This document shows, piece by piece, positions 1 through 45,853 of a stretch of DNA of 45,853 nt. The DNA comes from Polyrhizophydium stewartii (lineage: Eukaryota; Chytridiomycota; Chytridiomycetes; Rhizophydiales). The notes below the pieces were generated by a model. That model was not told the DNA's origin. It saw nothing but the letters and a program-made list of their open reading frames with translations, and ran no database searches. The position numbers and the translations under genes are program-made. The DNA lies in contig JADGIZ010000020.1 in NCBI GenBank assembly GCA_027604665.1, positions 1-45,853 on the forward strand, in the 5' to 3' direction. Within the stretch, counting starts at the first letter, position 1. Each line of letters starts with the position of its first letter.

Positions 1-70
1 GCCCCCCTTAGGGGGGCCCCCCCGGATCCTTCAGATCCGGGCCTCAGAAGAGCTTCTGAGGCGACGTCGC
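1..70. repeat. GC-rich hairpin string, copy 1 of the 1/29446 pair
   Basis: Four palindromic modules are joined end to end. The first is GCCCCCC-TTA-GGGGGGC (1-17). After four C comes CCGGATCCTTCAGATCCGG (22-40; 7-bp stem, 5-base loop). Then a 22-nt hairpin runs from GCCTCAGAAG to CTTCTGAGGC with AG between (41-62), and it overlaps the perfect palindrome GCGACGTCGC (61-70). The same order of modules occurs at 29446-29513, where the second hairpin is the exact reverse complement. The window begins inside or at the edge of the block. No coding role is visible. Confidence 0.9.
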
Positions 71-1385
71 TAGCGATCTATATTAATCTTAATTTCATGA
101 TCTCATTTCAGTCATTTCAAACTATTTTAGTTTTCATTCCTTACATTTATCTGCATGTTTTATATTGATTTCATTTAAATATATTAATCGGCGGGGTCTT
201 AATTGAGGTTTAATCGATTTCTGTTTAGTTTTACCTAATGGATACCCTCACAGATTACTTTATTGGATACTAATTGAGCCTTCATGATTAATAGTCCACT
301 AAGTTCTACTAATTTAATACTAAACAGTAGAGTAACTAATCTAAACTATCTGAGCTAAAGTTTCTATATTTATTGTGGCCCTAAATTGCATACATCTAAT
401 ATAATATACCATATAGTATTTCTTTAGATATGTCCTAATATAATTGTAAGATTAGTATTGTATCCGTATTAGTCTTTCTTAGGTAACTAAACGTCCATAA
501 TTGATTGCTATACCGGCATTGAAATTAGACTAATTGCCATAATGTTAACAATTAATGCTTAGTATCAATAAACTACAATTGGAACATATTTATTATTTAC
601 CAAAGATCATTAGATTCAATCAATAGAAGCGTTAACATCAAATAATCGAAGCTTCGCTTCTCTGAATGGTCCAATTAGATTAGGTAATATATCGAAATCT
701 TACACTGATTTTTTAAATAGGATTCAATAAAATGGATTACCGATCATGATAATATAAAAGGTCATACGTATAATCTATAATAGAAGAATATGACGCCTCC
801 CCTATCAGATTTTTAGTGACAGTTTCTGTATTACTTTTTTTGACAAATTTGGCTTCTACGATCTGACGATTAGGTTTATTGCTTGAATGGTAATGGCATT
901 CACTATTTTATTTTCGAGATGATTTTTACCTGATTCATTACGACTTACCAGGATTATTTAATCGAACCAGAGGTTCGACCATTATAAAAACTTCTACTCG
1001 CCTTGTGATAAAATGTAGTTGATTGATGTTATCGTATATTACGTGAGTCGCTAAAGTCATTGAAACTGCTGCTTAACATTTATTTGAGCTATTACCAGAA
1101 TATTCAAATCTTTATATATATTCATGTCTCTTTAATCGTGGTTATATTTAATATCTCCCAGGTGTAAGCACAAACGAGAAAGAAGAAATAGGACAATCAA
1201 TTATCCATAAGCGCACCTGAGATTTGTATCTCAATTAGAAACCCTTAATTGTAAATAACACATCTATCTTTTCATAAAGGGTTTAAGATTTTCCAGATGG
1301 GTCCGTATTAGGGTGACTATCAAGAATGTGAAAACGTATTCGATTCAGGCAATCTTCGATTGCTTTTATTTACTTCAGTTCTGAT
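71..1385. other. AT-rich spacer, no gene seen
   Basis: All frames are broken by frequent stops. I see only small hairpins, for example a GGTTCGACC-like inverted repeat near 963-980 (TCGAACCAGAGGTTCGA). No tRNA, rRNA or promoter could be recognised. Confidence 0.7.
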
Positions 1386-1421
1386 CGGGCTAGCGTGAGC
1401 TCGCGCCTAGCGACGCCCTAC
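1386..1421 (+). repeat. Palindrome element with AGCTCGCGC core, copy 1
   Basis: The element starts CGGGC and ends in GACGCCCTA. The inner part AGCTCGCGCCTAGCGACG is identical to that at 22472-22507, while the left inner part differs (TAGCGTG here, GGCGCGTC there). Related cores lie at 2172, 24049, 25037, 26140 and 27610. Confidence 0.75.
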
Positions 1422-1745
1422 ACGAACTCTAGTAACCCTCAAATGAGGATGCTTCCCTTGATAAGAGCTCTTAAGAGCTGGATAGGCTCGGTAATCGCTT
1501 TAGATGTTGTGATGACATTCGAATTAGGTTGCTGTACAATTATTAGATCACCTTACGTAGCAACCCTGAACCTACACAATTCCTTCAAATGTAGTTGGTG
1601 TATTACAAATCTGGTCTGATTACTTACAAATTATTTATAGCTTATATGACGACGATGAGCCAAACTCTCAGCCAAATCTCCATATGACAAGATCGGGGTT
1701 ACTGATTCACCCTGTGAATTCTCTAATCTATTCACCATTTATTAA

Positions 1746-1760
1746 GCGACTGCGTGATTT
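1746..1760 (-). repeat. 15-mer AAATCACGCAGTCGC, reverse copy
   Basis: It reads GCGACTGCGTGATTT on the plus strand. It is identical to the forward copies at 16275 and 31403, and one base different from the copy at 14698. Confidence 0.7.
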
Positions 1761-1892
1761 CTAAGCACCTGGTTTAGTTAATAGTAATCTAGCACCTCTT
1801 TTGTTAGGACTCCGTCCGATCAATGTACAATTTAAAGAATTACTAAGTTAAATAATCCTATTCCAATCTTGATCCCTCCCCCTACATTCTAT

Positions 1893-1938
1893 CGCGGACG
1901 TGACGTAGGAGCCTTTACAAGGCTCCGGTCACTCCGCG
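1893..1938. repeat. Nested hairpin with GGAGCC stem, TTTAC loop orientation
   Basis: The outer arms CGCGGA(c)GTGAC and GTCACTCCGCG enclose GGAGCCTTTACAAGGCTCC (1908-1926), an 8-bp stem with a TAC loop. The same inner hairpin occurs with the opposite loop orientation at 4242, 11626, 18930 and 25981. The fused arm sequence GCGGAGTGAC, without a hairpin, is seen at 25920-25929. Confidence 0.8.
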
Positions 1939-2171
1939 ACCGGGCTTCGCCCTACGTCGCTCCAGCCGCTCAAATCTACACTAAATGGTCAAAGTATTTA
2001 CCCTGTTTTACTAAGAATTAGATGAAGTGACTCTAAGTTATAATTAATAGCTAATGTAAGTAGAGGAAATGTAATAAGTGAAAGGCTCACCAATAACTGA
2101 GTATACGCTCCTGCTTAAATTGCTGTCAATTCTGATAGCGGAGCTACTACCAAATTCAAAGGATTACAATC

Positions 2172-2208
2172 GGACCCTAAACGCGCAGCTCGCGCAGGCG
2201 ACGGGTCC
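2172..2208 (+). repeat. AGCTCGCGC-core element with GGACCC/GGGTCC arms
   Basis: The core AACGCGCAGCTCGCGCAGGC lies between the complementary arms GGACCC and GGGTCC. The same 20-nt core at 26140-26176 has GGGCCC arms on both sides, so arms and core vary independently. Confidence 0.8.
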
Positions 2209-2770
2209 TTGACGATCTTAGGGGATTCTTAAAGATTTGGAGTCTGCAATTCTAAATCTTACACGATACAATAGGTAGATCTCTAATTAGGCTACGCGTA
2301 GCTATGACGAATTAAATAATCAAAGGGCTGGTCAGTTTAGAAAGCAATTTGAAAAATGACCTGTCAACTTCTGTATAGATTGGAGATTTTTATATGTCAA
2401 CATATCGGGATGTTAATTTGCTGTCCGTCAATCAGCTACAAAAGCTATTTCATCATTAGCATTTTCTCTTTAGCTATATTCAATTGCCATTTGAGGCTAT
2501 CTGGCCCTCGGCTTCTATGTTTTTTATTCGTCATTCTAAAATGATTTACATCAAACCAGCCAAAGGCTTACTTTCTCGCTATTTACTAAAATTATTAAAA
2601 ATCGAACTGACGAGCGTGGCCGAATTTAATGAGGCGCGCGACCCCACGAAGTGGGGGGTTTCACGAACGGTGGACAACCCCGCCCTCGTTTGTTAGCACT
2701 CACTGCGGGCGTTGCACCAACATGCTTGCGCGAGAGGAAATTCAAATGGATATAGCTACATAAATACACC

Positions 2771-2813
2771 GCGGTCCTCCAGCGGCTTTGCCGCTTTCCT
2801 AGGATCGGACCGC
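2771..2813. repeat. GCGGTCC...GGACCGC element, copy 1
   Basis: Seven-base terminal inverted repeats GCGGTCC/GGACCGC enclose CTCC, an inner hairpin AGCGGC-TTT-GCCGCT, and TTCCTAGGATC. The second copy is at 27002-27045 with the same termini and a different inner hairpin. Confidence 0.8.
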
Positions 2814-3270
2814 AGAAGGATGAGCAAACAAATAATCAGAAATAGCACACCTATCTTGGTTAGCACCGCTCCTCAAGGGAGCGGGCCCCTTCGGGGCGTC
2901 GCGATACAAACTTAATTAAAAGCAATTGAATCAAAATCAAAATGGGGCCTGAACGTCTAGTGAAACAATAAAAGTAGCAATTCAATGAATTGCCAATTTA
3001 GCACACCCATGATCAAAATAGTAAACAACCACAGGTAGTTATAATAGCGATAGAATGTGGCAGTGGGACAACAAGGTAAAAGATAGATGGTAATGAAGGA
3101 ACTTATAATAAGCAAGTAATGAGATGATGAAATAGATACAATGATAATCAATTAAGTTTATGAAAAGCCTCAGTGGCATTGAATGTAGAGAATAAATAAA
3201 TGGAAGGAATGAAAGGCGGCTGATAATAACTGGAATTACTTATATAATCTCACCAGATAAAATACTTACT

Positions 3271-3290
3271 ATGAGCAACGTAGTTGCTTA
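3271..3290. repeat. GAGCAACGTAGTTGC hairpin, copy 1
   Basis: AGCAAC-GT-AGTTGCT is preceded by ATG and followed by TAATAAACT. Related copies lie at 31288-31304 and 32149-32166. In the last copy TAATAAACT lies on the left side instead. Confidence 0.65.
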
Positions 3291-3299
3291 ATAAACTGG

Positions 3300-3761
3300 T
3301 TAAAATAACTTCGAATCTTTGATTAGCATCTTTAGAATTATCTAGGTGACGCGGATCGCTTTTTAGTGTAAATGAATATTAACTTAGCATGCGTGATAAG
3401 TTCCAATGGAGCTGAAACTCGGTCAACTTATTTATTATAACTAACTATTCTTAATTCCCTTGTTCTGATAGGTATTATCGCTTATAAAAGAAGTCACTCG
3501 TTTCTTATCGAATCCTTGATTCGAGTAATAGGTTTTAATATCGATCCTCTGGATCGACCTCTTTTTTATCAGTCCTATTATTCACTACTAGCAGAGGAAT
3601 TGGTATACTCAGCGGTCTCAAAACCGTTATATGCAGGTTCGAGTCATTAAGAGTAAAACATATTCCTGATTCGGTTAGCAACGAAGTTGCTGAGTCTCCT
3701 GAGTCAACCCAAATTGGAATTAGATCTCATCGCTAGCGACTAGGCCGAGTTATGATTAATT
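3300..3761. repeat. 462-bp tandem duplication, unit 1
   Basis: This segment is followed directly by a second copy (3762-4223) that reads as identical at every base I compared. The junction has a 3-base overlap (TTA). The unit carries a tRNA-like sequence, the hairpin CGAATC-CTTG-ATTCG, a GATCCTCTGGATC palindrome and GCAACGAAGTTGC. The lack of divergence points to a recent duplication, active homogenisation or an assembly artefact. Confidence 0.95.
3585..3660 (+). pseudogene. tRNA-Trp-like remnant, copy 1
   Basis: The stretch has a D-arm-like GAGGAATTGGTATACTC (GAG pairs with CTC around an AATTGG loop). An anticodon-like hairpin CGGT-CTCAAA-ACCG follows, then GGTTCGAGTC, which matches the T-loop consensus. 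A tRNA-Trp would show CTCCAAA in the anticodon loop, so the six-base loop looks like loss of one C from CCA. The T stem barely pairs and no complementary acceptor arms were found. I read it as a decayed or partial tRNA. It could also be a chance or snRNA-like resemblance. Confidence 0.35.
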
Positions 3762-4223
3762 TTAAAATAACTTCGAATCTTTGATTAGCATCTTTAGAAT
3801 TATCTAGGTGACGCGGATCGCTTTTTAGTGTAAATGAATATTAACTTAGCATGCGTGATAAGTTCCAATGGAGCTGAAACTCGGTCAACTTATTTATTAT
3901 AACTAACTATTCTTAATTCCCTTGTTCTGATAGGTATTATCGCTTATAAAAGAAGTCACTCGTTTCTTATCGAATCCTTGATTCGAGTAATAGGTTTTAA
4001 TATCGATCCTCTGGATCGACCTCTTTTTTATCAGTCCTATTATTCACTACTAGCAGAGGAATTGGTATACTCAGCGGTCTCAAAACCGTTATATGCAGGT
4101 TCGAGTCATTAAGAGTAAAACATATTCCTGATTCGGTTAGCAACGAAGTTGCTGAGTCTCCTGAGTCAACCCAAATTGGAATTAGATCTCATCGCTAGCG
4201 ACTAGGCCGAGTTATGATTAATT
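3762..4223. repeat. 462-bp tandem duplication, unit 2
   Basis: This is the second copy of 3300-3761. After it the sequence leaves the repeat with GTTATTTGAGCGGC and enters a GC-rich hairpin block. Confidence 0.95.
4047..4122 (+). pseudogene. tRNA-Trp-like remnant, copy 2
   Basis: It is identical to 3585-3660, including the six-base anticodon loop and the weak T stem, because it lies inside the duplicated unit. Confidence 0.35.
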
Positions 4224-4241
4224 TTAGTTATTTGAGCGGCT

Positions 4242-4330
4242 GGAGCCTTGTAAAGGCTCCTACTAGCACCTGCGAGGCCTAGAAGGGCCCCGGGACCCCG
4301 TACGGGGGTCCCGGGTGGAGGCGACGTCGC
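4242..4330. repeat. GC-rich hairpin string
   Basis: It contains GGAGCCTTGTAAAGGCTCC (4242-4260), a linker TACTAGCACCTGCGAGGCC, and a long hairpin at 4289-4315 whose arms read CCCGGGACCCC and GGGGGTCCCGGG. It ends with GGAGGCGACGTCGC. The linker CACCT-CGAGGCC and the GGAGGCGACGTC end also occur in the blocks at 11451, 18891 and 25833, with other hairpins between them. Confidence 0.85.
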
Positions 4331-4434
4331 AGCTCCGAATAATCTAACTTGCGCTTTTGATGAAAAACTCCAAATAGATATAACAAATAAATAAGCTACA
4401 GTTGTTTAAAAGTTTAATATACAATTTTGAGCAG

Positions 4435-4479
4435 AGATTGGCGCGACTAGTCGCGCTCATCGCCCCTCTGGGCCGATTT
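4435..4479 (-). repeat. CGGCCCGGAGGGGCGAT element, reverse copy
   Basis: It is the reverse-strand form of the element at 5374-5418. It contains GCGCGACTAGTCGCGC, a 16-base palindrome, next to a GGCC(c)-GAGGGG-CGAT part. One position in the palindrome flank differs (CTCAT here against CTAAT). Confidence 0.8.
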
Positions 4480-5136
4480 CTTCACTAACATCTATTATTA
4501 TCATCAGTACTGATTCATTAGGAATAATCCGCCATGCCTTGGACTTCATTTCAGCTAATGTCATTCAGCTATATTTGGTAGCTAATTGGCCCCATCCGAA
4601 GGTGCTGAGTTAATTCTATAATTAACCCGCTCATGGGGCTAGACATCATTAATTGGACATCCGTATATTTCAAGTTAAATGGATTTAAAGCTTATATAAG
4701 CTTGTAGTTATGATAATCTTTTTATTAGAATTAATCGAACGAAGAACTCGTATGTGGTTGACCGCGTTAGCTGTAGGTAATGTAATTGACTATCATCATT
4801 TATTGCATCTATATAGATTGGAAATGTAATTACCTATTAAAGCAACCTGAGTTGCTCATGTAAGTGCAAGTGTAATTTGTGTAGATCTGTTAAACAGATT
4901 GAAATAAATGGAACGACCATTTTGTCTAATCAACTTCGTTGATTGTATAATATGGGCAATTTTATCAGGGGAGTGCACCGTAGGATATGACATCAATGAG
5001 TGAATATATCTAGCTTGTTATTATTTAATGATAACTTGTAGGTAAGATACTTCTATTTTATCAGGATCCTGAATTACTGCAATCGATTGTACTAAACCAT
5101 TAAGGCATAAAGTTAGTTTGGACGATTCCAACCGTA

Positions 5137-5360
5137 ATGGCACCTAATTTGACTTGGATAGGCTCCCCGGAGCCTACGGGGGTTCAATTAATAGCGGTTT
5201 TGTCCCTGGCCGCTTCACGGGGGTCGTGGCCTCCCCGAAGTTCAATTGGCCACCCGCTCCAGTATTGGTGTTACTTATTCAAGTTATTTCTAATAAGGGG
5301 GCCCCGTCGCGGGGGCGCTTAAGCGCCCGGTGGCCCTGGAGCCGCCCTAGCTAGGGGCGG
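5137..5360. repeat. GC-rich palindromic block
   Basis: This stretch holds GGCTCCCCGGAGCC, several CCTG/CACGGGGG-type arms, the perfect palindrome GGGCGCTTAAGCGCCC (5313-5328) and CCGCCCTAGCTAGGGGCGG (5342-5360). Two overlapping frames stay open here only because GC-rich repeats lack stop codons, and neither looks like a protein. Confidence 0.7.
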
Positions 5361-5373
5361 TATTTCTTATAAC

Positions 5374-5418
5374 AAATCGGCCCGGAGGGGCGATTAGCGC
5401 GACTAGTCGCGCCAATCT
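5374..5418 (+). repeat. CGGCCCGGAGGGGCGAT element, forward copy
   Basis: AAATCGGCCCGGAGGGGCGA is followed by TTAGCGCGACTAGTCGCGCC and AATCT. Copies inside the 494-bp duplication (22727 and 23264) have GACGAC instead of GACTA at the centre of the palindrome. Confidence 0.85.
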
Positions 5419-5474
5419 AATTAAGAATTTAATGCTAATACACCCAATCAAGAATCATTAACTAAGTAAATCAG

Positions 5475-5637
5475 ATGGGGCCCATTTCTAATGAGGAGGC
5501 CGCCCCCGGGCGGCCGGGGTCAGGCTACCTATGGCAACAATTTCTGTTCTGGTCTTGGTTTCCCGTCACTCCCGGAGCGGCGGCCGCGACGTCGCCTCAG
5601 AATCTCCCGCGACCTACGAAAAATCATCCGCGACTAA
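5475..5637. repeat. GC-rich palindromic block
   Basis: It includes ATGGGGCCCAT (5475-5485), GGCCGCCCCCGGGCGGCC (5498-5515) and GCGGCGGCCGCGACGTCGCC, then CGCGACCTACGAAAAATC. The last part resembles the reverse complement of 16285-16310. Confidence 0.7.
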
Positions 5638-7675
5638 TAGCTGGAGTCATGTTTAGCGTGATTCATTGATTATTGTAATTCTACTAGTCTTTGATCATCG
5701 ACTTTGTCGATGGATCCCATGTGATGAGATCGTAATTACGATCTTAAGGTTTAGCCACACCAAAGGTGTGGCAAGCTTAGTATAATCCAGAGGTAATTGA
5801 GTTTAGTCCATTGAGTCTATGGAACTTCTCATTATAATCTTGTGGAATTAACTTTATCAAGTTGAGAGCGAACGGTTCTTTACCTGGGAAAGTTATCAGG
5901 TTATCTTAGAAATCTTGATTAGGCTTAGTTCTGTCTAATTAATTTTCCCATCAGCGAAGCTGATGCCCTCAAAGGCTCCGAAATTGGCTATCAATGGATC
6001 TCAATGATCCTCTTTGGCTTAGTTGTGGTCCATCCTTTGGATTATATTTTATTCTCTATTTACACTCTTTTGAATTAACCATTACCCTAAGGGTGATTCT
6101 GAGTGAAATCTTTAGAACTTGGAGATCTTCTTTGGATAATAACAAAATCCATAAGTAATCGAAAAGTAGCTATTTCATCATTCTCTTTAAGTTCCAACAT
6201 ATTGTCTTAAGCTCTATCACACCAAAGGTGTTTCTTAATTATAAAACCAACAGTTGTCTTTTGATACATGGACTAACTGATAAAACTTAGATCGGATCAT
6301 AATATAAGATACTGCATCATCCAAAGGATGACGCATTCACCATCAAAGTTGAGATCATCTTCGATGATGTTGAGTTTGTAGAAAAATTCATGGTCAAACG
6401 AGACACCGTGGGCAAAGGGTAAGAACCTAAATTAACTAATGTACTTTACCTAGCGAACTCTCAATTAGACAGAATATTTATGAGAATTCCATTATTGTAG
6501 AAGTAGCGATCATAAATTGACCCTTAAGGAATGGATTTGCCGCAATAGCGGGACAACCAGATGTTAGAGGATTTATTTTGAAAGTCAAAGAATTTGACCT
6601 GCCAGACTCAATGAATTATTGGATAATTGCTTTGGGTCAAGGAAGGGACTTTTACTCTTTTGTGTTTAAGTTCTTTAGTCTAGAGGGTTTCAATAGTGGC
6701 ACGTGCTATGGCACGTGCTAAATGTTAATCACGCTTTGGGTTAAAGTGGTGAGCCTGTAGGGTTGGTGTCCCAATTGTAATTTCTTCCTTTTCTATGCAC
6801 TTGGCCGCTAGTCAGAGTAACGATCAGATAGACTCTTCCTTGGGATCAACGGAGTTGATCTAGAGAGACAAAATATCTGTATTTCAGAAAATGCTTTGCA
6901 AACCATAGGTCTTTGACCTGATGAAATAGAGTTCGTCATCACTTTGTGAGGATTTTCCAGCTTACCTCTATAACGGATTAAGGCATGACTTTATCCCAGA
7001 GGATCTGTTTCAGACTAGACAATCTAAGATTGGCTTTTAAATGATGGCTCATACCAATCGTTTAAACTAAGTCTAACATGAACTCCGTTCATGGAAGATT
7101 CTTGACTGGTCCATCGCAAAGCGATGGTAAACCTTCGGTTGATCACTCTTTTGGTATAAATAGATAAAAACAGCCATTCTCTCCATGGCAAAGTAAGATA
7201 GGTACACAATTGCCAATTCTATCCTTGATCTTAGCATAATTTCATAGTGTTTTAGAGTTGAACGATGACCAAAGGTCATCTTTACCGGTGGTTAATCCTT
7301 TACTTTATCTTCATCGGCAACCATTAGACAAAGTTAATCAAGACTACTTATAAGCCACACAAGTGGCTGCATTATTTAAGTGATGTCGTCAATGTGATCA
7401 TCTACGATGATCATACTTAAACCAATCATAAAGGATTCCTGAATAGTAGAACTACTTTGATCCATAGGATCCAATGACGTATCGTTGATTCTACTCCCTT
7501 GGAATTTTTAGTTGCAATAACCACTAAGAGCGATTCCTTCGTAGAGAATGGGCAAACCTCACTTACCAAAACCCATGAAGTTTTCATGGATCGTGTATTT
7601 CAAAGCAATCCACCCGATCAGAATCGACTCTGGATCATTACCATGAAACTCATTGCGGTAGCTAAATTTTCTTGC

Positions 7676-7717
7676 AACTCGGCCGAAGGGCGAGTTCCCG
7701 CATCCGCGGCAACTCTA
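7676..7717 (+). repeat. Hairpin plus CCCGCATCCGC tail, copy 1
   Basis: A hairpin AACTCG-GCCGAAGGG-CGAGTT (7676-7696) is followed by the tail CCCGCATCCGCG and then GCAACTCTA. The AACTC of the tail repeats the left arm, so the middle GAGTT could pair with either side. The same layout with AACCC/GGGTT/AACCC is at 45525-45566. The tail alone, joined to another hairpin, is at 20163-20203. Confidence 0.75.
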
Positions 7718-8310
7718 TGAACAAATCGTTAACCCAATTTGAGATTGCTCTTCGATTGTTCTAGTGGCAAAGAATAGTTTCCACCTATTCTTTGGCTTAT
7801 CCGTTTAGTGAGTTAAGAAATCTTGTCTGTATTCTAATATTCTCCTTTATCTAGCCTCATTGACTCGATTGGTATCTGCTTTACTTTGACTCATGTTGTT
7901 AAGAATAAAATTGAGGATCTATTTAGTCCACCTTCGTGGCTTGGCATCAGTATTTGTAAACTCTTTATGCTACCTTTCTAAGCTAACTCATATTAGTCCA
8001 CTGATGTACACGTCCAAAGTTAAGCCATTCCCTATTAATTCTCTACATTAGCGTTTTAGTATTTCCCTTTATTAGCTGTATGTATAACTCAATAGTGAGC
8101 CGGAATCTTTAGATCTTCCCTAAGTCTCGGTTTAGCATTTTGACCTGTTTGAGCCTTAACTCTTGCATTACCCTTAGTTGCCTATGAGTTTGGTCTTACC
8201 GAATTAAAAATGTTTAGGGATCTCCTTTACTACTTGAAACCCTTTCATTTTTCAAGCAAGGGATACTCCTATGGGTTCTCCTGATGGATCATCCAATTTC
8301 AGGTCTTTAG

Positions 8311-8330
8311 AGCGCCTCTCCCTAGGCGCT
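8311..8330. repeat. AGCGCCT hairpin, copy 1
   Basis: The arms AGCGCCT/AGGCGCT enclose CTCCCT. A copy at 10858-10877 differs by a single loop base (CTCCCG). Confidence 0.85.
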
Positions 8331-10857
8331 CCTATTGGGGAAAATAGGTTAGAAGCATGTAGATTAAAAAGATTCATAGTGTGGAATAACGTTAGCAGTC
8401 TATCTAGAAGAATTCGATAATCTCTAAAATGGATTACTGGCAACAGTTCGTAATAATCAGTATCAGTGTATATATTGGACATTAAGCAAATTATGGCTGC
8501 TAGTGAATAAAATCGTTCCACGATCTCAATCACGATTGATGAGGCAATGTTGGTTTTCTAGGCTTATCCTACAAATAGCTGCTTTATTTTTTAGACATAC
8601 TCTGCTTTAAGTGGTTGCGTCTTTTAAATTATGGTCGCTGCTACTACTCCATTTGATCAACAGAAAATGCCAAAGTTGATTTCACTAATGTTTCTTTGCA
8701 TCCTACTGGTAATCAAGCCTAAGGAGTTAGGACTAGAACAGCAAGTTGAATGTCGTAGAACCTCATTAATCAAACTAGGTTTTCGCTTATCCCTCTTGAG
8801 GGTTGATCATTGCCAAGGTGTCTTACATCCTAAGTCCCATTGGTTAACTGAGTTCCTAGAGTATTTATCTTCTAGAACTACTATCCTTGCTTATCTCGAC
8901 AGAGTTTTACAAGAGGCATTTGGTTTAAGGTTCATGTCTCTTTATTAAACCTGTTTGTTTCCTCAGGGATCGTGATGAGTTGGTGCAGGAAGAGTCACCA
9001 TCTACAAGATGTTTGAAAATATATACCAACAAGTTGTAAAGCTGTCCTAGCATAATCCAGACTACCGTCTGGTATTTGCTCCCTAACGAAAACGTGAATT
9101 AACTAATGCAACAACCTCATCCTGAGGTTTGTGATTGAACTGTGATCGATCACTCCTAGTTGGAAGACATCCAAAAGATGTTGTTAATTACGATTCTAGA
9201 CAATAGCTGGTTCTTAGAGTAAGACCATGAAGTAGCATAACAACTCTTTCAAGATTACAACCCCAGTATCAAAATCAAGACCAAGAATCATTTACAAGAA
9301 GCACTAACGATTTATTATTCTCTTTTTCTTGTTGAGTTCCAAACTATGTCTTCCTCGCTAGTAGTGATTCAAGCCACGAGTCCTATTCAACCCGTGACCC
9401 AGTTTTAAATCATGCTTTGCATTTTTAAAGACTAAGTGTAAGCCACCCCCCCCTCCTGGAGGGCTCTATCAAGGACTCATGACAAAGAAGTCAGCCGCCA
9501 AGTTATAAGCTGCATCAATTATAATGATTGGGGGCAATTGAACCCAAGTTGGATTTGAAGGCATTAAAACAGTTATTGTGACTAAGTCATATGATTTTAA
9601 TCTCGAAACATCACTTATGGTGATGTGGTAAAAGAGTCATTAAAGGTATACTTGGTTGTACCAATCAAAGGGTGACGTTCACCTAATCGGTGGTACAAAT
9701 GATCTATCTGAGACAATTACAAGAGATTGTAAATGCTTAGTGATTTTTGCACAATAAGGATTTTATCATCCACCGATGAGGAGTATACAAGAGGAAAGGC
9801 AATGAATTATAAATAAACTTAATCTATGATTGGTGTAGAGAGTGAGTTGGATTAGCAACCAAGGTTGTCACTTACACTTAAACCGCCTTTAGCATTCAAC
9901 CCGTAACGGGTCCAAAAGCTTAAACTCCTTACTAAGAAAATCATTTAAAATGATTGTCAAGTATACTTGATGCACTCACTGAGTGTGATACCTATTCAAT
10001 GATTGACTTTCTCTGAGAGAAGTGGATCAATGGTATTCTTGTCAAGGAAACGAAGTGATAGAGTTATAACGATTACCAATGATTGACTTAAGTCAATCCT
10101 TCCCTGAATTTAGATTAAAGTGATTGATTTATACAAAAGAGAAACCAAACGTTTATTAAAAGAATCAACGGTTCTCAGGTTGTAAGGTTTATGACAAGAA
10201 TCACACTTTATGGTGAGAATCCTGAGTTCTAGCATGAGCGATCACACAATAAAAGATTACAATGTTCAGAGTAAACTCTGGATATTTTAAATACCTCTTT
10301 TATTTGAATCATTCAATCTGAAATAAGCATAAGATTTGTGGTTAACCATTGACTCTGGACAAGGAATTATCTAAATGGTTTGGAAATAAGATAAGTGTGA
10401 ATGACCTAACGATTGCAATAACAGATACAACGAACATTTAATCCTGAACTTGTATAAAGGCGAGATATGGTCAGGATAGCTGACTCAATACACTAGGAAT
10501 GATTGGTCATCTTGTGACTCATCTCTGAACAATTTTGTATTCGATTAACAAATTAAGAAGTAGAGTGTAAAATGGGTTATAAACACTCCGTATAAAATAA
10601 TAAATTCCATGTTAGGAACCCCAAGGTTGAAGCAAATGAATACTCAGGTAGAACTCAAGCTAAAGAGTGTAGACATACCTCTAACTTCCAGGTATTGTAG
10701 AAGAGAAAAGACCCAAGAGGGTTTAATAACAGAATGACAATGTTAAGCCATTATGTTTGTGAGGTTGAGAATCTCAGGGATGTTCTGTTTAAGACAAAGA
10801 AGAGGCATGCCTTTTAAAGAATAACTGATCAGCCAAGCGATTAGTTGGAATCTGAGG

Positions 10858-10877
10858 AGCGCCTCTCCCGAGGCGCT
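10858..10877. repeat. AGCGCCT hairpin, copy 2
   Basis: The arms AGCGCCT/AGGCGCT enclose CTCCCG. It is the partner of 8311-8330 and one of the few repeated hairpins inside this field. Confidence 0.85.
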
Positions 10878-11253
10878 CTGGCTTCCTATGCATTTTATAT
10901 TGAGACCTACATCATCAAAAGATGCTCTAGTTTTATCACAAGTTGCATGTTAGAATGCCGAGCTTTTGAGATCTTGACAAGTTATATGCCCATGGTTTAT
11001 CGTTCATTTCATTTTCTTTAAGATAAACTAACTGTACTAGGGCCGCTTCGCTTTATTTCCAGCCAAGGCCAGAAGATCATAGTATTGCCTAAAGAACTCG
11101 CAAGGTTCATGGGAAGCATTGCGATCGATTACTCGATCTATGCATTTAGTTATGACCGCTAACTCTCCTGGAATTAGATCGTTAAACAGTTCCATAGGAA
11201 TTGATTTCAAAGTATAGATATAAATTTCCTCCTTATCATATTTCGTGTACTAG

Positions 11254-11280
11254 GATCCCATCATCTTCGATGATGGGATC
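11254..11280. repeat. 12-bp stem hairpin with TTC loop
   Basis: The arms GATCCCATCATC and GATGATGGGATC are perfectly complementary around TTC. This is the longest stem I saw in the small-hairpin field, and it lies near its right edge. It is not followed by a T tract. Confidence 0.85.
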
Positions 11281-11450
11281 TCACCTAGCGAACAAGTGTT
11301 AGATCTACAAATTTATTGGCTTTCTTGGATTCCCTTTTCACTCCTATCCCAGCTCTTTAGTAGCTTCGTCAATTCGAAGCTTAGTTTACTGTCGAGGTGC
11401 ACCCTAGAACTAGTTCTGATTAATTGGGAGAGGAGAGGTTTATTCATTTA

Positions 11451-11722
11451 CTGAGCCGCGACGTCGCCTCATAAGCTCTTCTGAGGCCCGGTGCTTGAAG
11501 CACCGGCGGCCCCCCCATCTTCGATGGGGGGCCGGTCGCGGACGCTAGTAGGAGCCTTTACAAGGCTCCGTGACGGGCCCCCTGTAGGGGCCCCCCGCCC
11601 CTCAAGGGGGCGGGCCGGAGCGACCGGAGCCTTGTAAAGGCTCCTACGTCGCACCTACGAGGCCTTGGCCTCGGGACCCCTTAAGGGTCCATCAGGAGGC
11701 TAGTCACGACCGCTCCGCTGCG
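11451..11722. repeat. Large hairpin-string block, copy 1 (with extra hairpin)
   Basis: Modules in order: CTGAGCCGCGACGTCGCC, a GCCTCA-type hairpin, GGTGCTTGAAGCACC (11490-11504), a CCCCCCAT-CTTCG-ATGGGGGG hairpin, then GCGGA. The 27 bases at 11543-11569 containing GGAGCCTTTACAAGGCTCC follow. Next come GTGACGGGCCCCC-TGTA-GGGGCCCC, CCGCCCCTCAAGGGGGCGGG, GGAGCCTTGTAAAGGCTCC (11626-11644), GAGGCCTTGGCCTC, CCCCTTAAGGG and a GACCGCTCCGCTGCG end. It matches 25833-26078 almost throughout except for the 27-base extra hairpin and a short difference before the end. Confidence 0.92.
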
Positions 11723-12294
11723 ACTCTGGGTATTTGGCCTCCCTCCTATAAAGCCCGAGTTAGACTCTGCTAAGAGTTATAAAGTGTCAAATGAGGAAGT
11801 AATATGTTAAATAAGAGTGGACTTAAGGATTCTTGTTAAGGATAAGATAAACCAATGATGAGTATATAGTAAAAGCAATAATTGCTTTCTCCTCTTTAAC
11901 ACGATTTGGGCATAGAGAATTGACTAGGTGCCCATCTCAAGTTTGATCCGGAGTGGTTCCAGAAACAGCAGTACCATAAAGCTGTTCTAAGCAACTACGT
12001 TGCTCCCTATTTTATTCGTATTAGCCAATTGAAGTACATGACGAGCTGGATTCGATTAGTATGTAATCCTTTCGAGGTGGAGCCCTCTACGTTTGTTGTT
12101 TTATTTGCTTTTTTTGATATTCGGTGTTTCTTTAGTGGTTTTCTATAAACCCGATCGGAGCGAATCCTCATTGAATAATAAGCGCATACGGAGTTCGGCG
12201 CCTCCCACCTATTGACCTCTACTCCTAAGCAGGTTGACCGTTAGTTGGTTTAGAAGATTTATCAATAAAGTTTGGACCAACGAAGTTGGGCCTA

Positions 12295-12323
12295 GATGCG
12301 TGCGTACATTCCATAAATAGCTA
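12295..12323 (+). repeat. 29-bp dispersed repeat joined to a palindrome
   Basis: The 29 bases from GATGCGTGCG to AATAGCTA recur at 29013-29041. Here they run straight into CGCGGAGCTCGCGCGACGCG. At 29013 they run into ordinary AT-rich spacer. Confidence 0.85.
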
Positions 12324-14214
12324 CGCGGAGCTCGCGCGACGCGACAGGCTCAAAAAGGAACTTTGGGGTGAATCTGCTTGAAAATTGAGGGACGCAGCGG
12401 AGCGGTCGTGACGTCGCCTCAGAATCATCCGCGACAGCCCCGCTGCGATTAGCGCAGTTATAAAGAACCTTAAACTATCATTTGAATATCATCATTTTTA
12501 TCTTGTTAATCCTGTTAATTATTAGATTTAGGAGTAGCACTATTTGTGTATTTAATTGTTTAAGTTTAGAAGTATTATAAACCTACCTATATATAAACAA
12601 TTAACTAGCTATAGCAAAATAGGTACCCCATTTATGATGGATGTTACCACTCATAAAAAATGAGTTTAATAAGTGAAATGACTGAGTGTATTAGGTGAAA
12701 GAAGTGGGAACGACTCTAGTGAATTAGTTGAACGAAGTGCTAATAAATGTAAAGAATATACTGAACTACAAGAGCCAGCGGCGGAGTAGCTCCCAAATAA
12801 CTAGAAATTGTCTCTAAAGATTATTAGTCAGGTCTCCCCCGATTAAGCCTACGGTTCCCCTAGGAGTGGGTTGTCAATAATTGTCTGAGATCTAAACCAA
12901 GTTGTCGATCATCGATCATCACCCTACCTGTTGCTGATCTAAACACTCAACCACAACCATCTGGATCAATCTATTTATCTCTTTTCCTCATTATTTATTT
13001 AAGTTAGGTGCAAGGGAACAACGTACTCTTTTGACGTCACATCTCTTGTGTAGCTTTGAAGGTCCAGTCGAATTCTTACATATTATTAATAAACTACAAA
13101 ATAACTATTGGGATACATATGATTTATAACTAACTCGAGATAAACTATCACTTTTAATAATTTTATAACTAACTAACTTCTAACTTCTTTATTGTGACAT
13201 AATAATTCTCTTACTAATTGACTTAGCAATCTTATATTACTACCTATTGTCCCGAACACATCTAAATAATCCCTTTTTATAGTTTCCTCAGAGATAGACA
13301 ATTATAAGATTATTATTGTAAAATGAGTACCCCAATAATACTTCCAAACCTTTACAGTTGGCGACCCTTATTAACTATTGCTTTTCAGCTATTCTGGTTG
13401 AATGATCGGTTTAACTATCAATAATTTCATCGACTTGAGTCTATCTATTTCTTGTGATTCTGATTAGATTCCAGACAAGATATATATCGTTGAAATATGG
13501 ACCAAGCATTTAAGGCTTTATAAGTTTATCTATAATTAAATGACAACAGTTTTGTGATAAGTCATTATTAACTATGAATTTTAGTAATTCTTTAATATTG
13601 TGCAGATTAGTATGGAGATTTATTGGTGATATCAGTGCAATAGGTTCTATTATCTTCCAGTATGGTAGTAGTAATACTAAGGAACAATAGCATTATACAG
13701 TTGTAACAACTATAGATTTAGTCCTTTATACGATAAGGTATTAGTAAAAAAGTTATGGTTCTTTCACATAATTGAAGGCATCACATTAATTTACAGGGAT
13801 TTATCTAAAGTATTGGATAATTAGCATTCAGTAATTGGTCTTATTTCATAGTGTTTGTAGTCAAGCATCTCTATTTGGAATAGATCATAGGAGGAATCAA
13901 ATAAAACAGTTTGATCGACTTCGTCGATTGCATAAAACCTTTCGCAGCATAAGTAGCTGGTGCATCAAGTTATCATAAGTAGTGCAACTTTGCCGGCATC
14001 ATCAATTGACTTTAGTCGATCGATTTGTCCTTATTTCTGTTCACTAAAATCTACCTTAGTTTTATTAAAAGCATTGTAAACGGCATTTGCTCGTCATCCT
14101 CGTTCATTTCGTTGCATCGCTACGCTGGATTACACTGCATTGTCACTTCGGGAGAAGATTACTCCATGACGATACCGACTAACGAAAGTACATAATACTA
14201 ATATTACAGTAATC

Positions 14215-14232
14215 TGGAGCGACTCCTAGCGG
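14215..14232 (+). repeat. TTGGAGCGACTCC family, TAGCGG variant
   Basis: TGGAGCGACTCCTAGCGG. The left hairpin GGAG-CGA-CTCC is intact. The right pairing partner is TAGCG instead of GTCGC. Confidence 0.75.
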
Positions 14233-14697
14233 TTGAGGAGTTATTGCCCTTCGATACGTAATGAACATTATGAACTCAGTGAAATAAGCAGAATGGAGAG
14301 GAGATAACGAGTAACTGGCTATTTCTCTGTATCCTTGCTTTTCCGGTGTTTTATTAACTGCCCTTTATTAAGTTAAGCTTAATTATTACCCTTGACATTT
14401 GGTTATGTAGATTAATGACCTATTGAGGCTTTCCTTAAAAGCATTGCTTGGTTTGGTTCATTGCATGGCATTTAACTGATCGGTAATTCAATATTTGGCC
14501 TATTTAATTATCTGGTTCATTAATATGGTGCGATTCGCACACTTTATTCTTCTTCTGGTCTTTTATTTATAACAGAAGGTTCTTCTCTTATCTCTTTTAG
14601 TTTATTATAGGTATCCTTTGAACATTTCAGTTATGTACTTATTTATACAAAGGTCTATCTATTCTATTCTATACATACTACATCTTGGACTTTTTGA

Positions 14698-14712
14698 ACG
14701 ACTGCGTGATTT
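14698..14712 (-). repeat. 15-mer AAATCACGCAGTCGC, variant reverse copy
   Basis: It reads ACGACTGCGTGATTT on the plus strand, with one mismatch to the copies at 1746, 16275 and 31403. Confidence 0.6.
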
Positions 14713-15675
14713 ATTATTGCCTTCCCTTCTGATCCCAATACATTCTTTTATCTTGTTTTGATAATCTGATGTCCATTTATGATATTACCCCCTGATTTGA
14801 ATAGTTCCTTAGTCACAGAATTTTCTTTTAGATCATTCGGATTACACTTCATAATTAGAAAAACTAATATGTGACATCATCTATTAGATATGCTTGTTGT
14901 CTATATATGATTAAGCTTATGATTGAAGATTTAATAATAATATTAGTGTATGAGGATGGTGAATATATATCACTCACGAAGGTGTCTACCCATTTCTAGA
15001 CTCTTCCTGTTCATTGAAACTATAATGATAATATCTAGTCTCATAGTCTAGCCCACTTCATGGTGTTGGTTTGATTTTAGCTCAGTAACTAATTTTATTA
15101 CTTTCTCAATTTTCATAATTAAGTATCTAAGGCCAAACGATACAAGATTAACCCATTGATTACAGGCTAAGTACGTTATAAGAATAATACCTTTCACATT
15201 ATATTTAATCTAAGTGTTCTTAAACATACTAAAACTGAATTTAATTGATTCTAATCATCAACCCCCACAATTTCTACTTATATAATCATTCCATTCATTC
15301 TGATACAAATTTTGTCTTATTTCACAAATTCGTCGAGGCCTCCGTCCGATTTCCAGCCATTTAAGTTTAAGGCAATTTCTCCTCATCTCGGTTACCCGGC
15401 TTTGCTGATTTCTTTTAGATCCTCAGTTTATTACCACTAGCTAAGCTGAGTCAATTATCCAATATGGTTCTTGACCCCACATCTTAGAATCAGAACCCGA
15501 ATCTTATTAATTAAACCAGGAGTCTATTCAGTATGCACCACTAAGTAAGATAATAATTAGATAGGTAAAGACCCATTTGGAGCTTAATAATTACTCGTGT
15601 AGTGTCGAGGATATGATAATCCGGTAATAAGGAGTTACGTAAGTAACTTAACTAATCGATAAATCTCGAAAGCAA

Positions 15676-15695
15676 TTGGAGCGACTCCTAGCGGC
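15676..15695 (+). repeat. TTGGAGCGACTCC family, TAGCGG variant
   Basis: TTGGAGCGACTCCTAGCGGC, the same sub-type as 14215 and 25408. Confidence 0.75.
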
Positions 15696-16042
15696 TAATA
15701 GTTGGTGTAGATTCGTTTACGCTCCATTAGTTTTCCATCATAGAAAAAGATTTTCAACAATGTTTATTTCTTTTTCCTTTATATTACTCATCATATACAC
15801 CCCTTTCTGCAGCTGATCATCATAACTGCAGCCACAATGTGGCTCCTCTGAACCATCCCATAGATGATCTGGTTAAATGAAATCGTCAATCCTTTTAAGG
15901 TACCGGTCCGTCAGTGGCCGAATCTTCACGAGCACTTCTTATAAATACAGGAATATCTACATATGCTAAACGAGTGTGTAATAGGTCATAAAGCCGAAGA
16001 TCAGGGATGGTGCAATTCTAAAAGTATTACTTTGACAATTTG

Positions 16043-16062
16043 CCGCGACGGAGTCGCTCCAA
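16043..16062 (-). repeat. TTGGAGCGACTCC family, GTCGC sub-type, reverse
   Basis: It reads CCGCGACGGAGTCGCTCCAA on the plus strand, the exact reverse complement of 32574-32593. Confidence 0.85.
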
Positions 16063-16274
16063 GTTTGGTTCTAAAAACTCTTCACAGGTTTATCTGCGAT
16101 CACATCGAAGATGTGTTAATTAGCTAGACATAAAGCATCTCGGAAGCTGTATGTACTTATCAATATCTAAGACCATGAAGGGGATCCAAGTTATCTATAT
16201 GTACCCTTTAAACAGCTAAAGTCTAATAGAAGAGTTGAAGGTTAGGAAGAAGCCCCAGAGAGTGGCCATCATAA

Positions 16275-16289
16275 AAATCACGCAGTCGC
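16275..16289 (+). repeat. 15-mer AAATCACGCAGTCGC, forward copy
   Basis: It is followed here by GGGAGATTTTTCGTAGGTCG, whose reverse complement resembles 5600-5625. Confidence 0.7.
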
Positions 16290-16321
16290 GGGAGATTTTT
16301 CGTAGGTCGATTTGGAGCTTC

Positions 16322-16359
16322 TGTGGAGGAGCGATCAGAGATCGCCCATCCACCTCGAA
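16322..16359 (+). repeat. GTGGAGG...CCTCGA element
   Basis: The left end TGTGGAGG and right end CCACCTCGAA surround an inner hairpin GCGATC-AGA-GATCGC. The termini match those of 24611, 29722 and 36215. Confidence 0.75.
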
Positions 16360-16586
16360 ATAAGGTAATGAGCTTGTATCATGAAATGTTGGTAAATTAA
16401 ATGAAGAAACGAAGTGAACTTGTTTAACGTAGTGCTATTAAATGTAAAGAAGCAATAGTAGGTCAAGAGCAAGATTATGATTGGAATGAGAATCAATTGG
16501 CTGAACTTATTTTACTCATTATAAAATTGATTATGTACATGATCCTATACACTTCGATGGGGGGATGCTGAGCAGAGTTTGACCTC

Positions 16587-16628
16587 AATTCGGGTAAACG
16601 AATAGGCAATCTAAGATTGCTCATTCTA
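16587..16628 (+). repeat. Hairpin-exchange site, copy with GCAATC stem
   Basis: AATTCGGGTAAACGAATAG is followed by GCAATCTAAGATTGC (16606-16620) and TCATTCTA. At 33160-33201 the same flanks hold CCGCTCTTTGAGCGG. Both inserts are 15 nt with 6-bp stems but share no stem sequence. Confidence 0.9.
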
Positions 16629-18038
16629 AATAATCATAATGAAAGAGGTAAGACTTAGATTGATTATAAACTATTTTTATCACTCTCGATCTATGATCGA
16701 CTAAACTTGAATTGATGATGAATAAGGGTTTAGATAACCACCAAAAGTACGAGTCGCTCTGATTATTGTTGATTAAAAGATACGTTGGAACTTTTGCGCA
16801 CCTGTGAGTGCCCCACGTTTCCTTTTTGAGACTCCGCAGCGTTATTTTAGTTCTATTTGGAGGACCTCCGGTCCGCATATTATTCTTGTGGTCTAACTCA
16901 CTCCTTATACAAACCCCCTTAAGCGGCGGAGCGATCTCATCGGGGGTACCTTCTACGGCTATTCACACTTAAAGGTGAAATGACCTCTTATATTTATCTA
17001 AATCTTGATTAATTTAGTTTATGAAAGCTATCGCTATATTCATTAAAAGCCGGGTATAAAGTAATAGTTGGTCCCGCCCAAAGGTCGTGGTCGCTCCCCG
17101 GAACCTCGAAGCCAACGGTTGCACACTCAAAAAGGGTATCTAATTTTAAGCTCCAGAGAAGCGGGAGGTGAACGATAAGTAACATATTTTAAAGTAAGCT
17201 TGCAGTCAAACTTATTAGGTAAGCCTTTTTATATGAATTACTGAGCCGCTCAGATCTAACTCATCTAGATGAGTGAAGGGAAGAGACAAGTTCAGTATAT
17301 AATCAGCTATGTATATAAACCACCTAGGTGGTTGGCTATCTATTAGAAGATGTTGAAGTTGGAGCAAACTAAGAAGTCAGACCCAATATATAAACTATCT
17401 TCACCCCGATGTCTAAAGAAATGGGTTCAATTCTCATTGGGTCAATAAGGGCCTCGTATTATAAATTAGAAATGAAGCCCCCTTGAGGGGAGTTCCTCTA
17501 GAACCGGGTGGTTCCGAGATTAGACATAAGTCAGTAATAGTTCTAGAGGTTGGTCTAAAGCAGAAATTCTCTCATGACTGTAAAACAAAGAGATAGCGGA
17601 TGAATCCGAAGGGTGATGACACTTTATGCCCCACCAAATAATTAGAGGTCCGTGTTCGAATACTACGTTAATCAATTCAACTGTTGAATATCAGTGTAAA
17701 ATATTCAAATTTGGTTTTTAATGAAGAGTCTACCCGAGACTAAATCGGTACAATGGTTGAAATGGATATGTTATTGAAGTAATGAGACTAAGGTGGATTA
17801 CGGATCTAAATTGAAGTGGACATTGCCCCCTATGTGGAGTGTAAGAATGGAATGACCACCTGAGTCTCTAGTTCCTGCCTTACACCCACTGGGGGTTTTT
17901 CTCTTTTGGAATAGCAACGCACCCCTAGAAATTGAGGTGGAATCGAATCTCTGATTCGACTCCACGACCATCTAACCTAAATCGCGAAGCCGCTTAAGGG
18001 GTCCATCCGCGACAAATCCCCCCGCGCGGCGCCGCAAC

Positions 18039-18071
18039 AAATCGAGCTCGATTTGGAGCGGCTCCGCCGCT
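18039..18071 (+). repeat. Palindrome AAATCGAGCTCGATTT overlapping a GGAGCGGCTCC element
   Basis: The perfect 16-base palindrome at 18039-18054 overlaps TTGGAGCGGCTCCGCCGCT (18053-18071), a member of the TTGGAGCGACTCC family with GCGGC/GCCGC stem bases. Confidence 0.8.
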
Positions 18072-18281
18072 CTCGAGCGAAAACCACACAAATCACCGCG
18101 GAGGCGCTTATCCTCATTGATTGTCACCTCATCGGGCGGCCCTCATCAGCCGGGGTGTCGGGCCCATCAAAGTGAATCGAGTGAACTTGCTGAACGAGAT
18201 GATACGTACTTAGACACCGGCTGAGGAGATAGATAGACATATGTTTATGTAAGCTAGGGTGTATAAGGCTCCCCTACCATC

Positions 18282-18297
18282 GCCCGCTATAGCGGGC
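18282..18297. repeat. Perfect palindrome GCCCGCTATAGCGGGC
   Basis: A 16-base perfect palindrome isolated in spacer. I saw no second copy in the window. Confidence 0.8.
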
Positions 18298-18890
18298 TCA
18301 TTCAGAAGTAAGGAGGCTCGTCAAAAATAAGCGGGGGGTAAAGGAAATGATCAAAAAGCGTTTATCAATTATACAGCTGCTAACTAATGATATATTTTTA
18401 CAGGATTGCCGGTTCGCTTTTAATTTAACCTGCGGTGTTTAGTATCACAAATTACTACATAGTTTATTACGGTACCCCTGCCTTACTTAAATGGTGCTAT
18501 TACACTAGGATTAATCATAATTAGCAATGACTCTATTATTGAACATATGACGTCTACGATGGAGACCTTAAATATTTGTCTTCCTTTTAAAACTATATAG
18601 AGGTATTGGAGCTAATCGCCTATTAAAGTCGATCATCCTGATCGATAAGGCCTCAGTGTGCTTTCCTATTACTAATTAAGGGTACAGTTATTGGACTAAG
18701 ACATCATTATGCTATTTAGTAGCGATATATGACACGAGGACTAATTAATGTTACGGATTTCCTCGCGCCTCGCAATCGGCCGGTGACCAGAAGCTGTAAA
18801 AAACCTTGAATTATCTAAAGGTGCAATTTGATGAATTTAAGACGCTTTTAATCAGACATGAATTAGTTAATTATTTGCGCCCATGCGCGA

Positions 18891-19063
18891 TGGGCCCCCC
18901 GCCCCTCTAGGGGGCGGGCCGGAGCGACCGGAGCCTTGTAAAGGCTCCTACGTCGCACCTACGGTGCTTAAGCACCGGACCCCTTAAGGGTCCATCAGGA
19001 GGCGACGTCACGGCCGTGACCGGGGCGCCTGAGGCGCCCCTACGTCACGACCGCTCCGCTGCG
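18891..19063. repeat. Large hairpin-string block, copy 2 (substituted hairpins)
   Basis: It starts at the GGGCCCCCCGCCCC module shared with 11580 and 25940, with loop TCTA instead of TCAA. It has GGAGCCTTGTAAAGGCTCC (18930-18948). After CACCTAC it carries GGTGCTTAAGCACC (18963-18976) where the other two blocks carry GAGGCCTTGGCCTC. It then continues identically (ACCCCTTAAGGGTCCATCAG). Before the common GACCGCTCCGCTGCG end it has an extra module containing GGGGCGCCTGAGGCGCCCC. Confidence 0.9.
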
Positions 19064-19813
19064 ATTATCTTAGATTAAAACTTTAAGTTCAAATCCATAT
19101 TAATATAAAGCAGCCATTAAGTCGTCATATTGGGTTGTTAATAAGGGGAATAGTTCTATACAAAGGAGCAGGATAGGACTATTACCAGGTCGATTAGCCT
19201 GATCTCGATTGATGACTAACAAGCATATTCGTGTACCTAGATTTAACCATGCTATAGTGACTATTTAAAGCTCATGTTTAATCACCTTTGGCAGGAAGTC
19301 TAATACTTGCCGCAATAGCAACCTATTCGTAAAACTAAGGATATTTACATAGGAATTAGTGCATATGATTTATTAAAGTTCAATGGTTAATATTTAATCT
19401 GTAAAGTTGTATTAGCAATGCAATTCCTTGTAAGACTTTATTACTTTGGTAACCGACAATTTAAGAATTATATTTACGACTGATTGACAATCTATGGTAG
19501 ATGGAGCTTAGGAGAGGGTTCTAGAGTACATAAAAAGTTCTTCTATTGAGATTGATATTTCCTATTTTTAATTATTTAAACATGAATGAGCGAGTAACGT
19601 CGAGCTCATGGTAGAAAGTGTAAATCAAATGGTGGGACAAGAGCCACCTTCATGATTGGAACGATAAGTTACAGGATCTAAATACGATTAACTAAGGGAA
19701 TAGTAAGAGAATGAAATGGAGAGTTTGACAAGAGAAGCTCTTCATGAGTGAACGATAACCAATTAACAAGATCTTTATTATGATTCTTGCTTGGATTCTT
19801 ATTTAAATTAGAT

Positions 19814-19833
19814 TTGGAGCAACTCCGTTGCGG
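19814..19833 (+). repeat. TTGGAGCGACTCC family, GCAAC/GTTGC sub-type
   Basis: TTGGAGCAACTCCGTTGCGG. Both stem bases changed together relative to GCGAC/GTCGC, so pairing is kept. Confidence 0.85.
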
Positions 19834-20162
19834 TTTAGAAATTAAGGGAAATCGTAGATTGTCGATTCATGAACGGTCCCCGGCTCTTCGAGCCCGGTCG
19901 CGGCGTTGCCTCATAAGAGCTTCTGAGGCGACGTTGCGTCCACCTCCACGACAAGATAATAACCAAATGATTGACCGATTGATAGTTGATCGATCTACAA
20001 TCGATGAAATGACATTCTTAAGATCCTGAATAGGGCCGCACCCCTAATATACTAATCAGAAGCTAGCGTTCAAGGTAAGGCCTCTAGAGTGCCATTTTTT
20101 AATAAAAGGTTTTGATGACTTTGCTTCTCTTGATATCTATACTGTATTACCCCATTACACCT

Positions 20163-20203
20163 TAGAGTTGCCGCGGATGCGGGACCCCCATCCATTTGGA
20201 TGG
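20163..20203 (-). repeat. CCCGCATCCGC tail joined to a different hairpin
   Basis: On the minus strand a CCCATCCA-AATGGATGGG hairpin is followed by CCCGCATCCGCGGCAACTC TA. The 21-nt tail is identical to 7697-7717, but the adjoining hairpin is unrelated. Confidence 0.8.
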
Positions 20204-22471
20204 GTTTGTGATAGGATAAACAAGTTAGGTGCATAGTTTATAGAGGAAGTTAAGCAATTACAATATTAATATTATGCTCCGTTATATACACCTATGTAGA
20301 CTAATTTCCTATTAGTTCTGACCTATTTATTAAAACTTCAACTGTTTATTGAGATTAGGAAATCTTCTTCTTACATTTGACTAACTCCTAAGGACCATCT
20401 GGTCCTCGACCCTCAACATTGAAGGTCTTCAACCCCGTGTGGGCCCGTTCAGTCGCCACTCGTGGCTCATTAGTTCTCCTCTAAATACTGACTATTTTTT
20501 TATCATCATACGAGTTGTGTGTGTTTATCGTCTGATTATTTCCGCAACCGCGCTATTAACAGCTCCAAGGAGCTTCTTGACTTAACTATCGATCCAGAGG
20601 ATAGACTATCCAATCCAATAATATACAGATTACTCCTGATTATACTTTATTATATAATTGTCAGACATTCGAGGGATGCTCAGGGACCTATCCTCAGATA
20701 GAGCCGCTATTCCCAGTATTTGATAATTAACTACAACTAATTCGAATAAATAGAACTTCTACTGTCTAGTTTGAACGGTTATACCAACCATTGTAAAAGA
20801 TCTCTATACCCTGAAAGTATTAATCATATGGTGTAGTCTAACTTCCTTTTAGCCAATGTGAGGTCCAATCTAATAGAAATAAAAGAAATCAACAATGTTG
20901 ATTCAGCTTTGTTTCTCAACTTTTATTATCACCATTGCTTTCATAGAAACACTTTTAGTTTTATTTGAAACTTCATGAGATCCTTGTAAATAATCTAGAG
21001 ATTTTAGGATCCTGGCAAATACCAATTGGTCAGATCAGTTAATTTACACCAGTTAGCTGTAGAACCTATTTCCATAAAGTTAAAAATCAATTACTGATTA
21101 CTCAGAAGGGAAAATATTATGAATGGTCAACCTATGGAAATCCAATTATAAGATGTTGTATAACCTTTTAATTAAAAATTCTGATGAAGATTCTATATGA
21201 TTGGTTAAAAATCTATGAAAGATTTACAAGTTAACCTAAAATAGAGAGAAGCTCTAAAAGAGCTAGTCTTTACATTGGTCATTAATAAAAATAATCTCAA
21301 CATGTAAGCTTCTTTCTTTTGAGCAATTTACAATTGCGATAATTTGGGAACACAAGATCAACTAATTACAAAATAGTTAATATTACACCTATTATTTTTT
21401 CTGTATTGTTATTATCTTCCTCCTCCACATTTTGTTAAGATCTATCCTGTCATTACATTAATTAGCCATTGTAGATTTGTCCAGCAGCCACACTGACGGG
21501 TGCCGAAGGAAAACCATTGGAGGGACATTACTTTTGAGAATAGTGTAGCACCTCTCTATCTAGCATTACAAAAACAACTTCTCCTAAAAGAATACAATGC
21601 TGATATATTAATGAACAGATAAAATGATTCAAACCAATGATAATTGAAAATAAATATTTATTCAAGATCTTCTAGGTTTAACAAGAATCTAGATTCTCAT
21701 AGAGTTACAGTAGAAATAATTGGTTCGGACTAAAATACAAGCAGCTCAATCTAATTTCAATTGAATCTCATTTACCTTGAACATGGTGAGCGATATGAAT
21801 GTGTAGATCATTTCCTTCAATTATCAATGTTGACCAGAAGCTCCTTGGAGCTGTTGATAGATTTGGCATTGGCTCTCATTACTGCTTGTTAAGAAAGATT
21901 TATAACATATTCTAGATAACACTTCAATTACTAATGAATAAAGTGATAACAATAAACCTTTATCTGCAGTTGGTTATGTAAAATCTCTTTATAGATTGTA
22001 GTTGGCTTCATGATAGTTACAAACCAATGAATTGAATCAACTTAGTTGATTGATTGAACGATTAGGATATTTGATATACAATGGTACGAATTCTTTAAGT
22101 CCACTGATTGGAATTTGACCAGTTGATTTAGACTTTCGGCTTTAAATGTCTATGCTCTAATTGTCTTATTACACCTAAACCTTTTGAGATTCGGATTAGA
22201 TATTGTCACTCCGCGACGTAACCGTAGACAGCAATATTGAGAGCAACCTTTGGGGATCAATTCTGACATCTAATTACTAGTCTTAGTACCTTTAATCTGT
22301 TATTCGCATTATATCCGGTTTAATTATCTCCTATTCTAGATATGGTCACTCATGTACATGAGTTAATTAATCAGAACTTAGCCTAAAAATGAGCTACAAA
22401 AATAGGTCGAAATATCCCACTATAAATACTTTTATTATAAAAATACACTGGATATATAATTACAACTGAAT

Positions 22472-22507
22472 CGGGCGGCGCGTCAGCTCGCGCCTAGCGA
22501 CGCCCTA
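22472..22507 (+). repeat. AGCTCGCGC-core element, CGGGC/GCCC arms
   Basis: It is the partner of 1386-1421 and shares AGCTCGCGCCTAGCGACG and the CCCTA end. Confidence 0.75.
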
Positions 22508-22543
22508 ACAGACTTAATGATAATTCAATTAAATAGCCTTTTA

Positions 22544-23037
22544 AGCGGATACGCGGTTGGTGAAAAGACATTATCCAGAATATTAATCGCCAATTCGCCT
22601 CGTCTTCAAGTTGGTTTGCTATAGATTAACTTGTCATTAAGTTGTAGCGTAATTAGGTTACGATCTAGTCGAATGGTTTTGGTACTTATTTATCAACTTC
22701 CCCTTTATATTCACAATATTTTCTGCAAATCGGCCCGGAGGGGCGATTAGCGCGACGACGTCGCGCCAATCTATACTAAATTAGCTGGTTAATTCAGTTT
22801 ACCAATCCTCAATACCTTAAAGCTTAAATAGGTGCTACTGATTAATTTATTATTTTCTTGAATGCTAATGGGTTTAATTCCTATCTGCCCTATTTACTCA
22901 GATGTCGAAGATGGGATCATTGAATCTTGATCACCTTTCTCAGTTGGGCGCGGGTTAGATTTCCTCCTTTTATTATTCCTATTACACTGTACATCAGCAT
23001 GTTTGGCATTCTACTAGCAAATCCTGGTAATCTCAAT
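22544..23037. repeat. 494-bp near-tandem duplication, copy 1
   Basis: It starts AGCGGATACGCGG and ends GGTAATCTCAAT. It is identical by eye to 23081-23574, with 43 unrelated bases between the copies. It contains a CGGCCCGGAGGGGCGAT element at 22727. Confidence 0.93.
22727..22772 (+). repeat. CGGCCCGGAGGGGCGAT element, GACGACGTC variant
   Basis: The centre is GCGCGAC-GAC-GTCGCGC, against GCGCGAC-TA-GTCGCGC at 5374 and 4435. The stem is the same and the loop is altered. Confidence 0.85.
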
Positions 23038-23080
23038 AAGCATTTAGACAGATCCAGTTAAAGTAAGCTGGTTCAATTCT

Positions 23081-23574
23081 AGCGGATACGCGGTTGGTGA
23101 AAAGACATTATCCAGAATATTAATCGCCAATTCGCCTCGTCTTCAAGTTGGTTTGCTATAGATTAACTTGTCATTAAGTTGTAGCGTAATTAGGTTACGA
23201 TCTAGTCGAATGGTTTTGGTACTTATTTATCAACTTCCCCTTTATATTCACAATATTTTCTGCAAATCGGCCCGGAGGGGCGATTAGCGCGACGACGTCG
23301 CGCCAATCTATACTAAATTAGCTGGTTAATTCAGTTTACCAATCCTCAATACCTTAAAGCTTAAATAGGTGCTACTGATTAATTTATTATTTTCTTGAAT
23401 GCTAATGGGTTTAATTCCTATCTGCCCTATTTACTCAGATGTCGAAGATGGGATCATTGAATCTTGATCACCTTTCTCAGTTGGGCGCGGGTTAGATTTC
23501 CTCCTTTTATTATTCCTATTACACTGTACATCAGCATGTTTGGCATTCTACTAGCAAATCCTGGTAATCTCAAT
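23081..23574. repeat. 494-bp near-tandem duplication, copy 2
   Basis: This is the second copy of 22544-23037. It includes a second CGGCCCGGAGGGGCGAT element (23264-23309). Confidence 0.93.
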
Positions 23575-23888
23575 TGGGATCTAGTAGAATTGCATTTGAA
23601 AAGTATTATCCCAAACTCTACATAGAATTAGGCACCTAATATGAGTTATTACAAAATCGAAATGGGCTTATTAAACTACGCAGGAGCTTGAAATGGCTCC
23701 GGATACAAATTGCGCCGCGTATCAGTTCTGGATCTTACTATTGTCTATTTATGCCATAGCACCTACGGTGCGATTATGTTTAGCTTGATATGTGTATAGA
23801 TCAATAACCAATAATTAGGTACAATCCTTATAATAAATAAAACCAGGACTAGTCGAAGTTTGAAAATAGAACGTATGATCGTAGCAAA

Positions 23889-23908
23889 TTGGAGCGGCTC
23901 TTAGCGGG
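23889..23908 (+). repeat. TTGGAGCGACTCC family, degenerate
   Basis: TTGGAGCGGCTCTTAGCGGG. One base of the GGAG/CTCC hairpin is mismatched. Confidence 0.65.
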
Positions 23909-24048
23909 CCACGGTGCACCCTCCTAAGATGGCTTAGGTAATTATTATAATTGCTAAACAACCACAGATTGATCAGATTCAGTTATTTCACTAATCTAGA
24001 TAAGTTAGGTTAATCGCTAGGTGTGGCTAGCCTATGTCATGCTTCATC

Positions 24049-24084
24049 GGGCCCTAGCCTGCGCGAGCTGCGCGGAAAGGGCCC
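24049..24084 (-). repeat. AGCTCGCGC-core element, GGGCCC arms, reverse
   Basis: GGGCCC arms at 24049 and 24079 enclose TAGCCTGCGCGAGCTGCGCG, the reverse complement of the core at 26140-26176. Confidence 0.8.
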
Positions 24085-24285
24085 TAACCGGCCCGCCCCA
24101 CCCGGGACCCGGAGCGGCTCCGCCGCGGCAAGGGGTCCCGGGGCCTTTAAGGCCTCGAGGGGCGGGGGGGCGCCTCAGGCGCCCCGACGCTCAAGCGTGC
24201 TGACGCGACTAGCGTCCGCGACCGATCTTCGATCACCGCCCCTCAAGGGGCGGGCCTCAGAAGAGCTTCTGAGGCGACGTCGCGG
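24085..24285. repeat. Dense hairpin string with nested element
   Basis: CGGGACCC (24103) and GGGTCCCG (24133) are arms around GGAGCGGCTCCGCCGCGG (24111-24128), a TTGGAGCGACTCC-family member nested inside another palindrome. Then follow GGCCTTTAAGGCC (24142), GGGGCGCCTCAGGCGCCCC (24167-24185), ACGCTCAAGCGT (24187), GATCTTCGATC (24224) and CCGCCCCTCAAGGGGCGG (24236-24253). The end is the same 30-nt GCCTCAG...GACGTCGC module as at 41-70 (24254-24283). Frames open through it are by-products of the GC content. Confidence 0.9.
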
Positions 24286-24610
24286 CCAAGATTGTTTGTA
24301 ACTACTAAATCCTTCAAGGTTAAATTCAAAATTGTTTTTTAACTATTTACACAACCGAAGGTGGCTAAATCTAGGACCCTTAAAGGGTCCGGGTTACAGA
24401 ACCTTTAGCTCATCATGAAAACCTTTTGGGCTTTTTGAATCTATTAAACCTTCTGACGTTCAAAAGCAGCTTCTTGCTCTGCTCACTATAGAGGAGATCA
24501 AATATCAACTGAAGCATTCTATGATTTGTGTATATTCACTCAATTCTCAATAAGTGGCCTCAGAGTTTTGAGTTATTGTCATATAGTCCTTATTTATATG
24601 TAAAGGTCAA

Positions 24611-24650
24611 TCGTGGAGGTTCCGGGCGGAGCCAGGGACCGGAACCTCGA
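24611..24650 (+). repeat. GTGGAGG...CCTCGA element with long hairpin
   Basis: TCGTGGAGGTTCCGGGCGGA continues into GCCAGGGACCGGAACCTCGA. The element at 26221-26258 is its reverse complement, outer TCG/CAC asymmetry included. Confidence 0.9.
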
Positions 24651-25036
24651 TAATACGTCATCTTCCTGCTACAGTATATGGTCTTAATAGGATAGGACTG
24701 AAAAAGAGTCTAAAAGGTAGAGGTTATATATCTTGACTAGAATCGGCCGTGAGGGCGATTCCCACTGACGTGGTGCAATCTAATGTTGGAATGCACAAAT
24801 GTGTAACAGGCCTAGGCAAATACCCAACAGATACGGATGGTCATTTTAAAAATAGTAGATTGCTTTAAACTAACTAGGTAAATGTGAGGCGATCAATTAT
24901 GGTAGCGCCCTCTATAAATTCTTGAATCTTTTGTAATCTACTACACCTTTACAACTTTATCTGTTACACCTACAACTATAATCGACTAAGTCGATCCGTT
25001 ATTCAAGTGATTCATTATTTTATCTACTATCTGTAA

Positions 25037-25069
25037 GGACGTCGCTGAACGCGAGCTCACGCGCCGTCC
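25037..25069 (+). repeat. AGCTCGCGC-like core, GGACG/CGTCC arms
   Basis: GGACG and CGTCC flank TCGCTGAACGCGAGCTCACG. It is a diverged member with a third arm sequence. Confidence 0.65.
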
Positions 25070-25407
25070 GCTCAAAGTTCTAATAAGATCGCTAGCCGCT
25101 TCTAATTAATCAGTTCATTATCGACCAACTAAGTAGGTTCTGCTTTTTGTTTAAGTAATTAGTGCTATGGATCTTTAGATGCAAAGATGAGATAGATCTG
25201 AAAGATCGACAAGCATATCTGAATTACCGATGAAACAATCTTGACTCTTATTACAATGTTTTCTTATGTAGAAAAATAGGTGCTCAATCCTCCCCGCTGC
25301 CTAGACCAGCCTCAGCGATATTTGATCGCTCCCAATACGTTCACCTTTACATTACAATAGCACCACAAGTACTTTATATGACATAATGATAACAGAAAAA
25401 GGAGAAG

Positions 25408-25425
25408 TTGGAGCGACTCCTAGCG
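25408..25425 (+). repeat. TTGGAGCGACTCC family, TAGCG variant
   Basis: TTGGAGCGACTCCTAGCG, then unrelated spacer. Confidence 0.7.
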
Positions 25426-25832
25426 TCTTTAAAACTGCTTATCATATACATCATCTACTCTGTTATGGGATGTAGCTGGTTTAGAAATGACAGCACAGGA
25501 TAGAGGATCGATACTCCTGGGGAATAGACAAGAGTAACAAAGAAGCCGTATGAAGATAAAAAACGTTCATTCGGGTATCTATTCTAATCAATCTAAACCA
25601 AGATTCACTCAAATATGAAAAGGTGTAGATAAAGGTCTATTTACGGTCCAGTTTATACAGATGAATTTTATAAAAGCAACATCTGCTTGGCTTATCCCTG
25701 ATCAAAACTATTTATCTTCAGCTTAGTTGATTTATTACTGAATAAGCACTCTTATAGTGCTCCCTTAGTTTAGACATAAGAACCTCAATAGAAACCGGAC
25801 GGAGGGCGGCCATGATTGAAATCAATCATTTC

Positions 25833-26078
25833 CTGAGCCGCGACGTCGCCTCAGAAGCTCTTCTGAGGCCCGGTGCTTGAAGCACCGGCGGCCCCCCCAT
25901 CTTCGATGGGGGGCCGGTCGCGGAGTGACGGGCCCCCTGTAGGGGCCCCCCGCCCCTCAAGGGGGCGGGCCGGAGCGACCGGAGCCTTGTAAAGGCTCCT
26001 ACGTCGCACCTACGAGGCCTTGGCCTCGGGACCCCTTAAGGGTCCATCAGGAGGCGACGTCACGACCGCTCCGCTGCG
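25833..26078. repeat. Large hairpin-string block, copy 3 (without extra hairpin)
   Basis: It matches 11451-11722 module by module. At 25920-25929 it reads GCGGAGTGAC continuously where copy 1 has the 27-base hairpin insert. It ends GGAGGCGACGTCACGACCGC, against GGCTAGTCACGACCGC in copy 1. Confidence 0.92.
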
Positions 26079-26139
26079 CTCAATCCTTTTCAGTAAACTT
26101 ACACTATTTGGCCGCTAGTCGCCTCTGAAGCATTCAATC

Positions 26140-26176
26140 GGGCCCGTGAACGCGCAGCTCGCGCAGGCTAGGGCCC
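26140..26176 (+). repeat. AGCTCGCGC-core element with GGGCCC arms
   Basis: GGGCCC at 26140 and again at 26171, with GAACGCGCAGCTCGCGCAGG between. The core matches 2172-2208, which has GGACCC/GGGTCC arms. Confidence 0.85.
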
Positions 26177-26220
26177 TAACCGGCTTAGTCACGGCCGCCG
26201 CTTCAATTATTCCGCTATTG

Positions 26221-26258
26221 TCGAGGTTCCGGTCCCTGGCTCCGCCCGGAACCTCCAC
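26221..26258 (-). repeat. GTGGAGG...CCTCGA element, reverse of 24611
   Basis: TCGAGGTTCCGGTCCCTGGC continues into TCCGCCCGGAACCTCCACAA. It is the exact reverse complement of 24611-24650 across the paired part. Confidence 0.9.
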
Positions 26259-26502
26259 AACTTAATCCTTATTCGTAAATTGCCAATTGATAGCTTCAGA
26301 TTAGAGGCCGGTACATCTTCCTGCTACTCAACTAACTTTAGCTTAACTCATGAAATGAGTGACCAGAGGTTGCTCGTTCTTCTACCAGAATGTCTGCTCC
26401 TGATTTACTAAATAGGGATAATGATCGAAGGTGTAACAATTGCTAAAAACCAGTTCGATACGAGCTAAAGGTTTTAACTAGTACAAGTAAAATGTATGTC
26501 AG

Positions 26503-26522
26503 CCGCAGCGGAGCTGCTCCAA
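26503..26522 (-). repeat. TTGGAGCGACTCC family, GCAGC/GCTGC sub-type, reverse
   Basis: CCGCAGCGGAGCTGCTCCAA. Both stem strands carry the change, so pairing is kept. Confidence 0.85.
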
Positions 26523-26665
26523 GTTCTGGTTTACCCCACTATGTGGTCTTTATCTTTCCCTATTAACAGTATTTTATAGAGCAAGGGTTGAGATGGAAAT
26601 TAGCTTCAGATACTAAACTTATTTAACGGTTTATACTAAAATTGAACAAAGGAATCACGTAATGA

Positions 26666-26684
26666 CGCAGCGGAGCTGCTCCAA
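26666..26684 (-). repeat. TTGGAGCGACTCC family, GCAGC/GCTGC sub-type, reverse
   Basis: CGCAGCGGAGCTGCTCCAA, 160 bases from the previous copy and the same sub-type. This suggests local spread or conversion. Confidence 0.85.
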
Positions 26685-27001
26685 CAATTGATAACCACCA
26701 TGGGTGATTGGAAAGCTTTTACTTGACTTCTATAAATTCATATAGAGCTTTTATTACAAGATATCTCCTCATGTATCTGAGCTATTGCCTGGAGCATAGC
26801 GACTTCAAATTATTTGGAACATTCACAAATGAAATTGATTAGATATATAGGAATAAAGTAAGTAAATAAAACACCTAATCGGGGACCATAACCTTGACAA
26901 AGTCGAGAAATGGGTCGGGCTACGTCGCGGCTGTACCATCTTTAGTTCCAAGCATTAGTTTTTCGAGGTTTCGGTCAAAGTTTTAGATTGCACCCAAATA
27001 C

Positions 27002-27045
27002 GCGGTCCTCCCGCGGCTCAAGCCGCTTTCTTAGGGACGGACCGC
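27002..27045. repeat. GCGGTCC...GGACCGC element, copy 2
   Basis: It has the same termini and CTCC as 2771-2813. The inner hairpin is GCGGCT-CAA-GCCGC instead of AGCGGC-TTT-GCCGCT. Confidence 0.8.
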
Positions 27046-27609
27046 TGAGGGAATAAAAAGAAACAAAGAAAAAGCACCAAAGCTGTTCAACTCAAATGAT
27101 TGCATTCAAATCATAATACATTGTGCCTAAAAAACTATATGAAAGATCTAATATCTGTACTAATTGACTAGCTACTGGTAATAAGGATTAGCAAGCGGAT
27201 GCGCCGGGTTATGTCTTATCCCAAAGGCATCTAGGACATCCAAGTGGTATATGGATTGGACATATAACCTGAATCTAAGCGGCTTTATACCCTTTTTACT
27301 CTAGATAGGATTTTATTGGTGCTCATCGTCCTAGTCTGCTTCAGGACTATAAGATATCCCCTAATTTTACCATCTATTGGGCAAGCTACTACTCGAGGGA
27401 GATAAAAAACCAGCAATTATGTAGCTAAAATCGATGTATATTTATTTGGAGTACTCATCCATTGACAATATTGGGGGTTTAACCTGATTACCCCCATCAT
27501 AATTAGTATAATCTATTATTTGTATTAGTCTAATCAGACCTGTCTATCAGAATTCAACCATTACATTAAATCCAAGCAGCTTTGTTCATCAAGATAATTC
27601 ACAATCAAC

Positions 27610-27646
27610 GGACGGCGCGTTAGCTCCCCCCGTACGGGGGTCGTCC
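27610..27646 (+). repeat. GGACG...CGTCC element carrying an inner hairpin
   Basis: GGACGGCGCGTTAGCTC leads into CCCCCGTACGGGGG, and CGTCC closes the outer arm. It looks like the AGCTCGCGC-core type with the core right half replaced by a hairpin. Confidence 0.65.
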
Positions 27647-27851
27647 TAACGATTGTTGTTTATTCCTTTATATGTACATATCTAATCTTCTTAATTGTTT
27701 ATACAAAGAGGATTCATTTGTCATCTTTTCATTCCAGGATTTCGGCTTTATTTTCCCTATATACTCCATCAAATAGGGGGGAGGGGAGATAGGTAAAAGA
27801 CGATTATTAGATCTAGAATATACCCTAACGAATCAATTTGATAATTGGCCC

Positions 27852-27945
27852 TAGCGGCCCGAGCGGGATGCGAGCGTAACCGACGCTACGGTGTCCCAAA
27901 CGCAGTGCGTGGAGAGGAGCTAGGTGGAGCGGGACCCCTCGCTAC
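27852..27945. other. GC-rich stretch without a simple hairpin repeat
   Basis: About 95 bases are GC-rich but not built from the usual modules. I see one imperfect stem AGCGT-AACCG-ACGCT (27873-27887) inside GGGA...TCCC. I found no second copy in the window. It could be a structured RNA or a diverged hairpin string. I cannot assign it. Confidence 0.4.
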
Positions 27946-28832
27946 TAAGCTCCAAAGGAGCCTTTTACAAGTATTTTTAAAGAGTCAATTTGATCATAGG
28001 GATTTTTAGTTGGAAGTATCGAGCACAAGCAGTCAGCGCGGTGCCACAGGATGTACCACGAGGAACTTATTATTTAAGAAGAGTGTTCTACTATTACCGA
28101 ATGGATTTTAGTAGAAGCTATATTAAAAGGACCGCACGCGTGATTCTACAAATCTCTTCAGCTCTTACAGAGCTTATAATGTACGGCTTATCCATAAGAA
28201 TGGTTACTAGAATATTACTTAGACTTGACAAGATTAGAAAAGATGAACCTCCTAGTAAAAATTCTACAAGAAGGCGGACCGGAGGTCCTACAAGATCTTG
28301 CATATTCAATCCTATACTTGGTTTCTGCTCATATTACACCACCTACAGACTAACTCTTCTTATTAACTGATCTGTTCCTTATTCTTAGTTGATCTACATA
28401 TTTTGAGATTTTGGGGTTATTTTCCTGGTGTCGATAACGAAATTGGATCTACATTGATAGACTTAAATAGGACGCTTACCTCTGGCAACTACTTTATTAT
28501 AATGCTGATAAGTTCTATACTCATCTATGTCTCTAGCCAGTTCCTACGGAGCTTCTTCATAACCAGTTTTACTTCTTAACATATCTATTTAATTAATCTA
28601 GATCTTGAATTATAGTTTCATTAGTAAGCAATTATTTAATTGCTCAATCATGCTTCTAGCTTGGACCTCAGTCTATTGAGTAAATCTTCCCCCTACTTTA
28701 AGATATAACCCTGACAACTAAAACAATATAACAATTAGCATGGTATCTCTAATAAACAGGTAATAAAAAATTACCAATCTTATTTAGGTTGAAGTCATCT
28801 ATTTGGATAACTAAAAGATTTCATTTCCAGGA

Positions 28833-28845
28833 CGCGACGGAGCCA
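28833..28845 (-). repeat. TTGGAGCGACTCC family, truncated
   Basis: CGCGACGGAG runs directly into CCAAAA, so the TCGCT arm is missing. It reads as a deletion of one hairpin arm. Confidence 0.5.
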
Positions 28846-29012
28846 AAAGTGGTGAAACCAGCAGAAAAAGGTTTTGTGATGGTTAATCGTCGTTTGTTTT
28901 ATCAGGCCCTCCTAAGGCCACACTAATAATAAGAAGTTATCTCTGAGCGGAATACGCCGTGGATTGCTAGACTGTCTATTTTGATCGACTCCGTCGCGGT
29001 CAATTGCTGCTG

Positions 29013-29041
29013 GATGCGTGCGTACATTCCATAAATAGCTA
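29013..29041 (+). repeat. 29-bp dispersed repeat without palindrome
   Basis: It is identical to 12295-12323 but continues into AAAGAATTGG instead of a GC-rich palindrome. It is a candidate unoccupied site. Confidence 0.85.
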
Positions 29042-29207
29042 AAGAATTGGCATCTAATGGAATAGTTAACCAGTTCTAACATATAAAGATTGTTGAATAA
29101 ACCTCCCGAGTCTTAAATAGATAAATAAGTAAACCCTCTATAAAATGTAAGCTATCTGTTGGAAACAATCGTAACTCAATTAACTAGAAAGCATGATATT
29201 AAATTAA

Positions 29208-29220
29208 TCGTGGAGGTGGA
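29208..29220 (+). repeat. GTGGAGG end, solitary
   Basis: TCGTGGAGGTGGA matches the left terminus of the GTGGAGG...CCTCGA family. No matching right end follows, so it is a fragment. Confidence 0.5.
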
Positions 29221-29398
29221 CGATATTATTCGAAAGTACGATTAGCCACCCAGGCGGGCCGAATCAAAGAAAAGGCAAAATGGTAAACAATCGATCTTTC
29301 GTAGTTAAATAAAATAGGTTGATTATTCCTATAACACTTCGCTCACCCTGGTGGGATCTGATCCGTTCATCGGGATAAACAAGAATTTCTCTGAAAAG

Positions 29399-29513
29399 CT
29401 GCGCGGAGCTCGCGCTAGCGACCGCAGCGGAGCGGAGTGGCGGGGGCCCCCCTTAGGGGGGCCCCCCCGGATCTGAAGGATCCGGGCCTCAGAAGAACTT
29501 ATGAGGCGACGCC
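29399..29513. repeat. GC-rich hairpin string, copy 2 of the 1/29446 pair
   Basis: GCTGCGCGGAGCTCGCGC and CCGCAGCGGAGCGG lead into GCCCCCC-TTA-GGGGGGC (29446-29462). Next come CCCC, then CCGGATCTGAAGGATCCGG (29467-29485), and a GCCTCAG hairpin with two changes (GAACTTATG). Compared with 1-70 only the CCGGATC hairpin is reversed, while its neighbours keep order and orientation. Confidence 0.92.
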
Positions 29514-29580
29514 ACGGCTCCGGCTTTGAAACTAATAATCTATGTGGTGTTGAGATATTGAAGGTTTATTATTTTTAGAA

Positions 29581-29652
29581 CCACCACCTAAGTGGTGGGT
29601 CGCCCCCCACCCGGTGCTTCAAGCACCGCCCCCCTCAATGGGGGGCGGGGCC
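29581..29652. repeat. Hairpin string with flipped GGTGCTT hairpin
   Basis: CCACCAC-CTAA-GTGGTGG is followed by GGTGCTTCAAGCACC (29613-29627) and CGCCCCCCTCAATGGGGGGCG. The GGTGCTT hairpin is the reverse complement of those at 11490 and 25872. Confidence 0.85.
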
Positions 29653-29721
29653 GATTCTAGTTTGTTATTATCGAGCAGCTACGCGATTGGTCGTGAACAA
29701 ACTATTTCTGCACAACCAACA

Positions 29722-29760
29722 ATCGTGGAGGTGAACGCACCGCGGGCACGTCCACCTCGA
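29722..29760 (+). repeat. GTGGAGG...CCTCGA element
   Basis: TCGTGGAGGTGAACGCACCG continues to CACGTCCACCTCGA. The termini are conserved and the inner part is unlike the other copies. Confidence 0.75.
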
Positions 29761-30065
29761 ATAAATGAGGTTTCACTGCCTACCTCACCGGTTTGTTTAA
29801 ATATACTATGGGAAAGGTTAGGGAACAAATAGGAAAAGATTAAGAATCATTTAGTAAAAGAAGGATAAACTAAAGATTAGATGTTACTCATTGTTATTAT
29901 CCATCGACCCAGGGTCGATCTTGATGGTTTTCATCCTCTCTTAGGTTAGTCAAAATCGTTTATAAGCTTAGAATCTTCCTACAGTAGTTAATCGAGAATA
30001 AAATCCTCTTCTTAAATAGTATAAAGCTTTAATTCAATATACTTCAAATAAATCGTATAGGAACA

Positions 30066-30083
30066 AGAGCAACTCCGTTGCGA
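30066..30083 (+). repeat. TTGGAGCGACTCC family, GCAAC/GTTGC sub-type
   Basis: AGAGCAACTCCGTTGCGA, the same paired change as at 19814. Confidence 0.75.
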
Positions 30084-31190
30084 TGAATTGTCAATTCTAA
30101 TGTCCTTTCGATCAATTAATTGATCTTAATAGAGAACCATATAATTTACCAACTATTAAACTTCAATTTCAGTTCAACCTAATTGATGTTCATACTAATT
30201 CTATAAGACCCTGTAAGACACTACAATCAATAGGGAAACTGTTTATTCAATTGCTTATTAAATTTTAAACGAGTAATATTTCATTTTAGAATTTATAAGA
30301 TGATGACCATTAAGAAATTATATAAATTTAATTAGGAGGAACCTATAAGTAAGACAATATGCGTAATAAGAATAATGTTGAAGTGTAGCATATAAATGGA
30401 GTAGGAGTACAAAAAGGAAGATGAGAGTTAAAAGATCACATAGGATGGAGTGGCAGGAAGTGATAATAGAGTAGTGGTATAAGGGATGAAACAAGAATAG
30501 AACATCTTGTTTGCCTACATATCAATTAAGAATCAAACCTCATGTAGTTCTTAGAAATAGACGATTCGAACTTAACCAGTAGACAAAGACAACTAGTAAT
30601 ATTTTTTATAGTCGCACGTATTATTCCAGCATATGTAGATGTCTATAAAATTGTAATTGGAACATAGGTGTTACACCTTTAGTACTACAAAATGCGCAAT
30701 ACAAATCATGAACATCTTTAGAATAAATTGTAGATCCACGGTTAAAAGTGAGGTAGTTATTAGCAAAATCAACTATGACGGAATAGCCTGGCGTGTTCAT
30801 TATAACCCCGATCGGACTAGCGTGCGTGGCGTCCGATTTAACTGATTATAGTGATTCAGATAGTATGATAACTGATCTATTTGACTATCATTATAAGTAA
30901 ATATAACGGGTCTACAATATATTTCCATAATTGAGGTGCCTTTGATGGTAACTTAATCTTAAAAGGACTAATTAAAGCTGGATATAAAATAAGATTGATT
31001 GAGGAACTAATAACTTATCTTAGAGAGAGACAATAGCCTGTTATTCAGTTCGTGGAGATCTTCTAGAATTTGCATTTCTTATCTAAGCTTTACAGAGGAT
31101 TCGTAATAACATCTATTTTGGATGTGAAGGGTTCTAAATCTCGTTATAACACTATACGAGCATATACAACTAGAAACAAAGAGAAAATCG

Positions 31191-31218
31191 ATCCTGTATA
31201 GGGTCCCTTGAGGACCCG
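31191..31218. repeat. GGGTCC-CTTGA-GGACCC hairpin, copy 1
   Basis: ATCCTGTATAGGGTCCCTTG and AGGACCCG are identical over 28 bases to 45315-45342, about 14 kb away. The flanks differ. Confidence 0.85.
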
Positions 31219-31402
31219 TAGTTTATATAAATAGAGCGCATAAAAAACTCTTTAACTTATTTACCAATTTAGTTGCTTTAGAATGTCATGAGCAACGTAG
31301 TTGCATAAGGCGGTTAAGTAATATTAGCTTCAACAGTTACCTTATTCTACATCTAAGTCTTCTGATAAAGATCTGCCTTATTTTAGAGTAATTAGTCATA
31401 AC

Positions 31403-31417
31403 AAATCACGCAGTCGC
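31403..31417 (+). repeat. 15-mer AAATCACGCAGTCGC, forward copy
   Basis: It is followed by GGAGCGACCGCCCTCTGGGC and TACGTCGCTC, forming a local GAGCGAC/GTCGCTC stem. Confidence 0.7.
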
Positions 31418-31680
31418 GGAGCGACCGCCCTCTGGGCTACGTCGCTCAATTATGTTGTTTTACCATATCGGGACTACCCTATTTTTGCTAATTGATCGGG
31501 CGGAGCCCTAACAAAACCTAATCAGCTCAAATTGATAGACTAAGTCTCTGAGATAATTAATAAATCAGACTTTTTGGTTTGACCCGTTTATCTAGAATAT
31601 TTATAAACAATCTACGATTGTTCAATAGATACATAATATGTTAGTGACTACAGTACTTTAATAAATAATAAAAAAGGTCG

Positions 31681-31705
31681 TCGAGGTTCCGGAAACTTTC
31701 ACAAT
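31681..31705 (-). repeat. GTGGAGG...CCTCGA element, decayed
   Basis: TCGAGGTTCCGGAAACTTTC ends in ACAAT. The right terminus CTTTCACAAT stands for CCTCCACAAT with C-to-T changes. It reads as an aging copy. Confidence 0.6.
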
Positions 31706-32573
31706 CACTCGTTCACTGCGGTCGTGATGCCTATCTCCGTAAAGGGGCAGCTCTTAATGGTTTATTTCTACTGCTCATATTGCTATGAATTTCTCTTGAT
31801 TATAGCTATTTATAAGCATCCCACCACGACTAAAAGAGATCAACTATCTCCATTTATAGTATAAGATCTAAGATTCTGATCAGTAAAGAATAGAAGCAAT
31901 AAAATAGACTACGCATGCACATAGGAGTGATACAAGACTTAGAATTAATAACAAATTTATGTTTATAAAGAATATTCAGACGTAACAGGCCTCACTACTT
32001 CAATTTTGACTATTCTCAAATTTCTATAGTGTCATAATGCTTAGCCAATCCAAATACTGAAGCGCCCTTAATGTAATTGATATGTTTGACTTTTCCGCGG
32101 TCTTTTCAAAAAGCTCTCGAAGCTTGATTTGAGCTTCTTAATAAACTCATGAGCAACGTAGTTGCTTGTAAATCTAATTTGGACTTACAATATTTCTTTT
32201 TGCATTACTTTCGTTCTTATCATTTCAATTGGACCCTTAATAAAGTAGATAGATTAATGATTAGAATCTCAATTCAATCCTTTTACGATCATCATGATTC
32301 AGCTAATTTATATTAGCTTTATTCAATGACTAATCATCATATAATTAAAAGGTGAATAGAATCATTTCAATGAAGATAGAAAATCGATAGAGAATAAAAC
32401 CTCAGCTGAGAGAAGTTATTTTATAACTTGAATTCAATTGGAGCTCAAGATCTAAGCAATTATTCAATTGCTCAAATAGTAAATTGTCTATACTCAGTTC
32501 CAGTCAAATGGTATAATCTTACCATTGGTGCCATTTTTAATAGAGTGACTGTAGAGATATTTAATTAGAAGAT

Positions 32574-32593
32574 TTGGAGCGACTCCGTCGCGG
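32574..32593 (+). repeat. TTGGAGCGACTCC family, GTCGC sub-type
   Basis: TTGGAGCGACTCCGTCGCGG, taken here as the reference form. GGAG-CGA-CTCC and GCGAC-TCC-GTCGC are two overlapping, mutually exclusive hairpins. Confidence 0.85.
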
Positions 32594-33159
32594 ATGATCA
32601 GAATAAATAGCATTTAATCATTTAGCTAAGATGTGGTTCCTAACCAATAAGTTGTGTAACCTATTTGCTTTAATTCTGTCAATAACGATTTTGACCAGCA
32701 TATGGACATAATTAACCAGAAATTAGTAATAATCCTATCAATCTTGGGAGCGCAGCGACCTACCATTAAACATATTCATATAATGAGGATAGGTCTATAC
32801 CAACATCAAGGTACAGTTATCTAAGAATGTCTATCAAATTGGCCTTAATTAGAATTAAGCTCAACCTCTCTACTAAATAATAAAAGTATTCAAGATAGGT
32901 GTAGATAATTGGATACCCTACCCCGTAAATAGCCAAGAGTCATTCTCATCTACAAATAAGAATATTATTCGAATGGGTTTCAGCACCCTTAGCAAGAATA
33001 AAAAGTGCAACTTAGCTTTACCACCTACTTTAAGTTGGTTGATCTAACAATAAGTGCTAATGGTATCCATATAATACTTTACATTCTAATGAGTGAGATT
33101 AGTCAAATTGTAAAAGAAATAAGCTTTAGAGACTAAGGTGAGCGATCTCAAATCGATGA

Positions 33160-33201
33160 AATTCGGGTAAACGAATAGCCGCTCTTTGAGCGGTCATTCT
33201 A
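33160..33201 (+). repeat. Hairpin-exchange site, copy with CCGCTC stem
   Basis: AATTCGGGTAAACGAATAG is followed by CCGCTCTTTGAGCGG (33179-33193) and TCATTCTA. It is the partner of 16587-16628. Confidence 0.9.
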
Positions 33202-33884
33202 TTTACTATAGGGTTAACAATCTATAGATAGTAGAGTCTAGTAATATCCCCTCAATATTGTAGTATATCAAGAGTCGTTATAGAGAAAAGTCCCAGGATA
33301 AATGACTAAGTAACTAATAATTACACTAAGGTAAGCTAGTTAAATCTTCCCTCCTTTATTTAAGTATATTATTTACAGTGAGACCTCTACTACTATTCTC
33401 TCTAATGCTATGTAATAATAGTCGAATTAAGTGATATCTCTACCCAAATTTAAATTAATAACTTATAGATAATTAAGGGGACAGTAGTAGATCCGAAGGC
33501 CGAGGGTCAACTCTAGTAATTATTTAGTGGCAATATACAGATTTAGATCCGCTTTCTTTATATTTATCTAAGATAAGTAGACTGTAATATATCAAGTATA
33601 TAAGAATCTAAGTAAGCCAAGTTGAAGTAAAGTAATGGCATAGCCTATGAACTCGCTGAGATAATAATAATTAATGACTATAAATATAATAGCTAATAGA
33701 AGATCCCTGATATAATAATAGATGTCCAGCCGGGTTAAAGAGTATGGTATAATTAAATCTAAGTATGAATAAATGATCCGTCCGTTCCGATCTTGCGGAA
33801 TGGGACTACGGACCATTGCAAAGCACCGGGTACATAGGAGGTCCGCAAAAGTAATAGTATCTAACGGATAAAGCAATTTCTAAT

Positions 33885-33902
33885 AATTGCGAAGCATCGA
33901 TA
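33885..33902 (+). repeat. ATTGCGTAGCATCGAT repeat
   Basis: AATTGCGAAGCATCGATA. A weaker relative, ATTGCAAAGCACCGGG, is at 33815-33830. Confidence 0.7.
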
Positions 33903-34432
33903 ATTAGGTGAAAATAAATGAGAAAGTTAAATAGATAAGTGACTAAAATAGACTAGATAATAAATATAGAATAATAGAACCCTCTTGCTCTGATTTTGGT
34001 AATAATAAATGAAGTAAAGTTAAATAAATCTAATAGTTGGAGGTCGAGGACTAAGAATATTCTAAATAGTTATACAGGTCAAATCTAGTCCTAAGTATTA
34101 GTATAATATATGGGTGATACTTTAAGGATGGTATCTATGCTAATCGTATTAATAATAAGGTATATATAAGTTTATAGTATTAGTAACTATAATGTACATT
34201 AGTATATGATTTTAGGATTAATAAGGATAGAGGGATAATTATTAAAGAAGTGTAAGAGAGATAGCTAGAGTGGGAATTAAATGGGTATAGTCACACAGTT
34301 AACTAGTAGTAATATTAATAATACAGAAGTCTTAATAATTGATGGGAGTATAAGTAACTAGGTATAATAAATAGGATATAGCTAGAATCTAGGTAGAATT
34401 AGTAAGAATAATAACTAGAATAAGCGGCCAGA

Positions 34433-34447
34433 GGTCCATCAGGATAA
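34433..34447 (+). repeat. GTCCATCAGGATAA repeat, copy 1
   Basis: GGTCCATCAGGATAA is preceded by CCAGA. The copy at 36772-36786 is preceded by CCAGAGAACGGA, as if seven bases were gained or lost between. Confidence 0.5.
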
Positions 34448-34669
34448 TAAATAGAATAAGTATACCGATAATAATAAGTATACAGTTATGGCTGGTAATA
34501 AAATATGCTAAGTAGTGGGATAATAGGGGATGATAATGACAATAGATATGACAATAGAGTGACTATGCTTATAAAGGTGGCGGAGCCAATGACAATGGAT
34601 AGGATAATAGAGTGACTAGAACTTTACCACAGCTACCCTATACTATGGCTATTTATGACAATGACAATA

Positions 34670-34770
34670 GGTTCTACTATAACTTGTCCTGTTCCTGGGT
34701 AGTCTATACTATAACTGTTGCACTATAACTTGTACTATACCTTGCACTATAACTGTCCCATAATTGGTTA
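34670..34770. repeat. Imperfect ACTATAACT repeats
   Basis: CTATAACTTGT, CTATAACTGTTG, CTATAACTTGTA, CTATACCTTG and CTATAACTGTCC follow each other at intervals of 12-40 bases. On the left GACAATAGAGTGACTA and GATAATAGAGTGACTA repeat at 34545 and 34605. The block lies where the skew begins to lose its G excess. Confidence 0.65.
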
Positions 34771-35157
34771 TGATAATAGATTCTAATGGTTATTACAATG
34801 CCCCCTGTATAATAGGGATAATAGAATATGTCCTCTATAACTCCCACTATAACTGCTATGATAATAGCTATTATGATAATGACAATCCTCCTACGGGGAC
34901 CCCCTTGGGGGGCCTCCGGAGTCCCCTCGGAACGGACGTACAAATTCGGGCACTATTTAATTATAAAAGGGCATGCATGGTTAGACTATTTAATTTTTCT
35001 ATTAGTAATTCTGTTCTTATGTGATAAATGGGTCCCTAGTTACCGGTAGCTTTCTAAATTGATAAATATTCTTAAGGATCCTATGTACTGGTATGAATGG
35101 AGTTTCTTATATAAAGGAGTAATAGTGTAGCATCGCATCGAATATATGGTTATATTA

Positions 35158-35175
35158 TATCGATGCACAGCAATT
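35158..35175 (-). repeat. ATTGCGTAGCATCGAT repeat, reverse
   Basis: TATCGATGCACAGCAATT. A diverged forward form, AGTGTAGCATCGCATCGA, lies just upstream at 35124-35141, so the pair faces each other. Confidence 0.7.
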
Positions 35176-35436
35176 AAAGAATATATATCCTAGGAGTTAT
35201 GGTAATTAAGTTAGAGTTAATACCCTAGATATATAAGCAGTCTTTAGATGAATAAACAATAATAGAATATCACTCCATAGGCTTTATCTAATAAATATAT
35301 AGTGCCGTATGCTAAAGAGTAAGAGATTAAATAAGTATTAGATTTATATTAAACTGTAGGAGTAACTATATTAACTTAGTAAATCCTAGTGAATAAAGCA
35401 TATAATTAACTATACCTCTTGATCCCTAATAACATG

Positions 35437-35456
35437 CGTTGTGTAACATCGCATGG
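35437..35456 (+). repeat. ATTGCGTAGCATCGAT repeat, diverged
   Basis: CGTTGTGTAACATCGCATGG. Confidence 0.5.
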
Positions 35457-35781
35457 AATAACTAAAATAATTGGTGAAACCATCGATCATGACCAGTACG
35501 AAGTACTGAATAAAGTATATATAATAAGAAATAAATATGCAGTACAAAGTCCTGAATATTAAAGGACATTATCTTAGTGTAAGATTATAAGTAAATAGCT
35601 TTGTAATTATAAACTAACATTACCTATTTTACAGGGACTATTGGTATAGTTCTCCTTAGTTTTATTTCGATGCGGGGAGGTGCTCTGCACCGCTATCGCC
35701 ATTTTGGTTCTAATTGATCTATATTCTAACAATAATTATTACTAACAATACTTTAAATAACACTTAGTTCAGAATATTCTA

Positions 35782-35800
35782 ATATTGCGTAGCATCGTAT
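35782..35800 (+). repeat. ATTGCGTAGCATCGAT repeat
   Basis: ATATTGCGTAGCATCGTAT. Confidence 0.7.
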
Positions 35801-35940
35801 AGGGCCTAATCTTCCCTTTAATGACTCTTAGTTGGGACTAAATAGAGTTAAGTGTAAGATAAGCATTATACTAATCTAAATAATAGGATACTTTTATACA
35901 GCCAAAGGCTGGGATTAACCTTTTTTACTATAATAGCAGC

Positions 35941-35956
35941 ATTGCGTAGCACCGAT
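35941..35956 (+). repeat. ATTGCGTAGCATCGAT repeat
   Basis: ATTGCGTAGCACCGAT, with one change in the core. Confidence 0.7.
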
Positions 35957-36214
35957 GCCCCTGCACATAATAGAGTTATTATATAAGATCTAGTAGTTTT
36001 ACCTATCCTGTTATACCGTGTAGTATAGTTAGAATCTGTATTAGTAAATTAATAGCAGAACTTAAGTCAATAAATACTGTTGGTTAACTTATACAATTTA
36101 ACAGTTAACCAATATATGTTAGATGATAATCCTAATAGCCCATTAGTTATTAATATGTTTAGTTTATATGATAAAGTAAGATATACAATAAAACCAGAGG
36201 ACCTAGTACTAGAA

Positions 36215-36236
36215 TCGTGGAGGTGGTCCACCTCGA
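36215..36236 (+). repeat. GTGGAGG...CCTCGA element, minimal form
   Basis: TCGTGGAGGTGGTCCACCTC ends in GA. The two termini are joined with almost no inner sequence. It lies inside an open frame (36080-36304) and is read there as WRWSTSK-like residues. It is one of the few GC-rich family members inside the AT-rich island. Confidence 0.8.
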
Positions 36237-36313
36237 AAAATATGGATTCTTTATTATTATCAAAGTCTAAGTTGAATTGGGATCTCTATCTCATTTTAAT
36301 TTAATAACAAATT

Positions 36314-36328
36314 ATTGCGCAGCATCGA
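36314..36328 (+). repeat. ATTGCGTAGCATCGAT repeat
   Basis: ATTGCGCAGCATCGA. Confidence 0.7.
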
Positions 36329-37077
36329 GTATTATTAATTATGCTTAGATTCTAGTCATTTCTACTTTATTAAGGTCTACCATATTTATATATGATTAAA
36401 TAGTCACCATCTCCTTAAGTAAAGTATTATTCATCTAGTTATTATATAATATCCTTAAATTCTCTTTATAAATGATACTTTTACGTGATTATTAAGAGTT
36501 TCTCGGTCAATCTATTTATAAAAAGTTATTAATAGTATACTATATTAATGTTTTATGTACTTTATTAAATTTAGTTTAACTTTAAGATATTTAACTATAT
36601 AATAATCTGCTATTCTATCTATTAGAACCTTTTATCTTATCTATATAACGAATCTAATCCTATTGTATACCTAATTCTTTATACTATTTACTTATACTAT
36701 ATAACTACTTATGGATAATCTATTAGAGGGTTTAACTACCCTTTAAAGACTATTATATACCAGAGAACGGATGTCCATCAGGATAAACTAGAACTACTAG
36801 ACTCTTATACTACATAAAACACCCGTGGGTATTAGCCTATCACTCTATTTATAGATTTATTATTTAGAGTAATACCATTTATATCACCCTAACCTTAATA
36901 TTGTTACTTATTATACCTTTCTATTTACTCTTTATTCGAGATATCCCTGACTTTATTGAGAGTGCATCTTATTTAATTAGGATACTACAAAGTATTTCTT
37001 ATCTATTAGTTATTTATCTTTAATCTTCTACAGTATAGCATATCTAAGATTATTCACTTATATACCTTCTATTTATT

Positions 37078-37093
37078 ATCGATGCGTAGCCAT
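37078..37093 (-). repeat. ATTGCGTAGCATCGAT repeat, reverse
   Basis: ATCGATGCGTAGCCAT, diverged at the right end. Confidence 0.55.
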
Positions 37094-37382
37094 ATTTATT
37101 AGAGATATTTATAGAAGAATCAATTACAATCGGATTTAATATGTTGCAGCTGTAAGCTGGTATTATTTGATATAATAACTCATTAATAATCTACTAATAT
37201 TGTGTGCATAATTACTAATACTATTTAATGATATGATATTTTAATAAACTAGAAAACCATGATATCCTTAATCTATTTACTACTAGAACTCTATCTATCA
37301 TCCTATTAATAATCAATAGATCCCTACATCGTCACTCTCAATTAACTAATTACTTCTAACGATATTCTCCGTATTCTTAGTT

Positions 37383-37430
37383 TTTGAATAGTTAAGATGG
37401 TTAAGATAGTCTTTGAATAGTTAAGATGGT
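37383..37430. repeat. 29-bp tandem repeat, 1.7 units
   Basis: TTTGAATAGTTAAGATGGT occurs at 37383-37401 and 37412-37430 with TAAGATAGTC between. The period is 29 bases. Confidence 0.85.
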
Positions 37431-39635
37431 GATTTTATTGATACCAATACTAATATAACCAACAATCCATCAATTCTCCTAAAGGATATTATACAAATAC
37501 TCTTAATTACCATGAAATCACTAATACTACATATTATGCATGGACACTTCTATTTATTTCATATTAACAATGACGTAATTCCCTGTATTAGATCCGGATA
37601 AGATAATCTACTAAAGAGATATAATAACCCATCACCGTAATTAATATCTTACTATTGTGGGGTGATATCCTCGCGGTCTTCGACCGCTACCTCTTCTTAA
37701 TTATAATAAATCCCTTATATAGCATTCGATAATTATAGATTACGTACTTAATATAAGTTTATTTTCGCTGTTTCTACGTATAGATTTATTTATATTTAAT
37801 TCTAATAATAACTCAAATTATAATAGCTTAGTAGAAATTTAGGATTAATACTGATAGAACTCTACTAATACATTCCGATGGAGTATAATGAGGATATTAA
37901 ATTAATAATTGATTGAATACATAATCCTCACCACTAATTACTAATACAAGTCTAAATGTATAATATTACTACTCCAATTCCTTTTAAGAATTATTAATAA
38001 TCAATTTAATCATGTCATAGATTAGAGAATCTCAGAGAATTAATTAAAGAAAAGGATCCACCATTCTTCCTGGATATCACTTAATTAGTTTCCATATTTA
38101 ATTATAATACTATCCTTTCAAAGTAAGCAATACTTTCCTTACTAACTTCTGGCTTATTATGTAATATACTTATCCTTAGACTCCTATACTTTATCACATT
38201 ATTTATTTAGTTATATAGATATCTTTACCAGGTGTATTTTAATTGATTATACTCTTGCTATCCTATTCCAACATGATCTTATTTAAATTCTTTATGTCAT
38301 ATATGTTATGAATTCTGATGTGGTATAGTTAGTTTAGTAATTGTGATTTGGTTATTTATTTAATCCAGTATTTCTACTACTCTATATTTCTTTATTATAC
38401 CATTTATTTATTAGTATTTAAATAAAGAAAGCCAGACTTTAATATGAATAGACTGTCACTAGTGCCCTTATATTCTAAAATAGTTAGAGACGACGCAAAT
38501 AGAGGTGAAGGATCCAAATTAGTCCAGAATAGTAGAGATATTGGGAGTGGATAAGTATAAAGACAGTATTATCTATTATTATGTTGGCCCCTGGATCTTT
38601 ATTAGTTGTTGATTTTACTTATTACATATATATTGTATTCTTATTATAGCATTCATATGGTTTATATACCTTAGATTGAGCAGCATAGATGCCCTAAGTA
38701 GAATTTATCTCAATCCTCTACTTTATAATATCTATTACTTATTCTCCAATTTATTACTATATATAACATATTACACTATTACTCTTATTAGTAAGATTAT
38801 TCTCATCATTATAGTAATTATTCTAATGGTTCTATTAATCCGTCCCGTACCTCGGCCGGGGGCGTCCTTCGGGACTTAGAATTTGATGCTACTATTTATA
38901 AATGAGTCTAACTAGGTGATTACACTCTTATTAAATAGCTTAATTATAGAGACTTATTTACTATATATCCAATAAAATGGAAAGAAGAACGTACATTATA
39001 TATAAATTGGGTGGCATAGTCATTGCCTGTAGTTGGTTCCCTGTCCTAGCTGTATTCGACCGCAACCCAGCTGATTACATTGGAAGGTAAGGATATTAAA
39101 CAATCTAATGAGACAGCCTTGAGCAGTTCTAACACCAGCCTTGAGCTGAGTGGACCAAACGGTAAAATAGAATAGATGAGGTTGGAACCTAAAGGTCAAA
39201 TAGAATTGACGAGGTTGGAAGATAATTTAAGGCAGATTGAGTGTTAAATATCCGAAAGATCTTGCTTATCAATAAGGTGTAATAGATAGTCATACATCTG
39301 CTGGTCAAAGTGCGACGAAACCCACATGTCTGCTGATCTATATAAGATCCTCCAGAATATTACTTACCAAATGCTGGAAGTCCTGTAGACAAACGTCCGG
39401 GATCTCCTAAGCGTATATTTATGTAAGACTAAACAAAGTATCTACATTCTGTATAGTATCTGAGGAACTAACAATAGGGAGTACGACATTTTATTTAACT
39501 AAAAGGTACGCGCACCCAGCTTCAACTTAGATGGCCGCGCACCCAGCCAGAGCACCTTATTTAGTGACAACTAAGGGGGGCTATAATGTGATTAAGATCG
39601 AAGGTCCCTGGTATTACTGTTTTATTAACAACAAA

Positions 39636-39678
39636 GGAGACTAGGCTCGTTTCAGCCTCTGGCTGTTCCTCACCATTA
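39636..39678 (+). repeat. CTAGGTTCGCTCC repeat 1, diverged
   Basis: GGAGACTAGGCTCGTTTC leads on to CTGTTCCTCACCATTA. The end CTCACCATA-like is shared with the other copies. Confidence 0.6.
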
Positions 39679-39735
39679 GTTCTCAATTTCTATCGGGGCC
39701 AGGGGCCCCTAGTCTTGCTGAATATATTAGATAAA

Positions 39736-39766
39736 CTAGGTTCACTCCACTTGGTCGCTCACCATA
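39736..39766 (+). repeat. CTAGGTTCGCTCC repeat 2, short
   Basis: CTAGGTTCACTCC, then GGTCGCTCACCATA. The GACGACGTAGGAGT head is missing. Confidence 0.7.
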
Positions 39767-40015
39767 CGATTAATTTACAGGATATTGGTGCATCTACATG
39801 GTTGATAAACTGTTTAATGTTGTTAATCCTGAGTTGGATTAACGTTTAAAGGGATTAATAGGTGGTTTATTAACTGTTTGGGGGGTCGATCAAGTGTATA
39901 AACTTGTAAATAGAAGGTAAAGTAATGGTTAAATCAACGTTGAGTACTGTAAATGCTAAATATCTATATGACCCTTGGTCTAGTCTTCTTGTGTTACTAT
40001 TAATTAAATAGAACC

Positions 40016-40040
40016 CGGAGACTAGGCACTCCGTACCATA
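40016..40040 (+). repeat. CTAGGTTCGCTCC repeat 3, short
   Basis: CGGAGACTAGGCACTCCG followed by TACCATA. The CGGAG/CTCCG arms pair around ACTAGGCA. Confidence 0.55.
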
Positions 40041-40170
40041 ATTGTAGCATATATGAACGAAGTTCTGGGCCAGCTCTTTATAAATTTAGATACCAGTTTC
40101 CCCCCTCTATTTAGCTAATATGACTAAATCTTTATTGTTGTTAATATGACGAGTCTGGTCTTGCTGCTAT

Positions 40171-40217
40171 TGACGAGCAAAGCGAGTCTAGGTTCGCTCC
40201 TTAAGTCGCTTCCCATA
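40171..40217 (+). repeat. CTAGGTTCGCTCC repeat 4
   Basis: TGACGAGCAAAGCGAGTC, then the CTAGG core, then AAGTCGCTTCCCATA. AGCGAG can pair with the CGCT of the core. A partial copy (GACGAGTCTGGTCTTGCTGC) precedes it. Confidence 0.8.
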
Positions 40218-40319
40218 TAAAACACAGAGATTGTGGAGTGACATGGTCTTAATAACTTATTGCAAAAGAGCGTAGCGACCAAAAGATAATACGAGTATTG
40301 CTTGTTCTTTTATCTATTT

Positions 40320-40366
40320 TGACGAGCAAAGCGAGTCTAGGCTCGCTCCCAGGGTCGCTCACCATA
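40320..40366 (+). repeat. CTAGGTTCGCTCC repeat 5
   Basis: Its head is the same as in repeat 4. The core reads GCGAGTCTAGGCTCGC, with T changed to C on the right, giving a better GCGAG/CTCGC stem. The end is GGTCGCTCACCATA. Confidence 0.8.
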
Positions 40367-40467
40367 AAAGCCAGTATTATTTTAACTATGACGACGCAGG
40401 CGGCTGGTTCCGCTGCTATTGAAGTTATTGCTCAACAGAAAGATACAAGAGTTCAATAAAATACTTA

Positions 40468-40517
40468 TGACGACCGGATGGAGTCTAGGTTGGCTCCTTT
40501 CAGTTCTCTAACCCATA
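40468..40517 (+). repeat. CTAGGTTCGCTCC repeat 6, diverged
   Basis: TGACGACCGGATGGAGTC, core CTAGGTTGGCTCC, end TCTAACCCATAA. A vestige at 40389-40419 (TGACGACGCAGGCGGCTGG) precedes it. Confidence 0.7.
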
Positions 40518-41090
40518 AATAATTGTAACTAATACTATCCCTAATTATTACTTACAATAACTATCCGAAGGTCGGACTCTATTATTAGCAATTTATCATC
40601 ACGATGGGTCACAATTAAACCCCATTTACGTTATAATAATCTAAAATATCTAGTCATATGATGGAAGGAATTCTTATATTGATTTAGAACTAATATAGTT
40701 AATAAGAGAATTGGAGGGATGTAATAGGTTAGGATAGCTAAAGTATTTCCCTTTAAATATCAAAGATGTAGAAGAGTTACTAAAATTAGAACTCATATAA
40801 ATGAATAAAAGATAACAAATTAGCGATGCGCCCGCAGCGAGCTGTAGATCAAAAACTCTGCTGAATCTATTGGCCCTGAAGGGGTCTGGTCGTTCCACTA
40901 AATTTGAAGTTAATAACGTTCCCTCCCTCCGGTCGGTCACTACAACTAATCTAAGATTTGCCCGTTCCCTCCCTTGGTCGGTCCCTACATGTTATTGACC
41001 TCGGGCCGCAGGCCCTCTCCTTTAAATTTAAGAAAATATACAGAAATTAAAATGGCAGGTATCTATTCTTTTAAATCCCATGTGTTCCCT

Positions 41091-41144
41091 TTGACGACGT
41101 AGGAGTCTAGGTTCGCTCCCGACCTACGGATGGTCGCTCCCATA
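41091..41144 (+). repeat. CTAGGTTCGCTCC repeat 7, full form
   Basis: TTGACGACGTAGGAGTC, core, then CCGACCTACGGATGGTCGC. GTAGG of the head can pair with CCTAC of the tail, and GGAG with CTCC inside it. Confidence 0.85.
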
Positions 41145-41186
41145 TGAATACAATAGATTGCGCCACTAGTTTACTGTTCTATTATG

Positions 41187-41224
41187 TCGACGGAGGAGAC
41201 TAGTCTCGCCCATGGCTCGCCATA
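41187..41224 (+). repeat. CTAGGTTCGCTCC repeat 8, diverged
   Basis: TCGACGGAGGAGACTAGTC is followed by TCGCCCATGGCTCGCCATAA. GAGACTAGTCTC forms a perfect palindrome at the core. Confidence 0.65.
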
Positions 41225-41290
41225 AGAAGACATAAGCAAGAATTGGAACATGATAGATCGACCCCAGAGGGTCTACCCTCCAATGTCATA

Positions 41291-41336
41291 TTGACGACGT
41301 AGGAGTCTAGGTTCGCTCCTTCTAGTCGCTCTCCAT
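41291..41336 (+). repeat. CTAGGTTCGCTCC repeat 9
   Basis: The head is identical to 41091. The tail is TTCTAGTCGCTCTCCATA, the same as in 41788. Confidence 0.85.
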
Positions 41337-41371
41337 AATAAGACATTAGAATACTCTGTATCTAAATATTC

Positions 41372-41410
41372 TGGCGACGGAGGAGCCTAGATTCGCTTCG
41401 CTCGTCATAA
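41372..41410 (+). repeat. CTAGGTTCGCTCC repeat 10
   Basis: TGGCGACGGAGGAGCCTAG, then ATTCGCTTCGCTCGTCATAA. Confidence 0.7.
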
Positions 41411-41640
41411 GCAAGACTAGTCAAGCCATAAGAAATTGGAGGGGGCCGGAGGCCCTCGACCCAGCAACTCCAAAGCTAGCAAACCTATCTATTTGATTCC
41501 ACATCCAATGGTGTATAGGACTGACGTTGTCCAATGTATTATATTGTGTTAATAAGATCAGTATAACGAATATAGTCTCGTTCATTTTATTCACTTGCTA
41601 CAATATTGTGGCCAGGAGGAGTCTTCCCTCTGTCTTATTA

Positions 41641-41695
41641 TGCCGACTCCCAGGAGGCTAGATTCGCTCCCGACCTACGGATGGTCGCTCTTCAT
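41641..41695 (+). repeat. CTAGGTTCGCTCC repeat 11
   Basis: TGCCGACTCCCAGGAGGCTA, then GATTCGCTCC and the tail CGACCTACGGATGGTCGCTC, the same tail as in 41091 although the GTAGG partner in the head is gone. Confidence 0.75.
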
Positions 41696-41787
41696 AATCA
41701 GACAACATAGACTAATGAAGAGGATAGAATATATCATGACTCCGTCCCTTCTATTTGGAGGGGGAACCCCTAACCCCTTCTGGTCAT

Positions 41788-41829
41788 GATGGCGTAGCCT
41801 AGGTTCGCTCCTTCTAGTCGCTCTCCATA
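41788..41829 (+). repeat. CTAGGTTCGCTCC repeat 12
   Basis: GATGGCGTAGCCTAGGTTCG leads into CTCC and the TTCTAGTCGCTCTCCATAA tail. Confidence 0.75.
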
Positions 41830-41880
41830 AAAATAAAGATCCAAACCTTGCTTGACCTTGGCCTTATAAAAGAATTGGCA

Positions 41881-41909
41881 AGACTAGGTTCGCTTGGTTG
41901 CTCACCATA
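41881..41909 (+). repeat. CTAGGTTCGCTCC repeat 13, short
   Basis: AGACTAGGTTCGCTTGGTTG then CTCACCATA. It is the last copy and lies at the right end of the cluster. Confidence 0.7.
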
Positions 41910-41930
41910 TAATTTATAAAGGGGGCCGAC

Positions 41931-43900
41931 ATCTCTCGTGATTATTAATTCTAAACACAAACCTGCGGATAATCTAGAAGATTCCAACTATCATTACATA
42001 TATAGAGTCAGATTTTCCTACCAATTTGGGCTCTAATGGAGGATTAGTTAGTAAAAGATAGGAGTATTAGACTAATCATTAATACAATATAAGCTAACCA
42101 AGCATTTAATATAGTCCTGAAGGACCCCTGGGACTTCCGGCCAGTGAGAACAATAAAGTATTCAAGAGGGTGGATACCTAACTCAACTGCATTAATTTAG
42201 TAAGAGGCTACCTCTATCCGGGGTATTTCTAGATTATCGAAACTCCGCAATCTTCTATTTTAGTACAATCTTCTTAATATTAAGTAATGTCAACTAATAG
42301 GACTCTAAATGTACCAGTAAATATAGATAAGGATATCAAACTTCTAAAGAATATATACCAAGTAGCTATCGTTGATATAAACTAACTATCAGAGTTAACT
42401 AGACTAAACTTTAGATAGGGTCCCCCGAAGGGGGGGGCCCCATTGGGGCTCGAGGACCCAACGGGAGAGATTTAATGGGCTACTAATTTATACTATATAC
42501 TAAGTAATAAATAGATTATAGCAAAGGTTGAAATCAATATGGTAATAGGGTCACGAGTGGATAACAGTTCTTAGTTATTTTATTAATCTTACTTTTATCG
42601 ATGCACAACAATTTCTATTAGCCGATTTTGTCAATCCAGAGTACATAGAATTTCAGTATAATCTAGGTATTGCTTATTAGATAGAAATTTAATAGGTGGA
42701 TAGGTTTAAGTGAGAGAGTATAGACCTGTTTATTGTAGGATTATAATTCATGCTGAATATGTCAGATACTATAACAATTTCAATCTGATTAACACTAGAA
42801 ACTCTAACCCATTTAATAAAATAAATATACAGTCAAATCCTAATATAATTAGATAGCCAAGTGTCAACCCTACCCTTATAAATAATTATGGTATAGTTAT
42901 AAGAGAGATACAGATTAGTAATTGGCATAGCCACCAGTATTAATGCCAATAATACAATAGAGTGAATAACAGTAGAAATGCTATCGATTTAGTTCTTAGT
43001 CTATATAAGATTTGAGGTGTAGAATTTATTAAGATAAACGTATCTAAGGGGAATGTAATTAGAATCAGGATAGAATCTAGTCATAATTATACCTTTAATA
43101 GTTCGCTAGAATAATAACTATTAAGTAAATAGATTCCTAGCTACATATAATCCGGGAGGGGCGAGATACTAAAGATTATTTTCAATATTAAGATTAACTA
43201 TTATGTTATAATAACTTTGAAGGTCGACAATTTAAAGAAGGACCCAAGATAAACTACTATAAATATTATACCAGTTAACTATAATAATTAATAAAGTATA
43301 GTACCTCTACAAACTAAAAGATATTAACCGCTAGTATCCAGCGTCACGATGGACGTCCCGTCCGAGGTCCGGTACGGAGCTGTTATTTTCTATAGGTTAT
43401 CAACATATTCATTTAATAAATACTCTTGAGTCATTGGCATTATATAATTTACTACGAGATTACTCCATAGTGCAGTACTCCCTTAAAATTGTTAGCCCTA
43501 AGATTCTTAATCAGAATATATTTAACTCTTTCTTCACGGATATTTAACTATTATATTCTTACCTTTCTGATTAGTTTAAGTAACTAACTTTAGTCCTTCT
43601 GATATTGCTAATCTATAAATACTCTCTACTCAATCCATCTTATTATTAATTAGGGAGGTAGTATTATTCTTATTCTTTAGTGGTTCTGTTGCTTACTCAT
43701 TTATATAAGCTCTTTATACCCAGGTTTGGAGGGTATTGTCCCTACCAATAGTCCTTCTATTTTCCTTTTATTCTATTTTCTATTTTAATAAATAGATCTA
43801 TAGAATCCTTAGTATCAACATAAACTGTAACTGAGGCTATTTAAGAATAGTATAGAATATACACCCTAGAATTAATAATTGATCAACTCTTAGATTATAA
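41931..43900. other. AT-rich island, second part, no gene supported
   Basis: It has the same word use as 33201-38900. 42661-42720 has 16 G and 2 C, and 43501-43560 has 4 G and 9 C, so the skew changes sign again near 43.35 kb. A GC-rich hairpin (GGGTCCCCC-GAAG-GGGGGGGCCCC, then GGACCCA) is at 42418-42460. A GTCCCGTCCGAGGTCCGGTA stretch lies near the skew change at 43350. Confidence 0.6.
42597..42613 (-). repeat. ATTGCGTAGCATCGAT repeat, reverse
   Basis: ATCGATGCACAACAATT, a copy beyond the CTAGGTTCGCTCC cluster. It ties this part to 33.8-37.1 kb. Confidence 0.7.
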
Positions 43901-44098
43901 TAGAAATGGTAATTTTGACTTATACTAAATCTAAATTAGATATATGCACACCACCAGCTTCTTCAAACAAACCATTTTTTTTCAAATTTAAAAAGGTGGA
44001 AGAGGTATAAGTATATTTCTACCAGCAAATTGGGGTATAATACTGCAACTAATAGGATAAAAACAACCGGGCTGCACGATCCAAGACCATTATAAAAG

Positions 44099-44118
44099 TC
44101 GAGGTGCCAACTTTCACA
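44099..44118 (-). repeat. GTGGAGG...CCTCGA element, decayed
   Basis: TCGAGGTGCCAACTTTCACA. The right terminus shows the same CTTTCACA change as the copy at 31681. Confidence 0.5.
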
Positions 44119-44172
44119 TTTATCATCCTGGTCTTTCTACATCATATTGGGCTTTAATGTTAATAAAGGTCG

Positions 44173-44238
44173 TCGAGGTGGAGCGGCCGCCCTACGGGCT
44201 ACGCCGCGACCGGTCCTTCCTGCGGCCGAACCTCCACA
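44173..44238 (-). repeat. GTGGAGG...CCTCGA element, long form
   Basis: TCGAGGTGGAGCGGCCGCCC begins it and TGCGGCCGAACCTCCACAAT ends it. Inside are GCGGCCGCCCTACGGGCTAC and GCCGCGACCGGTCC, giving nested stems. It is the longest member of the family seen. Confidence 0.75.
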
Positions 44239-44410
44239 ATCAATCGGTTAAACTCTCTCTATTTGCTCCAGTTGAACCTCCTTCACTCATATCATACTCG
44301 GGAGGAATCTCAATTAAGATAACTACAAAGTAGTGAAGTAATGTTTAATCAAGTATAAAAGAACAAAAGAAATAAAAAAGATTTCAAATAAATCAAAATA
44401 ATGAAGCAAT

Positions 44411-44430
44411 CCGCGGCGGATGCCGCTCCG
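44411..44430 (-). repeat. TTGGAGCGACTCC-like element, GCGGC/GCCGC sub-type
   Basis: CCGCGGCGGATGCCGCTCCG. It is a diverged member with loop GGAT. Confidence 0.6.
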
Positions 44431-45314
44431 AGATTGCTCAAGATTATTTAGGTAGAGATATTGGATATATAAAATCCCAAGACACATTTTATTATGGTTC
44501 TGCTAAAAAGGTTATATAATACTTCGACAAATATCATTTACAGTCTAAAAAGCACATAGATTATTTTTAATGAAGAAGGGGGCATTCAGGGAATGCTCAA
44601 AGCAAGGATCATTTAACTGAAAAGGGACTAACTAAAATACAGGGAATAAAGTCCTTAATCAACCATACCGTAAATAAAACTACAATTTTAGATAGAGTCC
44701 TAATAAGAATATATGAAAGTTCTTGAGTATTAAGAAAAATAGACTATCAAACAATACAGCTAGATTTATTAATCAAAACATTTGTTATATTTTTATAATA
44801 CCTGGTTTTGGAATAATTAGTACAACTATTTACGCAAGTTCAAACAAAAGCGTATTTGGTTAAATGGTGTCAGTCAAGATGTAAGTCTGATTTCACTAGA
44901 AGCAGGGAGGATTCTTCAAAATGGCTTTTTCCTATTCTAAACAACAGCAACATCAGAAAGAGATAGCTTAAACGGCTGTTCTAAATAATTACCTAGAATG
45001 AACAATATACTTCAAAGTTGCTATTAGCGTAGTGGTAATTGAATCTGTAACAGATGTACTTGCATACTTTAAGGAGGCCTTAATGGTTTGGTACTTAATC
45101 GATTGTACTCGCAACATTGACGTAATGGCCCGCTCACGGGTGCTTTATATACTGAGTTTAAGCCGATGTCCTACTCACAAATTAACTATGAGGATATTTA
45201 TCGAATCTACGATTCGACTAATTATCACGATTATGCCATAGACTAGGGAATATTGGTTGGAGGAATACCAAAGCTGAACCAATTAGGGTACCATTCTTCT
45301 TAAGTATTTTAACA

Positions 45315-45342
45315 ATCCTGTATAGGGTCCCTTGAGGACCCG
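45315..45342. repeat. GGGTCC-CTTGA-GGACCC hairpin, copy 2
   Basis: It is identical over 28 bases to 31191-31218, with different flanks. Confidence 0.85.
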
Positions 45343-45484
45343 AAGGTGGAATATTTCGACCTTTCTTGATAAGTTCTAGCCTATTCATGCATAAAGTAAT
45401 AACTTATTTGGTAAGATCGATCGTAGATCGATTAGGCTGTAGGTATAATAAATACTGACTATGTAACTAAAAGAGATTAAATGT

Positions 45485-45502
45485 CGCTAGGAGTCGCTCC
45501 AA
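45485..45502 (-). repeat. TTGGAGCGACTCC family, TAGCG variant, reverse
   Basis: CGCTAGGAGTCGCTCCAA, the reverse of the 25408 form. It lies 22 bases left of the CCCGCATCCGC-tail element. Confidence 0.75.
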
Positions 45503-45524
45503 GTCCTGTTGTAAAAGCTAAATA

Positions 45525-45566
45525 AACCCGGCCCTGAGGGGCGGGTTCCCGCATCCGCTAAACCCT
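45525..45566 (+). repeat. Hairpin plus CCCGCATCCGC tail, copy 3
   Basis: AACCCG-GCCCTGAGGGG-CGGGTT is followed by CCCGCATCCGC and TAAACCCTA. Compared with 7676-7717 the three arm segments changed together (AACTC/GAGTT/AACTC there, AACCC/GGGTT/AACCC here). Confidence 0.75.
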
Positions 45567-45853
45567 ACCTAGTCTACTTTGTATTTTGGCCAATTTAAGT
45601 AAGTTAACCTCTGTTAGACTATACCTACCGGAATTATATAGGATAGCTAATGCACCTACCATCCTAATTAAGTAGCAATAATTCTTCGGGGCCATTTTCG
45701 GGGCGATTCGCGGCCATTTGGGGCGGTGTGGAGTGACCTATGGTTATCATCTATTATTTGGTTGAACATACTTTTTTATTGAGTTTTATTTACCGCATAG
45801 TTTAGCCCAAGATTCTACTACAGGGTCTGGCTTCTTATACGGTTCATCTCACT

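What the first reader, a model, noticed from the sequence alone, without database searches (positions are those of the whole stretch)
16606..16620. Same flanks, same length, different hairpin
At 16587-16628 and 33160-33201 identical flanks (19 bases left, 8 right) hold two 15-base hairpins, GCAATCTAAGATTGC and CCGCTCTTTGAGCGG. Nearly every stem base differs, yet both form 6-bp stems with 3-base loops. Point-by-point compensatory change would need six paired events while the flanks stayed fixed. Exchange of whole hairpins, or copying of a palindrome by template switching, explains it more simply.
Basis: partly seen in the sequence, partly recalled or inferred. Interest (0 to 1): 0.75.

Follow-up and report, generated by a model that had tools for sequence, protein, structure and literature searches.

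The report
Swapped hairpins inside mitochondrial repeat elements
In what looks like the repeat-filled mitochondrial DNA of a chytrid fungus, a short repeated element keeps its two ends while the small hairpin in its middle differs as a whole, as if hairpins were interchangeable parts.

Summary
Genome-wide the element is a constant 5' hairpin (ATTCGGRTAAACGAAT), a variable second hairpin and an ATTCT tail. In 28 intact copies the second hairpin has four kinds (7 GCAATC, 4 CCGCTC, 8 CCGC/CTA, 9 CCGCCTCC; lengths 15, 15, 11, 23), two of them also with inverted loops. A tail-anchored search that admits every intermediate on the direct path between the two stems found 10 + 4 exact sites and no intermediate. 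Both stems recur outside the frame. Of 56 shared-flank block replacements in 240 kb, 5 are hairpin for hairpin (0.03 expected): this one, three other stem swaps (one inside the window) and one change of a hairpin top. Whole-hairpin exchange is thus better supported than gradual compensation here. The slow route exists too: another family has half-changed intermediates, and stand-alone stems form one-pair series. Unit shuffling is known in yeast mitochondrial GC clusters, so this is a new variant, not a new kind.

The parts
16588..16603 (+). H1, constant 5' hairpin of copy A1 (stem ATTCG/CGAAT, loop GGTAAA)
16606..16620 (+). H2 of copy A1, GCAATC-TAA-GATTGC
16621..16628 (+). constant tail TCATTCTA; its ATTC is also complementary to GAAT of H1
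33161..33176 (+). H1 of copy A2
33179..33193 (+). H2 of copy A2, CCGCTC-TTT-GAGCGG
33194..33201 (+). constant tail TCATTCTA; in the predicted best fold its ATTC pairs with GAAT of H1 around H2
1349..1363 (+). stand-alone GCAATC hairpin with another loop (TTC), unrelated flanks
18962..18977 (+). second swap in the window: CGGTGC-TTAA-GCACCG between flanks shared with 11658 and 26013
11658..11673 (+). CGAGGC-CTTG-GCCTCG in that same frame
26013..26028 (+). CGAGGC-CTTG-GCCTCG in that same frame; 55 left and 36 right bases shared with 18962 around the changed block, outer stem bases included
18..41 (+). hairpin GGATC[CTTCA]GATCC, centre inverted at 29463-29486
29463..29486 (+). same hairpin with inverted centre, GGATC[TGAAG]GATCC
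11466..11487 (+). GCCTCATAAG..CTTCTGAGGC, one arm changed: intermediate of the slow paired route
19908..19929 (+). as 11466: one arm changed
29486..29507 (+). same family, the change on the other arm in window orientation

Best explanation
The two sites are copies of one dispersed, modular two-hairpin element in (most likely) chytrid mitochondrial DNA. H1 and the tail are the kept part; the second hairpin is an exchangeable unit that is replaced, or inverted, as a whole. Shown here: constant frame, four discrete second hairpins, inverted loops, no intermediates found in the frame, reuse of both stems outside it, and further hairpin-for-hairpin replacements in other frames. Inferred: that hairpins move as fold-back units during replication or repair, the 3' end leaving a stalled hairpin, copying another hairpin through a few matching bases at its foot (AG..TCA stands around the stand-alone A1-like hairpins at C4:38555 and C39:34932, which lie in one duplicated segment) and returning to the frame, or that they are joined by recombination; perfect palindromy then needs no paired mutations. 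Direction of change, donors, and whether it happens on DNA or RNA are not shown.
For: 28 frame copies genome-wide, H2 exact within each kind: 4 A1, 3 A1 loop-inverted, 4 A2, 8 B, 7 C, 2 C loop-inverted; the other 7 of 35 matches carry no such hairpin, control 5 + 3. Tail-anchored search over all arm combinations on the direct path: 14 exact sites = 10 GCAATC + 4 CCGCTC, 0 intermediates, 0 half-changed; 5 more at one mismatch, none a frame intermediate; control 0. Any 15-base insert between ACGAAT and TCATTCT: 11 exact, all A1, A1 inverted or A2. GCAATC..GATTGC within 2 mismatches: 67 sites per strand against 4 in the control; 39 perfect-stem sites in held sequence, 32 outside the frame, 28 of these in unrelated contexts (26 if duplicated segments count once). 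CCGCTC..GAGCGG: 15 sites, 4 in the frame, 9 in a different frame with other loops, 1 alone with A2's exact 15 bases (C17:23456), 1 in GC-rich surroundings. Tail copies with another 5' side (C1:71110, C412:5412, C432:6917, C3:58242), the last with a different 5' hairpin. Frame GACGTAG..CGGTC holds 12 + 1 + 1 + 1 copies of four hairpins. Of 56 distinct shared-flank block replacements 5 are hairpin for hairpin, 0.03 expected. On 12 aligned copies (6 distinct) 3 of 6 H2 pairs change on both sides, covariation score 0.273 against 0.129, 0 of 500 shuffles.
Against: A1 and A2 have equal length and share three of six stem pairs; chance allows that (about 0.17 by binomial arithmetic, no call), descent also explains it. 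Single-pair compensation is seen in this DNA (ATTTG/CAAAT forms of H1 at C4:5725 and C4:36499). In one search the number of pairs changed on both sides was reached by 55 of 500 shuffles. Of the five hairpin-for-hairpin cases one is the finding itself and one (L022 against the window's minus strand) changes only the top of the same stem; 41 of 56 block replacements involve no hairpin and 10 only one. Outside the frame and tail, held sequence has 4 sites (3 independent) with mismatched arm combinations, one of them CCGCTC opposite GATTGC (window 44423); about one is expected by chance (my arithmetic). In sequence not fetched for it, GCAATC stands in 3 contexts and CCGCTC in 1. No frame without a second hairpin was found, tested exactly and for the A-type tail only, so no removal-and-refill step is visible. 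The exact A2 hairpin also occurs once in GC-rich surroundings (C448), so a lone exact match may be chance. No related genome, reads or population data were available.
Confidence: 0.6

Rival explanations
1. Stepwise compensatory change: A1 and A2 descend from one element by three paired substitutions (each perhaps one event if one arm templates the other), under constraint on H1 and tail, and the intermediates are lost because only two source copies multiplied.
For: Only three of six pairs differ, same length and loop size. One-pair neighbours among stand-alone 7-bp stems are enriched, 39 against 12.5 (sd 3.6), 0 of 300 column shuffles. GCCTCA[G/T]AAG..CTT[C/A]TGAGGC: of 30 sites 24 G-C, 5 half-changed, 1 T-A. 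Stems one or two steps from GCAATC and CCGCTC exist elsewhere in held sequence: GCGATC 5, CCGATC 3, CCAATC 1, CCACTC 1 sites.
Against: No intermediate found in the frame or with the tail, genome-wide; B and C second hairpins have other lengths; the loop is inverted in 3 of 7 GCAATC and 2 of 9 CCGCCTCC copies; the same stems recur in unrelated contexts.
Confidence: 0.17
3. Assembly artefact: short-read joins across the identical flanks.
For: Palindromes are hard to assemble; two of the fetched stretches hold N (L022, L025), which may be gaps or withheld bases.
Against: 4 + 4 copies in eight different surroundings, 28 frame copies with only four kinds of hairpin; the 42-base element is shorter than ordinary reads.
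Confidence: 0.03

Closest known systems
GC clusters of Saccharomyces mitochondrial DNA (Wu and Hao 2015, PMC4478555; abstract, passages and section 18 read)
   Same: Short palindromic mobile units in mtDNA; merger and shuffling of units; there 403 sequences in 18 strains share the first 13 bases and fall into 76 types.
   Different: Here both ends are kept and the inner hairpin is replaced or inverted between them; units are not all GC-rich; different organism and sequences.
Double-hairpin elements of Allomyces mtDNA (Paquin et al. 2000; not read, known from recall and as cited in PMC2800124 and PMC7218506)
   Same: Two adjacent hairpins, dispersed in fungal mtDNA.
   Different: Sequences could not be compared; whether hairpins are exchanged there was not checked.
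Palindromic repeats of Volvox carteri organelle DNA (PMC2670323; passages read, abstract in part)
   Same: Bloated noncoding organelle DNA full of short palindromes, often inserted in one another.
   Different: There loops are mostly TAAA or TTTA and repeats share sequence; here unrelated stems sit in shared frames.
Repetitive hairpin-forming elements of sponge mtDNA (PMC2800124; abstract and sections 22, 23 read)
   Same: Hairpin units dispersed in mtDNA; tandem insertion makes double hairpins.
   Different: There stems are conserved and loops vary; here the stem itself differs within one frame.
Small inversions at plastid hairpins (search listing only; mechanism recalled)
   Same: Loop inverted between unchanged arms.
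   Different: There single plastid sites; here inverted copies of a dispersed repeat.

Membership tests
Mitochondrial double-hairpin elements (Allomyces type; features recalled) | two adjacent hairpins in one short element | tested here: met
   28 copies with H1 and a perfect second hairpin; the A1 copy is predicted to fold as two hairpins, the A2 copy with H2 nested on GAAT/ATTC
Mitochondrial double-hairpin elements (Allomyces type; features recalled) | dispersed in unrelated surroundings | tested here: met
   in held sequence, of 28 frame copies only the two in a 420-base tandem duplication on C61 share a flank; one other copy has a 15-base right-flank match elsewhere
Mitochondrial double-hairpin elements (Allomyces type; features recalled) | mobility shown by presence and absence at one site in relatives | not testable with these tools
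   no relative genome held; no empty site found in held sequence
Mitochondrial double-hairpin elements (Allomyces type; features recalled) | sequence relation to the described elements | not testable with these tools
   described sequences not at hand
Yeast mitochondrial GC clusters | same terminus joined to different downstream units | tested here: met
   H1 with four kinds of second hairpin
Yeast mitochondrial GC clusters | GC-rich palindrome | tested here: inconclusive
   CCGCTC, CCGC and CCGCCTCC stems are GC-rich, GCAATC and H1 are not
Yeast mitochondrial GC clusters | target-site duplication | tested here: inconclusive
   ATTC at both ends, with the same preceding base in B (G and G, 8 of 8) and C (A and A, 9 of 9) but not in A (A and C, 11 of 11); it may be part of the element
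Described structured RNA families (Rfam) | match to a covariance model | tested here: not met
   no match in the window at gathering score or at E 0.01
Chytrid-type mitochondrial DNA (setting) | mitochondrial genes with TAG read as leucine | tested here: inconclusive
   cox1 exons on C98, C29 and C4; C98 and C4 carry H1 copies; in-frame TAG at positions where the relatives shown have M or I; of the 120 listed of 1393 relatives of a C98 frame, the organism-named ones are two chytrids and one MAG labelled Cyanobacteriota; no gene found in the window itself

The most novel reading that the evidence does not exclude
In this mitochondrion hairpins behave as exchangeable cassettes: a structure-guided process (replicative template switching at hairpin feet, or a hairpin-specific recombinase) replaces and inverts whole palindromes between fixed flanks, so that palindromy is inherited as a unit and apparent compensatory change in such elements is often replacement.
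Probability: 0.33. Interest if true: 0.7.

Novelty: new variant of a known kind. Interest (0 to 1): 0.45.

Why it matters
Paired changes in a stem are usually read as proof of selection for structure. Here a frame of 27 unchanged bases holds stems that differ as a block, beside other hairpins in the same DNA that change pair by pair. If hairpins can be replaced whole, covariation in organelle repeats cannot be counted as independent compensations, and the bloating of such mitochondrial genomes has a modular engine that sister strains and cell-free polymerase assays could test directly.

Tried and rejected
Six paired events: rejected, three pairs differ. Bacterial or viral relatives: the H1 pattern in viral contigs gave 27 stretches, 40 following bases of each read by eye, none with a hairpin and ATTCT tail (L056 and L063, same sequence, have an unrelated hairpin downstream); the frame pattern in genome contigs gave 10, none with a second hairpin like those here, by eye. 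Rfam and tRNA: nothing in the window. Pfam on 10 of the 15 code-16 frames of 115 residues or more in the window: nothing. Photosynthetic reaction-centre family: no match, so plastid not supported. Empty sites: none found in held sequence. Frame without second hairpin: none, tested for the A-type tail only. A first, looser test of shared-flank pairs was swamped by chance pairs (1701 of 1764 without hairpins), and a first classification failed because shared flanks eat into stems; one search replaced it. In sequence not fetched for it, GCAATC is only the 28th commonest stem with a 3-base loop (3 contexts in 225,664 bases), so it is one of many stand-alone stems.

Full report
What is there. The window (G000:C20) holds two copies of a 42-base element, 16587-16628 and 33160-33201, identical in 19 left and 8 right bases. 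The hairpins differ at 8 of 15 positions: three of six stem pairs and two loop bases. The left flank is itself a hairpin (H1, ATTCG-GGTAAA-CGAAT), so the element is H1 + second hairpin (H2) + tail. On an alignment of 12 copies (6 distinct rows; 7 GCAATC, 4 CCGCTC, 1 decayed CCGCTC) three H2 pairs change on both sides, one departs only by an unpaired cell, and H1 has one one-sided change; the covariation score beats all 500 shuffles, the count of pairs changed on both sides is reached by 55 of 500.

Where it is. H1 with up to two mismatches occurs at 37 sites (control 0 forward and 2 reverse), and 37 were read. The frame TAAACRAAT-N(5-35)-ATTCT gives 35 matches, 28 with a perfect second hairpin: A1 GCAATC-TAA-GATTGC 4, the same with loop TTA 3, A2 CCGCTC-TTT-GAGCGG 4, B CCGC-CTA-GCGG 8, C CCGCCTCC-GTCGCTA-GGAGGCGG 7 and with inverted loop TAGCGAC 2; the other 7 do not carry such a hairpin, control 8. 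The 9 remaining H1 sites are: one decayed (C61:26487), two with a paired change in H1 (ATTTG..CAAAT, C4:5725 and C4:36499), four broken off in or beside H2 (C17:8787, C196:14167, C32:18342, C260:14667), two that look like chance (C302, C328). The H1 loop base G or A occurs both with the TTA form of A1 (2 G, 1 A) and with C (1 G, 8 A): all four combinations, which suggests recombination between H1 and H2 or a recurrent change.

Intermediates. Any 15-base insert between ACGAAT and TCATTCT: 11 exact sites, all A1, A1-inverted or A2; the six one-mismatch sites are no hairpins by eye; among the two-mismatch sites listed are two degenerate copies (C1:71103, C61:26463), the list is cut, and the totals (72 + 81 against 59 + 65 in the control) show that most are noise. 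A pattern that admits all eight paired stems on the direct path and their half-changed arms, followed by TCATTC, gives 14 exact sites: 10 GCAATC, 4 CCGCTC, nothing between, control 0. Five more have one mismatch: a stand-alone GCGATC hairpin (C3:24569), three GCGATC hairpins with TCATCC (C10 and twice C17; one read, C17:45712, in the GTGGA..TCCAC frame), and a CCGCTC copy with one stem mismatch whose 5' hairpin is a different one, GCGACT-GAT-AGTCGC (C3:58242). So H1, too, can be replaced. Outside frame and tail, held sequence has 4 sites (3 independent) with mismatched arm combinations, one CCGCTC opposite GATTGC at window 44423.

Stems outside the frame. GCAATC..GATTGC: 39 perfect-stem sites in held sequence, 7 in the frame, 3 with the tail but no proper H1 (C1:71110, C412:5412, C432:6917), 1 in GC-rich surroundings (C37), 28 elsewhere with loops GTA, ATA, GAA, TTA, AGA, GGA, AAT in one orientation or the other. 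Most of these loci were fetched because they held the stem, so this is no density; genome-wide the pattern gives 67 sites per strand within two mismatches against 4, and in 225,664 bases not fetched for it there are 3 contexts. CCGCTC..GAGCGG: 15 sites, 4 in the frame, 9 in another frame (GGAGG..CCGG), 1 alone, 1 in GC-rich surroundings.

How general. In 68 sequences (239,725 bases) the test for shared flanks around a replaced block found 56 distinct block pairs: in 5 both blocks are perfect hairpins, in 10 one, in 41 neither; random intervals predict 0.03 double-hairpin pairs. The five are the finding itself; CGGTGC-TTAA-GCACCG at window 18962 against CGAGGC-CTTG-GCCTCG at 26013 (also at 11658), two of six pairs, the loop and one adjoining base different, 55 left and 36 right bases shared around the block; CCCGCCCC.. 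against CCGGTGCT.. (L018, L022); CCCGGATCTC.. against CCCGGGACCCC.. (L023, window minus strand); and GCGCGACTAGTCGCGC against GCGCGACGTCGTCGCGC, which is a change of the hairpin top only. The frame GACGTAG..CGGTC holds four unrelated hairpins (12, 1, 1, 1), seven at 20 distinct sites if the flanks may vary (23 rows, three of them listed twice). Centres inverted in place occur also in GGATC[CTTCA/TGAAG]GATCC (window 18 and 29463). Perfect 6-bp stems with 3-base loops stand in 305 contexts against a mean of 95 in 20 sets of Markov sequences.

Results against. Slow paired change is at work too: GCCTCA[G/T]AAG..CTT[C/A]TGAGGC has 24 G-C, 5 half-changed (4 and 1, the same change seen from either strand) and 1 T-A among 30, and stand-alone 7-bp stems with 3-base loops have 39 one-pair neighbours against 12.5 (0 of 300 column shuffles; the shuffle does not keep relations between positions). 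Stems GCGATC 5, CCGATC 3, CCAATC 1 and CCACTC 1, which lie on the path between A1 and A2, exist outside the frame. Equal length and three shared pairs do not exclude descent. I put exchange in place at 0.6, independent joining to the same frame at 0.2, stepwise change at 0.17, artefact at 0.03.

Setting. cox1 exons lie on C98, C29 and C4, with a weak match on C61, and TAG inside several. C98, C4 and C61 carry H1 copies. TAG falls where the relatives shown have M or I. TAG as leucine is reported for chytrid mitochondria (PMC6131824, passages), and of the organism-named among 120 listed relatives of a C98 frame two are chytrids and one is a MAG labelled Cyanobacteriota. The window itself shows no gene, so its mitochondrial nature is inferred from shared repeats. 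A 10-kb piece of contig C5 is GC-rich with long frames, so the assembly is probably mixed.

Structure. ATTC, GAAT and ATTC follow one another in the frame; GAAT can pair with the first ATTC (H1) or with the tail around H2. The best predicted fold of the A2 copy is the latter, of the A1 copy the former. This may be why both ends are kept.

Known and new. Merger and shuffling of palindromic units is in print for yeast GC clusters (PMC4478555), nested palindromes for Volvox (PMC2670323). One narrow five-term search joining hairpins, template switching and compensation in mitochondrial genomes found no paper in this library. The replacement of an inner hairpin between two kept ends, with inverted forms, is what this case adds.

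Noticed in passing
17 contigs of G000 (C1, C3, C4, C17, C20, C32, C35, C39, C42, C61, C98, C140, C196, C260, C261, C432, C467): Contigs with at least one H1 copy at up to one mismatch add up to about 618 kb (lengths; sites); if all are one mitochondrial genome it is very large for a fungus (recalled).
   Followed up: partly
G000:C29:38597-38953 and C4:46134-46430: Two different cox1 N-terminal exons, suggesting a duplicated gene or two related mitochondrial genomes in the assembly.
   Followed up: no
window 22544-22843 and 23081-23380; 3300-3599 and 3762-4061: Two pairs of identical 300-base direct repeats at short distance.
   Followed up: no
window 16323-16353 and 17937-17965: Outer stem GTGGA..TCCAC holding different inner hairpins (GCGATC, TCGAATC) at 6 sites in held sequence; the GCGATC one also occurs inverted relative to its frame.
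   Followed up: partly
28 frame copies: The base before ATTC is the same at both ends in B (G, 8 of 8) and C (A, 9 of 9) but not in A (A and C, 11 of 11): a family-wise direct repeat.
   Followed up: partly
L017 (C98) 1441-2880: A 480-residue open frame whose translation holds a LAGLIDADG-like segment twice (motif recalled), upstream of cox1 exons.
   Followed up: no
L030 (C61) 7344-8190: 420-base tandem duplication whose copies include a B element.
   Followed up: no
window 44423-44437: CCGCTC-CGA-GATTGC followed by TCA: left arm of A2 opposite right arm of A1, outside the frame; may be chance.
   Followed up: no
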